A DNA stretch of 58,025 nt from Bacteroidales bacterium Bact_09 (lineage in GTDB: Bacteria > Bacteroidota > Bacteroidia > Bacteroidales > UBA932), in assembly GCA_001603455.1 (NCBI GenBank), contig LUZA01000059.1:1-58025 (forward strand). Direction: 5' to 3'. Shown piece by piece: positions 1 to 58,025 of this stretch. How positions within the stretch are numbered: position 1 is the first letter of the stretch; every line of letters begins with the position of its first letter. The notes under the pieces were generated by a model. The model worked only from the letters and a program-made list of their open reading frames with translations, was not told the origin of the DNA and ran no database searches. The translations under genes were made by a program, and so were the position numbers.

Positions 1-175
1 CTATTACAACTCACTATTAGGCAAACTACCTGCCTAGCCTAAGTCCACCTTCCTGCCATGCTCGAAGTCAAGCTTCCTGCCTTTCCTGAATACGAATTTA
101 CAGATTATTTTGGGACTTCCGTTTCTTGGTTTTGTGACCTTCAGGATCACCTGTCACAATATCGTTCTATTGTGT

Positions 176-183
176 TATCTTTG
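176..183 (+). promoter_or_regulatory. -7 promoter box, BaiN-like gene
   Basis: TATCTTTG matches the Bacteroidota -7 consensus TAnnTTTG and lies only 4 nt before the ATG at 188, so transcription would start at or next to the start codon. No clear -33 TTTG is visible. The rest of 1-187 shows nothing I recognise. Confidence 0.4.
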
Positions 184-187
184 TCCT

Positions 188-1630
188 ATGAGGGAAGTTA
201 TTGTCATAGGAGCAGGTCCTGCGGGTATGCTGGCTGCTGGTACGGCTGCAGAAAAGGGTGCAAAGGTCATTCTGTTAGAGAAAATGGAAAAACCCGGCCG
301 GAAGCTCGCCATTACCGGAAAGGGCCGCTGCAACATAACCAATCTGAAAGACTGGGAATACTTTAGTCACCATGTTCACCCGGTGAATCGTTATTTCAAA
401 CCGGCTTTCTATCATTTCACAAGTGAGGATACTGTAAAATTCTTCAATGATATAGGACTACCCACTGTCCTGGAGCGCGGAACCAGGGTTTACCCGGCAT
501 CACAACGATCATTCGATGTGATAGATGCGCTCAAATCCTGGCTCGAACGATTGGGCGTGCATATGATCTGCAGTTGCCAGGTACTGGAATTCGTAACAGC
601 CCAAACTCCCGGGGCAAAGGCGATCAATGACCCGGGACAGTCCAACGGGTCTCATTCGGCCGATTATCCTGATCAATCCAGCGGTATCAACGCCTCGGCT
701 CAAATCACCAGGGCCAACGCCTCGGCAAATATCCATATAAACGACGAACGGACCAATTTTTTGCGGATCAGGGCTGTGAAGGTGAGAAATCCCCGTGGCG
801 AAGAACGGCTGCTGACGGCTAATCATTTCATCCTGGCCACAGGCGGAAAAACATACCCCGGGACCGGATCGACAGGGGACGGATATGCCCTTGCCTCGGC
901 GCTCGGCCATACCATTGAGCCCCTTTTCCCGACTCTAACAGCCTTGATGCCTGTAGATTATGACAAGCGGCTTGAAGGAGTACAGCTGCGCAACGTCGGG
1001 ATCGAGCTTTATACCGAGGAAGTGCTCAGGCGGTCCGAGGAGGGGGAACTGTATTTCACCAACCTCGGCATTGAGGGACCGATTGGATTTCGGGTGAGCC
1101 GGCAGGCGGTAGTAGCACTGAATAAAGGGCAGCGCGTGTCACTGCACCTGAACCTAAAACCGGCGCTGACGCGTGAACAACTTATGGCCCGATGGGAACG
1201 AGAAGAGGCAAAAAGGATTGGAGGGGGCCGGTCAAATATAGCCGGCGTGAAAGGGGAACAAATGCAAATAAAAGGATCTGCGGATGATCTGTCGCGACGG
1301 TTGAAGGCTTATATGCCAGTAGCTCTGATAGATCCGTTTGTGAGTTATCTTGTCCAAAGTGGGTTGCACCCTGTAGATGCCATGTTGAAATGGGAGTTTC
1401 CCATAGCCTCATATGGAGACTGGGCCCGGGCGGTGGTGACGGCAGGTGGAATTTCGATGAAAGAAGTGGATGTCCATACTATGCGGTCCAAATTGGTTGA
1501 GAACCTGTCATTTGCTGGTGAAATCCTGGATCTGGATGCCGACAGTGGAGGATATAACCTGCAAATAGCGTTTGCTACCGGCCGGCTAGCGGGCGCAGGA
1601 GGTGGAACCTCCATACCTGCACTTACCTGA
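188..1630 (+). CDS. BaiN/HI0933-family NAD(P)/FAD-dependent oxidoreductase
   Basis: A predicted cytosolic flavoprotein of the HI0933/YhiN/BaiN family; the physiological substrate of most members is not established. The N-terminus carries the Rossmann FAD-binding motif VIGAGPAGMLAAG (residues 6-18), followed by the family signature GRKLAITGKGRCNITN (37-52), and a second dinucleotide motif LATGGKTYPGTGSTGDG (216-232). The C-terminal GGISMKEVD and FAGEILDLDADSGGYNLQ blocks are also family hallmarks. I chose the ATG at 188 because the FAD motif begins immediately after it; the frame is open further upstream to 110 but encodes nothing family-like. At about 480 residues it is longer than usual (around 400), mainly through a Ser/Asn/Ala-rich insertion at residues 138-190 and a smaller one near 355-375. 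Its 3' end overlaps the convergent FAA-like gene by 8 bp. Confidence 0.88.
   Translation: MREVIVIGAGPAGMLAAGTAAEKGAKVILLEKMEKPGRKLAITGKGRCNITNLKDWEYFSHHVHPVNRYFKPAFYHFTSEDTVKFFNDIGLPTVLERGTRVYPASQRSFDVIDALKSWLERLGVHMICSCQVLEFVTAQTPGAKAINDPGQSNGSHSADYPDQSSGINASAQITRANASANIHINDERTNFLRIRAVKVRNPRGEERLLTANHFILATGGKTYPGTGSTGDGYALASALGHTIEPLFPTLTALMPVDYDKRLEGVQLRNVGIELYTEEVLRRSEEGELYFTNLGIEGPIGFRVSRQAVVALNKGQRVSLHLNLKPALTREQLMARWEREEAKRIGGGRSNIAGVKGEQMQIKGSADDLSRRLKAYMPVALIDPFVSYLVQSGLHPVDAMLKWEFPIASYGDWARAVVTAGGISMKEVDVHTMRSKLVENLSFAGEILDLDADSGGYNLQIAFATGRLAGAGGGTSIPALT
689..726 (+). repeat. Degenerate 27-bp tandem repeat in the flavoprotein insert
   Basis: The 11-mer AACGCCTCGGC occurs at 689-699 and again at 716-726, 27 nt apart and in the same frame. 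It encodes the related peptides INASAQITR and ANASANIHI. This suggests that at least part of the low-complexity insertion grew by local duplication. Confidence 0.55.
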
Positions 1631-2183
1631 CCATAAAATCCACTTCCGGCAGCACTCTGATCCGGGTGCCGGTAGTAACCGGCAAAGGAGGATGAAGCTC
1701 CATAAGCAACAAATCTCCCATTTTCACATACACAAAACCAGAAAGATGTGCTATGCGTCTGCAGATATCCGATTTTGATGGAATATTGAAATAACGCTCC
1801 GATTCCTTGTTCACTATCAGAGATATAGCCTGCAGTTCTTCCGGAAAGAGGAAAGCTCGCGGCATAGATAGCGAGTAGTCGAGCGACACACCAGGGATCC
1901 AGAGAGGCATATTGACATTTGACAATTCATCTGTCTGCCTACCTGTCAGATGCGCCTTATGTCCGTATAAACATACGCCATAATTTACTTGGAGGTAATA
2001 CCTGTGCGCAAAGCGTTCCTGAATGCTGCGACCCAAGCGGTTAATTTTTATGGCATAGCATACAGCAAATGACAGACTGTCACAGACAGGGGGTATGAAA
2101 AAGTCATCAGTGGGTTTGGCCAGAGCCGTATCCGGTTTTATGTAGAAATCATTTGCCCCAAACGGATAAGAGAAAATTTTCAT
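1623..2183 (-). CDS. FAA-hydrolase-fold protein with lost metal ligands
   Basis: This 186-residue protein resembles the fumarylacetoacetate hydrolase (FAA) family: FYIKPDTAL (13-21), FFIPP (28-32), IKINRLGRSIQERFAHRYY (45-63) and a C-terminal KMGDLLL...GTRIRVLPEVDFMV align in order with FAA proteins. Functional family members coordinate a divalent metal through an E-x-E pair and a downstream Asp (typically YEVEL and GIDFTARD). Here those sites read FAVCY (39-43) and GVCLYGHK (69-76), so all three acidic ligands are absent. The usual N-terminal RNYxxH segment is also missing, making it about 20 residues short. It is last in the surE-lpxB-dnaN-exonuclease run, 15 bp after the exonuclease. It is probably a non-catalytic relative; alternatively it is a decaying gene, although the frame is intact. 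Confidence 0.65.
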   Translation of the reverse strand: MKIFSYPFGANDFYIKPDTALAKPTDDFFIPPVCDSLSFAVCYAIKINRLGRSIQERFAHRYYLQVNYGVCLYGHKAHLTGRQTDELSNVNMPLWIPGVSLDYSLSMPRAFLFPEELQAISLIVNKESERYFNIPSKSDICRRIAHLSGFVYVKMGDLLLMELHPPLPVTTGTRIRVLPEVDFMVR

Positions 2184-2198
2184 ACACCCGTACAGTAA

Positions 2199-2960
2199 CT
2201 ACTTACTCAACTTGATTTCGGTCAGTACTTTTTTCGTGTCGAGGGTAAAATCGCCTTTCATCATCCAGTCGTAGTATGAGGGCTCTGTCTGGAGCACGTC
2301 TTTTACACGGCGCCCTTTGTGTTTGCCAAAATTGAAGATGGGTTGTTCTTCATCATCCAGGACGATCCGCCCTGCATAATCCAGATTGTGGTTCTTGGTA
2401 GAAAATTCAGAAAGAAAGGTGATATCGTTTTGCAGATCCTGGGGATAACGGTCCAGCTGAGATTCCAGGATCTCCATGGTGGCGATGGTATCTGACTCGG
2501 CACTATGTGCATTTTCGAGATCTTTATTACAGTAAAAACGGTAGGCAGCCTTAAGTGTACGCTGTTCCATTTTGTGAAAAATGTTTTGTACGTCAATTAG
2601 TTTACGTTTACGGAAATTAAAATCGATCCCTGCACGTAAAAACTCTTCCGACAGCATGGGAACGTCAAATTTTGTAGAATTGTATCCTGCAATATCACAG
2701 CCTTCCATCCAATTGGCAAGCGATTTTGCGATTTCCCGGAAAGTAGGTTCATGGGCGACATCTTCGTTCGAAATGCCGTGAATTGCCTGAGCTTCAGGGG
2801 ATATTGGAATGGTAGGATTGATTCTTCGTGTTTTAACTTCGCGAGTACCGTCAAGGTTCAGTTTAAGCACGCAAATTTCGACGATCCTGTCAGTGGCAAC
2901 ATTTAAACCGGTTGTCTCGAGGTCCAGGAACAGGAGCGGTCTTTTCAGATTGAGTTTCAT
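2199..2960 (-). CDS. DEDDh 3'-5' exonuclease, DNA polymerase III epsilon-like
   Basis: An exonuclease of the DnaQ superfamily, acting on 3' DNA ends in proofreading or repair. Exo I is FLDLETTGL (D13, E15), Exo II is GYNSTKFDVPML (D99), and Exo III is the DEDDh type, AHSAESDTI (H152, D157). After the nuclease domain the C-terminus (about 205-253) contains FGKHKGRRVKDVL...YYDWMMKGDF, the short C-terminal module seen in ExoX-like proteins of this phylum. The length of 253 residues is normal for the phylum's stand-alone epsilon-like protein. It follows dnaN by 39 bp on the same strand, consistent with a replication role. No polymerase-associated PHP domain is present. Start codon choice is supported by the motif position. 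Confidence 0.88.
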   Translation of the reverse strand: MKLNLKRPLLFLDLETTGLNVATDRIVEICVLKLNLDGTREVKTRRINPTIPISPEAQAIHGISNEDVAHEPTFREIAKSLANWMEGCDIAGYNSTKFDVPMLSEEFLRAGIDFNFRKRKLIDVQNIFHKMEQRTLKAAYRFYCNKDLENAHSAESDTIATMEILESQLDRYPQDLQNDITFLSEFSTKNHNLDYAGRIVLDDEEQPIFNFGKHKGRRVKDVLQTEPSYYDWMMKGDFTLDTKKVLTEIKLSK

Positions 2961-2999
2961 GTTAAAGTTGAAGTTGGGAGGTGAGGAGGTGGAATCTCA

Positions 3000-4124
3000 C
3001 TATTGCGTGATCATCATGGGCATGAGGAGTGCGCAGATCTCTTCGTTTTCTGAATCAGTGGCGACGGGGGTGATCAGACCGACGCGGGAGGGATCGCTCA
3101 GGGCGATGTTTGCTTCGGTACCGGGGAGGTTGGCCAGTATTTCGACAAGAAATACCGATTTAAAGCCCATTTCGATGGCAGGGCCGTCGTACTGGCATGA
3201 GATGCGTTCCTGGGCGGCGATCCGGAATTCGATATCTTGGGCCGATACGAATATCTGGTTGCCCGAGAAGAGCAGTTTGATGAGGTTGGTGGCTTGGTTG
3301 GAGCAAACGCTCACGCGGCGCACGGCGTTCATCAATTCTATGCGGTCTACAATGATGTTGTTGGGGTTGTTTTGTGGGATGACACTCCGGTAGGCAGGAT
3401 AATTGCCTTCTACCAGGCGGCAGATCATCTGATATGAGCCAAAGGTAAAGAAAGCATTGGTCTTGTCATAGGAAATAGTGATGTCATCATCGATCTTGAC
3501 CAGCAGGTTCTTAAGGATATTGGCCGGTTTCTTGGGCAGAATGAAGGAAGAGTCCTCAGGGGCCTTTACATCAGATCTGGTATAGCATACGAGTTTGTGC
3601 GAGTCGGAGGCCACCAGATTGGCGGCTTCCATTTTCAGATCGAAAAAAATCCCGTTCATAACGGGGCGCAATTCCTCGTCTCCGGCAGCGAACAAGGTCC
3701 GGTTGATGCCTTCCAGCAGGATGTCAGGGGAGAAGTTTATGGAAAGGCTGTCCAAAGGCTCTTTGGATACGGGATAGTCTTCTGCCGGGAAGCCGGGCAC
3801 CTGGAATTTACCCGTTGACCAGGTAAATTCAATGATATTCTGTTCTTTATTGAATGCAAAAGTAAGCGGTTGCTCCGGAAATTCCTTTAATGAATCTGTC
3901 AGAATACGCGCAGGAATGGCAACACTGCCATCTTCCATCACGTTATCCAGCGCCATGGTGGTTCGCAATGTGGTTTCCAGATCCGATGCGGTTATAGTGA
4001 GAGAATCACCACTAAGGTTGAACAGGAAATTGTCGAGAATAGGCAACGTATTTTTGGAAGCAATAACCCTGCTTACGGATTGAAGTCTTCCCAACAGTTC
4101 TGAGCTTGATACAACAAATTTCAT
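3000..4124 (-). CDS. dnaN: DNA polymerase III subunit beta (sliding clamp)
   Basis: The ring-shaped processivity clamp that tethers DNA polymerase III and repair enzymes to DNA. At 374 residues it has the standard length of a three-domain clamp. The N-terminal MKFVVSSSELLGRLQSVSRVI and KNTLPILDNFLF blocks, the central TRSDVKAPEDSSFILPKK region and the C-terminal hydrophobic pocket ending in LLMPMMI are typical; the last residues form part of the binding site for partner clamp motifs. It starts at the conserved MKF. It lies 27 bp after lpxB-ogt, but that gap holds a good -7 box, so dnaN probably has its own promoter inside the run. The epsilon-like exonuclease follows. Confidence 0.95.
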   Translation of the reverse strand: MKFVVSSSELLGRLQSVSRVIASKNTLPILDNFLFNLSGDSLTITASDLETTLRTTMALDNVMEDGSVAIPARILTDSLKEFPEQPLTFAFNKEQNIIEFTWSTGKFQVPGFPAEDYPVSKEPLDSLSINFSPDILLEGINRTLFAAGDEELRPVMNGIFFDLKMEAANLVASDSHKLVCYTRSDVKAPEDSSFILPKKPANILKNLLVKIDDDITISYDKTNAFFTFGSYQMICRLVEGNYPAYRSVIPQNNPNNIIVDRIELMNAVRRVSVCSNQATNLIKLLFSGNQIFVSAQDIEFRIAAQERISCQYDGPAIEMGFKSVFLVEILANLPGTEANIALSDPSRVGLITPVATDSENEEICALLMPMMITQ

Positions 4125-4143
4125 AGGTATAAATTTTATCTTA

Positions 4144-4151
4144 CAAATATA
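4144..4151 (-). promoter_or_regulatory. -7 promoter box for dnaN
   Basis: On the minus strand TATATTTG matches TAnnTTTG and ends 19 nt before the dnaN ATG, within the 27-bp gap after lpxB-ogt. No convincing -33 TTTG is present. Confidence 0.4.
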
Positions 4152-5765
4152 CTAAAAAAGTGCGTTGGAGGATTCAGGCGCATAGGATTTTTCCATGGCC
4201 AGCAATTTTTGCTTGCGTCCCAATCCGGCGGCGTATCCTACCAGCGATCCGTCTGCCCCAATAACACGGTGACATGGTATAATAATGGCAAAGGGATTGG
4301 CATAATTGGCCTGACCCACAGCACGTGTGGCTTTGGGATTGCCTGCCATCTGGGCCAACTCTGCATAGGATATGGTAGTGCCGTAAGGGATCTTCAGCAG
4401 ATTAGCCCATACGTTCTTCTGAAAATCAGTGCCTTCTATGCGCAGTGGCAGGTCAAAACTGCGTCTTGTCCCCTTGAAGTATTCATCCAGCTGTTCGATG
4501 GCCATAAGCAGCACGGGCGGTTTGGACTCCCCGGGGTCCATAAGCTCTCTGCTTTTGTAAAAACCCTTGAGGTTATAATTGTCCTCAAACCCGCAGGCAG
4601 TCAGTTCTTCAAATTCATTTGCCGAGAAAGAAAAATTCCCCAGGGGCGTACTGCAGTAGACCTTATACCTCGGGACCTGGGGTCCTCCTGTAAGCAGGGT
4701 ATACATATGGCGGGCGATCCGCTCCGTGGCACCGTCCATGCCAAGGATCCTTTGGAGGCGCTTGTAATCGGCCAGAATGCTTCTGCGTCGCTGGCGGCCT
4801 TTGAGCAACAGGCGGAGTTCCTCTTCCATCCGTAGGGGATTGCAATCCTTTTGAATGAGTTCACGGACCGAGGCTTTCTCCAGTATCAGGTTGGGCAGTG
4901 AAATGTGCTTGACCTTGATGATCAGCCGGGCGATGGCCATCGAAAGGGAATTGCCTCCGTAACAGACCACTTGCGGACAATTGAGCAATGCTGCCTCGAG
5001 GGTGGCAGTGCCACTGGTAACGAGTGCCGCCTCGGCCTGTTGCATGATCTCATATGTGTGCCCATACATTACGCGTACCGGAAGGTCTTTCAGGATCTCG
5101 TCGTAGACCGTTATGGGGATCGAGGGAGTTGCGGCAACGACCCACTGGTAACCCTTGAATCTGTTGATGACCTGTGCAGCCCTGGGAAGCAGGAATTTGA
5201 TCTCGTTCAGACGGCTGCCGGGCAGGATGGCAAGTACCGGTTCCGCCCCGATCTTGTACTTTTTACTGAAGACATCAGGCGGGTCCAGTTCTTCCATGGC
5301 TACAGAAAGGTTATCCAGCGCCGGATTGCCCAGATAAACCGCGTTGATCCCTTTTGATTCAAAATAATCAACCTCGAAGGGGAAGATTACGTATAACTGC
5401 GTCACGTGTTTGCGGATGCTTCTGACACGCCGTTCCCTGGATGCCCATACTTTGGGTGCTATATAGTATAACGTTTTGATGCCTTTGCGGGAGGCAAATT
5501 TGGCCATGGGCAGGTTGAATCCCGGATAATCTATGAGTATAAGCGCATCGGGATTATATTCCAAAAGGTCTTTCTTGCAGCGGGACAGTTCCCTGAGGTG
5601 CGAACCCAGTCTGGCGGCGATTTCTACAAATCCCATAACCGCCGACTTTGTGTCGGGACCTCTGTATTTGAATTCAGCCAATGAATCAGCTTCTGCAAGT
5701 GCGTGCATGAGCTGTCTGGCGTATTGATCGCCGGATACTTCTCCGGCAATGATGAAGTATCGCAT
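4152..5765 (-). CDS. lpxB: Fusion: lipid-A-disaccharide synthase (LpxB) + O6-alkylguanine-DNA alkyltransferase (Ogt)
   Basis: One uninterrupted 537-codon frame encodes two normally unrelated enzymes. Residues 1-360 are LpxB, the GT19 enzyme that joins UDP-diacylglucosamine to lipid X at the inner membrane: FIIAGEVSGD (4-13), IDYPGFN (78-84), YIAPKVWASR (101-110), LGNPALD (145-151), LPGSRLNEI (181-189), VTSGTATLEAAL (249-260). Residues about 366-528 are an Ogt/MGMT DNA-repair protein: FQKNVWANLLKIPYGTTISY (448-467), the arginine-finger region ATRAVGQANYANP (479-491) and the suicidal acceptor cysteine in PCHRVIG (C498). No stop, shift or internal Met marks the junction. The LpxB part also looks about 13 residues short around 32-45, where E. 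coli LpxB has GPRMQAEG...ELAVMG. It follows surE by 6 bp, a pairing common in this phylum. Confidence 0.88.
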   Translation of the reverse strand: MRYFIIAGEVSGDQYARQLMHALAEADSLAEFKYRGPDTKSAVMGFVEIAARLGSHLRELSRCKKDLLEYNPDALILIDYPGFNLPMAKFASRKGIKTLYYIAPKVWASRERRVRSIRKHVTQLYVIFPFEVDYFESKGINAVYLGNPALDNLSVAMEELDPPDVFSKKYKIGAEPVLAILPGSRLNEIKFLLPRAAQVINRFKGYQWVVAATPSIPITVYDEILKDLPVRVMYGHTYEIMQQAEAALVTSGTATLEAALLNCPQVVCYGGNSLSMAIARLIIKVKHISLPNLILEKASVRELIQKDCNPLRMEEELRLLLKGRQRRRSILADYKRLQRILGMDGATERIARHMYTLLTGGPQVPRYKVYCSTPLGNFSFSANEFEELTACGFEDNYNLKGFYKSRELMDPGESKPPVLLMAIEQLDEYFKGTRRSFDLPLRIEGTDFQKNVWANLLKIPYGTTISYAELAQMAGNPKATRAVGQANYANPFAIIIPCHRVIGADGSLVGYAAGLGRKQKLLAMEKSYAPESSNALF

Positions 5766-5771
5766 AATCCT

Positions 5772-6572
5772 TTAGTTTTTCCTGTCCCACGTAAGGTCTT
5801 TCCACACATCCTTCAACCGTTCCAGCTCGGGATAGTTTGTGTTGTCAATCTTATGTGGTACTATGGTCACATAATTCTTTGCAAGAAGGTTGTGGTCGCA
5901 TTCGGGATCGTCCGGCTCGAGGTTCTCGTATTCGCCAACCATCCAATAATAGGGATGACCATAGGGGTCCATCCTGGTTTCAATTTCTTTTATCCAGGCG
6001 CCCATACCAAAACGGCACAGGCGAATTCCCCTGATCTCATCTATACTTCCCTGGGGTATGTTTACATTCACATACGTATAGGGATTGGGCGGCGTGTCAA
6101 TGAACTTTTCGAGGATCTTTTTCCCGTAGTATATACTGGCACTGAAATCGGCGTTGGCATGGTGATCGTTCAGACTAAATGCCAGTGAAGGAATCTTGTA
6201 AAGGGCTCCTTCACGAGTAGCGGCCAAAGTGCCGGAATACAGTACAGCAGAAGAGCCGTTGAAACCGTGATTGATGCCGGAAAGCAAAAGGTCGGGCTTG
6301 CGTTGTTCAAAGAGCAGGTTTAAAGCCATCTTTACACAGTCAACCGGGGTGCCTGAACAATAATAGCGCTGGATACCTTTTTCGGGCGTTCCTTCCGGAT
6401 TACCTACAGAGACCATTCTAAGGAGCTTGCCAATGCTTACTGCGTTGGACATGGCACTTTGAGGGTATTGTGGCGCCACCACAGTAATTTCACCGAACCC
6501 GCGGGCCATTTCTATCAGGGCCTGAAGTCCTTTAGAAGTGTACCCGTCGTCGTTTGTTAACAATATATGCAT
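5772..6572 (-). CDS. surE: 5'/3'-nucleotidase SurE
   Basis: A survival protein E-type metal-dependent phosphatase acting on nucleoside monophosphates. The hallmark ILLTNDDGY with its metal-binding Asp pair is at the N-terminus; SGTPVDCVKMALN, LLLSGINHGFNGSSAVLYSGTLAA and PSLAFSL follow in family order. I place the start at the ATG at 6572 (MHILLTND), which matches the usual SurE N-terminus; an in-frame ATG at 6581 lies inside a likely -7 box. The protein is 266 residues, normal for the family. It is the first gene of the minus-strand run, divergent from gap and 6 bp upstream of lpxB-ogt. Confidence 0.93.
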   Translation of the reverse strand: MHILLTNDDGYTSKGLQALIEMARGFGEITVVAPQYPQSAMSNAVSIGKLLRMVSVGNPEGTPEKGIQRYYCSGTPVDCVKMALNLLFEQRKPDLLLSGINHGFNGSSAVLYSGTLAATREGALYKIPSLAFSLNDHHANADFSASIYYGKKILEKFIDTPPNPYTYVNVNIPQGSIDEIRGIRLCRFGMGAWIKEIETRMDPYGHPYYWMVGEYENLEPDDPECDHNLLAKNYVTIVPHKIDNTNYPELERLKDVWKDLTWDRKN

Positions 6573-6578
6573 AAATTG

Positions 6579-6586
6579 CAAATTTA
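6579..6586 (-). promoter_or_regulatory. -7 promoter box for surE
   Basis: TAAATTTG on the minus strand matches TAnnTTTG and ends 6 nt before the ATG at 6572, implying a leaderless or nearly leaderless transcript. It overlaps the alternative upstream ATG, which argues against that start. A -33 element is not evident. Confidence 0.4.
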
Positions 6587-6595
6587 ATGATTTTT

Positions 6596-6626
6596 TTTGA
6601 GCATTTCGCTGTATATATTAACTTTG
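6596..6626 (+). promoter_or_regulatory. Bacteroidota-type promoter of gap
   Basis: TTTG at 6596-6599, a 19-nt spacer, then TAACTTTG at 6619-6626 match the -33 TTTG and -7 TAnnTTTG consensus with ideal spacing. The start codon lies 25 nt further on, behind an A-rich leader. This is the best promoter in the window. Confidence 0.72.
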
Positions 6627-6639
6627 CATCAGATTTTAA

Positions 6640-7656
<1,017 letters not shown>

Positions 7657-7657
7657 A

Positions 7658-8671
7658 ATGGTTTCTGTCATCACGGCGGCTTACAACACGCAAGGCTATA
7701 TTACTGCCGCATTGGATAGTGTTTTTGTTCAGACATATCCCCATTTTGAGATCATTGTCGTGGATGATGCTTCTACTGACGGCACTTACGAGGTCTTGTC
7801 TTCTTACAGGGACCGCCGGCTAAAGTTGCTACGCAACGAGCAGCGCAGCGGTCCGGCTTATTCCAGGAACAAGGCTATCAGGGAGGCTTCCGGGGAATAT
7901 GTGGCGATTCTGGATGCCGATGATTTCTGGGCACCTGATAAACTGGAGAAGCAGGTATCTTTCCTGGAGACACATCCTGCTTCTATGGGCGTAGGCACAT
8001 ACATATATGAAACCGATGAAACGGGCCGGAAGATCAGGGCAGTACGATTTCCAATTTATCCCGGACAGATAAAGTGTTCTACATTTTTCCGCTGTTCTTT
8101 TGTGCATTCTTCTGTTATGATGCGCCGTTCTTTCATGGTAGAGCAAGATCTGTGGTATGACGAGACTTATCCTGCTTCGCAGGATTTTGAATTGTGGAGC
8201 CGTGCCATTTTTGCCGGTAATTTCCATCAGCTGCCCCGTTATCTTACATTTTACCGCAAAAATCCGGGACAGATATCGGCAAACCCGTCCGAAGTACAGC
8301 AAAACAACGCCATGCGTGTTTACCGTAACATGTTGCAGAAACTGGGTTATAAACCATCGGAAAAAGAATTGGCGTGTCATCTGAGGCTGGCGGGAATGAC
8401 CGGCTATTCTGCAGAAGAAAAGGAGAAAAGCATGAGTGTATTGGAATGGTGTGTGGACCTGTATAAAAAGAACCTGGATAAAATGGTTTTCAGACCTTAT
8501 TTATTTGCCAATGAGATCCTGTTGCGGTTCCTGAAGTACTGTAGCGATAATTCCTTTGGTTTTTTAAGAACACTGCGCCTGATGATCTGTTTACATTGGC
8601 GTATGCGATGTTTGTTTTTTCCTTATTTCCAGTTATTTCAGCGATTGTCCATTAATCTGAATAATGTTTGA
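7658..8671 (+). CDS. Glycosyltransferase family 2
   Basis: A predicted GT-A fold glycosyltransferase using a nucleotide sugar, probably for a cell-surface glycan. VSVITAAYNTQGYITAALDSV (2-22) and IIVVDDASTDGT (32-43) form the nucleotide-binding half, and the metal-binding D-x-D is in AILDADDFW (83-91). The acceptor half contains SQDFELWSRAI, with the usual acidic residue. No signal peptide is evident; the final ~55 residues are hydrophobic and aromatic and could sit at the membrane. The gene begins 1 nt after gap and overlaps the next gene by 8 bp, so gap, this gene and the methyltransferase form one transcription unit. The acceptor and sugar cannot be read from sequence. Confidence 0.85.
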   Translation: MVSVITAAYNTQGYITAALDSVFVQTYPHFEIIVVDDASTDGTYEVLSSYRDRRLKLLRNEQRSGPAYSRNKAIREASGEYVAILDADDFWAPDKLEKQVSFLETHPASMGVGTYIYETDETGRKIRAVRFPIYPGQIKCSTFFRCSFVHSSVMMRRSFMVEQDLWYDETYPASQDFELWSRAIFAGNFHQLPRYLTFYRKNPGQISANPSEVQQNNAMRVYRNMLQKLGYKPSEKELACHLRLAGMTGYSAEEKEKSMSVLEWCVDLYKKNLDKMVFRPYLFANEILLRFLKYCSDNSFGFLRTLRLMICLHWRMRCLFFPYFQLFQRLSINLNNV

Positions 8672-9437
8672 CATAAGGCAATACCGGCATAAAGAGGTAG
8701 AACTTGAGAGGGTGGAATCGCTCTTGAGGGTGCTTCCCGGAGATGCCATACAGGTGCTCGAAGCCGGGTGCCGGGACGGCTTCATCACCCTCAAACTTGC
8801 CGAAAGATACAAAAGCATCACGGCACTTGATTTGAACATGCCACAGATAAACCATCCTCATGTGCGCTGTATGCAGGGAGATATCACCTCCCTTTCTTTT
8901 CCCGATAAATCCTTTGATCTGGTGATCTGTACCGAGGTGCTGGAGCACATACCGCCCGTTGCACTGAATAAAGCCTGTTCTGAACTTTCAAGGGTCTGCC
9001 GCCGTTATCTGCTTATTGGGGTACCGTACTGCCAGGATTTGCGGGTACATGCTACACGTTGCGTTCATTGCGGCATGATCAACCCCACTACAGGTCACGT
9101 GAATTCATTTAACGAGTTGCGTCTGATGTCACTCTTCGGTAATTTGCCTTACAGAATTGTTGAATATCCCGGAAGGGGTATTTACAAAACCAACCGGATG
9201 TCCTATGCTATTTATAAACGCTTTGGATTCCCCTACGGATCGTATGAACAGGAAGAACCTTGCATAAACTGCGGTAAGACGCTGGAAAGACCGCACCTGC
9301 GATTGCCTGCCCGTTTAATCTGTCTTTTTGCCAAAGGACTGGAATTCCTGCAAAATAAAACAGGGCCCTCAAAGAGCCCTGTCTGGATCCATGTATTATG
9401 GGACTTTACTGAGCAGGATTCATTGAAATATCAATGA
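8664..9437 (+). CDS. Class I SAM-dependent methyltransferase with paired CxxC knuckles
   Basis: Motif I is VLEAGCRDGFITLKLAE (about 32-48), motif II TALDLNMPQI, and the post-motif FPDKSFDLVICTEVLEHIP is typical of small-molecule or glycan methyltransferases of the UbiE/Methyltransf_11 group. Unusually, the C-terminal half carries two cysteine pairs, CVHCG near residue 133 and CINCG near 196, suggesting a structural zinc site. It overlaps the upstream glycosyltransferase by 8 bp, which suggests glycan or lipid modification, but the substrate is unknown. The last 11 codons overlap the 3' end of the convergent M16 protease gene, and that gene's terminator lies inside this coding sequence. Confidence 0.8.
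   Translation: MFDIRQYRHKEVELERVESLLRVLPGDAIQVLEAGCRDGFITLKLAERYKSITALDLNMPQINHPHVRCMQGDITSLSFPDKSFDLVICTEVLEHIPPVALNKACSELSRVCRRYLLIGVPYCQDLRVHATRCVHCGMINPTTGHVNSFNELRLMSLFGNLPYRIVEYPGRGIYKTNRMSYAIYKRFGFPYGSYEQEEPCINCGKTLERPHLRLPARLICLFAKGLEFLQNKTGPSKSPVWIHVLWDFTEQDSLKYQ
9353..9381 (-). terminator. Rho-independent terminator of the M16 protease gene
   Basis: Read on the minus strand, CAGGGC and GCCCTG form a 6-bp GC-rich stem (9381-9376 with 9366-9361), followed directly by TTTTATTTT (9360 down to 9353). It sits 25 nt beyond the protease stop codon and inside the 3' end of the oppositely oriented methyltransferase gene. Confidence 0.75.
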
Positions 9438-12219
9438 AGTTCCCCTGTCCGATGAACCCGGTTATAAATTTCCGGACATTCGCAGGTGTGATTTCTTTGA
9501 CTAGTTGGTCGTAATCTGTGTAAATATCTATATCGTCGCAGTAATAACTGTTCAGTACCTCCAGCCAGAAATTGTTCCTGATAAGGTTTTCCTGTCTGTT
9601 CTTTAGGAAATTCTCCTTTGTCTTGTTCACATATTCCTCTGAAGGACCGTTTTCAACCAGGTTCATCACATCAGCTTCCACGATCTGACGCATCCTTTCC
9701 TGTTTTTCGGTATCTGTGTCGAACATGATCAGGAAAGCGGCATGTTCAACAGGATTCTCGGTAGAAATAGTTTGTACCGAAGCTCCGTATGTGCCGCCTT
9801 CGTCTTCGCGCAGGCTTTTTATATAGGCCTGATCGAGGATGGATTTTACAGCATCCATGTAAACATCATTTTTCAGATTGTATTCCAGATCGGCAGAATA
9901 AACGTTCACAATAGTTGTTTTTGGCGTTTCCATAGCCACTTTGAAATGGTTCTGTACGTTGCCTTTTTGTATGCGGTTGTCGTTCTTGATCCATACCGCC
10001 GGTTTGGTGGCAGCGGGCAGGGAGCCCAGATAAAGTTCCACCAGAGGTTTGAGGTTCGCGGGATCCACATTGCCGACTATAGTGACAACGGCACCGTTCG
10101 CATTGCCAAAGCACAACCTGTAGGCTCTTTCCAGATCTGCCAGCGATACTTTTTCTAATAGTTCGCCCGATACGATCTGACTGCGCGGATTGTCGTTGTA
10201 AAGTGTTTTGAAGATCTCTTTTTGAAGCGCAAAATTGGGGTTTTTTTCCAGGTTGGGGACAATAGCCTTCAACTGGGCCATAGGTGCTTCAAATTCGCTT
10301 TCCACAAAACGCGGTGTAACAATATGTGCATAAACCAGTTCCAGAAGCGTCTGGATATCCTGGGGTGAGGCACTTCCGTTTATTCCCTGGGTGTAACCGC
10401 CAATAAAAGGTCTTGCAGAAGCGATTTTCCCGGTCAGTTTCCGTTTCAGAGCCGTGGCGTTGAAATTGCCTACTCCGTTGCTTTGCACCCATAAAGTGAA
10501 CACATTGTTTTCAACAGAAGGAAGCAGATCCTCGGAAAGGATGGAGAGGCCACCGTCATTTTGCATCGAGAACAAGACTTCATCTTTTTTATGCATTGTG
10601 GGTTTTACGATCACTTTTACTCCGTTGGACAGGGTCCATTCAATACTTTCGAAGGCCCCCGGCTTTTCTTTTATGATCTTCCCCGGAACAATAGCTTCTG
10701 TATTTACAATGGGTTCGTCGGATACTTCTTCCTGGTAAGCCTCGATTTCAATATCTTCCATTTTATTCAACACTTCCATGATATCTTGCTGGGCGGGTAT
10801 GGACAGATCTTTACGGGCAGGACTGGTGAACAGTACTATACGATTTTCCGGGGTGATCACCTGCTGTGCGAGCTGGTTGATCTGATCTATCTGAATAAAA
10901 GGCAGGTATCCTTTGGCCACTTCCAGCTCATAAACGGGATCCAGAATGGGACCGTTGAAAGCGAAGTTGTTAATAATGGCATTGATGAATTCCGAATTCA
11001 TCCGGTCACTGGTATTTTCCGCAGCCTGTTCCAGATGGCGCAGGTAATTGGTTTTGGCACGTTCCAGTTCCGATCCTGTAAATCCATAACGGCGCATCTT
11101 CTCCACTTCTGTCATCAGGGCTTCAAAGGCGGTCAATCCTTCCCCGTCCTTGCTGGCCAATGAAAAGTATGTGGCATCTACAGAAGTTGTTAGCGAAGTG
11201 AACATCAGGTTCGCTCCCAGAAAAGGGGCGTCGGGTTTTTGCGCTATCTCCTGGAACCGGTCGTTCATCATGTGGGAAATGAATGATTTGAACATATCAA
11301 CCATATAGATCATCCCCAGAGACCTCATTTGATTGGGAATCGGTTCCGATTTGATAATAAACACGATACCTGTGGATTGTGCTTCGGGATCGGTCACGAT
11401 GCCGATAATGGGATCATCATTTTCTGGTATGGGGATTACTTTTTTGGGACTGGGAGTGGCTGGTGCCGGAATGTCCTGGAAAAGAGCAATCAGTTTGCTT
11501 TCCACCTGGTCAACATCTATATCGCCAACAACAATGACTGCCTGGTGATCGGGACGATACCAGGTTTCATAGAAGTCAACCAATTCCCGAGCCGGAAACG
11601 TTGATAAGCCTTCAATAGTTCCTATGAGATTGCATTCGGCATACTTGGATCCTTTGTACAGATAGGGGAGGGCGCCTTCGAACATCCTCCATTGAGCTGT
11701 CCTGCGGGTACGCAGTTCTTCTATGATCACTCCGCGTTCCTTGTCTATTTCTACGGGATCATTGGTAACCAAAGCGGCATAATCGTGCATGATCAACAGG
11801 CAGGTGTCCAGTACGCCTTCACGTAACATGGGAATGTTGTTGAGCATATACATGGTTTGTTCCATGCCTGTGCTGGCATTGATATTTCTTCCGAAATTGC
11901 AGCCTATGCTTTCCAGGTAACTGATGAGCATTTTACCAGGAAGGTTTTTGGTACCGTTCAGGGCCATATGTTCCAGAAAGTGCGCCAGACCGGCCTGACG
12001 TTCGTTTTCCTGTATGGCTCCTACGTTGGTGAACAAGTAAAATTCTGCACGTTTTTCTGGTTTGGTATTGTGCCGGATATAATATGTAAGCCCGTTTTCC
12101 AATTTTCCAATCCGGACAGCGGGATCGTTCTTTAACGGCTCCTGAGGATTGGCCATCTGTGCTATGGCAGATATGCCTGCCACAAGCAAGGCGAGTAATG
12201 TGGTTAAATATTTCTTCAT
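9406..12219 (-). CDS. M16-family zinc metallopeptidase (pitrilysin/PqqL-like), exported
   Basis: A 937-residue exported peptidase made of two homologous M16 halves. A signal peptide occupies about residues 1-20 (KKYLTTLLALLVAGISAIAQ). The active N-terminal half carries the inverted zinc motif HxxEH as HFLEH (80-84), with the distal glutamate in ERGVIIEELRTRR. The C-terminal half (from about 520) resembles M16 inactive domains and lacks HxxEH, as is usual. Such proteins in this phylum act in the periplasm on peptides; the substrate is unknown. It is monocistronic: a -7 box precedes it and a strong terminator follows, although its 3' end overlaps the convergent methyltransferase by 32 bp. Confidence 0.9.
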   Translation of the reverse strand: MKKYLTTLLALLVAGISAIAQMANPQEPLKNDPAVRIGKLENGLTYYIRHNTKPEKRAEFYLFTNVGAIQENERQAGLAHFLEHMALNGTKNLPGKMLISYLESIGCNFGRNINASTGMEQTMYMLNNIPMLREGVLDTCLLIMHDYAALVTNDPVEIDKERGVIIEELRTRRTAQWRMFEGALPYLYKGSKYAECNLIGTIEGLSTFPARELVDFYETWYRPDHQAVIVVGDIDVDQVESKLIALFQDIPAPATPSPKKVIPIPENDDPIIGIVTDPEAQSTGIVFIIKSEPIPNQMRSLGMIYMVDMFKSFISHMMNDRFQEIAQKPDAPFLGANLMFTSLTTSVDATYFSLASKDGEGLTAFEALMTEVEKMRRYGFTGSELERAKTNYLRHLEQAAENTSDRMNSEFINAIINNFAFNGPILDPVYELEVAKGYLPFIQIDQINQLAQQVITPENRIVLFTSPARKDLSIPAQQDIMEVLNKMEDIEIEAYQEEVSDEPIVNTEAIVPGKIIKEKPGAFESIEWTLSNGVKVIVKPTMHKKDEVLFSMQNDGGLSILSEDLLPSVENNVFTLWVQSNGVGNFNATALKRKLTGKIASARPFIGGYTQGINGSASPQDIQTLLELVYAHIVTPRFVESEFEAPMAQLKAIVPNLEKNPNFALQKEIFKTLYNDNPRSQIVSGELLEKVSLADLERAYRLCFGNANGAVVTIVGNVDPANLKPLVELYLGSLPAATKPAVWIKNDNRIQKGNVQNHFKVAMETPKTTIVNVYSADLEYNLKNDVYMDAVKSILDQAYIKSLREDEGGTYGASVQTISTENPVEHAAFLIMFDTDTEKQERMRQIVEADVMNLVENGPSEEYVNKTKENFLKNRQENLIRNNFWLEVLNSYYCDDIDIYTDYDQLVKEITPANVRKFITGFIGQGNFIDISMNPAQ

Positions 12220-12252
12220 AGTTAATTAGTTGTGTAATAATCAATAGGAAAG

Positions 12253-12260
12253 CAAAGATA
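12253..12260 (-). promoter_or_regulatory. -7 promoter box for the M16 protease gene
   Basis: TATCTTTG on the minus strand matches TAnnTTTG and leaves a leader of about 30 nt to the ATG at 12219. The remainder of the 110-bp divergent gap has no comparably good box for the C69 peptidase. Confidence 0.45.
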
Positions 12261-12329
12261 ATAAAAAAACGTTGCCGTATCTGTCTTTTTTGTATTTTTA
12301 CAAATTCGACACTTAAAAATGAAATACTA

Positions 12330-14000
12330 ATGATTACCAGAAAAATCCTTATGAGCCTTGCTGCTTTGTGCGTAAGTGCCGGTACGGTTTTGCCGTGTAC
12401 CAATCTAATAGTTACAAAAGGTGCGTCAACAGACGGATCCGTTATGGTCAGTTATTCTGCCGATTCACATCAGTTATACGGAGAATTGTATTTCTGGCCT
12501 GCTGCTGAATGGGCCGAAGGGACCATGCTTAAAATCTATGAATGGGATAGCGGAAAGTTCAAGGGCGAGATTCCACAGGCAAAGCGTACTTATTCTGTTA
12601 CGGGCAATATGAATGAATACCAGTTGCTCATAGGCGAAACCACTTTTGGGGGGAGAAGCGAATTTCGTGACCGGGACGGGATCATGGATTACGGATCTTT
12701 GATCTATGTGGCACTGCAACGCTGCAAAACGGCGCGGGAAGCCATAGTCCTCATGGATGAACTGATGCAGACCTACGGTTATGCATCCAGTGGAGAATCT
12801 TTTACCATTGCAGATCCGGAGGAGGTCTGGATCATGGAAGTGATGGCCAGGGTTCCCAGAATAGTGGAAGGTGTAAATCTGAATAAAGGTGCTGTCTGGG
12901 TAGCCAAAAGGATACCTGACGGATACATTAGCGGTCATGCCAATCAGGCAAGGATCACCAGAATTGATTTCAATGATCCTGATAATTGTCTGTACAGCCC
13001 TGATGTTATTTCACATGCCAGAGATATGGGTTTTTTTTCCGGGAAAGACAAAGATTTCAGTTTTTCCGATGTCTATGCCCCTGTGGATTTCGGGGCTGCC
13101 AGAAGCTGTGATGCCCGCGTATGGGCGTTTTTCAACAGGCATGCCGATGGTATGGACCAATACCTTGATTATGCCATGGGACATAACCTGACCAACAGAA
13201 TGCCCTTGTATGTCAAGCCTAAAGCTAAATTGTCCGTTAAGGATGTGGCTGACATGATGCGTGACCATTTTGAAGGGACTCCCATGGATATGACATGTGA
13301 TATAGGTGCGGGAGGGAATGCGCTGCCATACCGCTGGAGGCCCATGTCGTTTCAGGTGGACGGGAAGAAATACGTGAACGAACGTGCCATTGCCACACAG
13401 CAAACCGGCTGGTGGTATGTGGGGCAGTGCCGGAGTGATTTTCCCCGCGATCTGGGTGGTTTATTTTGGTTTGGCGTGGACGATGCGGGGACTTCTGCCC
13501 TGACGCCCGTTTACAGCATTTCCACAAGAGTTCCCGAATGTATTAAGGAAGGGAACGGAAGCATGCTGGAGTATTCAGAAACTTCGCTGTTCTGGATCGT
13601 CAACCGGGTAACTCAGTTCGCATATCTTCGTTATAACCAGATAGGGACTGAAGTACGCAGCATAGTGGATGCCTGGGAAAACGAAATGATCAAAAAAACA
13701 GCTCAGGTGGACCAGGCGGCCTTGGCTCTTTACCGGCAGGACCCTGCTCTGGCCAGGGAGTTTTTGACGGATTTTACGGTAAACACGGCCCGGAAACTGT
13801 TCAACAAATGGGTAGAGCTGGATAAATACCTTTTAGTAAAATATATTGACGGTAATACTAAACGCCAGGAACCGGACGGGTCTTTTTCCAACAACGGACA
13901 TAACCCGCGCATCCCTGCTTCTCCAAAAAATGAGGGTTATACGCAGAAATGGAAAGAGTCTGTTGTGAAGGACAACGGAAAGATCCTGGAATCAAGATAA
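12330..14000 (+). CDS. C69-family dipeptidase (PepD-like Ntn hydrolase), exported
   Basis: A peptidase of family C69, whose members are N-terminal nucleophile hydrolases that cleave dipeptides after a leader is removed. The hydrophobic leader (about 1-21, ILMSLAALCVSAGTVLP) is followed at once by C23 in PCTNLIVTKGAS; this Cys is the expected nucleophile once exposed, so the leader both exports and activates the enzyme. Other family blocks are the early DGSVMVSYSADSH and IADPEEVWIMEV. At 556 residues it is typical of the exported form in Bacteroidota. It lies 6 bp upstream of the NfeD-type protease gene, likely one operon concerned with envelope proteolysis. Confidence 0.88.
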   Translation: MITRKILMSLAALCVSAGTVLPCTNLIVTKGASTDGSVMVSYSADSHQLYGELYFWPAAEWAEGTMLKIYEWDSGKFKGEIPQAKRTYSVTGNMNEYQLLIGETTFGGRSEFRDRDGIMDYGSLIYVALQRCKTAREAIVLMDELMQTYGYASSGESFTIADPEEVWIMEVMARVPRIVEGVNLNKGAVWVAKRIPDGYISGHANQARITRIDFNDPDNCLYSPDVISHARDMGFFSGKDKDFSFSDVYAPVDFGAARSCDARVWAFFNRHADGMDQYLDYAMGHNLTNRMPLYVKPKAKLSVKDVADMMRDHFEGTPMDMTCDIGAGGNALPYRWRPMSFQVDGKKYVNERAIATQQTGWWYVGQCRSDFPRDLGGLFWFGVDDAGTSALTPVYSISTRVPECIKEGNGSMLEYSETSLFWIVNRVTQFAYLRYNQIGTEVRSIVDAWENEMIKKTAQVDQAALALYRQDPALAREFLTDFTVNTARKLFNKWVELDKYLLVKYIDGNTKRQEPDGSFSNNGHNPRIPASPKNEGYTQKWKESVVKDNGKILESR

Positions 14001-14006
14001 TACGTA

Positions 14007-15308
14007 ATGAAACGATTTTTTCTCCTGCTGCTTATTCTCCTGCCGTTAACGGCCAGGGGGACCGAAACATGCCGGGTCTTTGTCCTAACCATTGACAGTG
14101 AGATCCATGCCAAATCTGCCAGAACCCTGGAAAAGGCGCTCCAGGAAGCTGAGGACTGGAATGCCCAGGTATTCCTGATGCGACTTAACACATTTGGCGG
14201 TGCACTCGATGCGGCGGAGAAAATGCGGACGGCTTTGCTCGAGTCCCCCTTTACCACGGTTGCTTTCATTGACCACCAGGCTGCCTCGGCAGGGGCCCTG
14301 ATATCGCTGGCGTGCGATCTCATATATATGTCGCCCGGATCTACCATCGGGGCAGCCACAGTGGTAAACCAGAAGGGTGAGCCCATGCCCGAGAAGTACC
14401 AGTCGTACATGCGATCGCTTATGCGGGCCACTGCTGAGAAGACGGGGCGGGATACAAAACTGGCAGAACAAATGGTCAACGGAGAGAAGATTGTAAGTCT
14501 AACCACACAGGAGGCTATTGAGGCGGGTTTCAGTCAGGGGCGGGCAGACGGGATCAGTGAGACTTTGGACCTGCTGGGATACAGCGACTGTGAAATACAG
14601 GAATACAAAGAAACATGGCTGGACAAGGTGATCGGTTTTTTTCTGCTGCCGCTAGTTCAGGGATTGCTGCTCATGGGGATGATAGGCGGTGTCTTCTTTG
14701 AGCTGAAAACACCGGGAGTGGGATTTCCCCTGGGACTGGCCATTGTCTGTGCCATTGGATATTTTTCGCCGCTTTTCCTGGAAGGATTGATACAATATTG
14801 GGAAATTGCCGTCATGATGGTTGGAGTCGTTCTGCTGGGACTGGAAATATTTGTAACGCCCGGATTCGGGGTACTGGGTATCCTGGGCATAGTAGCCATG
14901 GCTACAGGATTGACGCTGTCCATGGTCGATAACTGGATCTTTGAATTTAAAGGACCTTTCCCCTGGAACAGGATCCTGGGACCTGTGGCCATCGTAATGG
15001 TCGCATCGCTGGCTTCGATTATTGGTATGTTGTTGTCGGTACACGTGTTATTCCCCACACGTGCGTTTAACTACATCGCACTGCGGACCAATCTGAAAAC
15101 AGAAAATGGTTTTTTGGGTGTGCCTGTCCTCAAAGACATTGCCATTGGACAGGAAGGCATAACATTCACCGATCTGAGACCTGCAGGAAAAGTGACTATT
15201 AACGGTAAATGGGTGGAAGCCCGGGCTGCTGTTGGTTTTATTCCAAAAGACACAACAGTCAAAGTGGTCCGTATAGAAGGAGGCGTTATTTTTGTTGAGA
15301 CTCTATAA
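14007..15308 (+). CDS. NfeD-type membrane-bound ClpP-class serine protease
   Basis: A membrane protease of the NfeD-long type (SppA/ClpP fold plus NfeD domain). A signal peptide spans about 1-18. The protease domain reads LRLNTFGGALDAAEKMRTAL (59-78) and HQAASAGALIS (90-100), with S94 the likely nucleophile, followed by GSTIGAATVV. Residues about 205-350 contain four or five hydrophobic helices (for example GLLLMGMIGGVFFELKTPG and ILGIVAMATGLTLSMV), and the C-terminus from about 365 is a small beta-barrel (OB-fold) NfeD domain, VGQEGITFTDLRPAGKV-like. Relatives cleave or regulate stomatin-like partners; no stomatin gene is adjacent here. Its 3' end overlaps convergent ispG by 23 bp. Confidence 0.87.
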   Translation: MKRFFLLLLILLPLTARGTETCRVFVLTIDSEIHAKSARTLEKALQEAEDWNAQVFLMRLNTFGGALDAAEKMRTALLESPFTTVAFIDHQAASAGALISLACDLIYMSPGSTIGAATVVNQKGEPMPEKYQSYMRSLMRATAEKTGRDTKLAEQMVNGEKIVSLTTQEAIEAGFSQGRADGISETLDLLGYSDCEIQEYKETWLDKVIGFFLLPLVQGLLLMGMIGGVFFELKTPGVGFPLGLAIVCAIGYFSPLFLEGLIQYWEIAVMMVGVVLLGLEIFVTPGFGVLGILGIVAMATGLTLSMVDNWIFEFKGPFPWNRILGPVAIVMVASLASIIGMLLSVHVLFPTRAFNYIALRTNLKTENGFLGVPVLKDIAIGQEGITFTDLRPAGKVTINGKWVEARAAVGFIPKDTTVKVVRIEGGVIFVETL

Positions 15309-16560
15309 GTTCCAGCAGACGCGCTACGGCTTCTTCCTGAGGTATCCCCCGCATGACGGGGGTTTTTCCTTTGTACAGGGTCACTTTGCCTTTCCCTTCC
15401 CCGACGTACCCGTATTGGGCATCAGCCATTTCACCCGGTCCGTTTACTATGCAGCCCATAACGGCTATGGTGCACCCTTTAAGATGTGATGTTGCCTGTT
15501 TTATTGCACGAACGGTTTCTTCCAGGTTAAATTTCGTACGACCGCAACCGGGACAGGAGATATATTCTGGTTTGGCAAATACGCATCGTGTTGCCTGCAA
15601 CAGGTCCATACAAAAGTCCTTCAGTTCTTCTTTTGTGGCAAAGGGAGCCTCTACAAAAGGCAGGGGGAGGGTTTTCCAGTCAATGGTCCCGTCCAGTAAA
15701 CCGGGAGCCCACTTGTAACAGGCACTTACAATCAGCTGATCCCAACCGGTCACCTGTAAATGGTCACCGGTTACCGGCAGGAACATTTTTCCAAAGCGGA
15801 TCTCTTCTTCGGGAGCTTCTGTCAATGAAACGCGGAAGGTATCCCCGATCTCTTCCCGGAGCAGTGTGATAATGCCGGCAGCCGATTTGAGACGACCCTC
15901 ACGCCCGTTGCCCGATTCTGTCACGCCCAGGTGGATGGGATAATTCATCTGCATTTCTTTCATCCGGGCAGCCAGCATCCGGTTGGCCTGCACCATGATC
16001 CGGGTGTTGCTGGATTTGAGGGAAACCACCACATGCGGAAAATCCTGTTCCCAGCAGATGGCGAGGTATTCCATTGCCGCCTGACACATACCCTCCGGAG
16101 AATTTCCGTACGATTCCAGAATATGTGCCGGCAGGGATCCGTGATTGACTCCAATGCGCAAAGCGGTGCCGTGTTCTCGGCATACCTGGAACAATTGGGT
16201 GAGCAAATCCCTTACCTGGGACAAATCTTTGGAGAAATTTCCGGGATTGATGCGCACCTTGTCTGCCACATGGGCAGCCTGGATAGCGGTGGCAGCCGAA
16301 AAATGTACATCGGCCACCAGGGGTATGTCCACTCCGCGTGAACGCAGTTTTTGCTTTATGATTGCCAGGGCTTTTACCTGTGGCGCCCCCTGCGTGGTCA
16401 GCCTGACCAGTTGGGCTCCTTCCCTTGCCACGCGTTCACATTGGGCTACAGAAGCTTCAATATCCAGGGTATCTGTATTGCACATGGTTTGCACACTGAC
16501 GGGATTCCCGCCTCCGATGGTCAGTTTACCAACTTGAACGGTATGTGTTCTCATGATCAT
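15286..16560 (-). CDS. ispG: 4-hydroxy-3-methylbut-2-enyl diphosphate synthase (IspG/GcpE)
   Basis: Catalyses the penultimate step of the MEP isoprenoid pathway using a [4Fe-4S] cluster. The TIM barrel has VQVGKLTIGGGNPVSVQTM, LVADVHFSA (81-89) and KVRINPGNF (101-109). The cluster domain has SCPGCGRT (C336, C339), MGCIVNGPGE (C370, E377) and YGYVGEGKGKV. At 424 residues it is intermediate: the compact enteric form is about 370 and the three-domain form common in this phylum is above 600. Between the barrel (ending about 250) and the cysteines there are only about 85 residues, so the large A* insert is mostly absent. Start: two nearby ATGs (16560, 16554); 16560 gives an ATGA overlap with the upstream gene. 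Confidence 0.9.
   Translation of the reverse strand: MIMRTHTVQVGKLTIGGGNPVSVQTMCNTDTLDIEASVAQCERVAREGAQLVRLTTQGAPQVKALAIIKQKLRSRGVDIPLVADVHFSAATAIQAAHVADKVRINPGNFSKDLSQVRDLLTQLFQVCREHGTALRIGVNHGSLPAHILESYGNSPEGMCQAAMEYLAICWEQDFPHVVVSLKSSNTRIMVQANRMLAARMKEMQMNYPIHLGVTESGNGREGRLKSAAGIITLLREEIGDTFRVSLTEAPEEEIRFGKMFLPVTGDHLQVTGWDQLIVSACYKWAPGLLDGTIDWKTLPLPFVEAPFATKEELKDFCMDLLQATRCVFAKPEYISCPGCGRTKFNLEETVRAIKQATSHLKGCTIAVMGCIVNGPGEMADAQYGYVGEGKGKVTLYKGKTPVMRGIPQEEAVARLLELIESQQK
15346..15367 (+). terminator. Rho-independent terminator of the C69/NfeD unit
   Basis: CCCCCG (15346-15351), a 5-nt loop and CGGGGG (15357-15362) form a perfect 6-bp GC stem followed by TTTTT (15363-15367) on the plus strand, 38 nt past the NfeD stop. 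It lies within the 3' coding part of convergent ispG. Confidence 0.75.
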
Positions 16561-17225
16561 AAATGTATGAAAATACCCACGGTAAAGAGCAATTGATTGG
16601 GATAACCATAGGTATAGTATTCATTGCTGTATAAGGCCGGATTTTCTATCATGGAGAGGGAATAGAGGTAATTTGCCTCTATGTGGAATTCGAAGGGCTT
16701 GAGGACCAGCGCCAGTCCGGCTCCTCCCTGGATACCGTAATCGGCATAGATATGATTGCAGTCGAAAACGACCTGTTTTCCTCCCGGATCATCTGCTGTA
16801 AAATCCACAGCGCTCATCCGGTAGCTGCCAAAACAGCCCAGGTTGATCAACAGGCGCATTTTCCCGAAATCAATATGGAACTGAGAAGTCAGGGGAATAC
16901 GGACTACCTCGTAAATGCGTTTGACATCGGGCGTATCGTATCCCTGCTGCGTATAGGTAAATCCTGTCTGCAATCCAAAATAGGGCATATTTCCCCACAA
17001 GTCATGGTAATAGGTGTACAACACAGAAGCATTCCTGTAGGAGGCGACCATTTTTTGTTTACGGTCAGGATTGAAAGCCACTCCATTGAAAGCATAGCCA
17101 CCCCGGATGCCCACCATGTGCTCCCTGTGGGAAACGGTCTGGGCACCGGCAACCGGTCCTGTCAGTAGCAGTATGGCCAGGATCAGCCAGTTATCTTTTT
17201 TTAGATGGAGCGGTAAGCGTAACAT
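16557..17225 (-). CDS. Outer-membrane beta-barrel protein (PorT-like)
   Basis: A 222-residue exported protein with an N-terminal signal (about 11-28, WLILAILLLTGPVAGAQ) and alternating-hydrophobic strands consistent with an 8-stranded barrel: GIRGGYAFNGV, PYFGLQTGFTYTQQGYD, VRIPLTSQFHIDF, LLINLGCFGSYRM, YGIQGGAGLALVLKPFEFHIEANYLYSL, QLLFTVGIFIHL at the C-terminus. The pattern fits the PorT/outer-membrane-barrel families of Bacteroidota. Function is unknown. It overlaps the upstream lipoprotein gene by 35 bp and the downstream ispG start by ATGA, so the three genes are probably translationally coupled. Confidence 0.75.
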   Translation of the reverse strand: MLRLPLHLKKDNWLILAILLLTGPVAGAQTVSHREHMVGIRGGYAFNGVAFNPDRKQKMVASYRNASVLYTYYHDLWGNMPYFGLQTGFTYTQQGYDTPDVKRIYEVVRIPLTSQFHIDFGKMRLLINLGCFGSYRMSAVDFTADDPGGKQVVFDCNHIYADYGIQGGAGLALVLKPFEFHIEANYLYSLSMIENPALYSNEYYTYGYPNQLLFTVGIFIHL

Positions 17226-19077
17226 GCTGATTTAATAATGGTTCTATAAGGATGGTCTGTGTGAGTTCCATCTTTTCGGATAGTTCTATGATCTGGCCAC
17301 CGCCAGGCAGACGGAACATGCGTACACGTTCTGCCTGTTTTTTTCCCACGAGACTGCCTGTATCCCAGAATCCGTTCCCGTTCAGATCCTCGGTAACGCG
17401 GATGGTATATTTCCCCGCTTTCAGGTATGGGAAACTGACTGTTGTATCGGATACGATCCTGCGTGTCCCCAGGATCTGGTTTCTGCTTTCGTTCATCAGG
17501 TCCAGGATAATGGGGGAGGGGACATTTTGCACCTGCAGGCACAGGGCCCCAAAATCTTCGGAGAGCAAGGTCTTGAATTGCGTTTCCAGGGAATCGTTGG
17601 GTAACCCGTAGATATCTGTAAAGGCATCGGAAGGGATCAGGAAGGTATATTGTGTGCCTTCCAGGTATGTATCGGGAAAGATCCTGTACAGGCAAAGATC
17701 CAGGGAATCGGGCCGGACAGTGAAAAGTACTTTTACCGTATCTTCCTGCGACGTAATGCGTGTCATTTGTGCCAGGTTGAAGTCGGGATTCACGGGCAAG
17801 CTTGGAAATTGCACCAGCACTCCATCTTCGGGAATTTTTTCAGGTACTGCCGAAACCTTGAGGTCCATGGTTTCCTTTTGCTGTTTGACCGATGGGGGAG
17901 CCTGTTGCCTGTCGGAACGGTTCCTGCCTAGATTGTCCAGATCTTGCTTTTCCTGCTCTTTTGCCTTCTCATCCACATAGGGGTTGAACTTAAGTGTATC
18001 GGTACGGGGTTTCAGGATGTTCAGGGAATCGTCCGTGGCTATATAGGTCAGGTAGAGCTGTACGGTGTCGGGAACGGAAGGGGCCGCCAGCCACCAGACG
18101 AGACTATCCCTGCGGTAGTTGTGTTGCCGGACGATATGGGTGGAATCCATCCCGGGAATAGCGGCACTGATGATCACAGGGTTTGGAGCCCCAAATTTCA
18201 ATTCCAGAGCCCTGGGCTGTATTCGTTTATAACTTCTGAGAAATTGGCGTGAACTGTTTTCTTTAAAAAGGAAGACGTTGGTTTCTATTGGCCTGCGGAG
18301 TAATCCTGCCGTGTCTGTGAGAAAATAGGGCTGGATCTCGGGGGCATAGGTGAACATCCTTTTAACAGGGCGGATAAGTGTATCCAGAAAACCCACCAAT
18401 TCCCCGTCGGTTTGTTCGTAGCGGTAATTGTTGTTCTGGTCCGTAATGGCAAAAAGCGAATAGAGGGTATCTTTAAGGTTCCTGAGCACAAAGTAACCGT
18501 AAGCATCGGTGCGTGTGGCGGCTACGGGAAGGGTTTTGCTCAGGGTGGTGTCCGATGGGTTGATATGCAGCATGACTGTGGCGTTTTCCACCGGTAAAAG
18601 GGTGGAAGCATCTACCACCAATCCGGAATACATGAGCGAATCCACCTGGCTGCCGGTAGAGAAGCTCAGGGCAAAGACGGGAAACGGATTGCCTTCGTTG
18701 TTATCCTGAATGGCATTCCCAAAATACATACTGTATGTTGTATTGGGTTTGAGCTCACTATGCAGCTCTACTACGATTCCCTTTCCTTTGGTGCGTACCG
18801 TGGGATTTTTTTCCGGCGGGGGAGAGAGCATGATGTTCTTTTTGGCATCGACTATTTTGACATATTCGTTGAATTGCAGTTCTATTCTTTTCAGGGTAAC
18901 AGGCACGTTAGCCTGGTTAACATCGGGTATAGTGGCCGTCAGCAGGGGTGGTATGGTGTCTTTGGGTCCCCCGGCCGGAGCTGCCGTTGTATTGGCACAG
19001 CCTTGGGGTAGAGCGAAGAACATAGCAAAGAGAATTACTGCAACCGATATACTTAGATATGATATGATTTTTTTCAT
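17191..19077 (-). CDS. Ig-like (Big_5) domain lipoprotein
   Basis: A 628-residue surface or periplasmic lipoprotein. A hydrophobic leader (3-22) ends in LPQGC with lipidation site C27. The mature start, AGGPKDTIPP, leads into a Big_5/SbsA-type Ig-like domain (about 40-140: FNEYVKIVDAKKNIMLSPPPE, LKPNTTYSMYFGNAI). Residues about 150-240 resemble a carboxypeptidase-regulatory domain (SGLVVDASTLLPVENATVML, DAYGYFVLRNL). A conserved type of C-terminus, AGKYTIRVTEDLNGNGFWDTG, is present near 565. The role is unknown; it is common in this phylum and usually sits in housekeeping operons. It begins 2 bp after the RelA/SpoT homologue and overlaps the barrel gene by 35 bp. Confidence 0.82.
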   Translation of the reverse strand: MKKIISYLSISVAVILFAMFFALPQGCANTTAAPAGGPKDTIPPLLTATIPDVNQANVPVTLKRIELQFNEYVKIVDAKKNIMLSPPPEKNPTVRTKGKGIVVELHSELKPNTTYSMYFGNAIQDNNEGNPFPVFALSFSTGSQVDSLMYSGLVVDASTLLPVENATVMLHINPSDTTLSKTLPVAATRTDAYGYFVLRNLKDTLYSLFAITDQNNNYRYEQTDGELVGFLDTLIRPVKRMFTYAPEIQPYFLTDTAGLLRRPIETNVFLFKENSSRQFLRSYKRIQPRALELKFGAPNPVIISAAIPGMDSTHIVRQHNYRRDSLVWWLAAPSVPDTVQLYLTYIATDDSLNILKPRTDTLKFNPYVDEKAKEQEKQDLDNLGRNRSDRQQAPPSVKQQKETMDLKVSAVPEKIPEDGVLVQFPSLPVNPDFNLAQMTRITSQEDTVKVLFTVRPDSLDLCLYRIFPDTYLEGTQYTFLIPSDAFTDIYGLPNDSLETQFKTLLSEDFGALCLQVQNVPSPIILDLMNESRNQILGTRRIVSDTTVSFPYLKAGKYTIRVTEDLNGNGFWDTGSLVGKKQAERVRMFRLPGGGQIIELSEKMELTQTILIEPLLNQHVTLTAPSKKR

Positions 19078-19079
19078 AG

Positions 19080-21227
19080 CTATACCGATTTAACCGTCTC
19101 AACATCCTTGATCGTGCCGAGCTGCTCTATCAGATTATCCAAGTCCTTTGGTTTCTGAACGTAAACTTCCAGCTCGGCGTCAAATATGTTATCGTGCGTG
19201 ATCAAGCTGAAACTGCGAATATTGACGCACATGACCAAAGATACGTTATGCGTGATTTCGTGAATAATCCCCAGCCGGTCTCTGCCCCGGAGGACAAGCC
19301 TGGCCAGCGTGCAGGAAAGGTGTTGTTTTTTCCAAACTACCTGTACCATGGCATTATCACTCCGGTGTAGTCTTTTAAGTGCTTCTATACGCAGACATGT
19401 GGCTGAGTGGATGTACAGATCTGATGTTTTCCTGTCAATAAAACCAATAAGTTTGTCATCGGGGGAAGGTCTGCAACACGGTGCGAAATGATAGTTTTTG
19501 AAGTCTTTGCGCCGCTTCCAGTCAGGAGAAGGGATCCATGTCAAAAATTTGCGCGATGGCAAACCCTTGAGCAGGATGTTCTTTAAGCCGCCCAAGTCCA
19601 GCATTCCGGCGCCGATCCTTCCATAAAGTTCTTCTTTAGATCCGATGCCGTAAGCGGTTAGAAGTTTGTTCATCAGGCGGGCATGTGGTTTGATGCCGAA
19701 TTCGGACAAACGTGTAAACAATATGTCCTTTCCTTCCTCTATATGGTCTTTTCCGCTTTTTTTAAGTGTATCCAGGATCATGTTCCTGGCCTTTGGGGTA
19801 GTCACGGATCCCAGCCACTCCAATCTGACCTGTTGTTTCTCCGTGGTGATGATCTCTACCTGGTCTCCCCCCCTCAACGGGGTGGAAAGAAGCATGAGTT
19901 TCTGGTTAATCTTGGCAGCCAGGGCATGGTTTCCCACCTGGGAGTGGATGTAATAGGCAAAATCAAGCCCAGTGGCACCTTTTGGTAACATGCGCATTTC
20001 TCCCTTTGGAGTGAATACGTATATGACAGATATGAGGTTCCCGGGCTGGAAATTATCAAAAAATTCCAGACTTTCGCTGTCTTTTTTCTCCAATGTCTCG
20101 CGTACCTGTGCCAGCCATTTCTCCATGCCGCTTATTTCGGGGGTAATTCCTTTGTATTTCCAGTGTGCCGCGACACCCTGTTCTGCGATGTCATCCATTC
20201 GCTTGCTGCGGATCTGAACCTCCAGCCAGTTGCCCGAAGGTGTGAGGTATGTGGAGTGAAGGGCTTCGTAACCCGTTTCCTTGGGAGATTTAAGCCAGTC
20301 CCGCCGGCGTTCCGTATAGGGTACCCATCGCTGATTGAGCCAATGTTCTATCATATAGCACATTATGTGTTCCTGTGCGATATCGGTTTCCTTCGGGCGA
20401 AACACGATCCGTAAGGCAAACAGATCAAAGACTTCCTCGAACGGGACATTCCTTTTTTTCATCTTTGACCAGATGGAATAGGGGGTTTTGATGCGGGTGG
20501 ATATGGTGAAATCCAACCCTTCATTCTGGAGAAGCTCCCGGATGGGTTCCAGAAAAGTTTTGGTAATCTCGTTTCCCTGCCTCCCCGTCTCGGATCTGAC
20601 CTTTTCAGCTATGTCGTTGTATTCGGCAGGCATAACGTATTTCATCCAGATGTTCTCTATCTCGGACTTAATGCTGTAAAGTCCCATCTGGTGGGCCAGG
20701 GGAGCAAAGACGTACATCGATTCGCCCAGGTTGCGGGCTCTTTTCTCTACAGGCAGTTCTTCCAGGTTTCTCAGGTTGTGGAGCCGGTCGGCCAGTTTGA
20801 TGAGCAGTACGCGGATATCATTGTTGACCGTAAGGAGCATCTGTTTGAAGGTTTCTTCCTGGGTTTTGTCCTGGGCAGCGAACACGCGTTCCATTTTGCC
20901 CAGACCTTCCACCAGTTCTTCCACTTTATCCCCAAATATGCCGGCGATCTCTTCTTTTGTATAATCGGTATCTGTAAGGATGTGATGAAGCAGTGCCGTT
21001 ACAATGGATTTGTATCCCAGTCCTATCTCTTCCACAACGATCCTGGCCACGTCTATGTTATGCAGAATAATGGGATCACCGGATATCCGTTTCTGGTTCT
21101 TATGGGCTTCTTTGGCAAATTGGTAAGCCCTAAGCACCAGTTCGTATTCTTCTTTGCTGGCACAACGTTTGAGGCTCAGCTGCCTGAGCGGTTCAAAGTA
21201 CAGATCTATCTGGTCCCGGGTATCCAA
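19080..21227 (-). CDS. RelA/SpoT homologue, (p)ppGpp synthetase with altered hydrolase motif
   Basis: A 715-residue long RSH: HD domain (about 25-180), synthetase domain (about 230-350), TGS (about 395-460) and C-terminal ACT (about 640-715). The synthetase looks competent: RIKTPYSIWSKMKKR, DLFALRIVF, GYEALHSTY and EVQIRSKRMDDIAEQGVAAHWKYKG. In the HD domain H56 and the D in KLADRLHN (about 147) are kept, but the catalytic HDxxED is HHILTD (81-86). One Mn ligand (Asp to His) and the key Glu (to Thr) are therefore changed, suggesting loss of (p)ppGpp hydrolysis. It sits between the flavo-diiron gene (21 bp) and the Ig-like lipoprotein gene (2 bp). I left the symbol empty because rel, relA and spoT cannot be separated here. 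Confidence 0.9.
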   Translation of the reverse strand: MDTRDQIDLYFEPLRQLSLKRCASKEEYELVLRAYQFAKEAHKNQKRISGDPIILHNIDVARIVVEEIGLGYKSIVTALLHHILTDTDYTKEEIAGIFGDKVEELVEGLGKMERVFAAQDKTQEETFKQMLLTVNNDIRVLLIKLADRLHNLRNLEELPVEKRARNLGESMYVFAPLAHQMGLYSIKSEIENIWMKYVMPAEYNDIAEKVRSETGRQGNEITKTFLEPIRELLQNEGLDFTISTRIKTPYSIWSKMKKRNVPFEEVFDLFALRIVFRPKETDIAQEHIMCYMIEHWLNQRWVPYTERRRDWLKSPKETGYEALHSTYLTPSGNWLEVQIRSKRMDDIAEQGVAAHWKYKGITPEISGMEKWLAQVRETLEKKDSESLEFFDNFQPGNLISVIYVFTPKGEMRMLPKGATGLDFAYYIHSQVGNHALAAKINQKLMLLSTPLRGGDQVEIITTEKQQVRLEWLGSVTTPKARNMILDTLKKSGKDHIEEGKDILFTRLSEFGIKPHARLMNKLLTAYGIGSKEELYGRIGAGMLDLGGLKNILLKGLPSRKFLTWIPSPDWKRRKDFKNYHFAPCCRPSPDDKLIGFIDRKTSDLYIHSATCLRIEALKRLHRSDNAMVQVVWKKQHLSCTLARLVLRGRDRLGIIHEITHNVSLVMCVNIRSFSLITHDNIFDAELEVYVQKPKDLDNLIEQLGTIKDVETVKSV

Positions 21228-21248
21228 ATTATATCATTGTTTATTTTA

Positions 21249-22445
21249 TTACAGGGTGGCAGTATAGGCTTTTATATCCTGATCCATTTTTTCCAGATCT
21301 TTCATGGCAGGATATCCCGGAAGCTCGGTCCCGGGACTTATGATCTCCCATTGATGTCGCTGTTGCATGTTCTGAGCAAAAAGCTGCAGGTTTTTCAATC
21401 CGCCTCCGCTCCAGGAATAGCCTCCAAAAAGGAATACCTTCTTCCTGCCCGGTTGCATGATCTCGATCTCGTGGCAAAGGTGCTGCATGTTGGGATGCAT
21501 TCCTGTGTTGTAGGAGCAGGAGCCCAGGATGACTCCGTTGTATTTCCATATTTCTTTGAGAATGAAAGAAGGATGGGTCTTGGATACGTCAAAGACCCTT
21601 ATGTTGCGAATGCCGTTCACAGCCAGTTTGCGGGCTATGTAGTCGGCAGTTCTTTGGGTATGTCCGTACATGGTGGCATAAGCAAGTACAACGCCCTTTT
21701 CTCCTTTGCTGGCAGCCCATCCGCTATACCAGTCAAAGACCACTTTGGGGTCGGTACGCCAAACTGGTCCGTGCACCGGACAGATGATCCTGATGGGAAG
21801 TGCGGCAGCTTTCTGCAGCGCTTTTTGCACCTGGGGGGAGAAGCGTCCGATGATGTTCGTATAGTAACGGAGCATTTCGTCCTTGTAATACTCCAGGTTG
21901 ATCTCATCGTCAAATATACCTCCGTCCAACGTACCAAATGTTCCAAAAGCATCCTGTGAGAAAAGAATGTTTTCCGTTATGCAGTATGCCATCATGGATT
22001 CAGGCCAGTGTACCATGGGTGTCATGACAAATTGCAAGATGTGGTGACCCAGGTCCAGCTTGTCACCTTCCTTAACTTCACGGATTCTGTCCTTGTCTAT
22101 ATCCGGGAAATAGAGCTCTACTAATTTAACAGCCCTGGCATTTGTTACCACTGTAGTATGTGGATAACGCTGTAAAAGCTCTCCTATCATTCCGGCGTGG
22201 TCGGGTTCCATATGCAGAATGACCAGGAAATCCAAATCACGTCCGTCAAGAATTCGTGTAACATCTTCAAAATAGGAACGGTCGCTCCCGTACTCTATAG
22301 TATCGAGCAAGGCTGTCTTTTGGTCCGTGAAGAGATAGGAATTATAAGATATGCCATAGGGAAGCGGCCAGTTGCTTTCAAAAAGAGACTTATTTCTGTC
22401 GTTTGTGCCAAGAAAGTGCAGGGTGTCGAGAATATTTGCGGTCAT
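21249..22445 (-). CDS. Flavo-diiron protein (A-type flavoprotein, O2/NO reductase)
   Basis: A cytosolic detoxifying enzyme that reduces O2 to water or NO to N2O, typical of anaerobes. The metallo-beta-lactamase-like domain carries the diiron ligands in HMEPDHAGM (H78, E80, D82, H83), H146 in MVHWPES, D165 in FSQDAFG and a distal His in PVHGPVW. The C-terminal flavodoxin domain (about 255-398) starts VVLAYATMYGHTQRTADY, the FMN phosphate loop. There is no rubredoxin extension, and 398 residues is the standard class A length. It follows ligA by 3 bp and precedes the RSH gene by 21 bp. The electron donor is probably encoded elsewhere. Confidence 0.92.
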   Translation of the reverse strand: MTANILDTLHFLGTNDRNKSLFESNWPLPYGISYNSYLFTDQKTALLDTIEYGSDRSYFEDVTRILDGRDLDFLVILHMEPDHAGMIGELLQRYPHTTVVTNARAVKLVELYFPDIDKDRIREVKEGDKLDLGHHILQFVMTPMVHWPESMMAYCITENILFSQDAFGTFGTLDGGIFDDEINLEYYKDEMLRYYTNIIGRFSPQVQKALQKAAALPIRIICPVHGPVWRTDPKVVFDWYSGWAASKGEKGVVLAYATMYGHTQRTADYIARKLAVNGIRNIRVFDVSKTHPSFILKEIWKYNGVILGSCSYNTGMHPNMQHLCHEIEIMQPGRKKVFLFGGYSWSGGGLKNLQLFAQNMQQRHQWEIISPGTELPGYPAMKDLEKMDQDIKAYTATL

Positions 22446-22448
22446 AAT

Positions 22449-24527
22449 CTAGAATAATGTTTCAGTTGTTCCTGTCTCAAAAAGTGTGCCTTCAGGGGGT
22501 AATTCACCAATGAGGGCCAGAAATTCTGTTTCGCTGATTATTTTAATTCCCAGCTGGAAGGCTTTCTGCAGTTTTGAGGGTCCCATTTTTTCTCCGGCCA
22601 GCAGGTAATCAACGTTACCCGAGATGGCAGACAATACCTTACCTCCGTGCGATTCGACCAATTTTTTGATCTCTTCCCGGGAGCGGGAAAAATTACCTGA
22701 AATGACAAAACGATTGCCATTCATTTTGCCGGATATGCGTTCTGCCTGTGCGGCTTCCTGCTTAAATGGCAGTCCGGCAACACGCAATCTTTCTATCATG
22801 CCGATGATCCTGGAATGTTCAAAAAAATCGCGGATAGATGCGGCAATTTTGTCACCTATTTCGGGGGCTTCTATTAATTCAGCGGGCGGCGCATAGCGCA
22901 GGGCATCCAATGATCCAAAATGGGAGGCCAGGTATTTAGCCGTAGTCTCACCTACATAAGGGATCCCCAGAGCATAGAGGAAACGGTGAAAAGGAACGCT
23001 CTTGGAGGCTTCTATGCTGCGGCGCAGGTTCTCGGTGGATTTTTCGCCCCAGTTTTCCAGCCGGCTGAGTGATTCGGGATTCAAAAAGTAAAGGTCGGAA
23101 GGGTCCGATACTATATGTTTGCTGTAAAGTTGTTCTACAAGTGCCTGTCCTCCCAGGATGTTCATGGCCTTACGGCTCATGAAATGCTCAATTCTGCCTT
23201 TGATCTGCGGAGGGCATTCCCAACGATTGGGACAAAAATGCTTTGCTTCTTCGGGATTTCTTTCCAATGGCGTTCCGCATTCGGGACAATGAGTGATGTA
23301 TCGGAACGGTTCTGTGCCATTGGGTCTTGAGTTCAAATCAACCCCTACGACCTTGGGAATGATCTCACCGCCTTTTTCCACATAGACGGTATCTCCCAGG
23401 CGGATGTCATGCAGGGCAATCTGGTCTGCATTATGCAACGAAGCACGTTTGACTGTAGTCCCCGATAGCAACACGGGCTGCAGATTGGCCACAGGTGTAA
23501 CCGCGCCTGTCCTTCCAACCTGAAAATCAACAGAAAGAAGTTTTGTTGCTGCCTGTTGGGCTTTGAACTTGTAGGCCGTGGCCCAGCGGGGACTTTTGGC
23601 CGTCATGCCCAGGGAACGCTGAAGTGCAAAATCATTGACCTTGACTACTACACCGTCTGTGGCAAAAGGCAGGGTTGTACGTGCATCATCCCAATAATCA
23701 AGAAAATCCATAATCTCTTGAATATTGCGGCATAACCTGCGGTGGTGGGAAATGGGAAAACCCCATTGGATTGCAGCTTCCAATGCCTGCCAGTGTGTCC
23801 TGAGTCCGGGTACATCAGCTATCAGATGATAAAGAAAACAATCCAGTCCCCGATTTTCCACCAGATCCGGGGAAAGGAGCTTGAGCGTACCGGCAGCAGC
23901 ATTGCGGGGATTGGCGAAAAGGGGCTCTCCGTTCTCTTCCCTGTGCGCGTTCACTTCTTCAAAACTACTGAAAGGCATGAATATCTCTCCGCGGATCTCG
24001 AACCGGACGGGATAGGGGAAGGTGAACGTATCTGCGGGTTTTAATGACATAGGAACCGAGGCGATCCGCCTGACGTTTCGTGTGATATCATCGCCTATGG
24101 TGCCATCTCCGCGCGTTAGCGCCCTGAACAGTTGTCCATTGCTGTAGGAGAGGCAAATGGCTGTCCCGTCGAATTTCAGTTCACATACGTACTCAACAGG
24201 CTGACCGGCCGCTTTGGTAACCCGGTTGTGAAACTCAAGCAACTCTTCCCTGTTATAGGTGTTGCTCAGAGACAACATGGGATAATTATGGGGAACTTGC
24301 CGGAATGCTCCGTTTTCCTGAGATATGTCACTGCCTACATGTTGTGTGGGGGAGTCGTCGGTTACCAGGTGGGGGAATTTTTTTTCCAGTGTGACAAGCT
24401 CCTGAACGAGCATGTCATACTCAAAATCGGAAATGTCGGGAGCGTTTAGTACATAATATTTTTTATTGTGCTCATTTATAGCATCTTTCAACTCTTTTAC
24501 CCTGATAGCTGCCTGGCTTCGATTCAT
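22449..24527 (-). CDS. ligA: NAD-dependent DNA ligase LigA
   Basis: Seals nicks in replication and repair using NAD+. The adenylated lysine is K118 in CELKFDGTAI. The N-terminal Ia region has YYVLNAPDISDFEYDML and TQHVGS; the Cys4 zinc finger is HCPECGTPL...FCPNRWECPP. Helix-hairpin-helix repeats and a C-terminal BRCT domain (about 610-692, NGNRFVISGNFSRSREEIKKL) complete the standard order. At 692 residues it is full length. It may share a transcript with recQ (27-bp gap), but a box resembling a -7 element lies 4 nt before its ATG. Confidence 0.96.
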   Translation of the reverse strand: MNRSQAAIRVKELKDAINEHNKKYYVLNAPDISDFEYDMLVQELVTLEKKFPHLVTDDSPTQHVGSDISQENGAFRQVPHNYPMLSLSNTYNREELLEFHNRVTKAAGQPVEYVCELKFDGTAICLSYSNGQLFRALTRGDGTIGDDITRNVRRIASVPMSLKPADTFTFPYPVRFEIRGEIFMPFSSFEEVNAHREENGEPLFANPRNAAAGTLKLLSPDLVENRGLDCFLYHLIADVPGLRTHWQALEAAIQWGFPISHHRRLCRNIQEIMDFLDYWDDARTTLPFATDGVVVKVNDFALQRSLGMTAKSPRWATAYKFKAQQAATKLLSVDFQVGRTGAVTPVANLQPVLLSGTTVKRASLHNADQIALHDIRLGDTVYVEKGGEIIPKVVGVDLNSRPNGTEPFRYITHCPECGTPLERNPEEAKHFCPNRWECPPQIKGRIEHFMSRKAMNILGGQALVEQLYSKHIVSDPSDLYFLNPESLSRLENWGEKSTENLRRSIEASKSVPFHRFLYALGIPYVGETTAKYLASHFGSLDALRYAPPAELIEAPEIGDKIAASIRDFFEHSRIIGMIERLRVAGLPFKQEAAQAERISGKMNGNRFVISGNFSRSREEIKKLVESHGGKVLSAISGNVDYLLAGEKMGPSKLQKAFQLGIKIISETEFLALIGELPPEGTLFETGTTETLF

Positions 24528-24531
24528 GCGG

Positions 24532-24539
24532 TAAAGATA
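24532..24539 (-). promoter_or_regulatory. Candidate -7 box directly before ligA
   Basis: TATCTTTA on the minus strand is one base off TAnnTTTG and ends 4 nt before the ligA ATG at 24527, in the 27-bp gap after recQ. If active, the ligA transcript would be leaderless. Confidence 0.3.
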
Positions 24540-24554
24540 AGAACTATATCTGAA

Positions 24555-26483
24555 TTACTTATTATGGCTATTCCATTGTATGGTGTCATCCTGTATCAAT
24601 ATTTCTCCGTTACCGGCCATGGCACGGAGAACGTCCATAACCTGTTCACCCGGCTCGGAAAAAAGGAGATCCAGCTGTTGAACACGGATGGGACCGTTGC
24701 GGAGGGTTTCGGTAATCTTTCCGGCAATCCGTTCGAATGTTTCATCGGGATTTTCCCTTCCCTGACGCGTAAGGCAGATATCGCAGATACCGCAGTCACT
24801 TGTCATTCCTTCTCCAAAATAGGCGAGTAGTTGTTTGCTGCGGCAAGGTGTCTCTGATTGAGCGTATTTAAGCATGGCTTCCATACGCCGTGCATAGGCA
24901 TCTTTTCGCTGCAGGAAACTGGCTGGATTCAGGAATAGGTTACCCGGTTCAAGTCTGGATGTATGCAGGAATACCTGTGGTGCTTTCTTGCCGGGGATGT
25001 AGGATATGACTCCTAGTCTGGACAGGTGCATCAGGTATTCTGTAATCACGGCTGGAGCATTATGATTGACGTTGGCAAGGTATTTTTCATCTATCGAAAC
25101 AAAACCGTTGAAGAGTCCCGTATAGGTGCGTAACAGAAGTTTGATGAAAGTATCCAGCCTGGGATTGGCAATCTGCACCCGGTAAAGCTCATCCCGGCTT
25201 ACCCGGAACATGATCCTGGAAGGATTGTCCACCTCTTCGGTTAGGGAAATGTATCCTTCCTGCTCGAGGCATTGCAGGGCATACCAGAGTGTGGAGGGGT
25301 GCTTTTTTTGACGCCGGGCGAATTCTTCCAGTCCGAAATCAAACTGCTGTTCTGCACCTTCCCCGTAAGCCAGTCCCAGAAAAGAATAAAGATCCTGGTA
25401 TGTTTCCCTGATGAATTCGGGATCGGGAAATGAAACGGTAAAGATTTGCTGCATACGCCTGGCATCGGAAGGATTGTAGAGCAGGACAGCATAAGATTTG
25501 TGGCCGTCCCTTCCGGCACGCCCTGCCTCCTGAAAGTATGCTTCGGGAGAATCGGGCAGGTCAAAGTGACAAACAAAACGTACGTCGGGTTTATCGATGC
25601 CCATACCAAAAGCGTTGGTCGCAACCATGATCTTCATATTTCCTTTTTTCCACTCTTCCTGCTTGGATGATCTCAGGCGTGGATCCATCCCGGCATGGTA
25701 GGCATCGGCCTTTATTCCATTGAATATCAGGAACTCGGCCACGTCCTCGGCTTTTTTCCTTTCACGGACATAGACAAGTCCGCTGCCTTCCACTCCCCGG
25801 GCAATCCTGAGCAGCTGTCCCAGTTTGTCCTCGGTTTTCCGGACCACGTAAGCCAGATTTTTGCGTTCAAAGGAACTTTGAAAAACACGGCCGTTTTTGC
25901 GAAAATGCAGTTTTTCCCTGATATCCTCTGCTACTTGCGGAGTTGCGGTTGCCGTCAAGGCCAGCACGGGTACCTGCGGGTACATATCCCGGAATTCGGC
26001 AATGCGCAGGTAAGAGGGACGAAAATCGTATCCCCACTGGGATATGCAGTGTGCCTCGTCCACCACAAGCATGGAGGGTTCCATTTTCCTGACGCGCGCC
26101 CGGAACAATTCCGTTCCCAGACGCTCGGGAGAGAGGTACAGGAATTTATAGGAGCCATAGGCAGCGTTGTCCAGGACAATGTCAATTTCGTAGGAGCTCA
26201 TGCCCGAATGAACACAGAGTGCCTTAATGCCCAGTGTCTTGAGCTTTTCCACCTGATCTTTCATAAGGGCAATGAGCGGGGTGACAACAATACAGATACC
26301 ATCCAGTAACAGTGCAGGTACCTGAAAACATATTGATTTCCCTCCTCCCGTGGGCAAAAGAGCAAGTGTATCCGTTCCCTGGTATATGGAAGAAATGATA
26401 TCTTCCTGGGTATCACGGAACGAAGTGTAACCCCAGTAGCGGAGTAGGGTCTCACGGAATATTTCGGATCGATTTTTGCTCAT
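24555..26483 (-). CDS. recQ: ATP-dependent DNA helicase RecQ
   Basis: A 3'-5' superfamily 2 helicase in recombinational repair. Motif I is [13 protein letters not shown], motif [21 protein letters not shown], motif III ALTATAT, and motif [12 protein letters not shown]. The RecQ-Ct zinc cluster is visible in [12 protein letters not shown] and CGICDIC, followed by a winged helix. At 642 residues there is no clear HRDC domain after about residue 600, as in one of the common RecQ types of this phylum. It is divergent from pckA and upstream of ligA on the same strand, so this end of the run is a DNA-repair pair. Confidence 0.94.
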
Positions 26484-26494
26484 GGCCGCTGTTG

Positions 26495-26502
26495 CAAAGA
26501 TA
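26495..26502 (-). promoter_or_regulatory. -7 promoter box for recQ
   Basis: TATCTTTG on the minus strand matches TAnnTTTG, 11 nt before the recQ ATG, with a weak TTTC at roughly the -33 position (26521-26524). The pckA side of the 92-bp divergent gap shows only TACCTTTA at 26557-26564. Confidence 0.4.
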
Positions 26503-26575
26503 AATAAAATGAGTATCTTCGAAACTTAATTAAAAAAGATGTTTTTTAGATATAATTACCTTTAATTCATTAATT

Positions 26576-28171
26576 ATGAGCAAAATAGATCTATCCAGGT
26601 ACGGAATTACAAATGTAGGGGAGATTGTGTACAACCCTTCCTATGAAGAACTCTTTCAGGCAGAAGTGGACCTTGCAAATGAAGGGTTTGAAAAAGGAGT
26701 ACTGACCAATATGGGGGCCGTAAACGTGCTGACAGGCCGTTTTACAGGTCGTTCGCCTAAAGATAAGTATATTGTTAAGGATGCAACTACCGAAAATACT
26801 ATATGGTGGGACGGAGTTGTAAATAAACCCATTACTACTGAAATCTGGAATTCACTCAAGGCTATTGCACAAAAACAATTTTCCGGCAAAAAGAAACTTT
26901 ATGTAGTAGATGCATTTTGCGGGACCAACGCCGATACCCGGCTGAAAGTGCGTTTTATTATGGAAGTTGCCTGGCAGGCACACTTTGTGACCAACATGTT
27001 CATACGTCCTTCCGGATATGAACTGGAACATTTTGGAGAACCCGATTTTGTGATGATCAACGCTTCCAAGGCAACCAATCCCAACTGGAAAGAGCAGGGC
27101 ATGCATTCAGAGGTATTTGTGGTATTTAACCTGACCGAACGCCTTTCCGTAGTAGGCGGTAGCTGGTACGGCGGTGAAATGAAAAAAGGTATTTTCTCTA
27201 TGATGAACTATTACCTGCCTTTGAAAGGGATCGCGGCCATGCACTGCTCGGCTAATGTGGGCGAAAAAGGCGACGTAGCTATTTTCTTTGGTCTATCGGG
27301 TACGGGTAAAACTACGTTGTCGGCCGATCCCAAGCGTTACCTGATAGGAGACGATGAACACGGTTGGGACGATCACGGAGTATTCAATTTTGAAGGAGGT
27401 TGTTATGCCAAATGTATTGACCTGAGCCAGGAAAAGGAACCTGATATCTGGAGAGCCATCCGCCGGGATGCATTGCTTGAAAACGTTAAGGTCCTGCCTG
27501 ACGATACACCCGACTTCCACGATGGATCCATTACTGAAAACACCCGCGTTTCCTATCCCATATACTATATCAATAAGATCGTGCTGCCCTCCAAGGCCGG
27601 TCATGCCAAAAAGGTTATTTACCTTTCGGCTGATGCCTACGGGGTATTGCCTCCGGTTTCCATTTTGGATGACAAACAGGCCCAGTATCACTTTCTGTGC
27701 GGATATACTTCTAAATTAGCAGGTACCGAACTGGGGATTACCGAGCCCGTACCTTCCTTCTCGGCTGCTTTCGGAGAAGCTTTCCTGACCGTACACCCGA
27801 CCATCTATGCCAAAAACCTGGTAAAGAAAATGAAGGAACACGATGCCAGGGCATACCTGGTGAATACCGGATGGAACGGAACCGGCAAACGCATCTCTTT
27901 GAAAGATACGCGTGCCATCATAGACGCTATCCTGGACGGCAGCATCGATAAAGCGCCCACCAAACACATTCCCATTATGAATCTGACCATTCCCACTAAA
28001 TTGCCCAAAGTTTCCGAAGGAATCCTGGATCCTCGTGACACTTACCGGGATGTGAAAGAATGGGAAAAGAAAGCTGTTTCGCTGGCCACAAAATACATCA
28101 AGAACTTTGAGAAATATTGCGACAACGACAACGCAAGGCAGCTGATATCTTCAGGGCCTCAGCTGCTGTAA
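26576..28171 (+). CDS. pckA: Phosphoenolpyruvate carboxykinase (ATP)
   Basis: Interconverts oxaloacetate + ATP and PEP + CO2 + ADP. In anaerobic Bacteroidota it usually runs in the carboxylating, ATP-forming direction on the way to succinate. The P-loop is [16 protein letters not shown], the metal-binding block [24 protein letters not shown] follows, and the substrate loop [12 protein letters not shown] near residue 55 is present. At 531 residues it has the normal length of the ATP family. It is a single gene, convergent with the PPi-type PFK gene, with 27 bp between stops and no convincing terminator hairpin. Confidence 0.96.
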
Positions 28172-28198
28172 TATTGCAGTAGAGTAGCAAGAACAAAC

Positions 28199-29440
28199 TT
28201 AATATTTCAATATCTTGTGGAAATCAAATTCTTCTGGATTGGGCACAATGGCTTTAGCCGCTTCGTAGTCCTCCTGGGTGATGTAATCCATGATGTGCCG
28301 TATGTAGAACTGCACTTCCGGGGAGTTCATGTTCACCAGTCTGACCGGGATCTTTCCTGTAACGGGATCCTGCAGGTCTTTGAGGAACAGCGGGATGATT
28401 TTCCCGTTTCCATCACGGCAGACCATACAGCCGCTGACTCCTTTAATGAACAATTCATATACCCCCATTCCCAGCATGGAACAATACTCCAGATCGAATG
28501 ATTTTGGGGTTATACAACGTACTTCATAACCAACTTCAACCGGACGCGTTTTGACTTTGATGCCCAGTTCATTCATCTTTTTTTCCACCAGGTTGTCGAT
28601 GATATGCGATTTGGATATTTTGCCCAGTTCGGGGTGACCGTGTGCATCGTAAGTAAAGGCAATACCTGCCTCCTTTACGTCTTTTTCCGATAAAGATTGG
28701 AAAACGCCTTCAGAGATCATCACACAGCCGTAAGGGATATTCCGGATCTGACGTTTGATGATGGAAGAGATGATCAGGTCTACGATAAGGTCTATGGTCA
28801 TCTGCGTTTTGTAAAACATCTCGGAAATGATGATCATGGGAAAATGGCAGGAAGAACCAATCCCAAAGGCCAGATGACCTGCCGAGCGGCCCATGGCCGT
28901 TACTATGAACCAATTCTCGCTGGTACGTGCATCTTCGTAAACGGTCCGCCCCAGATCTGTACCCTGGGCTTTGGCGCTTTGATAACCAAAAGTAGGGATC
29001 CCTTCGGGCAGGGGCAGGTCATTGTCAATTGTCTTGGGGACATGTATATTGGCAATATTGTATCCTTTCTGGATCAGGTACTTGGAGATGCAGTTTGCTG
29101 TAGAGGCCGTATCGTCCCCACCCACGGTTACCAGGAGTTTCACATTGTTTTCCTTGAAGAAATCCATATTGAATCGCTCCTGAAAATCTTTGTCGCCGGG
29201 TTTAAAACGGCTCATGCGCAGGTAAGATCCTCCCCGGTTAAAGAGCATATCGGCTTTGTCAAAATCCAGGTCCTCCTGGCGGCATTTCTCTTTGCAGAAT
29301 AATCCGGTATAACCGCCATGCAGTCCAATGACGCGGTATCCCTTAGTAATAAATGTCTTTGTGATGGTACATACTACCGTGTTGATACCGGGAGCTGGCC
29401 CGCCACCGCATAGTATGGCTATTGAAGGTTTTTTTCCCAT
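28199..29440 (-). CDS. 6-phosphofructokinase, probably PPi-dependent
   Basis: Phosphorylates fructose 6-phosphate in glycolysis. The nucleotide/phosphate loop is ILCGGGPAPGIN (9-20), the family switch motif VGGDDTAST (106-114) has Asp rather than Gly after GGD, and PKTIDNDLP (135-143) has Lys where ATP enzymes have Gly. Both substitutions are those that separate PPi-dependent from ATP-dependent enzymes, so PPi use is inferred. I start at MGKKPSIAIL (29440), giving 413 residues: an upstream in-frame ATG at 29506 would overlap maf and precede the likely promoter. PPi-dependence would be reversible and energy saving, and fits the neighbouring pckA. Confidence 0.88.
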   Translation of the reverse strand: MGKKPSIAILCGGGPAPGINTVVCTITKTFITKGYRVIGLHGGYTGLFCKEKCRQEDLDFDKADMLFNRGGSYLRMSRFKPGDKDFQERFNMDFFKENNVKLLVTVGGDDTASTANCISKYLIQKGYNIANIHVPKTIDNDLPLPEGIPTFGYQSAKAQGTDLGRTVYEDARTSENWFIVTAMGRSAGHLAFGIGSSCHFPMIIISEMFYKTQMTIDLIVDLIISSIIKRQIRNIPYGCVMISEGVFQSLSEKDVKEAGIAFTYDAHGHPELGKISKSHIIDNLVEKKMNELGIKVKTRPVEVGYEVRCITPKSFDLEYCSMLGMGVYELFIKGVSGCMVCRDGNGKIIPLFLKDLQDPVTGKIPVRLVNMNSPEVQFYIRHIMDYITQEDYEAAKAIVPNPEEFDFHKILKY

Positions 29441-29460
29441 TTCTGATGTTTTTGAATTGC

Positions 29461-29492
29461 CAAATCTAATGAAAAAGCTTTGTTTAAGGAAA
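29461..29492 (-). promoter_or_regulatory. Promoter of the PFK gene
   Basis: On the minus strand TTTC (29492-29489), a 20-nt spacer and TAGATTTG (29468-29461) approximate the -33/-7 promoter. The ATG at 29440 is 20 nt further. It lies in the maf-PFK junction, so the PFK gene can be transcribed separately from kdsC-maf. Confidence 0.5.
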
Positions 29493-30149
29493 TGAAATGA
29501 CATCAAGTCGCCGGAGTTGTTGCCACAATTTGTGAACAGGAAATCCCATCACGTTAAAATAGCTGCCCTGGATCTGTTCGATTCCAATATAACCGAGCCA
29601 TTCCTGCACTCCATAAGAACCGGCTTTGTCAAACGGTTTGTACGTGTTTATATAATAGTTTATCTCACGCTGATCCAATGCAGCAAACCAGACGAGCGTC
29701 TGGTCCTGAAAGCCGGTATGGATCTCTCTGGCAGGAACGTTGTTCGCCAGGTCGGCTGCAGCAGACGGAGGGCCCGAACGCAGGTATACACCGGTAATCA
29801 CCTTGTGGCAGCGTCCGGAAAGGATTTTGAGCATGCGACGTGCATCACTTGCCGAGGCGGGTTTTCCCAAGACGGACCATTCATGCTCCGAAAGTGGTGT
29901 TTTGTCGCAGGTAAAGACCAGGGTGTCGGCCGTGATCAGGAGTTCGCCGGCCTGTAACGGACGGTGGAATGCCAGGGATTTGGAACGGGCAAGCCAGAGG
30001 GGAATGTCTTCGGGCCCGATATCGGACGGAATATGATTCTCATCCAATCCATTGACCGGATCTACCGTGAAAGGCAGGTCAATACCTGAAAGCAGTTGTC
30101 TTCTCCTGGAAGAGGCAGATCCTAATATGATTTTGTATCGGGTATTCAT
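29484..30149 (-). CDS. Maf-family nucleoside triphosphate pyrophosphatase
   Basis: A house-cleaning enzyme that hydrolyses non-canonical or modified nucleotides (dTTP/UTP-type Maf) to monophosphates. IILGSASSRRRQLL (8-21) is the signature phosphate loop, with ITADTLV near 72 as the catalytic Asp block and YKPFDKAGSYGVQEWLG (about 168-184) near the C-terminus. At 221 residues it is longer than the usual ~195, partly through an insertion around RSGPPSAAADLANNVPA. It starts 4 bp after kdsC on the same strand; the kdsC-maf pair is likely one transcript. Confidence 0.9.
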   Translation of the reverse strand: MNTRYKIILGSASSRRRQLLSGIDLPFTVDPVNGLDENHIPSDIGPEDIPLWLARSKSLAFHRPLQAGELLITADTLVFTCDKTPLSEHEWSVLGKPASASDARRMLKILSGRCHKVITGVYLRSGPPSAAADLANNVPAREIHTGFQDQTLVWFAALDQREINYYINTYKPFDKAGSYGVQEWLGYIGIEQIQGSYFNVMGFPVHKLWQQLRRLDVISFP

Positions 30150-30153
30150 GGCT

Positions 30154-30702
30154 CTATTCAGACGCAGTGTCGAGCATATCTCCGGGAACGTTTTCGGATT
30201 CCCTGTACCATTTACCCTGAAGGCGCATTACCTGTTCCACCAGGTCGCGGACGCAACCCCGGCCGCCCGTAAAGGGGGATATGTACTGTGCCACATGACG
30301 GACCTCGGTACAGGCATCGGAAGGACAAAAGGGGAGCCCGCAGGCTTTCATGGGCGGGATGTCGGGAATGTCGTCACCCGCATAGGCTACCTGGGAAGGG
30401 TCCAGACCGTACCTATTGCAAAAATCGCGGAATGCCGGCATTTTATCCCTGGCTCCGGAATAGATGTCCTTTACGCCAATGTTCCTGTAACGTTTTTCGA
30501 CAGATGGAGAGACGCCTCCCGTTATAATGGCAACCTGATAGCCGTGTTCTATCGCTATGCGGATGGCATAGCCGTCACGTGCATAATGTGTGCGGAACAG
30601 ATCGCCGTCAGGCATGGAAATAACACCTCCGTCTGTAAGGACACCGTCAACATCAAATGCAAAAGCTTTGATTTTGTATAGTTTGCTTTTGTAATTACCC
30701 AT
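30154..30702 (-). CDS. kdsC: KdsC-type HAD phosphatase (Kdo 8-phosphate phosphatase)
   Basis: Removes phosphate from Kdo 8-phosphate, the step after KdsA in making Kdo for the lipopolysaccharide core. The HAD nucleophile motif is FAFDVDGVLTDGG (14-26), motif II IITGG, and the late motif YAGDDIPDIPPMKACG. The absence of a cap domain and the length of 182 residues match KdsC. Related CMP-sialate or other sugar-acid phosphatases cannot be fully excluded, but lpxB and kdsA in the same window support the Kdo role. It heads kdsC-maf and is divergent from a lipoprotein gene. Confidence 0.88.
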   Translation of the reverse strand: MGNYKSKLYKIKAFAFDVDGVLTDGGVISMPDGDLFRTHYARDGYAIRIAIEHGYQVAIITGGVSPSVEKRYRNIGVKDIYSGARDKMPAFRDFCNRYGLDPSQVAYAGDDIPDIPPMKACGLPFCPSDACTEVRHVAQYISPFTGGRGCVRDLVEQVMRLQGKWYRESENVPGDMLDTASE

Positions 30703-30764
30703 AAATCTGTTTTTTACGTTTAATACGGAGCATAGCCATTAAGTGGGTATATCCGTAAGATTCG

Positions 30765-30782
30765 CAAAGTTAATTATATTTG
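30765..30782. promoter_or_regulatory. Back-to-back divergent -7 boxes, kdsC and LamG lipoprotein
   Basis: TAACTTTG on the minus strand (30772-30765, towards kdsC) and TATATTTG on the plus strand (30775-30782, towards the gene at 30802) match TAnnTTTG and are separated by only 2 bp. Clear -33 elements are not seen for either. The overlapping promoters may compete. Confidence 0.45.
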
Positions 30783-30801
30783 CAGGAGTAACAGTAATGG
30801 C

Positions 30802-33624
30802 ATGCATACTTTTCATTTTCTGAAGACAGTAGCGACAACCTTGATAGTTCTATGTTCCGGAGTATTCATCATGTCCTGTGACCAGACAGGTACCACTACG
30901 ACTTTTGCCGGAACAGTAACGGATGCCGAATCGGGGATTCCCCTGAAGGGTGTTTCGGTATCGATAATGCCTTTCAACCTGGGAGAGGAAACAGGCCCCG
31001 ATGGTAAGTATTCCATAGAATTGCCACGTACCAGCGAGAACGTATATCTGGTTTTCAGCATCCCGGGTTATGACAGCTGGGAAACCGAATATATGTCGCT
31101 GTCACCTAAAAAGAAAAATCTGTACACAATAAATGCCCAGCTGAAACAACGCATAGCCAAAGCCGTTCTTTCTTCACAGGAAGTTGATTTTGGAGCTGTA
31201 CAGAATTCCGTAGCTATCCAACTTTCGAATCCTGGGAGTGACACTTTGCGCTGGAATTTTCTGGAGCTCTATTTTCCACGATGGCTGCAGGTGGAACCAT
31301 CAAACGGTGTGCTCAATATGGGTCAGTCGCAGACTCTAACCTTTACCTGCGACCGGTCGGGACTTCCCATTGGGGAACAAAATGCCGGTGTACAACTGCT
31401 TGGAGGGCAGGCCCCGCTGACTATACAGGTAAGGCTGCTTGTGGAAGGAGCCTTACTGAAGGCAGAGGGTACTCTCTTTGATTTTGGGGAAGAGGAAACA
31501 CAAGTTTCAACCATCCTTTCGAACCAAGGGAACATACCACTGGAATGGCACCTTGGGGAAGAGATGCCCGTTTGGCTGGAATGGGATCCTGCCCAGGGTA
31601 ATATTCCTGCCGGAGCCCAGACAAAGGTTCTTATAAAGGTCGACCGTTCCGTACTGGATTACGGGACCCATACTTTCAGTACGCGGCTGCTGTCAAGCGG
31701 GGGAGATACCACTTACTTTTTTTCCATATCCAAAACGCAGGATTTGATACAACTGTCCGCCCAATTCCTTGACTTTGGAACGAAGGACATCCAACGTACT
31801 GTTAAGGTATCGAGGCTTTCAGGCATTCACCCCGTTTCTTTTACCGTTTCCTGCCAGGACCCGAACATTTCACTGTCTGTGGCACAAGGAACCATAACCT
31901 TGGAAGAACCCGAATGCACGATTTTAGTCACCCTTGACAGGAAAAACATTCCCCCGGGATCCTCGGAAAGCGTGATCAGGATCTTCGCGCCGGAACAGGA
32001 ATTTTCCATTAAGGTCAATTATGCCACAGCGGCTGTTCCGGCCGAGGTCACTACCGTCGGATTTGAACTGGACGATTCGTACCGTCTGTATTTGAAAGGA
32101 ATACTGCAAAGCAACGGGGGCGGTTCTGTGATCCGGCACGGACATTGCTGGGGAACCATGCCCGAACCCTGTCTTGAGAACGCCTCTTATTCTGATCTGG
32201 GAACCATTGCAGAAGGCCGTACATTCGTTACATATCCCCAGCCATTACCTGAAAATGGCACAACCTGGTACTACAGGTCCTATGCGACTACCGAAATGGG
32301 GACATTCTACGGTCAGACCATGGAGTTCCTTTATGAGCCTCCCATCCTGGATGATCCCCTTATAGATTATAATGATTTTGCCAACACCCTGACCTTTAGA
32401 GAAAGGAAGGCCGGTGGGTTGCCATTTACAGAACACGGATTTCTTTGGAATACGACCGGGACCGATCCAAAACCGGGAAAAGATAACGAGATCCGTCTGG
32501 GCCCCAAAAATTCGGGATCTTTTTTCTTCTACAACTTAAGCGATCCGCAAAGGGGAGTGGAATATTATATGCGCAGTTTCGGGATCAATCAATTTGGTAT
32601 AGCTTTGTCAGAAACCACCTCGTATTACCTGGATATATTAAAACCCACGCCCGAGACAGGAGTCGCAGCAGAAATTTCATATTACTCTGCTGTCCTCCAT
32701 GGCAATATTGCAGTCCTGGGCTCTGAAAAGATCTTGTCCTACGGACATTGCTGGAGTACAGATCCCATACCTACCATAGAAGATGACAAAACGGACCTGG
32801 GAACTGCACAAAATACAGGTGTTTATACATCCAACGCTGCCGGATTGCTCATAAACACACCTTATTATTACCGTGCATATATAAAGACGGCTAAAGGGGT
32901 TTATTACGGGGAACAGATGGAATTCAGCACACTGAAAGATGAAAGTGTTGTGGTTCAGGACGGACTCAGATTGTATATAACCACCGATCAAACACCTAAA
33001 GCTTATGATTGGACGGGACGCATGTCAGATATAACGATATCCAACGGGGTAACATACAACCGGAATAATAAGCCTGAAGGCACCCATGCCGCCATTTCCT
33101 TTAACGGAAGCAGCGGCTATCTGCTAAGCCGCAACGTAAATCCGCTTTCTGGCAAGAACAGGGGCACCATAAACTTCTGGCTCAGATTCAGGCAGACCAT
33201 GAACAAATCGCTTGTTTATCCGTTCTTCGGTTCTATATCAGAAGGCGGATTCTATGTAGAGATACGCCACAACGGGACCGCCTGGGTGCTGACCCTGTGC
33301 ATGGGCCCGGGAAAGGATACTTACTCCATTCCCTTGCCCTCTCTTGGCGGGATAGACATATCTACTATGCTGGGGACAGCATGGCATATGATGTCCATTG
33401 TATCTAACGGGACCTCTATGACCATATATCTGGACGGGGTCAATCTCTATATCCAGGATATGCAAATGGCATTCGGGATACAGGATGATTTTGTGGTAGG
33501 AGCCAATGCCCTGAATGGAACAACACTCAATACTTTTCTGCCGGCCGACATGGCCTGCCTGAGGTTCTATGACCGGGTGCTTACAGGTCAGGAAATTACG
33601 CAGATATTTAATACGGGTATGTAG
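30802..33624 (+). CDS. Large surface lipoprotein: CarboxypepD_reg, BACON-like repeats, C-terminal LamG domain
   Basis: A 940-residue lipoprotein; the leader ends in FIMSC with C26 the lipidation site. Residues about 33-110 form a carboxypeptidase-regulatory/prealbumin-like domain (GTVTDAESGIPLKGVSVSI). Three BACON/Ig-like repeats follow at about 112-410, each opening with a VDFG, FDFG or LDFG strand. Two or three FN3-like modules at about 415-710 carry GHCWGTMPEP and GHCWSTDPIP and end YYRSYATTEMGTFYG or YYRAYIKTAKGVYYG. A concanavalin-like LamG domain ends the protein (about 720-940, ISFNGSSGYLL, GTINFWLRF). Such mixtures are typical of surface glycan- or protein-binding lipoproteins. There is no SusC/SusD pair nearby, so the ligand is unknown. 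Confidence 0.85.
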   Translation: MHTFHFLKTVATTLIVLCSGVFIMSCDQTGTTTTFAGTVTDAESGIPLKGVSVSIMPFNLGEETGPDGKYSIELPRTSENVYLVFSIPGYDSWETEYMSLSPKKKNLYTINAQLKQRIAKAVLSSQEVDFGAVQNSVAIQLSNPGSDTLRWNFLELYFPRWLQVEPSNGVLNMGQSQTLTFTCDRSGLPIGEQNAGVQLLGGQAPLTIQVRLLVEGALLKAEGTLFDFGEEETQVSTILSNQGNIPLEWHLGEEMPVWLEWDPAQGNIPAGAQTKVLIKVDRSVLDYGTHTFSTRLLSSGGDTTYFFSISKTQDLIQLSAQFLDFGTKDIQRTVKVSRLSGIHPVSFTVSCQDPNISLSVAQGTITLEEPECTILVTLDRKNIPPGSSESVIRIFAPEQEFSIKVNYATAAVPAEVTTVGFELDDSYRLYLKGILQSNGGGSVIRHGHCWGTMPEPCLENASYSDLGTIAEGRTFVTYPQPLPENGTTWYYRSYATTEMGTFYGQTMEFLYEPPILDDPLIDYNDFANTLTFRERKAGGLPFTEHGFLWNTTGTDPKPGKDNEIRLGPKNSGSFFFYNLSDPQRGVEYYMRSFGINQFGIALSETTSYYLDILKPTPETGVAAEISYYSAVLHGNIAVLGSEKILSYGHCWSTDPIPTIEDDKTDLGTAQNTGVYTSNAAGLLINTPYYYRAYIKTAKGVYYGEQMEFSTLKDESVVVQDGLRLYITTDQTPKAYDWTGRMSDITISNGVTYNRNNKPEGTHAAISFNGSSGYLLSRNVNPLSGKNRGTINFWLRFRQTMNKSLVYPFFGSISEGGFYVEIRHNGTAWVLTLCMGPGKDTYSIPLPSLGGIDISTMLGTAWHMMSIVSNGTSMTIYLDGVNLYIQDMQMAFGIQDDFVVGANALNGTTLNTFLPADMACLRFYDRVLTGQEITQIFNTGM

Positions 33625-33635
33625 GCAGCGTTAAT

Positions 33636-33668
33636 TTATAGATAATATATAGATAATTTATAGATAAG
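33636..33668 (-). repeat. Three 11-bp tandem repeats at the end of the isomerase-like gene
   Basis: TTATAGATAAT, ATATAGATAAT and TTATAGATAAG (plus-strand reading) are exactly contiguous over 33 bp. On the coding strand the unit is read in three frames as LIYK, LSIY and YL-stop, and the first plus-strand copy supplies the stop codon. Confidence 0.7.
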
Positions 33669-34913
33669 GTATTCGTTCCAGTACCGGAATATTCTGCTAT
33701 GTCTTCCTTTGACTAACAGCAGATGGTTTGCTATGGCTTTGTCCAGAAAACTGTCAACAGGTTCTGTCAGCCGGAGTTTCAACTGAGTACGGCACCTGTT
33801 ATCATAATGATCTGCTTCCAGCGAGATGCCTTCCGAAACAAAGAATCGCTGAAGTTTGCCGCCAAGCCATTTGACAGCAGTGAAATATTCTCCCGGGGCA
33901 ATATCTCCCTGTACAGCTACACTAATCCCTGATTCAAAGTGGGTATTCAGGCTGTACCTTTCGATCATGGATAAAGGAATGGTACAGTGTGCCATTTCGA
34001 TCGTATTTTGGGAACGGTCGTAATTAACGGGATTGGCCATAAAGACGGGTGTCTGCGTTAAGCCTGAGGCGATCATCATGGTCAGCAGGGAAGGTACATC
34101 TCCTTCGCAGGCGGCCGGTATGCCGGCCCTGTTAAACAGGGATAGTGCCAGGCAAGCCGTTGTCCTGCAATTGTCTATGAGATCAAAACATTTAACGGCA
34201 AGGGCATTGCAGGAATGATATACCATCATTTCATCCATTACCTGGTACATACGTACGGCATTGTAAACGTCTTGATTTGAGCAGTTCTTCAGCTCCTTTG
34301 AATTCTTGAGGATAGTCCTGCACAGCTGCTGATTCTCCCGGCTCAGATTCGTAAGGTGTTTGAAACTTTCTGCCAGCGATTCAATCTCAATTTCTTGAAA
34401 TCGCACTCCCAGCATTCGTGTAACAGCATCTGAATCTATCCCGGATGAGAGCAACCAGGGGGATGTATCCCCGAAAAGTGCCACTCTTGTTTTCCTTAAT
34501 TTGCGGACCGTCAGTTGCATTCTGTGCAGTTGCTCCACTAGTTCTTCAGATAGTTCCCTTTCGGAATATATGAGCGGAGTGTTTAGTTTTCCCTGCGAAA
34601 AATAAGTTGCCAGTTCAAGGGCTGCCGGCAGGGAATTATGCTGTTCGTCAAAAAGAAAGAACAAAGGAAGCGGTAATGTAAAACCGAAGCTCTGAAAAAT
34701 TTCCTCACACCCGCCCGATGCAATGAAAGGAATGTACACTTTACTGTCATCGGAAAAATGTTCAGCTGAAATATTCTTGTATGATATGACAGATATCCTG
34801 AAACGTCTTTCCAGGGATTCCAGAAGTGTTTTTCTTGATTCTGCCAGTACATGAAAGTCATGCATGGGAGAATGAAAGAAAACCAGTTCCAACTTAAGCT
34901 TCCGGGGTTCCAT
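33636..34913 (-). CDS. L-fucose/L-arabinose isomerase-superfamily protein
   Basis: About 425 residues starting at MEPRKLKLEL (ATG 34913); the frame is open further upstream but that part overlaps the DUF3467 gene and is not family-like. The C-terminal half resembles the sugar isomerase (FucI/AraA-type) fold: FDLIDNCRTTACLALSLFN, AACEGDVPSLLT with acidic residues in the position of the family metal ligands, MAHCTIPLSM, and SGISVAVQGDIAPGEYFTAVKWLG. The N-terminal half is divergent and starts LVFFHSPMHDF. The substrate is unknown. It overlaps the DUF3467 stop by 20 bp, implying coupling. Its last codons are made of an 11-bp tandem repeat. Confidence 0.65.
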   Translation of the reverse strand: MEPRKLKLELVFFHSPMHDFHVLAESRKTLLESLERRFRISVISYKNISAEHFSDDSKVYIPFIASGGCEEIFQSFGFTLPLPLFFLFDEQHNSLPAALELATYFSQGKLNTPLIYSERELSEELVEQLHRMQLTVRKLRKTRVALFGDTSPWLLSSGIDSDAVTRMLGVRFQEIEIESLAESFKHLTNLSRENQQLCRTILKNSKELKNCSNQDVYNAVRMYQVMDEMMVYHSCNALAVKCFDLIDNCRTTACLALSLFNRAGIPAACEGDVPSLLTMMIASGLTQTPVFMANPVNYDRSQNTIEMAHCTIPLSMIERYSLNTHFESGISVAVQGDIAPGEYFTAVKWLGGKLQRFFVSEGISLEADHYDNRCRTQLKLRLTEPVDSFLDKAIANHLLLVKGRHSRIFRYWNEYLIYKLSIYYL

Positions 34914-35214
34914 CACCAAAATGTAAGGGGATGTTGGGCATACCCTTACCCGACAGGTTGATTTTTCCAAAATGTTCTTCGTACTTTCTGAGGTTGTCCT
35001 CAAGGGCGTTGAAGAATCGCTTGGCATGTTCCGGTGTCATGACAATCCTGTTCTGCACCTTTGCCTTGGGGATTCCCGGCATCATGCGGATAAAATCAAA
35101 GATGAATTCACTGCTGGAGTGCGTTATTATGGCCAGATTGGAGTAGCATCCCTGGGCTACGTCTTCCGGCAATTCAATATTAATCTCTTTCTTTGGTTTT
35201 TGTTCCATGGCCAT
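34894..35214 (-). CDS. DUF3467 domain protein
   Basis: A 106-residue protein of the DUF3467 family, small and widespread in Bacteroidota with no firm function. Visible family features are INIELPEDVAQGCYSNLAII, SSSEFIFDFIRMMPG, AKVQNRIVMTPEHAKRF and a C-terminal conserved FHFGD-like LHFGDG. An in-frame ATG also occurs at 35208. A -7 box precedes it. It overlaps the start of the isomerase-like gene by 20 bp and is divergent from valS. Confidence 0.85.
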   Translation of the reverse strand: MAMEQKPKKEINIELPEDVAQGCYSNLAIITHSSSEFIFDFIRMMPGIPKAKVQNRIVMTPEHAKRFFNALEDNLRKYEEHFGKINLSGKGMPNIPLHFGDGTPEA

Positions 35215-35228
35215 ATGATTTATTCATG

Positions 35229-35254
35229 CAAAAGTAGTATTTTTTATATATTTG
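35229..35254. promoter_or_regulatory. Divergent -7 boxes for the DUF3467 gene and valS
   Basis: TACTTTTG on the minus strand (35236-35229) faces the DUF3467 gene, and TATATTTG on the plus strand (35247-35254) faces valS, leaving a 22-nt leader to its ATG. Both match TAnnTTTG. The -33 elements are not clear. Confidence 0.5.
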
Positions 35255-35276
35255 TGCCTTATTCCCGTAAAAGTAT

Positions 35277-37928
35277 ATGGAACTACCTGCAATATACGAC
35301 CCTTCTGTAACAGAAGGAAAATGGTACAGTTACTGGCTGAAACACCGCTTTTTTCACTCTATCCCTGACCAGAGACCCAAATACAGCGTTGTGATCCCTC
35401 CGCCCAATGTCACCGGAGTCCTGCACATGGGCCACATGTTAAACAACACCATCCAGGATGTGCTGGTAAGACGTGCCCGCATGCAGGGAAAGAACACCTG
35501 CTGGGTACCAGGTACGGACCATGCATCCATTGCTACCGAAGCCAAAGTTGTGGCATTGCTGAAGAAAAAAGGGATCCACAAATCGGATATCACCAGGGAA
35601 GAATTTTTGCAACATGCCTGGAAATGGAAAGAAAAACACGGCAATATCATTCTGGAACAACTTAAGAAACTGGGCGCTTCCTGTGATTGGGACCGCACGG
35701 CTTTTACCATGAATCCGGCCATGAGTCGCGCTGTAGTGGACACTTTTGTGTTCCTCTACAACCAGGGGCTGATATACCGTGGTGTACGTATGGTCAACTG
35801 GGATCCCCAGGGAGGTACGGCTGTCAGCGATGAGGAGGTCATTCACCGGGAGGTAAAAGAAAAACTTTATTACCTGAAATATTACTTCAGCAGGAACGGG
35901 AAAAGGGATAATAAATACCTGTCCGTTGCCACCACAAGGCCCGAAACCATCATGGCTGACGTAGCTGTATGTGTAAATCCGCAGGATGAACGATACGCTC
36001 ACCTGGTAGGAGAGAAGGTGCTTATTCCCTTGATAGACAAGGAAATACCGATCATTGCCGATGATTATGTAACCATGGATTTCGGGACGGGCTGCCTGAA
36101 GATAACACCGGCTCACGATCCTAACGATTATGAAATAGGACTACGTCATAAACTCCCTGTTGTAGATATACTTAACCTGGATGGCACGCTCAATGCAGAT
36201 GCACGGATCCTGGTAGGGAAGGACCGGTTTGAGGCCCGCAGAAAGATCCGCCTGATGCTGCAGCAGGATGGCTTCCTGGAGAAAGAAGAACCGTATGTCA
36301 CCCAAGTGGGCTTTTCTGAAAGGACAGATGCGGTGATAGAGCCGAGACTGTCTCTGCAGTGGTTCGTCAAACTTGACATCCTGGCCGCAAGAGCATTAAA
36401 GTATGTGGAAGACGGACACGTAAGGCTCATCCCCGACAAATACCGCAATACTTACCGTCACTGGATGGAAACAGCGCGTGACTGGTGCATTTCGCGCCAG
36501 TTGTGGTGGGGACAACAGATCCCTGCCTGGTACCTTCCTGACGGTGAAGTGGTAGTGGCCCCGAACGCTGAAGAAGCCCTGGCGCTGGCACAAAAGAAAA
36601 ATTTTGCCATCAAGGCGGAGGACCTGAAACAGGACCCCGATGTGGTGGACACCTGGTTTTCCTCGTGGCTCTGGCCCATCTCGGTCTTTGATCCGGAAAA
36701 ACCAGGCCATCCTGACAAAACGCCCAACAGGGAACTGGCCTATTACTATCCCACCGATGACTTGGTTACTGCCCCGGATATTCTCTTTTTTTGGGTGGCA
36801 CGGATGATCATGGCCGGAGATCTGTTCTGCGGTCAAAAACCATTTACCAACGTTTATCTGACAGGGATGGTACGCGATAAGATGGGCCGCAAAATGTCCA
36901 AATCGTTGGGTAACTCACCTGACCCCATAGGGCTTATGAACGTTTACGGAGCCGATGGTGTGCGTATGGGACTGATGCTTTGCACTTCTGCCGGGAACGA
37001 TATTTTGTTTGACGAGACACAGGTAGAACAGGGGCGCAATTTCTGTAACAAGATCTGGAATGCTTACCGGCTGGTGCGTTCCTGGCAACGGGACCCCTAC
37101 CTTCCGGTGGAAGAAACATCCCGCCAGGCCGTACGCTGGTTTAGCCAGTTGCTTGCCCTGACTAGGGAAGAGGTAGAGGACTTGTTCTCAAAATACCGTC
37201 TGTCAGAAGTCCTGATGCTTCTTTACAAACGATTCTGGGATGATTTCTGCTCCTGGTACCTCGAGATCATCAAACCGTCCGCAGATGCGGGCAAAAGGAT
37301 AGATGCCACGACATATGATGCCACCCTTGGATTCTTTGACCTGTTGCTGCACCTGTTGCACCCCTTTATGCCATTTATCACGGAAGAACTGTGGCAGAAT
37401 CTGAAGGATCGCAAGGAAGGCGAAAGCATTATGGTATCGCCCGTTCCGGAAACAGGCACTTACAATGCTGCGGAACTGGAGGATTTCTCTCGTTTGCAGG
37501 AACTGATAACTGCCATTAGGGGCGTCCGGCAAAACAAACAGATATCCCGGCAAACAGAACTTAAACTGTACATCAGGGGATATTTTCCGGACCATCTGTC
37601 TGTCGTAGTCATGCGCATGGCAGGACTGAATCAGATCATGAAGGTAACCCAGGCCCCAGGCGAAGGCAACGTATATGCATTCCTGATAGGCACTACAGAG
37701 TTTTTCATACCTCTGGGGCACCTTTTGAATACCGAAGAAGAACGTACCAAACTGAATGGGGAACTGGCTTACTACCGCAAATTCCTGGCTGCTGTTGAGA
37801 AAAAATTGTCCAATGAAAATTTCTTGCAACGTGCTCCCGGAGAGGTAGTGGCAACCGAACGAAAAAAACGTTCCGATGCAATGGCAAAAATTGCCGCTCT
37901 GAAGCAGCAATTATCACTATTACAATGA
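35277..37928 (+). CDS. valS: Valyl-tRNA synthetase
   Basis: Charges tRNA-Val and edits mischarged threonine. The class I signature is VLHMGHML (48-55; HMGH variant of HIGH), preceded by PPPNVTG. KMSKS (near 540) is in GRKMSKSLGNSPDP. The editing domain carries TTRPETIMADVAV and ITPAHDPNDYEIG. The C-terminal ~70 residues form the coiled-coil tRNA-binding arm (ELAYYRKFLAAVEKKLSNENF). At 883 residues it is full length. It leads a nine-gene run; its stop overlaps the next start as ATGA. Confidence 0.96.
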   Translation: MELPAIYDPSVTEGKWYSYWLKHRFFHSIPDQRPKYSVVIPPPNVTGVLHMGHMLNNTIQDVLVRRARMQGKNTCWVPGTDHASIATEAKVVALLKKKGIHKSDITREEFLQHAWKWKEKHGNIILEQLKKLGASCDWDRTAFTMNPAMSRAVVDTFVFLYNQGLIYRGVRMVNWDPQGGTAVSDEEVIHREVKEKLYYLKYYFSRNGKRDNKYLSVATTRPETIMADVAVCVNPQDERYAHLVGEKVLIPLIDKEIPIIADDYVTMDFGTGCLKITPAHDPNDYEIGLRHKLPVVDILNLDGTLNADARILVGKDRFEARRKIRLMLQQDGFLEKEEPYVTQVGFSERTDAVIEPRLSLQWFVKLDILAARALKYVEDGHVRLIPDKYRNTYRHWMETARDWCISRQLWWGQQIPAWYLPDGEVVVAPNAEEALALAQKKNFAIKAEDLKQDPDVVDTWFSSWLWPISVFDPEKPGHPDKTPNRELAYYYPTDDLVTAPDILFFWVARMIMAGDLFCGQKPFTNVYLTGMVRDKMGRKMSKSLGNSPDPIGLMNVYGADGVRMGLMLCTSAGNDILFDETQVEQGRNFCNKIWNAYRLVRSWQRDPYLPVEETSRQAVRWFSQLLALTREEVEDLFSKYRLSEVLMLLYKRFWDDFCSWYLEIIKPSADAGKRIDATTYDATLGFFDLLLHLLHPFMPFITEELWQNLKDRKEGESIMVSPVPETGTYNAAELEDFSRLQELITAIRGVRQNKQISRQTELKLYIRGYFPDHLSVVVMRMAGLNQIMKVTQAPGEGNVYAFLIGTTEFFIPLGHLLNTEEERTKLNGELAYYRKFLAAVEKKLSNENFLQRAPGEVVATERKKRSDAMAKIAALKQQLSLLQ

Positions 37929-40900
37929 AATACAGGTGTATTATCCTTGCATTTCTGTTTTTATTTAATCTGTCAAACTGCGTCAAAGTCACTGACCTGG
38001 ATGACAATGCCACCATTTTTACCTGCAGTATAACAGGAGTTATGCCCGGTGCCGTGATCTTTAACGATCCGGTAGTGGATAAGGGCACAATTGTTTTGCC
38101 CATGGATTACGGAAAATATGAATTTCCTGTAACCGTGACCCTGAACATCAAAACAAAACAGACCATAGACAAGATACTGGGCTTGGATGAGGGCAATACC
38201 CTTGTTTTTGATAATGAAGGCACTGTACGCAAGATCCATCTGATAGCCCTAAGCGGAATGGTACATACCTACGAGATCCGCATTGAAGTTGCTTCGCGCA
38301 GCGACGAGGCTATGGTAAAGACCGCACTATTGCAAGAATACAGTCCCGCCGGATTCATGCTTTCCAACCAGCTGGTTGTTGATATTGTCGATAATTGTAT
38401 AAATATCTACGCTTTAAAAGGAGAATTCCTGCCCCTGACTGTCCGCCTGCATATAGAACTGAGTGAAGGTGCCAAGATGGAAGATCCCGGATCAGTACAT
38501 ACCTTCATGATAGATGCGTATGATACGGGAATTCCTTTTACAGTCTTTGCCGAGAGCGGAAAAAAGGAAACCTGGTTCGTCCGTCTGACCGGTGTAGAGG
38601 AGGTGAAGAATTCTTCCCAGATTGACCGGGATACCTGGGAACGGATGGTGCCTTTGGAGCCTTACCAGGTCATGCTGGAACCCCAGGGATTGCTATTCAT
38701 GAATATACACTCCGATGAGATCAACAGCAGATTTGTGGCCTCCATACGAAACAATGGCATTCCTTTCCCGTGGAATGTGCGTTTTGGTTTTGATATAAAT
38801 CCTTATATACTGACGATCAACCTTATTCCCGGACAGAATTTTGTGATCAACGAATGGGAAAACACCCGGACCTTTTATCTGGTGGATATCTTATCGCTCA
38901 ACGCCCGTGCCTGGGAGTTGACCTGGAACCGCTGGCTGAATCCTGCGAGCCTGGTGGAATCGTTCACTATAAGTGAATACGAATCGCTTAACAACGAGAT
39001 CCGTCTGGGCCAGCCTGTTGTTGATACACTGCGGTCAGTAGTGGAGATCCCTGTGCCGGAAGGAAAAGATTTTCCGTTGCACATAACAGGCTACCAATTG
39101 ACCGTTTCTGATTATGCATCGGCCAACCTGGCTTCTGAAATAACATTCGGCTCCTATGACAGCGTGGTACCCTTTATTGTGACTTCCCAGTCAGGGATTC
39201 AGCGCCAGTGGACATTACAGCTGGATCCGTGGTTCAAGACAGGTGCAGATATCCTGTCCTTTATGGTGGAAAACTTTCATTCAGAAGAAGGGCTGGTCAG
39301 GCTGGAAAGCAATACTGCAAACATTGATCAGGAAATCAATACTGTGACACTGGTGTTGAAGGCAGGCTACGACTTCCCGCTGGTCATTGATGGATTTACC
39401 CTGGATTTGTCCCCGGGAGCAACATTACAGGAAAACTATACAGGAGGAATATTCTTCAATACCATAAACGAAACCGTCCCGCTGACAGTAGTTGCAGAAA
39501 GCGGAGATACAAAGGAATGGAAATTGCAACTGGCAGATGAACGCATAGAGAACCTGGAAGCCATTGTACTGGATTATCGCATTGAAAGCTATCAGGGAAC
39601 CAGCCAGACGGCCAACAATATTTTATTGGAGGAACAGGGTCTGATAGATACATTGTCCCGCACAGTCACTTTAGTTATCAACGACTGGTCTGCAAAAATG
39701 CCGGTTACAGTCAACGGGATTATGAGCCTGTCCAAAAATGCGCGTTTACAGGGAGATATCTCATCCTTAAGCCATAGTGTGGTCTTCCGGACAACAGGGG
39801 ATCAATACCATTTTTCGATCACTTCGGAAAGCGGTACAAATAGTACCCACTGGACATTGAAGCTGGAAGACCGCTCTCCTGAAAGACTGTCAGGGGCAGA
39901 AGTGGTAAACTTTGTCACCGGCAATCCCTCCTCGGGTTTTCTCTTTGACCAGAAATTCCTGGAGCCCGATACGGGCACTATAGTTCTTTTAGTGCATACA
40001 AGACCGTCTCCTGATGCCCGGCTGACCATCAAGCCCGGGATCACTGTCAGTGAACGGGCACGCCTGCTGGGGATCACTTCGGGAGCTCCGCTTACCCTGT
40101 CTTTCACCCAACCAGCCACCTTCAGGGTAATGGCCGAAGACGAGACCATCCGGGAATGGGAGATAAGGCTGATCTATGCGCCACAAGTACCCAACAGTGG
40201 CTTTGAAGAATGGGGAAATGTGGAGAATGTGATGAATATCCTGCCTTCCAACGGCAAAGGCTGGACAACTGCAAATAATTCCCAAGTTATGGGGACAATG
40301 CGTGTTCAGGGAAAAGACAGTCCTTATGCCGCCCAGATGCTTACGCAGCTCAAAACCGTCAACCTGGTGATAATAAAAATAACGAGCCTGGCTGCTGGCG
40401 CTGTGTTCCTGGGCAGGTTCAATTTCAGCGTGGATGTGGATGCCGTGATGAATCCCCCCACCATGTCCGATTTCGGGATCCCTTTCGCGCCCGGTCTTAA
40501 CCCCATAGGATTTGAAATAGATTATAAATACCATAACGGAGGTCAGCGTTATTATACCGAAGTTTACCGTGGCCCGCTGGGCATGCCTGCTTTCAGGGAC
40601 CCCAAAAAGATAGACGGTTCGGACATGGCCGTGATTGCCACGGAACTGCATTATAACGCTTCCGGGAGCTGGTCCTACGATCTGAAAAACAAACCAACCT
40701 TGATCGCCGATAACGAAATCATTACCCAGGGGACTCAAGGCTGGACGCATGCCCGGCTACTGTTCAATAAAGTACCGGGAAAAGAATATCTGAACATGAC
40801 ACACCTGGTGGTCAGAATGTCTTCTTCCTACCAGGGAGATGAATATAAAGGAGCAGACGGCAGCCGTCTGACGGTTGACAATTTCAGGCTGATCTATTAT

Positions 40901-40933
40901 CTTCCCGGTGAAAACACAATAATTCTTGAATGA
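37925..40933 (+). CDS. Repeat-containing lipoprotein with C-terminal PCMD domain
   Basis: A 1002-residue lipoprotein; the leader ends in NLSNC with C19 the likely lipidation site. The body contains about six Ig-like repeats, each closing with a motif of the form AESG....W..(L) - for example FAESGKKETWFVRL (near 210), VTSQSGIQRQWTLQL (421), VAESGDTKEWKLQL (523), TSESGTNSTHWTLKL (634) - resembling DUF5018-type repeats. From about 757 (VPNSGFEEWGN) to the end lies a PCMD (putative carbohydrate metabolism domain), ending LTVDNFRLIYY. Such proteins are thought to be surface carbohydrate-related, by inference only. Its start overlaps the valS stop by 4 bp and its stop overlaps the thioesterase start by 4 bp. 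Confidence 0.82.
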   Translation: MKYRCIILAFLFLFNLSNCVKVTDLDDNATIFTCSITGVMPGAVIFNDPVVDKGTIVLPMDYGKYEFPVTVTLNIKTKQTIDKILGLDEGNTLVFDNEGTVRKIHLIALSGMVHTYEIRIEVASRSDEAMVKTALLQEYSPAGFMLSNQLVVDIVDNCINIYALKGEFLPLTVRLHIELSEGAKMEDPGSVHTFMIDAYDTGIPFTVFAESGKKETWFVRLTGVEEVKNSSQIDRDTWERMVPLEPYQVMLEPQGLLFMNIHSDEINSRFVASIRNNGIPFPWNVRFGFDINPYILTINLIPGQNFVINEWENTRTFYLVDILSLNARAWELTWNRWLNPASLVESFTISEYESLNNEIRLGQPVVDTLRSVVEIPVPEGKDFPLHITGYQLTVSDYASANLASEITFGSYDSVVPFIVTSQSGIQRQWTLQLDPWFKTGADILSFMVENFHSEEGLVRLESNTANIDQEINTVTLVLKAGYDFPLVIDGFTLDLSPGATLQENYTGGIFFNTINETVPLTVVAESGDTKEWKLQLADERIENLEAIVLDYRIESYQGTSQTANNILLEEQGLIDTLSRTVTLVINDWSAKMPVTVNGIMSLSKNARLQGDISSLSHSVVFRTTGDQYHFSITSESGTNSTHWTLKLEDRSPERLSGAEVVNFVTGNPSSGFLFDQKFLEPDTGTIVLLVHTRPSPDARLTIKPGITVSERARLLGITSGAPLTLSFTQPATFRVMAEDETIREWEIRLIYAPQVPNSGFEEWGNVENVMNILPSNGKGWTTANNSQVMGTMRVQGKDSPYAAQMLTQLKTVNLVIIKITSLAAGAVFLGRFNFSVDVDAVMNPPTMSDFGIPFAPGLNPIGFEIDYKYHNGGQRYYTEVYRGPLGMPAFRDPKKIDGSDMAVIATELHYNASGSWSYDLKNKPTLIADNEIITQGTQGWTHARLLFNKVPGKEYLNMTHLVVRMSSSYQGDEYKGADGSRLTVDNFRLIYYLPGENTIILE

Positions 40934-41346
40934 CCATGATGGAACACACTACTAAAATTACAGTCAGATATTACGAAACAGACCAGATGGGCGTGGTACA
41001 CCACTCCAACTACATCCGCTATTTTGAAACGGCACGGGAAGAGATGATGGTTCATTACGGTGTCCCTTACGCACAGACTGAATCGCAGGGGATCATCATG
41101 CCGGTTCGCGCTGTTCACTGCGACTACATCCATCCTGCGCATTACGGTGAGGAACTTTCCGTAGTAACAAGCCTGGAAGAAATGCCGCGTTCACGCATTA
41201 CTTTCCGGTATCAGATCTTTAATCCATCGGGCGTATTGTTGGCTAAAGGATATGTAACACTGGCTTTTGTTAACGTTTCGCGTGGAGTTCCGGTCAGGGC
41301 ACCCCGTTTTCTTACGGAAGTATTGGAAAAATACATAAATTTGTAG
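40930..41346 (+). CDS. Acyl-CoA thioesterase, YbgC/4HBT hot-dog family
   Basis: A 138-residue hot-dog-fold thioesterase. The catalytic Asp lies in RYYETDQMGVVHHSNYIRYFE (about 12-32), and AREEMM and RSRITFRYQIFNPSG follow in family order. Relatives hydrolyse short-chain or hydroxybenzoyl acyl-CoA; some associate with the Tol-Pal envelope system, but no tol genes are adjacent. It overlaps the PCMD gene by ATGA; in-frame ATGs at 40936 and 40939 are alternative starts. tatA begins 18 bp downstream. Confidence 0.88.
   Translation: MTMMEHTTKITVRYYETDQMGVVHHSNYIRYFETAREEMMVHYGVPYAQTESQGIIMPVRAVHCDYIHPAHYGEELSVVTSLEEMPRSRITFRYQIFNPSGVLLAKGYVTLAFVNVSRGVPVRAPRFLTEVLEKYINL
41336..41343 (+). promoter_or_regulatory. 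Candidate internal -7 box for tatA
   Basis: TAAATTTG overlaps the last codons of the thioesterase gene and lies 21 nt before the tatA ATG. It fits TAnnTTTG, but no -33 element is clear, so an internal promoter is only possible. Confidence 0.3.
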
Positions 41347-41364
41347 AAATTAGACCAAAGGGAT

Positions 41365-41574
41365 ATGAGTAAATTATTGTTGTTTGGCACACTGGGTGCC
41401 ACCGAGATCATCATCATTGCCTTGATAGTACTGCTTCTGTTTGGAGGCCGCAAAATACCTGAATTGATGAAAGGCATAGGTAAAGGTGTAAAAAGCTTCA
41501 GGGACGGAGTGAAAGGCATTGAAGACGATCTGAAAGAAGAAGAGAAAGATTTGGATAAGGATCTTAAAGGTTAA
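41365..41574 (+). CDS. tatA: Sec-independent protein translocase subunit TatA
   Basis: A pore-forming subunit of the twin-arginine pathway. The 69-residue protein has the TatA architecture: one transmembrane helix (about 9-25, [16 protein letters not shown]), the FGGRKIPEL hinge corresponding to the FGxxKLPE signature, an amphipathic helix ([16 protein letters not shown]) and a charged tail. No separate tatB is present, as in other TatA-TatC-only systems. tatC follows 2 bp after its stop. Confidence 0.93.
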
Positions 41575-41576
41575 CG

Positions 41577-42401
41577 GTGGCCGGCACTTCACGGAATAAA
41601 GATGAGATGACCTTCTGGGAACATCTTGATGAGTTCCGCAAGGTTATTTTTCGCTCTGCAATCGCCTTGATCATACTCATGGTGATTGTCTTTGTGAACA
41701 AGAACTTTGTGTTTGAGACTATCATATTTGCTCCCAGAAGCTCTGATTTTATCCTGTATAAATGGATGGGATCGCTTGCCGCATTTGTTGGGATGCCTTC
41801 CCTGGGTCCCAAACCCTTTTTACTGGAACTGCAAAACATTGAACTTGCTGCACAATTCTTCACCCATATAAACGTTTCTTTCAGCATAGCTTTTGTAATC
41901 GCTACGCCGTTCATCCTTTACCAGTTGTGGACTTTTATAAGACCTGCGTTGTATCCCAGGGAAAAAAAATCTGTGATGGGTGCTTTTGGTTGGTGTTCCC
42001 TTCTCTTTTTCCTGGGAGTCCTGACGGGTTACTTTTTTGTTTTTCCCCTGACCATTAATTTTCTGGGAAGTTACCAGGTGAGCGAATGGGTGGAAAACCA
42101 GATCACGCTCCAATCGTATATTCACATGTTCACCTGGCTGGTGATTATCATGGGCATCGTATTTGAGATGCCCGTTCTACTGCGTGTATTATCCAGACTG
42201 GGAGTCGTATCCAAAGAATTGCTGAAAAAATACCGGAAACATGCCGCCTGTATCCTGTTGACCCTGGCGGCCATCATTACGCCAAGCGGGGATGCCTTCA
42301 CCTTGTTCATCGTGGCATTACCCCTGTATCTTCTCTACGAAGTCAGCATTCTGGTATGTTACAGTAAATCGGCGGAAGAAGATGAAAAGGTCGCAGCATA
42401 G
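41577..42401 (+). CDS. tatC: Sec-independent protein translocase subunit TatC
   Basis: The signal-peptide receptor of the Tat translocase, with six predicted transmembrane helices. MTFWEHLDEFRKVIFRSAIAL near the N-terminus is the canonical TatC start region, and the periplasmic FxxxP-like YQLWTFIRPALYPREKK loop and FEMPVLLRVLSRLG follow. The start is a GTG at 41577, 2 nt after the tatA stop; an in-frame ATG at 41607 would remove the first ten residues only. The protein is 274 residues, normal length. Its 3' end overlaps the WG-repeat gene by 20 bp. Confidence 0.93.
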   Translation: MAGTSRNKDEMTFWEHLDEFRKVIFRSAIALIILMVIVFVNKNFVFETIIFAPRSSDFILYKWMGSLAAFVGMPSLGPKPFLLELQNIELAAQFFTHINVSFSIAFVIATPFILYQLWTFIRPALYPREKKSVMGAFGWCSLLFFLGVLTGYFFVFPLTINFLGSYQVSEWVENQITLQSYIHMFTWLVIIMGIVFEMPVLLRVLSRLGVVSKELLKKYRKHAACILLTLAAIITPSGDAFTLFIVALPLYLLYEVSILVCYSKSAEEDEKVAA

Positions 42402-43962
42402 GTTTCCCGTTCTGGTTTCCGGCATCATCCTGCTCTTTTGCCTGATCCTTTTTGTGATCCCTTTTTTTTGGAAGGGACCCATTTTCACGCTTCTTAAGAG
42501 CGATCTTTTTAACGGCTACTACAAAGCGCGGATCATACAACTATATCGGCCTGCTCCCGCAGAGATCATCCGGGAGCATGTGCATCTGTACAACGAAGGA
42601 TTCAAACCTGCCGATTTCCGCCCAGGACCGGTCATGATCCCCGGAAAAGGATACAATTACAAAGATTCCCTGGGACTGATCCTTACAAAGGATTTCTTTG
42701 AAGATGCAGCTCATTTCCGCAATGGCCTGGCCATGGTCAGAAAGAATTCCCGGTACGGAATGCTGGATCACAAAGGCAAAATGGTCTTGCATGCCGAATA
42801 CGATACCCTGATCCCCGTCTCGGAGGTGATCCTGACCGTACAGGGCAATTCCTACGGGGTGGCCGACAGGCGGGGACGTTTCAGGATCCCGTTGTCTTCA
42901 AGACAGATCACCAACAATTATAATGACCTTCACCTGCCTTTCCTGCTGGCTGCCGGACCTGGCGGATCTTTCACGGTCATTGACGGAAAGGGCCGTGAAA
43001 AAAACAGGCCTGCTTATGACAGCCTGGATTTCAGGGATGATGTATTTTTCGTTGGCAGGACAGGGAAGTGGGGGGTTATAGATACAAACGCGAATGAACT
43101 GGTCCCTGCAGTTTATGATCGAATTGATGTTTACGGCTACGGATATTTCACCGTCAGGTCGGGAGATAGGGAAGGTCTGCACCGTGCAGCAGAACCGGAA
43201 CCCCTGATCCCGGTTATATATGAAAAGGTTGACTTGTGCACACCAACGACCTTCCGTGTAAAAATGGATGGACATTACGGATTGCTTGACAAAAATGCCA
43301 TTACGCTCATAGAGCCGGTTTATGATACCATCTATTTCCATCATGCAGCCGAATGGATCGTCACCGGTGATCACCTGCATTATGCCATGCGAAATACAAA
43401 GGAATTGGAATACCCTTCCGGTTTTTATAACTGGATAGGTGATTGCCGGGAAGGGATGACCGTTGTACGCAATAATAACGGATACGGAATCTTGTCTGTG
43501 GATGGCGTGGAGGTTGTTTCTCCACAGTACGATTCCATTCATAATTACAGTTGCGGCGTTGCCATTGTCTGTAACAATAATCAACTTGGTGCCATAGACC
43601 AAAAAGGCGTTTTTACTATAGCCCTATCGCTTAAATTTGTAGAACTATATGATTTTCAATGTGATCTTGCACTTGCCGCACAATTTAACATGATGACCTC
43701 CCGCATCAGGAAACAATATGGTTTTGTGGATAAAAAAGGCCATACCGTGATTCCGTTTATATATGAAGATGGCCACCGGACATTCTCCAACGGGCTGGCA
43801 GGAATGAAGATCAACGGAGCCTGGGGTTTCATCAATATGGCAGGGGAAAGGATCATTCCTTTCCGGTACGATACCGTATCACGTTTTTCTCACGGCAAGG
43901 CACAGGTCTTGTACCACGGCCAGATCATGACAGTCGATTTAAAGGGGGGAACAATTGAATGA
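42382..43962 (+). CDS. WG-repeat protein with N-terminal membrane anchor
   Basis: About 526 residues. The start at 42382 (MKRSQHRF) gives a short basic stretch followed by one transmembrane helix (about 8-29, PVLVSGIILLFCLILFVIPFFW), so the rest is probably periplasmic. From about 115 onward there are around eight WG-type repeats of the form GLxxVxxxxxYGxxDxxGxxxxxxxYD, for example YGMLDHKGKMVLHAEYD, WGVIDTNANELVPAVYD, YGFVDKKGHTVIPFIYE and WGFINMAGERIIPFRYD. WG repeats (PF14903-like) form beta folds thought to bind ligands or proteins; no activity is known. It lies between tatC and an ABC-F gene, overlapping both. Confidence 0.85.
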   Translation: MKRSQHRFPVLVSGIILLFCLILFVIPFFWKGPIFTLLKSDLFNGYYKARIIQLYRPAPAEIIREHVHLYNEGFKPADFRPGPVMIPGKGYNYKDSLGLILTKDFFEDAAHFRNGLAMVRKNSRYGMLDHKGKMVLHAEYDTLIPVSEVILTVQGNSYGVADRRGRFRIPLSSRQITNNYNDLHLPFLLAAGPGGSFTVIDGKGREKNRPAYDSLDFRDDVFFVGRTGKWGVIDTNANELVPAVYDRIDVYGYGYFTVRSGDREGLHRAAEPEPLIPVIYEKVDLCTPTTFRVKMDGHYGLLDKNAITLIEPVYDTIYFHHAAEWIVTGDHLHYAMRNTKELEYPSGFYNWIGDCREGMTVVRNNNGYGILSVDGVEVVSPQYDSIHNYSCGVAIVCNNNQLGAIDQKGVFTIALSLKFVELYDFQCDLALAAQFNMMTSRIRKQYGFVDKKGHTVIPFIYEDGHRTFSNGLAGMKINGAWGFINMAGERIIPFRYDTVSRFSHGKAQVLYHGQIMTVDLKGGTIE

Positions 43963-45917
43963 TTTCGGTTTCCGGCATAAATGTTTCTTTCGCACACATG
44001 GAACTTTTTTCTGATGTCTCTTTTACCATCAGTCGCCGCGACAGAATAGCCCTGGTAGGGAAAAACGGAGCAGGAAAATCAACCTTGCTGAAGATCCTGG
44101 CCGGTTTGCAGGAACCTATGTCAGGAAATGTGGTGCGCTCGGCCGATACACGGATCGGTTATCTGCCACAGCATATGGGACATGCCAAAGATAAATCCGT
44201 TCTGGAAGAAGCCCTTACCGTTTTTTCTCATTTGGACAAGCTGCGGAACCGTATGGATAAGATTACCCTGAATCTTGCACAGCGCATAGACTACGACTCG
44301 GATGAGTATAAAAAACTGATGGTAGAATTGAACGAAGTAAATGACCGGCTTCATATTTTTTCGGCCGACAATCCCCGGGGAAATGCCGAAAAGGCACTTA
44401 CAGGGCTTGGATTCAGATCCGGTGAACTGGACAAGCCTACCAGCACTTTTTCCGAAGGCTGGAACATGCGCATAGAACTGGCCAAACTCCTGATTTCAAG
44501 ACCTGATATATTGCTCCTTGACGAACCTACCAATCACCTGGATATAGAAAGCCTGCGATGGCTTGAACAGTACCTGGAAACATATCCGGGAGCACTGCTG
44601 GTCATATCGCACGACAGGACTTTTCTGGATACTGTTACCGACAGAACCATAGAGATATCGCTTGGCAAAATATATGATTACAAAGCTCCGTATTCGCAAT
44701 ATCTGGAATTACGCCGAGAGCGGATGGAGCAGCAAACTGCCGCATATGAAAATCAGCAGCGGGTCATAGAGAAGACAGAAGAATTCATTGCCCGTTTCCG
44801 TTATAAGCCAACCAAATCCAATCAGGTACAGAGCCGCATCAAACAGCTGGAAAAAATGGAGAAGATAGAGATCGATCCCCTGGACAACACGCAGATCCGG
44901 ATCTGTTTTCCCGAAGTCCGGCGCAGTGGAAAGATTGTTTTTAAATGCCGGCATGTTGCAGTAGGTTATGATAAAGGTCCTATCTTTACGGGAGCAGACC
45001 TGGTGATCGAACGTGGGGAAAAAGTGGCTTTAGTAGGCAGGAACGGGGAGGGGAAGACAACCATGATGAAACTGCTTACCGGCCAATTGTCTGCTATGGA
45101 GGGGATTTTCGAAACCGGATACAACGTATTGTTGGGGTATTATGCCCAAAACCAGGATGAGTTACTGAACAACGACCTGACCGTTTACCAGACACTGGAT
45201 GAAATAGCCGTGGGCGACATCAGGACTAAGTTGCGTGATATTTTGGCATCGTTCCTTTTCAGGGGTGAGGATGTAGATAAAAAAGCGGGGGTACTGAGCG
45301 GAGGGGAACGATCACGCCTTGCTATGGCCAAACTGATGCTGCAACCTTACAATGTACTGGCATTGGACGAGCCTACCAATCACATGGATATCCGCTCCCG
45401 GGAAGTAATGAAAGAAGCATTGAAACAGTACGGGGGCACACTGGTTGTCGTATCGCACGACAGGACATTCCTGGACGGTCTTGTGGATAAGATTTATGAA
45501 TTCCGGGACGGCAGGGTAAAGGAATATTTGGGGGGCATCAGGGATTTTATGGAACGACGGAAACTGGAAACATTGCAGGAACTGGAGAAAATACAGTTGC
45601 CACCCAAAGAAAAAAGGACCGGGAACAATGCAAAGGGAGCAGATGCCTCGGTTCTGTACAGACAAAAAAAAGAACGCGACAAGATGTTGAAGAAACTGCA
45701 ACTGGTCGTTACACGTTGGGAAAACCGCATTGAACAACATGAAAAGGGTCTTGCCATAATGGATCAAAAGTTGTTGTCTCCGCCACCCGAAGGGTTTAGC
45801 AACGCTTTTTACCAGTTGTATGAAAAAGAAAAAAAAGAACTGGATCTGGCCATGAAAGCATGGGAGACCGCCCACCAGGAATTGGATACATTTATTGAAA
45901 ACAACAGGAATGACTGA
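43959..45917 (+). CDS. ABC-F family ATPase (ribosome-associated, Uup/EttA-like)
   Basis: A soluble protein with two ABC ATPase domains in tandem and no membrane helices, the hallmark of ABC-F translation factors. The first Walker A is GKNGAGKST (34-42), with LLDEPTNHLDIESLRWLE. The inter-domain arm is a long charged helix (LELRRERMEQQTAAYENQQ). The second Walker A is GRNGEGKTT (near 360), and LALDEPTNHMDIRSREVM follows the signature LSGGERSRLAMAKL. A C-terminal coiled coil (about 560-650) is present. The subtype cannot be set with certainty; it is not evidently a resistance protein. It overlaps the WG gene by ATGA. Confidence 0.92.
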   Translation: MISVSGINVSFAHMELFSDVSFTISRRDRIALVGKNGAGKSTLLKILAGLQEPMSGNVVRSADTRIGYLPQHMGHAKDKSVLEEALTVFSHLDKLRNRMDKITLNLAQRIDYDSDEYKKLMVELNEVNDRLHIFSADNPRGNAEKALTGLGFRSGELDKPTSTFSEGWNMRIELAKLLISRPDILLLDEPTNHLDIESLRWLEQYLETYPGALLVISHDRTFLDTVTDRTIEISLGKIYDYKAPYSQYLELRRERMEQQTAAYENQQRVIEKTEEFIARFRYKPTKSNQVQSRIKQLEKMEKIEIDPLDNTQIRICFPEVRRSGKIVFKCRHVAVGYDKGPIFTGADLVIERGEKVALVGRNGEGKTTMMKLLTGQLSAMEGIFETGYNVLLGYYAQNQDELLNNDLTVYQTLDEIAVGDIRTKLRDILASFLFRGEDVDKKAGVLSGGERSRLAMAKLMLQPYNVLALDEPTNHMDIRSREVMKEALKQYGGTLVVVSHDRTFLDGLVDKIYEFRDGRVKEYLGGIRDFMERRKLETLQELEKIQLPPKEKRTGNNAKGADASVLYRQKKERDKMLKKLQLVVTRWENRIEQHEKGLAIMDQKLLSPPPEGFSNAFYQLYEKEKKELDLAMKAWETAHQELDTFIENNRND

Positions 45918-46650
45918 AGATCGCATATATGGAATACATCCCGTCAGGGAAGCCCTTTTGGGGGGAAAAAAACTGGAAAGAATATTACTGCGTAAAGGAA
46001 TGGACAGCCTTGCAGCCGCACAAATCATGAATCTGGCCCGGCAATGTGATGTGCCAGTGCAATTTGTGCCCTTCGAAAAAATTAACCATATGGTTTCCAA
46101 CAGGAATCATCAGGGAGTAGTAGCTATTCTCTCCCAACTGGATTACGTTTCACTGGAGGAAGCAGTCGCCACAGCACAAACAAAAGGGAAATATCCAACC
46201 GTTCTGCTTTTGGACGGAGTGAGCGATGTTCGCAATTTTGGAGCAATTGCCAGAACCTGCGAGTGTGCCGGGGCAGGAGCGCTGATCCTGCCTGCCAAAG
46301 GGGGAGCAGCTGTGAACCAGGATGCCATCCGCACTTCGGCGGGGGCATTACTGCGTATCCCCACCTGCAAGGTTTCCAACCTGAGGATCGCCATTTTCTA
46401 CCTCAGGGAATCCGGTTTTACCATTATCGGAACGGCTGTGGAACAAAATAAAACGATCTATGAGGCAGATTTCCGTCGTCCGCTGGCATTGATTATGGGT
46501 GCAGAAGGAAGAGGCATTTCCCGGGGGATCCTGGAACTGTGCGATCAGCTGGTCTCTATCCCACAACTGGGAGAGATAGGTTCTCTGAATGTTTCGGCTG
46601 CAGCTGCTGTTGTGTTGTTTGAAGCCGTCAGGCAACGAATGAATAAATAA
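45910..46650 (+). CDS. rlmB: 23S rRNA 2'-O-methyltransferase RlmB (TrmH family)
   Basis: A SPOUT-class RNA methyltransferase, probably modifying G2251 of 23S rRNA. The N-terminal domain starts EDRIYGIHPVREALLGGKKLERILL, the substrate-binding part of RlmB. The knotted catalytic domain has VLLDGVSDVRNFGAIARTCECAG (motif 1), IMGAEGRGIS (motif 2) and IPQLGEIGSLNVSAAAAVVLFE (motif 3). I start at 45910 (MTEDRIYGIHP), 8 bp inside the ABC-F gene; an upstream ATG at 45895 would add five residues. It is 246 residues, normal length. Confidence 0.92.
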   Translation: MTEDRIYGIHPVREALLGGKKLERILLRKGMDSLAAAQIMNLARQCDVPVQFVPFEKINHMVSNRNHQGVVAILSQLDYVSLEEAVATAQTKGKYPTVLLLDGVSDVRNFGAIARTCECAGAGALILPAKGGAAVNQDAIRTSAGALLRIPTCKVSNLRIAIFYLRESGFTIIGTAVEQNKTIYEADFRRPLALIMGAEGRGISRGILELCDQLVSIPQLGEIGSLNVSAAAAVVLFEAVRQRMNK

Positions 46651-46654
46651 AACC

Positions 46655-48172
46655 ATGTCTTTTAAAAATTCAGCCATACGACAACTGGCAGGCGAGACTG
46701 CTATTTACGGAATGAGTACCATTCTGGCCAGGGTATTGAATTTTCTGCTTGTGCCCATGTACACCCGCGTGCTGACCGATCAGGCAGCATACGGGGTAGT
46801 AGCCGAGTTCATGGCTTACATTGCGGTACTGCAGGTTGTTCTGGTAATGGGACTGGAAACGGGCTGTTTCCGGTATGCGTCACTGGCCGGACAAAAAAAC
46901 GACCATGCCGGAGCTGGCACGGTGTTCTCCACTTCGCTTGCCACCGTTACTATGGTGGCGGGTATCTTTTTTGCAGCTGTTGTGCTGTGGAGAAAACCCA
47001 TAGCCGGGGCTCTCGGTTACGGCAACAATCCACAGGCTATATTTTATGTTGCGGGTATCCTTTTGCTGGACAGTATCACGGCTATATTGTTCGCCCGTTT
47101 GCGATACGAACACAAAGCATTCCGGTTTGCCATTTTCAAAACCATTAAAATATGCTGCGAACTGGGATTCAACCTGCTTTTCTTTTTGTGGGCGCCGCGT
47201 TTTCTCTCTGCCAATCCCGGCTCATTGCTCGGGCATTTTATTCCGGCCGTTCCCGATTATAATTACGTACTTTTTGCCATATTCCTATCCTGCATCGTTG
47301 CCTTATTGCTATTCCTACCCGATCTGTTGAAAAGAAGCAGTTTCGCTTTTGACTGCAAACTCTGGCCCAAACTCATGATATATTCCCTGCCGTTGATGAT
47401 CGCCGGTTTACCGGGCATATTAAATGATTTCAGTGACAGGTTATTGTTCCGTTTTCTAATCCCGGATGACGTGTCGTGGCGGGCCCAGATGGGAATCTAC
47501 CAGGCCGGAATCAAGCTTGCTGTATTGATCAACCTATTCATACAGATGTTCCGGTATGCTGCCGAACCGTTCTTTTTTGGGCAGTCCGCCGATAAGAAGG
47601 CCCCCGGTACGTATGCCCGGGTGCTTGATTATTTCACGGCTTTCTCTATGCTCGTTTACCTGGGAATATTGCTGTATATGGACCTCTTTGGGCTGATCCT
47701 GGGAGAAAATTACAGGGAAGGGATTGTAGTCGTCCCCATAATGGCTCTTGCCTATGTCATTCTGGGTATATATTTCAATATAAGCATCTGGTTTAAATTA
47801 TCAGGAAAGACAGGCTATGCCGTACTGATCACTTCTGCGGGCCTGGTGATCACGCTCCTTGTGAACGTTCTGTTCATGCCTCGTTTTGGCTATATGGCTG
47901 CTGCATGGGGACATCTGGCCAGCTATCTGGTTATGACTTTGATATGCGCCCTGATGGGTCGTAAACACTATCCGGTACCATACAACTGGTTGCGGAACGG
48001 TTTCTATATAATCACAGGTGTTGGACTATATTTTTTCTCCCTTTTGTTCAGCTGGATGGAACTGTTCCCCAAATTGGTGATCAATACAGCCATCATCCTG
48101 CTGTACCTGGCTATCTGGGCCGGGGTGGAAGGTTTCTACAGAAAGCTGCACAGACTATGGCAGCGGCGGTAG
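46655..48172 (+). CDS. Polysaccharide/oligosaccharide flippase (MOP superfamily)
   Basis: A 505-residue integral membrane protein with about 12-14 hydrophobic helices, related to Wzx-type polysaccharide biosynthesis proteins that flip lipid-linked sugars. The N-terminal LAGETAIYGMSTILARVLNF and VPMYTRVL blocks are typical of the Bacteroidota branch, and FSDRLLFRFLIP marks the central part. It is 4 bp after rlmB and ends the long plus-strand run. The last 62 bp overlap the convergent TrmH-family gene. The cargo is unknown: no glycan synthesis cluster adjoins. Confidence 0.88.
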   Translation: MSFKNSAIRQLAGETAIYGMSTILARVLNFLLVPMYTRVLTDQAAYGVVAEFMAYIAVLQVVLVMGLETGCFRYASLAGQKNDHAGAGTVFSTSLATVTMVAGIFFAAVVLWRKPIAGALGYGNNPQAIFYVAGILLLDSITAILFARLRYEHKAFRFAIFKTIKICCELGFNLLFFLWAPRFLSANPGSLLGHFIPAVPDYNYVLFAIFLSCIVALLLFLPDLLKRSSFAFDCKLWPKLMIYSLPLMIAGLPGILNDFSDRLLFRFLIPDDVSWRAQMGIYQAGIKLAVLINLFIQMFRYAAEPFFFGQSADKKAPGTYARVLDYFTAFSMLVYLGILLYMDLFGLILGENYREGIVVVPIMALAYVILGIYFNISIWFKLSGKTGYAVLITSAGLVITLLVNVLFMPRFGYMAAAWGHLASYLVMTLICALMGRKHYPVPYNWLRNGFYIITGVGLYFFSLLFSWMELFPKLVINTAIILLYLAIWAGVEGFYRKLHRLWQRR

Positions 48173-48863
48173 CCACGTTCAGAGATTCGGAACCTTCACG
48201 ATAAGAAGGGATATACAGCCTGATTTGAATATGTTCCAGGGCCTGTTCGGAGATGCCTTGCGATTCATTTCCCATGACAATGACTCCCTCTGATGGCAGA
48301 AAAAGTGTATTGATATCCGTTCCTCCCTGCAAAACAGTACCCAGGACAGGAAGGGTACAGTTTCCCAATAGTGGCACAAGCGGCGTGTAATGCACAGGGA
48401 CACGCAGGATCGCCCCCATGGTGGATTGCACCGTCTTGGGATTGTACAGTTCTACACAATCTGGGGATGCATATACAGTCCGGATGTTAAACCAGTCGGC
48501 CAGGCGAAGGATTGTCCCGAAATTGCCCGGATCACGTACTCCGTCCAACGCCAGGTATAATCCCCCCGGGTGCGGAGATGCAAACGGTATTTGTGGAATA
48601 CCCACCACGGCTAACGCTCCGGAAGGAGCAGCCTGGAAAGAGATTCTTTCCATTTCAGAGGCCGTCACATATTTCACCACAGGTGCCCGGGGGGATTCCA
48701 GAGCGCCTTCCTGCACATAAAGCCTTTTGATGTAAAATGGTCCGGACCCGGTCATCAGCTCGGCCACCATTTTGGGCCCTTCGATGATAAACTCTTGTCT
48801 TTCCTGCCGGATTTTTTTCTGATCCAGGGATTTGATCTGTTTTATGTCGGCTTTGCTCAACAT
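48111..48863 (-). CDS. TrmH-family (SpoU) RNA 2'-O-methyltransferase
   Basis: A second SPOUT RNA methyltransferase in the window, distinct from rlmB. An N-terminal L30e-like substrate domain (LSKADIKQIKSLDQKKIRQE, EFIIEGPKMVAELM) is followed by the SpoU catalytic domain: LYLALDGVRDPGNFGTILRLADW, VIVMGNESQGIS, RLYIPSYREGSESLNVATAAAIV. I start at 48863 (MLSKADIKQ), 4 bp after the decarboxylase stop; an ATG farther upstream at 48953 overlaps that gene. It is 250 residues; its target nucleotide is not identifiable. Its 3' end overlaps the flippase gene by 62 bp. Confidence 0.9.
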   Translation of the reverse strand: MLSKADIKQIKSLDQKKIRQERQEFIIEGPKMVAELMTGSGPFYIKRLYVQEGALESPRAPVVKYVTASEMERISFQAAPSGALAVVGIPQIPFASPHPGGLYLALDGVRDPGNFGTILRLADWFNIRTVYASPDCVELYNPKTVQSTMGAILRVPVHYTPLVPLLGNCTLPVLGTVLQGGTDINTLFLPSEGVIVMGNESQGISEQALEHIQIRLYIPSYREGSESLNVATAAAIVCAAFCRNLPPRPR

Positions 48864-48867
48864 GACG

Positions 48868-50256
48868 TCAATAGCCCAACACTTTGAGCATGGATTTGTA
48901 AGTCTGTTCTTTAGAGAAAAGTTTTGTGTAATACTCACCGTTCTCTTCTCCAATAATGATCATTTTGGGAGCCGGCATAAGGCAATGCTGAACGCCCCCA
49001 AATCCCGATATAGATTCCTGGTAGGCCCCGGTATTGAAGAAGCCTATGTAAAGCGGTTCACAATTCTCGTTTTTAGGTAAGAAAACCGCATTGGCATGCG
49101 CCTCGGCATTGTAGTAATCCTGCGAATCACAGGTAAGTCCACCTAGGAAAACCCGCTGGTAGGGCTCATTCCACTTGTTGATGGGTAAAAGGATGAAGCG
49201 GCGTTTGATGCCCCATGTATCGGGTAATGTGGTCATAAAGGAAGAGTCTATCATATACCATCTTTCGCGGTCATTTTGCTGTTTTTCTCCCAAAACCTGA
49301 TATATATTTGCGCCGCTTTCACCAACGGTGAACGATCCGAACTCGGTAAATATGTCTGGTTCCTTCACATTGCGGCTTGTACATATACTTTTGATCTGGG
49401 CAATGATCTCTTCTGTCATATACTCGTAATCGTAATCAAAAGACAGGGAGTTGCGTACAGGAAAACCTCCGCCCAAGTTCAGCGAATCGAGTTCAGAACA
49501 GAAATTTTTTAAATCGCAATACACGTTCACACACTTAGCCAGCTCATTCCAGTAATAGGCATTGTCCTGTATCCCGGTATTGATGAAAAAATGGAGCATT
49601 TTGAGTTTGAACTTTGGATTACGCTTGATGTATTTGTGATAAAAAGGGACAACGTCGCTGTAGCGGATGCCCAGGCGGCTGGTATAAAATTCGAATTTAG
49701 GTTCTTCTTCAGCGGCAATGCGGATGCCAATCTTACACGTATCGCTAACGGCCTTGTCCAGTGCTTCTACCTCGGGCATATTGTCCAGAATGGAAATGGT
49801 ATTCTTCCAGCCCGACTTGATGAGATTGGCAATATTATCTATGTATTGCTGCTTCTTATAACCGTTACAGATAACGTACAGGTCCTTATCCACGATCTTC
49901 TGTTCGTATAAGGCTTCTATTAAGTTGATGTCAAAGGCAGAAGATGTCTCTATGTGGATATCGTTCTTGAGTGCTTCTTCCAGAACAAATGAAAAATGAG
50001 ATGATTTGGTACAATAGCAGTAGTGGTATTCTGCCTCGTAATCGACCTTGGCCATGGCAACATTGAACAATCTTTTAGCCTTTTGTATCTGTTTGCTTAT
50101 TTGTGGTAAATAATAGAACTTCAGGGGTGTTCCATATTGATGTATCAAATCCATAACGGGAATATCGTGAAAGAGAAGTTCTCCGTCTTCCACCCTGAAT
50201 TCTTCCTGCGGAAAGTCAAAACTTTGCTGAATCAGATCGATGTACTTGTTTTTCAT
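48868..50256 (-). CDS. Orn/DAP/Arg decarboxylase-family enzyme, probable arginine decarboxylase
   Basis: A PLP-dependent fold type III decarboxylase of 462 residues. The PLP lysine is K84 in YCYCTKSSHF, the glycine-rich phosphate-binding loop is LGGGFPV (near 264), and CEPLYIGFFNTGAYQ (about 398-412) matches the C-terminal active-site Cys block. The family in Bacteroidota with the N-terminal FYYLPQISKQIQKAK pattern is generally called arginine decarboxylase, entering polyamine synthesis; substrate choice here is inferred, and diaminopimelate or carboxyspermidine decarboxylation are alternatives. It is divergent from tamL, with a -7 box 60 nt upstream, and is followed by the TrmH-family gene. 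Confidence 0.82.
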   Translation of the reverse strand: MKNKYIDLIQQSFDFPQEEFRVEDGELLFHDIPVMDLIHQYGTPLKFYYLPQISKQIQKAKRLFNVAMAKVDYEAEYHYCYCTKSSHFSFVLEEALKNDIHIETSSAFDINLIEALYEQKIVDKDLYVICNGYKKQQYIDNIANLIKSGWKNTISILDNMPEVEALDKAVSDTCKIGIRIAAEEEPKFEFYTSRLGIRYSDVVPFYHKYIKRNPKFKLKMLHFFINTGIQDNAYYWNELAKCVNVYCDLKNFCSELDSLNLGGGFPVRNSLSFDYDYEYMTEEIIAQIKSICTSRNVKEPDIFTEFGSFTVGESGANIYQVLGEKQQNDRERWYMIDSSFMTTLPDTWGIKRRFILLPINKWNEPYQRVFLGGLTCDSQDYYNAEAHANAVFLPKNENCEPLYIGFFNTGAYQESISGFGGVQHCLMPAPKMIIIGEENGEYYTKLFSKEQTYKSMLKVLGY

Positions 50257-50315
50257 TGGCCAGATGTAAGTAAGTTGCTTTGTAAAAAAAATACCGATGT
50301 AAGTGAATCAGGCTG

Positions 50316-50323
50316 CAAATATA
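50316..50323 (-). promoter_or_regulatory. -7 promoter box for the decarboxylase gene
   Basis: TATATTTG on the minus strand matches TAnnTTTG, leaving a leader of about 55 nt to the ATG at 50256. The -33 element is not clear. Confidence 0.45.
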
Positions 50324-50364
50324 GACGAATATTTATTTGTTGTATCGCATTCGTCCTTTTTTTC

Positions 50365-50372
50365 TACATTTG
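50365..50372 (+). promoter_or_regulatory. -7 promoter box for tamL
   Basis: TACATTTG matches TAnnTTTG, with TTG at 50340-50342 as a possible -33 element (22-nt spacer). It ends 4 nt before the ATG at 50377, so the transcript would begin at the start codon. Confidence 0.45.
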
Positions 50373-50376
50373 TATT

Positions 50377-52632
50377 ATGCGCAAAGGCAATATTTTTTTG
50401 GCCATACCGGTCATTGTACTTATGATCCTGTTCTTATCCGGATGTGCCGCCACGCGTTATGTTCCCCGGGAAAAGTATCTGTTGAGAAAAAACACCATTG
50501 AGGTGGTTCCTCAGAGAATAGTATTGGCTTCTTCGCTAGAGCCGTATATACGCCAAAAGCCCAACACAAGTATTGTCTTCGGATGGAAGGCATTTTTGAA
50601 CATATACAGCCTAAGTCCGGATAAGGATAACGGATGGAGCCGGTTCCTGCGCCGTTTGGGTGAACCTCCCGTGATTTTTGATCCGGAACTGATAGAATAC
50701 AGTAAAATGAACATGGACAATTACCTGACTTCTCTGGGGTATTATTTCAACCATGTATCCGACTCGGTTGCGTATAAAAACAGGAAGGCAACAGTCCATT
50801 ACACTGTCATGCCAGGAAAGACCTATATTATTGACACCATACGGCTGGGAACAGCCGATCCTCATCTGGCTTCATTGTACGAACACAATAAGGACCGTTC
50901 GCTGGTCAATCCCGGTAGCCGGCTTGCCTCCTCCGTTCTGGAACAGGAAGCTACCCGTATAAGTTCTGTCATGCGGAACAACGGGTATTACAATTTTAAC
51001 CGGAGCCATGTTTCTTTCCTGGCCGATACTTTGGAACAGGACGGAACGGCCACACTGGAAATCCAGTTACCTGGCGATGGTTCACAGAAACCATACCGGA
51101 TAAGGGAGATCAATGTATATCCGGGATTCGATCCCATCCAGGCTGTTATGGACACCGCCTATTATGCATCTATGGATACCCTGGACAATGACGGGTTGAG
51201 GTTCCATTATCGCGGTAAACCCATCTTGCGGCCACGCGTGATACGGAACCTGAGCTATATCAGGCCCGGCGAACTCTACGACGAATCAAAAGTCAAAACG
51301 ACTTACGACAGGTTCTCCAGTATCCGTATGCTGAACAGCGTGACGCTGCTGTTTGACGAGGTGCCGGCTTCGCTTTCCAGGGATACGGCAGAGGTGGATT
51401 GTACCATTCGCCTGAGCCCCGGAAATTCCCAGGGTTACAAGCTGAATCTGGAGGCATCGAGCAATTCCAACGGTCTTATTGGTATCTCACCGGCCCTGTC
51501 CTATTACCACAAGAATATCTTCAGGGGAGGGGAGGGGCTTACCCTGGGGTTCATGGGCAATTTCCAGTTCAAGGTAAATGATCCGATCCGGGCTACCGAA
51601 CTGGGAGCGTCGCTGTCCCTTTCGTTCCCAAAAATGCTTTTTCCGGTAAGTGAAAAAATCTTCCGTAACAGGGTGCCCCGCACCGACATCTCGGCCAGTT
51701 ACAGCTACCAGTCAAGGCCTGAATACACCAGGAACATCGCCTCGGGCACTTTTGGATATACCTGGAGCATGGGAAACAAATTCCATTACACAGTGAACCC
51801 TGTCAAGCTAAAACTGGTCAAACTGTACAATATGAGTCCCGGATTCCTGCAATCCCTAAAAGATCCATTTCTTATAGACACCTACCGAGACCACATGGAT
51901 CTGGGCCTTTCTTCCATATTCTATTATACGAGCGACAATTCCCCGGTCCACAGAAAAACATGGCATTACGTGAGGGTTGGGGTAGAAGCGGCCGGAAACC
52001 TCTTGAGTGCTTTCAATTCAATGATGAAGACAGACACGACCGGTAGTCACACTATCGCCGGAATCGCTTATTCCCAGTATATAAAGGCCGATATCAACAC
52101 CGGGTACACGTTTATAAGAGGACGTCACCAGCTTGCCGGACGTTTCTATGGCGGTGCAGGTGTTGCCTATGGAAATGCTTCATCGCTGCCGCTCGAACAA
52201 ATGTTTTATGCCGGAGGGGCCAACAGCCTGAGGGCTTGGCAGGCTAGGACAGTCGGACCCGGTTCCATGCCCATTGACTCGACTTTCACTATCCCCAACC
52301 AGGCAGGCGATATCCGCCTGGAAGTGAATCTGGAGTACCGTTTTCCCTTGTTCTGGAAATTGGAAGGCGCATTGTTCGCCGATACCGGAAACATCTGGAC
52401 ATTGCGCAGCGAAGAACCTTCCGATGCCGGAGTGTTCCGTTTTGAAGATTTTTATAAAAGCATAGCCATGGATACAGGACTGGGACTACGGGTAAACCTG
52501 GATTTTGTGATCTTGCGGTTAGATCTGGGCATGATCGTAAGGGACCCGGTAAAACAGTCCTGGATTCCGCTTTCGCGATGGCTCCGGCATGACAATTATA
52601 CTTTCCAATTTGGGGTGGGGTACCCGTTCTAG
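50377..52632 (+). CDS. tamL: TamL, BamA-family outer-membrane lipoprotein
   Basis: A 751-residue BamA/TamA relative carrying its own lipid anchor, the TamL form found in Bacteroidota. The leader ends in FLSGC (C23). The N-terminal CAATRYVPREKYLLRKN stretch, POTRA-like modules (about 95-330, NYLTSLGYYFNHV, MRNNGYYNFN) and a C-terminal Omp85 barrel (about 390-751) follow. The lid-lock motif region reads AGGANSLRAWQART, where RGF/RGW is more usual; the last residue is an aromatic Phe (FGVGYPF), as expected for barrel insertion. I chose the ATG at 50377, which makes the lipoprotein signal complete; the frame is open upstream but not signal-like. It works with TamB-like partners elsewhere. Its stop overlaps the convergent gene by 4 bp. 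Confidence 0.9.
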   Translation: MRKGNIFLAIPVIVLMILFLSGCAATRYVPREKYLLRKNTIEVVPQRIVLASSLEPYIRQKPNTSIVFGWKAFLNIYSLSPDKDNGWSRFLRRLGEPPVIFDPELIEYSKMNMDNYLTSLGYYFNHVSDSVAYKNRKATVHYTVMPGKTYIIDTIRLGTADPHLASLYEHNKDRSLVNPGSRLASSVLEQEATRISSVMRNNGYYNFNRSHVSFLADTLEQDGTATLEIQLPGDGSQKPYRIREINVYPGFDPIQAVMDTAYYASMDTLDNDGLRFHYRGKPILRPRVIRNLSYIRPGELYDESKVKTTYDRFSSIRMLNSVTLLFDEVPASLSRDTAEVDCTIRLSPGNSQGYKLNLEASSNSNGLIGISPALSYYHKNIFRGGEGLTLGFMGNFQFKVNDPIRATELGASLSLSFPKMLFPVSEKIFRNRVPRTDISASYSYQSRPEYTRNIASGTFGYTWSMGNKFHYTVNPVKLKLVKLYNMSPGFLQSLKDPFLIDTYRDHMDLGLSSIFYYTSDNSPVHRKTWHYVRVGVEAAGNLLSAFNSMMKTDTTGSHTIAGIAYSQYIKADINTGYTFIRGRHQLAGRFYGGAGVAYGNASSLPLEQMFYAGGANSLRAWQARTVGPGSMPIDSTFTIPNQAGDIRLEVNLEYRFPLFWKLEGALFADTGNIWTLRSEEPSDAGVFRFEDFYKSIAMDTGLGLRVNLDFVILRLDLGMIVRDPVKQSWIPLSRWLRHDNYTFQFGVGYPF

Positions 52633-54536
52633 AGTTTCATTCCTTTCCGGTACAATCTGAACATTTCTATGGCCTGGTATTCTGCCATGCCCAGTTTGTC
52701 GTAAAGCACTGCGGTGTTGTGGTTGCGTTCCTCGGCTCTTTTCCAGAATTCCCTCGGGTCATTCCCGGGGAACATGGCGGGATCTTTCTGGCTTTGATGG
52801 CGGAAGATGGCATTGCGCTTGATGATGACTTCCTCGGGGCTCAGAGGTACAGCCATATCCACATCGGCCACGTCCCATTCCTGCCAGGCTCCCCGGTAAA
52901 GCCACAGGCGGCAATCGTTGATCCAGGGCCTTTCGTTCAGTCTATCAAGTGCTTCCAAAATGGACATATAGCAGATACGGTGTGTACCATGCGGATCGCT
53001 CAGGTCGCCAGCAGCAAAGATCTGGTGGGGTTTTATTTCTTCCAGCAGGTTGCAGATGATGTTAACGTCTTCTTTGGATAAGGGTTTTTTCTTGACGCCC
53101 CCCGTTTCATAGAAAGGCATCTCCAGAAAATGAACATTCTCTTGTTTGATACCCAGGTATTCACAGGCCGATTTGGCTTCTCCGCGCCGGATCAGGGTCT
53201 TTACCTGGCGGATGGCAGGAGAGTCGGGTTCACCCGGTTTCTTCCTGTTCAGATCTTCCCTGGCCTCCAGGAAGATGGCACGGGTTTTTTTCTGATCCAA
53301 CCCGTAAACGGGAGAAATTTCTTGCAGAAAATCCAGGAAACGGGTCACTTCGTGATCGAAAACGGCAATGTTCCCTGAAGTGTGATAGGCCAGATGCAGG
53401 ATGTGGCCCTGTTGCGAAAGACGGGCTACAGTTCCGCCCATCGAAATCACATCATCGTCGGGGTGGGGACTGAAAACGATCACACGCTTGGGATAGGGGA
53501 GCGCCCTTTCCGGACGGGTGGAATCGTCGGCATTGGGTTTGCCGCCGGGCCAGCCCGTTATGGTATGCTGCAGGCTGTTGAACGTATCAATGTTGATCTT
53601 GCTGAAAGGACCGCGTTCTGTGATCAGGTCACTCATCCCGTTGTCATTGTAATCCCTTGCCGTCAGCTTCAGGATGGGTTTGTCCAGGTGGCGACAGAGC
53701 CAGAAGACCGCTTTGCGGGTAAGTTCTTCAGTCCACACACAAGGTCCTGTAAGCCAGGGAGTTGCAATGCGTGTGAGGTCTGCAGCGGCAGCACGGTCGA
53801 TGATCACTTCTATCTGTGTATGGTTTTGCAGAAAAGTGGAGGGGTGGGTCTCATTGACCTTTCCTTCAACCAAGTCATGTATGGTTTTGGATTCGCCTTC
53901 TCCCCAGGCAAGATAGTAGATGGTCTTGCTTTCCATGATGGTCTGGATACCCATGGTCAGGGAGTAATTGGGAACATAATCCACACCAAAAAATTCACTG
54001 GCCGCAGAGATACGGGTGTTTGTATTGAGGGTAATCAGGCGGGTACGGGAGCTGTAAGGGGAACCGGGTTCGTTGGATCCCATGCCCGACGTGATCATCA
54101 CGTCTATTCCCCCGTAGGAGGCTATCTTCTTTTCAAAATCGGCACAATGACGCGCTACCTGAGAACGGGGAATATCACCGTCCAGACAATGAATCTGTGT
54201 GTGGGGAATGTCCAGTACATCGAATATATACTCTTTTAAAAACCGGTAATGGGACTGTATTTCATCCTTGTGCAGGGGATAAAACTCGTTGATTCCGAAC
54301 ACCACTACATTCTTAAAGCTTCTGCCCCTGCCACAGGCGCTGGCAAAAAGTTCATAAACCGGTATCATGGCCGGCCGGGCAGACAAGCCCAGAACTAGTT
54401 TTTTATTCTGGGATTCTTTCTGTGTTAAAAGGGTCAGAATATTATCCACCAGGTACGACGAGGCTTCCACCTGGTCATCATAGATGAATACCGGCAAATT
54501 TTCGTACCGTCTGCTAAAATCGTGATTCAAAGTCAT
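52629..54536 (-). CDS. NagB-like domain fused to a PIG-L deacetylase
   Basis: A 635-residue two-domain protein of a type common in Bacteroidota and usually annotated as glucosamine-6-phosphate deaminase. Residues about 15-260 have the NagB fold, but key sites are altered: the phosphate loop is LGLSARPAMIPVY rather than a GGTP-like loop, the Asp72 region (E. coli numbering) reads GINEFYPL, and the His143 segment GHIAFNEP is shortened to GMGSNEPGS. Residues about 350-620 are a LmbE/PIG-L deacetylase with an intact zinc motif FSPHPDDDVISMGG and DPHGTH. I infer an active deacetylase with a regulatory or binding NagB-like module, not a deaminase. It overlaps kdsA by 4 bp. Confidence 0.85.
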   Translation of the reverse strand: MTLNHDFSRRYENLPVFIYDDQVEASSYLVDNILTLLTQKESQNKKLVLGLSARPAMIPVYELFASACGRGRSFKNVVVFGINEFYPLHKDEIQSHYRFLKEYIFDVLDIPHTQIHCLDGDIPRSQVARHCADFEKKIASYGGIDVMITSGMGSNEPGSPYSSRTRLITLNTNTRISAASEFFGVDYVPNYSLTMGIQTIMESKTIYYLAWGEGESKTIHDLVEGKVNETHPSTFLQNHTQIEVIIDRAAAADLTRIATPWLTGPCVWTEELTRKAVFWLCRHLDKPILKLTARDYNDNGMSDLITERGPFSKINIDTFNSLQHTITGWPGGKPNADDSTRPERALPYPKRVIVFSPHPDDDVISMGGTVARLSQQGHILHLAYHTSGNIAVFDHEVTRFLDFLQEISPVYGLDQKKTRAIFLEAREDLNRKKPGEPDSPAIRQVKTLIRRGEAKSACEYLGIKQENVHFLEMPFYETGGVKKKPLSKEDVNIICNLLEEIKPHQIFAAGDLSDPHGTHRICYMSILEALDRLNERPWINDCRLWLYRGAWQEWDVADVDMAVPLSPEEVIIKRNAIFRHQSQKDPAMFPGNDPREFWKRAEERNHNTAVLYDKLGMAEYQAIEMFRLYRKGMKL

Positions 54537-55294
54537 TTGAATGAAATATTTGTTTCTTTATGGATGCTGATATATGTTTGACGTAAAGCAATTATCGTGC
54601 GTATCAGGTCTTCCATCTTACTTAAATTAAGCATATTGCTTCCATCGGAAAGGGCTTCCTGTGGCCTGGGATGTGTTTCCACAAAAATGCCGTCTACACC
54701 ACATGCCACTCCGGCAGCAGCCATGGATCCTATCAATTCCGGTTCACCTCCTGCAATGCCTCTTTCCTGGTTCGGTATCTGAAGGGAATGCGTAATATCA
54801 AGTACCACAGGTACGCCCAGTTTTTTCATTTTGGGGATGCTGCGCACATCAAAGATCAGATCCGAATATCCAAACTGAGTGCCTCTTTCGGTCAGGATAA
54901 TCTTATCCTTTGTGGCCCCAAACTGGAGCAATTTTTCCACCACAAACCGCATCTGGTCCGGTGCCAGAAATTGACCTTTTTTTACATTGACCATCTTTCC
55001 GGTTTGTGCGGCTGCTTTCAGCAGTGAGGTCTGACGACAGAGAAAAGCCGGTATCTGGATAATGTCAATACCATATTCGGCGGCCATCAGTGCCTCGTTG
55101 GGTGTATGCACGTCGGTAGTAACACGGATACCGTAATACTGCTTGATTGTCTGCAGGATCTCCAGTCCGTTCCGGTCACCAATACCGGTAAAGGAATCTA
55201 CCCTGGTACGGTTTTCTTTCCTGTAGGAAGACTTGAATATCAGCGGCAGATCGTATTTTGCGGTCAAAGAACAGAGCCTTTCGGCAATTTCCAT
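54533..55294 (-). CDS. kdsA: Kdo-8-phosphate synthase (KdsA), N-terminally broken
   Basis: The condensing enzyme for Kdo synthesis (PEP + arabinose 5-phosphate). The frame from 55294 encodes KSSYRKENRTRVDSFTGIGD, TTDVHTPNEA, IQIPAFLCRQTSLLKAAAQT, VNVKKGQFLAPDQM, LTERGTQFGYSDL and HSLQIPN, all canonical. It begins at MEIAERL, which is internal to normal KdsA. The missing start is visible just upstream in another frame: MELNGFFLISG from an ATG at 55332, preceded by a good -7 box. Between the two, the GPC motif (its Cys is a metal ligand in class II enzymes) and about eight further residues are lost. This looks like a frameshifting deletion, or an assembly error. The N-terminal strand is therefore absent from the encoded protein as read. 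Confidence 0.8.
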   Translation of the reverse strand: MEIAERLCSLTAKYDLPLIFKSSYRKENRTRVDSFTGIGDRNGLEILQTIKQYYGIRVTTDVHTPNEALMAAEYGIDIIQIPAFLCRQTSLLKAAAQTGKMVNVKKGQFLAPDQMRFVVEKLLQFGATKDKIILTERGTQFGYSDLIFDVRSIPKMKKLGVPVVLDITHSLQIPNQERGIAGGEPELIGSMAAAGVACGVDGIFVETHPRPQEALSDGSNMLNLSKMEDLIRTIIALRQTYISIHKETNISFK

Positions 55295-55332
55295 GCACGT
55301 CCAGATATTAGAAAAAAACCGTTAAGTTCCAT
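55295..55332 (-). other. Out-of-frame 5' fragment of kdsA
   Basis: The 38 bp from the ATG at 55332 encode MELNGFFLISGR, the usual KdsA N-terminus, in a frame shifted relative to the following MEIAERL. The frame of MEIAERL itself has a stop nine codons upstream and no alternative start codon in between. Confidence 0.7.
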
Positions 55333-55352
55333 GATATATAAATTTTCTTGGT

Positions 55353-55360
55353 CAAAGGTA
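55353..55360 (-). promoter_or_regulatory. -7 promoter box for kdsA
   Basis: TACCTTTG on the minus strand matches TAnnTTTG and lies 20 nt before the ATG at 55332, supporting that ATG as the original kdsA start rather than the one at 55294. It sits close to the rarA stop. Confidence 0.45.
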
Positions 55361-55367
55361 CTATTTT

Positions 55368-56657
55368 TTATTTCCTGCTGGAATACTTGTTACCCCACCG
55401 TGTAAGAAATTTCTGGATCTCTTTCTCCCGGGGATTATCCTGCGGTTCATAAAAAATAGTACCGCTGATCTCTGGAGGAAGAAACTCCTGTTCCACAAAG
55501 TTGTGTTCGTATTGATGGGCATACTTGTAATTTTTGGCGTATCCCAGTTCTTTCATCAATTGGGTAGGGGCATTGCGCAGATGGAGCGGGACGCTCAGAT
55601 CTCCCTTGTCCCGGACAATTTCCATGGCTGCTTCAATCGCCATATAGGCCGAGTTGCTCTTGGAGCTGGTGGCCAGGTAAATGGCCGTCTGGGACAGCGG
55701 TATACGTCCTTCGGGCATGCCGATCTTGTGTACCGCATCAAAACAGACGTTGGCCATCAGGAATGCATTGGGGTTGGCCAGTCCGATGTCTTCCGAAGCC
55801 AGAATAACCATCCTGCGCGCTATAAAAAGGGGATCCTCGCCGGCAGCGATCATCCTTGCCAGCCAGTAAACCGCCCCGTTGGGATCGCTCCCACGGATGC
55901 TTTTAATGAAAGCTGATATGATATCATAGTGCTGTTCCCCGTTTTTGTCATAAAGTACAATATTCTTCTGGAGTCTTTTCTGTACTTCATCGTTATTGAA
56001 GAGGATTGTTTCGCCTTCATCGTAGCTGGAAATAACTATTTCTAAGATATTCAACAACTTACGGGCATCCCCGCCGGAAAGACGGAACAACGCTTCCGTT
56101 TCTTCCACGCGAATATCCAACGAGCGAATATATTCATCTTCCTTAAGTGCACGTTCAAGCAAAGTATTTAGATCATTGACAACCAATGTTTTAAGAACAA
56201 ACACCTGGCAACGTGAAAGTAGGGGAGCGATCACTTCAAAGGAAGGATTTTCCGTAGTGGCACCGATCAGAACAATGGTTCCGTCTTCCACGGCACCCAA
56301 CAGGGCATCTTGCTGGGATTTACTAAAACGGTGGATCTCGTCAATAAAAAGGATTGGACAGTTTTTCTGGAACATTTTGTTGGAACGGGAACGTTCGATC
56401 ACCTCACGGACATCCTTTACACCTGAACTGACGGCAGACAAGCTGTAGAAGGTGCGTTCCAGGTTCCGGGCTATGATCCTTGCCAGCGTTGTCTTACCAA
56501 CACCGGGAGGACCCCAGAGAATGAAAGAGGCCAGGTTACGGCTTTCGATCATCTTACGCAGCACGGCGTCGGGAGCCACCAGGTGTTCCTGTCCCACGAA
56601 TTGGTCAAAAGTAGTGGGGCGCATCCGTTCGGCCAGGGGGATATTGCTGTTCAACAT
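55368..56657 (-). CDS. rarA: Replication-associated recombination protein RarA (MgsA)
   Basis: An AAA+ clamp-loader-like ATPase acting at stalled replication forks. PLAERMRPTTFDQFVGQEHL is the N-terminal signature, Walker A is LWGPPGVGKTTLAR, Walker B LFIDEIHRFSKSQQDALL, sensor 1 VLIGATTENPSF. The C-terminal tetramerisation part has RGSDPNGAVYWLARMIAAGEDP and the LRNAPTQLMKELGYAK region. At 429 residues it is full length. It is followed on the same strand by kdsA after 35 bp to the original ATG. Confidence 0.95.
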   Translation of the reverse strand: MLNSNIPLAERMRPTTFDQFVGQEHLVAPDAVLRKMIESRNLASFILWGPPGVGKTTLARIIARNLERTFYSLSAVSSGVKDVREVIERSRSNKMFQKNCPILFIDEIHRFSKSQQDALLGAVEDGTIVLIGATTENPSFEVIAPLLSRCQVFVLKTLVVNDLNTLLERALKEDEYIRSLDIRVEETEALFRLSGGDARKLLNILEIVISSYDEGETILFNNDEVQKRLQKNIVLYDKNGEQHYDIISAFIKSIRGSDPNGAVYWLARMIAAGEDPLFIARRMVILASEDIGLANPNAFLMANVCFDAVHKIGMPEGRIPLSQTAIYLATSSKSNSAYMAIEAAMEIVRDKGDLSVPLHLRNAPTQLMKELGYAKNYKYAHQYEHNFVEQEFLPPEISGTIFYEPQDNPREKEIQKFLTRWGNKYSSRK

Positions 56658-56661
56658 GAAA

Positions 56662-56669
56662 TAAAACTA
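56662..56669 (-). promoter_or_regulatory. Candidate -7 box for rarA
   Basis: TAGTTTTA on the minus strand is one base off TAnnTTTG and ends 4 nt before the rarA ATG. No -33 element is clear and the region is AT-rich, so chance is possible. Confidence 0.25.
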
Positions 56670-56720
56670 TTTAACATAATATAAATTGTGTGCATTTTAA
56701 ACTAAGTAAGTTTGTAGTGT

Positions 56721-58004
56721 TTACCGGCGGCGGCGCTTCAGCTGTCGGATTATACGCGATATGACGGTCTCTATGGACGACTCGGGCTCTATGACATTGT
56801 AGTCCTCCCAGAATCCCGGGTCTTCAAAATCTGCCACGCGGTACAATGTGATATCCGTAGTCTTGACACGGCTCTCCTGCGGGATCCTGTAAGCCTCCCG
56901 GCTGTATTCCGTTATGGCCATCTCTGATGTGATGGTATAGTTCTGCCGGAACAACTTACGGTCCCATTTGGCGTTAAACTTCAGGTCAGTCCGGGAATAA
57001 TCGAATATCCATTGTCCTTCCGGTATCTGACGGTATTGCACCATATAGGCTGCATATTCCACCCGTGCTTTCAGTCCGGCCGGTTTACGGCGTATGAATA
57101 TGGCTGTAGCCTGTTCCCGTTCCTCTACGTTCATATTGAATTCTATACGCGTTATGGCCATAGTCTGAACGTCAATATAGATCCTCCCGCGGAACAGGAT
57201 GTCTTCCAGGTACGGTTTCTGGTCAAAGGACACCACGTAGTTGATCCTGTCGTTCGTCTGAATGGGATGTTCCATCCTGAAATCGTAAAATTTTTCCACT
57301 TCGGTCACGTTGACGCCCATAAAAAGGTTTTTGACTACATCTATGTCGAGCGCCGAACGGATACCGCCCTGAAATTTAACGAAGACGGTATCTATCCGGG
57401 CCCAGTCAATGCTTCCGCGGCCTTTGTAAATACCGACCTGTTCCACGGCAAATGTTGGTGAATACGGCGGTTTATGCACATCTATCACAGCTTCTGACAG
57501 TGTGACATACGTGTTGCCCTTGCGGATCATTTCGCGGTAAAAACCGGTCATCTGCATCTTTTCCTGTGGAAAGTTGTTGCGGATGCTGCGGAAGGCTTCC
57601 TGTACCAGTTCCTGCGGGTCTAGCGGCTTCACCGTTGTCATGGGTATAGGCAGCGCTGCCTGGATCAAGGCAATGGTCAATGGTTTTACCTGTGCCAGAA
57701 ACTGACTTATGGGAATCACACCTGTGTGATACCCTAAATAACTGATCGATATAGATTTATCTGCATAATTACGGGGAAATTTCAATGTAAAAAAGCCTTC
57801 CCCATTGGTTACAATGCTTATACCTATATCCTGTATGCTCACCGATGCAAATACCATCGGACGTTTTGTCTCGGAATCCACGACCGTTCCGGAAACGCTG
57901 AGCGTATTCTCCTGGGCCTGTAATGAAAACACAGCTTCAGCAGTAACTAAAATACTAATAATGAGTATTTTAGATATCTTTTTTATCATCATTTCTGATT
58001 TCAT
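56721..58004 (-). CDS. Exported carboxypeptidase-regulatory-domain protein
   Basis: A 427-residue protein with a signal peptide (about 7-30, KKISKILIISILVTAEAVFSLQAQ). Residues about 35-115 form a CarboxypepD_reg-like beta-sandwich (VSGTVVDSETKRPMVFASVSI, TNGEGFFTLKFP, SISYLGYHTGVI), as in TonB-dependent receptors and surface proteins of this phylum. The remaining part (about 120-420) has an all-beta look and no TonB plug or barrel. It ends in a basic RRLKRRRR-like tail. Function is unknown. The start could also be 57992 or 57989 (MM pair). Only 21 bp of upstream sequence lies in the window, so its promoter cannot be judged. Confidence 0.75.
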   Translation of the reverse strand: MKSEMMIKKISKILIISILVTAEAVFSLQAQENTLSVSGTVVDSETKRPMVFASVSIQDIGISIVTNGEGFFTLKFPRNYADKSISISYLGYHTGVIPISQFLAQVKPLTIALIQAALPIPMTTVKPLDPQELVQEAFRSIRNNFPQEKMQMTGFYREMIRKGNTYVTLSEAVIDVHKPPYSPTFAVEQVGIYKGRGSIDWARIDTVFVKFQGGIRSALDIDVVKNLFMGVNVTEVEKFYDFRMEHPIQTNDRINYVVSFDQKPYLEDILFRGRIYIDVQTMAITRIEFNMNVEEREQATAIFIRRKPAGLKARVEYAAYMVQYRQIPEGQWIFDYSRTDLKFNAKWDRKLFRQNYTITSEMAITEYSREAYRIPQESRVKTTDITLYRVADFEDPGFWEDYNVIEPESSIETVISRIIRQLKRRRR

Positions 58005-58025
58005 AGTCTGGCTGTTTTTATGATT

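Follow-up and report, generated by a model that had tools for sequence, protein, structure and literature searches.

A deletion of 25 bases was found at the start of kdsA in the genome of Bacteroidales bacterium Bact_09 (contig LUZA01000059.1; the window is the whole stretch of 58,025 nucleotides analyzed here). It breaks the reading frame and removes the metal-ligand cysteine of the enzyme. The reported sequence probably does not represent the fixed state of the organism and would then be either an assembly or consensus error or a strain allele that is in the minority or arose very recently. KdsA, which condenses PEP with arabinose-5-phosphate, catalyzes the first committed reaction in the synthesis of the sugar Kdo, and Kdo is normally required for viability. 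The locus contains the following features:

55353–55360, minus strand: TACCTTTG, putative promoter box upstream of kdsA, fitting the Bacteroidota −7 box TAnnTTTG
55264–55332, minus strand: original kdsA start and 22-codon frame, MELNGFFLISGRAWKLPKGSVL followed by a stop, truncated by the frameshift (translation)
55298–55299, minus strand: deletion junction GGAC/GTGC, 25 bases absent and frame shifted (DNA alignment of seven genomes and protein comparison)
54533–55294, minus strand: remaining kdsA frame of 253 codons from an internal Met (MEIAERL) at 55294, in a different frame from the 5' part

Direct reading showed that the promoter box and the ATG at 55332 are both undamaged, and several relatives also carry a TAnnTTT(G) box 5' of their kdsA ATG. 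In the alignment, MELNGFFLISG at the protein start pairs with MEMNGFFLIAG of the relatives, and the normal beginning described in the first-pass annotation is intact. The 5' frame (frame 0) ends with a stop codon at 55266–55264. The 253-codon frame was assigned to KDO8P synthase by NCBIfam and matched the TIGR01362 profile with 315.8–316.7 bits (cut-off 314) over profile positions 18/19–254 of 258. Three of the four metal ligands (His, Glu and Asp) are kept in this frame and the Cys ligand is gone.

The kdsA region of the window genome was aligned with that of six congeneric genomes, and the gap was found to be exactly 25 columns long (GGAC/GTGCATGG, junction 55299/55298). The 25 bases are present in all six congeners, so that the gap is unique to the window genome among the seven. 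The alignment thus demonstrates the frameshifting deletion previously proposed from the window alone, and the earlier estimate of about 25–28 bp and about eight residues is refined to 25 bases with nine codons affected. Protein and DNA comparison agreed that the residues removed are PC(V/I)(V/I)ESEK(L/I), including the metal-ligand cysteine, which bears out the suspected loss of the GPC segment. The corresponding segment of the relatives is GPC(V/I)(V/I)ESEK(L/I)CM, and the longer stretch reads FFLIAGPCV(I/V)ESEKLCMEVAEKL. By alignment, the nine codons correspond to P10–L18, including Cys11, in the numbering of the Aquifex aeolicus KDO8P synthase. In metal-dependent KDO8P synthases the metal is held by Cys, His, Glu and Asp, with Asn in place of Cys in the metal-free form, and Cys or Asn occupies the N-terminal ligand position in all KDO8P synthases (PMC3052366). 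The N-terminal G-P/M-C/N motif was kept in 75 of the 77 related kdsA genes where it could be scored automatically, the exceptions being the window gene and one GLC variant; the segment containing the motif was missing altogether only in the window gene. Note that no clear direct repeat was found in the junction region of the relatives and no run of N at the deletion in the window. Replication slippage is a possible origin of the deletion.

In order to evaluate constraint on the remaining frame, pairwise dN/dS was calculated; it was 0.074–0.098 between the window genome and five congeners, compared with 0.052–0.176 among intact relatives, the ratios being rough since the synonymous distances are near saturation. 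With G007 as the outgroup, the branch dN was about 0.052 for the window genome (G000) and about 0.070 for its congener G004; there is no acceleration of nonsynonymous change on the G000 branch. None of the 69 family-invariant columns, defined from 28 relatives, is altered after the deletion, and several intact congeners deviate at one to four of these columns. In addition, no in-frame stops were found in the remaining frame. The gene therefore has the frame-disrupting lesion of an established pseudogene and neither relaxed constraint nor further lesions. It also has the His, Glu and Asp motifs and the invariant residues of a KdsA, while the segment for the N-terminal Cys (metal form) or Asn (metal-free form) is deleted. 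The lack of decay indicates that the deletion either arose very recently or does not reflect a real fixed state.

A general excess of indels in the assembly was considered and rejected, as no such excess was found in the window or in about 180 genes elsewhere. No other disrupted conserved genes were found in the window in comparison with four syntenic relatives. The comparison of about 0.71 Mb of G000 with 0.81 Mb of G004 covered 182 orthologous frames each way and revealed 16 and 18 out-of-frame blocks, about as many in one direction as in the other. Most of these blocks are located at 5' ends and probably lie upstream of the true starts; kdsA was recovered as a positive control. The similar counts show that kdsA is an isolated lesion, in an assembly that is not error-rich and a genome that is not pseudogene-rich. 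A search for a second assembly of the same species among the GTDB contigs returned none, in a collection where near-identical records may be omitted.

Several lines of evidence favor an error or an unfixed allele: the gap occurs in one of seven congeners, there is no second kdsA and no decay, the rest of the pathway is open and all congeners that are 84% or more complete keep kdsA. The metagenome consensus would then have miscalled kdsA or picked up such a strain allele. Against an error stand the absence of an out-of-frame excess in about 180 frames and the undisrupted state of the other window genes; moreover, the loss of 25 bases with no visible long junction repeat is atypical of short-read errors. 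A sequence error, already listed among the options in the first-pass annotation, is still the likeliest of them, although a mutation that is very recent or limited to a strain would look the same in the assembled sequence. Under either reading, the break in kdsA is an ordinary kind of mutation. Like recent null alleles and indel artefacts in metagenome-assembled genomes, it is a single indel in a frame that is otherwise conserved, with no other decay; unlike the usual homopolymer errors, it is longer and affects a normally essential gene. As a single indel in a single metagenome-assembled genome, it carries little weight on its own.

The alternative is that the loss of kdsA is genuine, very recent and fixed, so that the organism lacks Kdo and lives on Kdo-free lipid A as a step towards loss of the whole module. 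We consider this unlikely, although more probable than the other rivals. The clean appearance of the rest of the assembly is in its favor, and the state of the remaining Kdo and lipid A genes is against it. The genome contains open frames for kdsB, kdsC, waaA, lpxB, lpxC and lpxK, two of which are located in the window, as the first-pass annotation had stated:

30154–30702, minus strand: kdsC (Kdo-8-phosphate phosphatase), open frame; TIGR01670 134.8 bits, above the cut-off
4152–5765, minus strand: lpxB fused to ogt/MGMT, open frame; TIGR00215 and TIGR00589 above the cut-off

The ogt part of the fusion is an O6-methylguanine-DNA methyltransferase domain, and a small stretch close to the N-terminus, found in the usual LpxB, seems to be missing from the LpxB part. 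The possibility that lpxB had been deleted and artificially fused to ogt in the window was rejected because the identical architecture of 537 aa is found throughout the genus, with a match in 12 of its 13 genomes.

The suggestion that the cell tolerates the loss is not supported in this genome, given the retained genes and a kdsA without a second lesion or relaxed constraint. Within the genus, kdsA was found in all congeners that are 84% complete or more and was missing only from G002 and G005 (79–82% complete); no near-complete genome of the genus lacks it. The argument for tolerance comes from sister genera. Seven genomes from seven genera of the same family (G017, G018, G022, G027, G028, G029 and G034; 95–100% complete) contain neither kdsA nor a kdsB above the family cut-off. 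All seven contain lpxB, lpxC and lpxK, and waaA is missing too in five of them, so that the lineage may tolerate loss of Kdo. Misses of a single gene were seen in a few other near-complete genomes, but they hardly account for the joint absence of kdsA and kdsB from seven genera. This pattern of gene content suggests that the seven organisms may make lipid A without Kdo. A weak kdsB match was found in G017, near a NeuB gene. Since NeuB was found only in G017 among the genomes tested, replacement of Kdo by sialic-acid-like sugars is not general. As a separate observation, waaA was not found in G003 (93% complete) and G053 (99% complete), though both contain kdsA and kdsB; G053 also lacks lpxC, and these misses may be assembly gaps.

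The sister genera without kdsA have generally lost kdsB too, and often waaA, and a fixed, tolerated loss of Kdo in the present species is therefore not supported. Whole-pathway loss of the Kdo2-lipid A genes has been described (PMC3087551). The window resembles those cases in having a Kdo/lipid A gene that is non-functional as written. However, entire gene sets are gone in them, whereas in the window genome kdsA alone is hit and the remainder is intact. A literature search on Kdo-less Bacteroidota found nothing direct. If the deletion were real and fixed, Kdo synthesis would have just been lost with the downstream Kdo genes intact, as the first step of a convergent loss that the sister genera have already completed with lipid A synthesis retained, and a Gram-negative lineage would have been caught at the moment of giving up Kdo; we regard this as improbable. 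The absence of Kdo genes from several near-complete genomes of the family that keep the core lipid A enzymes is more interesting than the kdsA lesion itself.

Returning to the gene as it stands in the assembly, ribosomes that begin at the normal start would stop after 22 codons, and the internal start at 55294 would give a protein of 253 residues that has neither the cysteine ligand nor the first strand. Slippage by −1 at the T7 run (T TTT TTT) would produce a 266-residue protein (MELNGFFSNIWTCMEIAERL...), in which the GPC segment is likewise missing. Comparison with the KdsA of Aquifex aeolicus (PDB 1fwn; 3-deoxy-8-phosphooctulonate synthase, metal-dependent Cys class) showed that the remaining 253 residues match, including the metal-ligand motifs THSLQ (His), VETHP (Glu) and LSDGS (Asp). 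Unlike that enzyme, the window gene lacks the tail of the first strand and the GPCxxESEx segment with the Cys ligand, and its frame is broken. Given the broken frame and the loss of both the first beta strand and the cysteine that binds the metal, we infer that no active KdsA would be made by any of these translation routes. It is very unlikely that a functional enzyme is still produced from the internal Met or by the slip. The T7 run is suitably placed, a −1 shift there fuses both kdsA frames without a stop, and the part downstream has three metal ligands and every invariant residue. However, GPC(V/I)ES, and with it the metal-binding cysteine, stays missing by both routes, and the T7 run, being common to relatives because Phe-Phe is encoded there, is no special feature of the window gene.

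The first-pass annotation had also allowed for a second kdsA elsewhere, an option that the genome search does not support. The metagenome-assembled genome (1.93 Mb, 165 contigs) is 96.7% complete, with about 3% missing, and a family profile and protein search of this assembly revealed a single KdsA match above the cut-off and no second copy. The other matches, on contigs C125 and C7, are of the DAHP-synthase type and much weaker as KdsA. The C125 protein scored 389 bits with the DAHP synthase profile (cut-off 335) and only 91.6 bits with TIGR01362, and its gene adjoins trp genes (trpA); the C7 protein was assigned by its size, which resembles that of DAHP-synthase-type proteins of relatives. 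That one of the two makes Kdo-8-phosphate as a side activity is scarcely credible: the C125 protein is homologous to KdsA and its gene was not seen in several other congeners, but its score and trp neighbors are explained by a role in aromatic amino acid synthesis, and congeners without it need no replacement. The DAHP synthase gene beside trpA is located at L002 1222–2241 of C125, a similar match was seen in G010, and several other congeners have only the other DAHP-synthase-type match. Finally, a putative decarboxylase-like gene of the window (48868–50256, minus strand) has about 93–95% protein identity across the genus and is more conserved than its neighbors.
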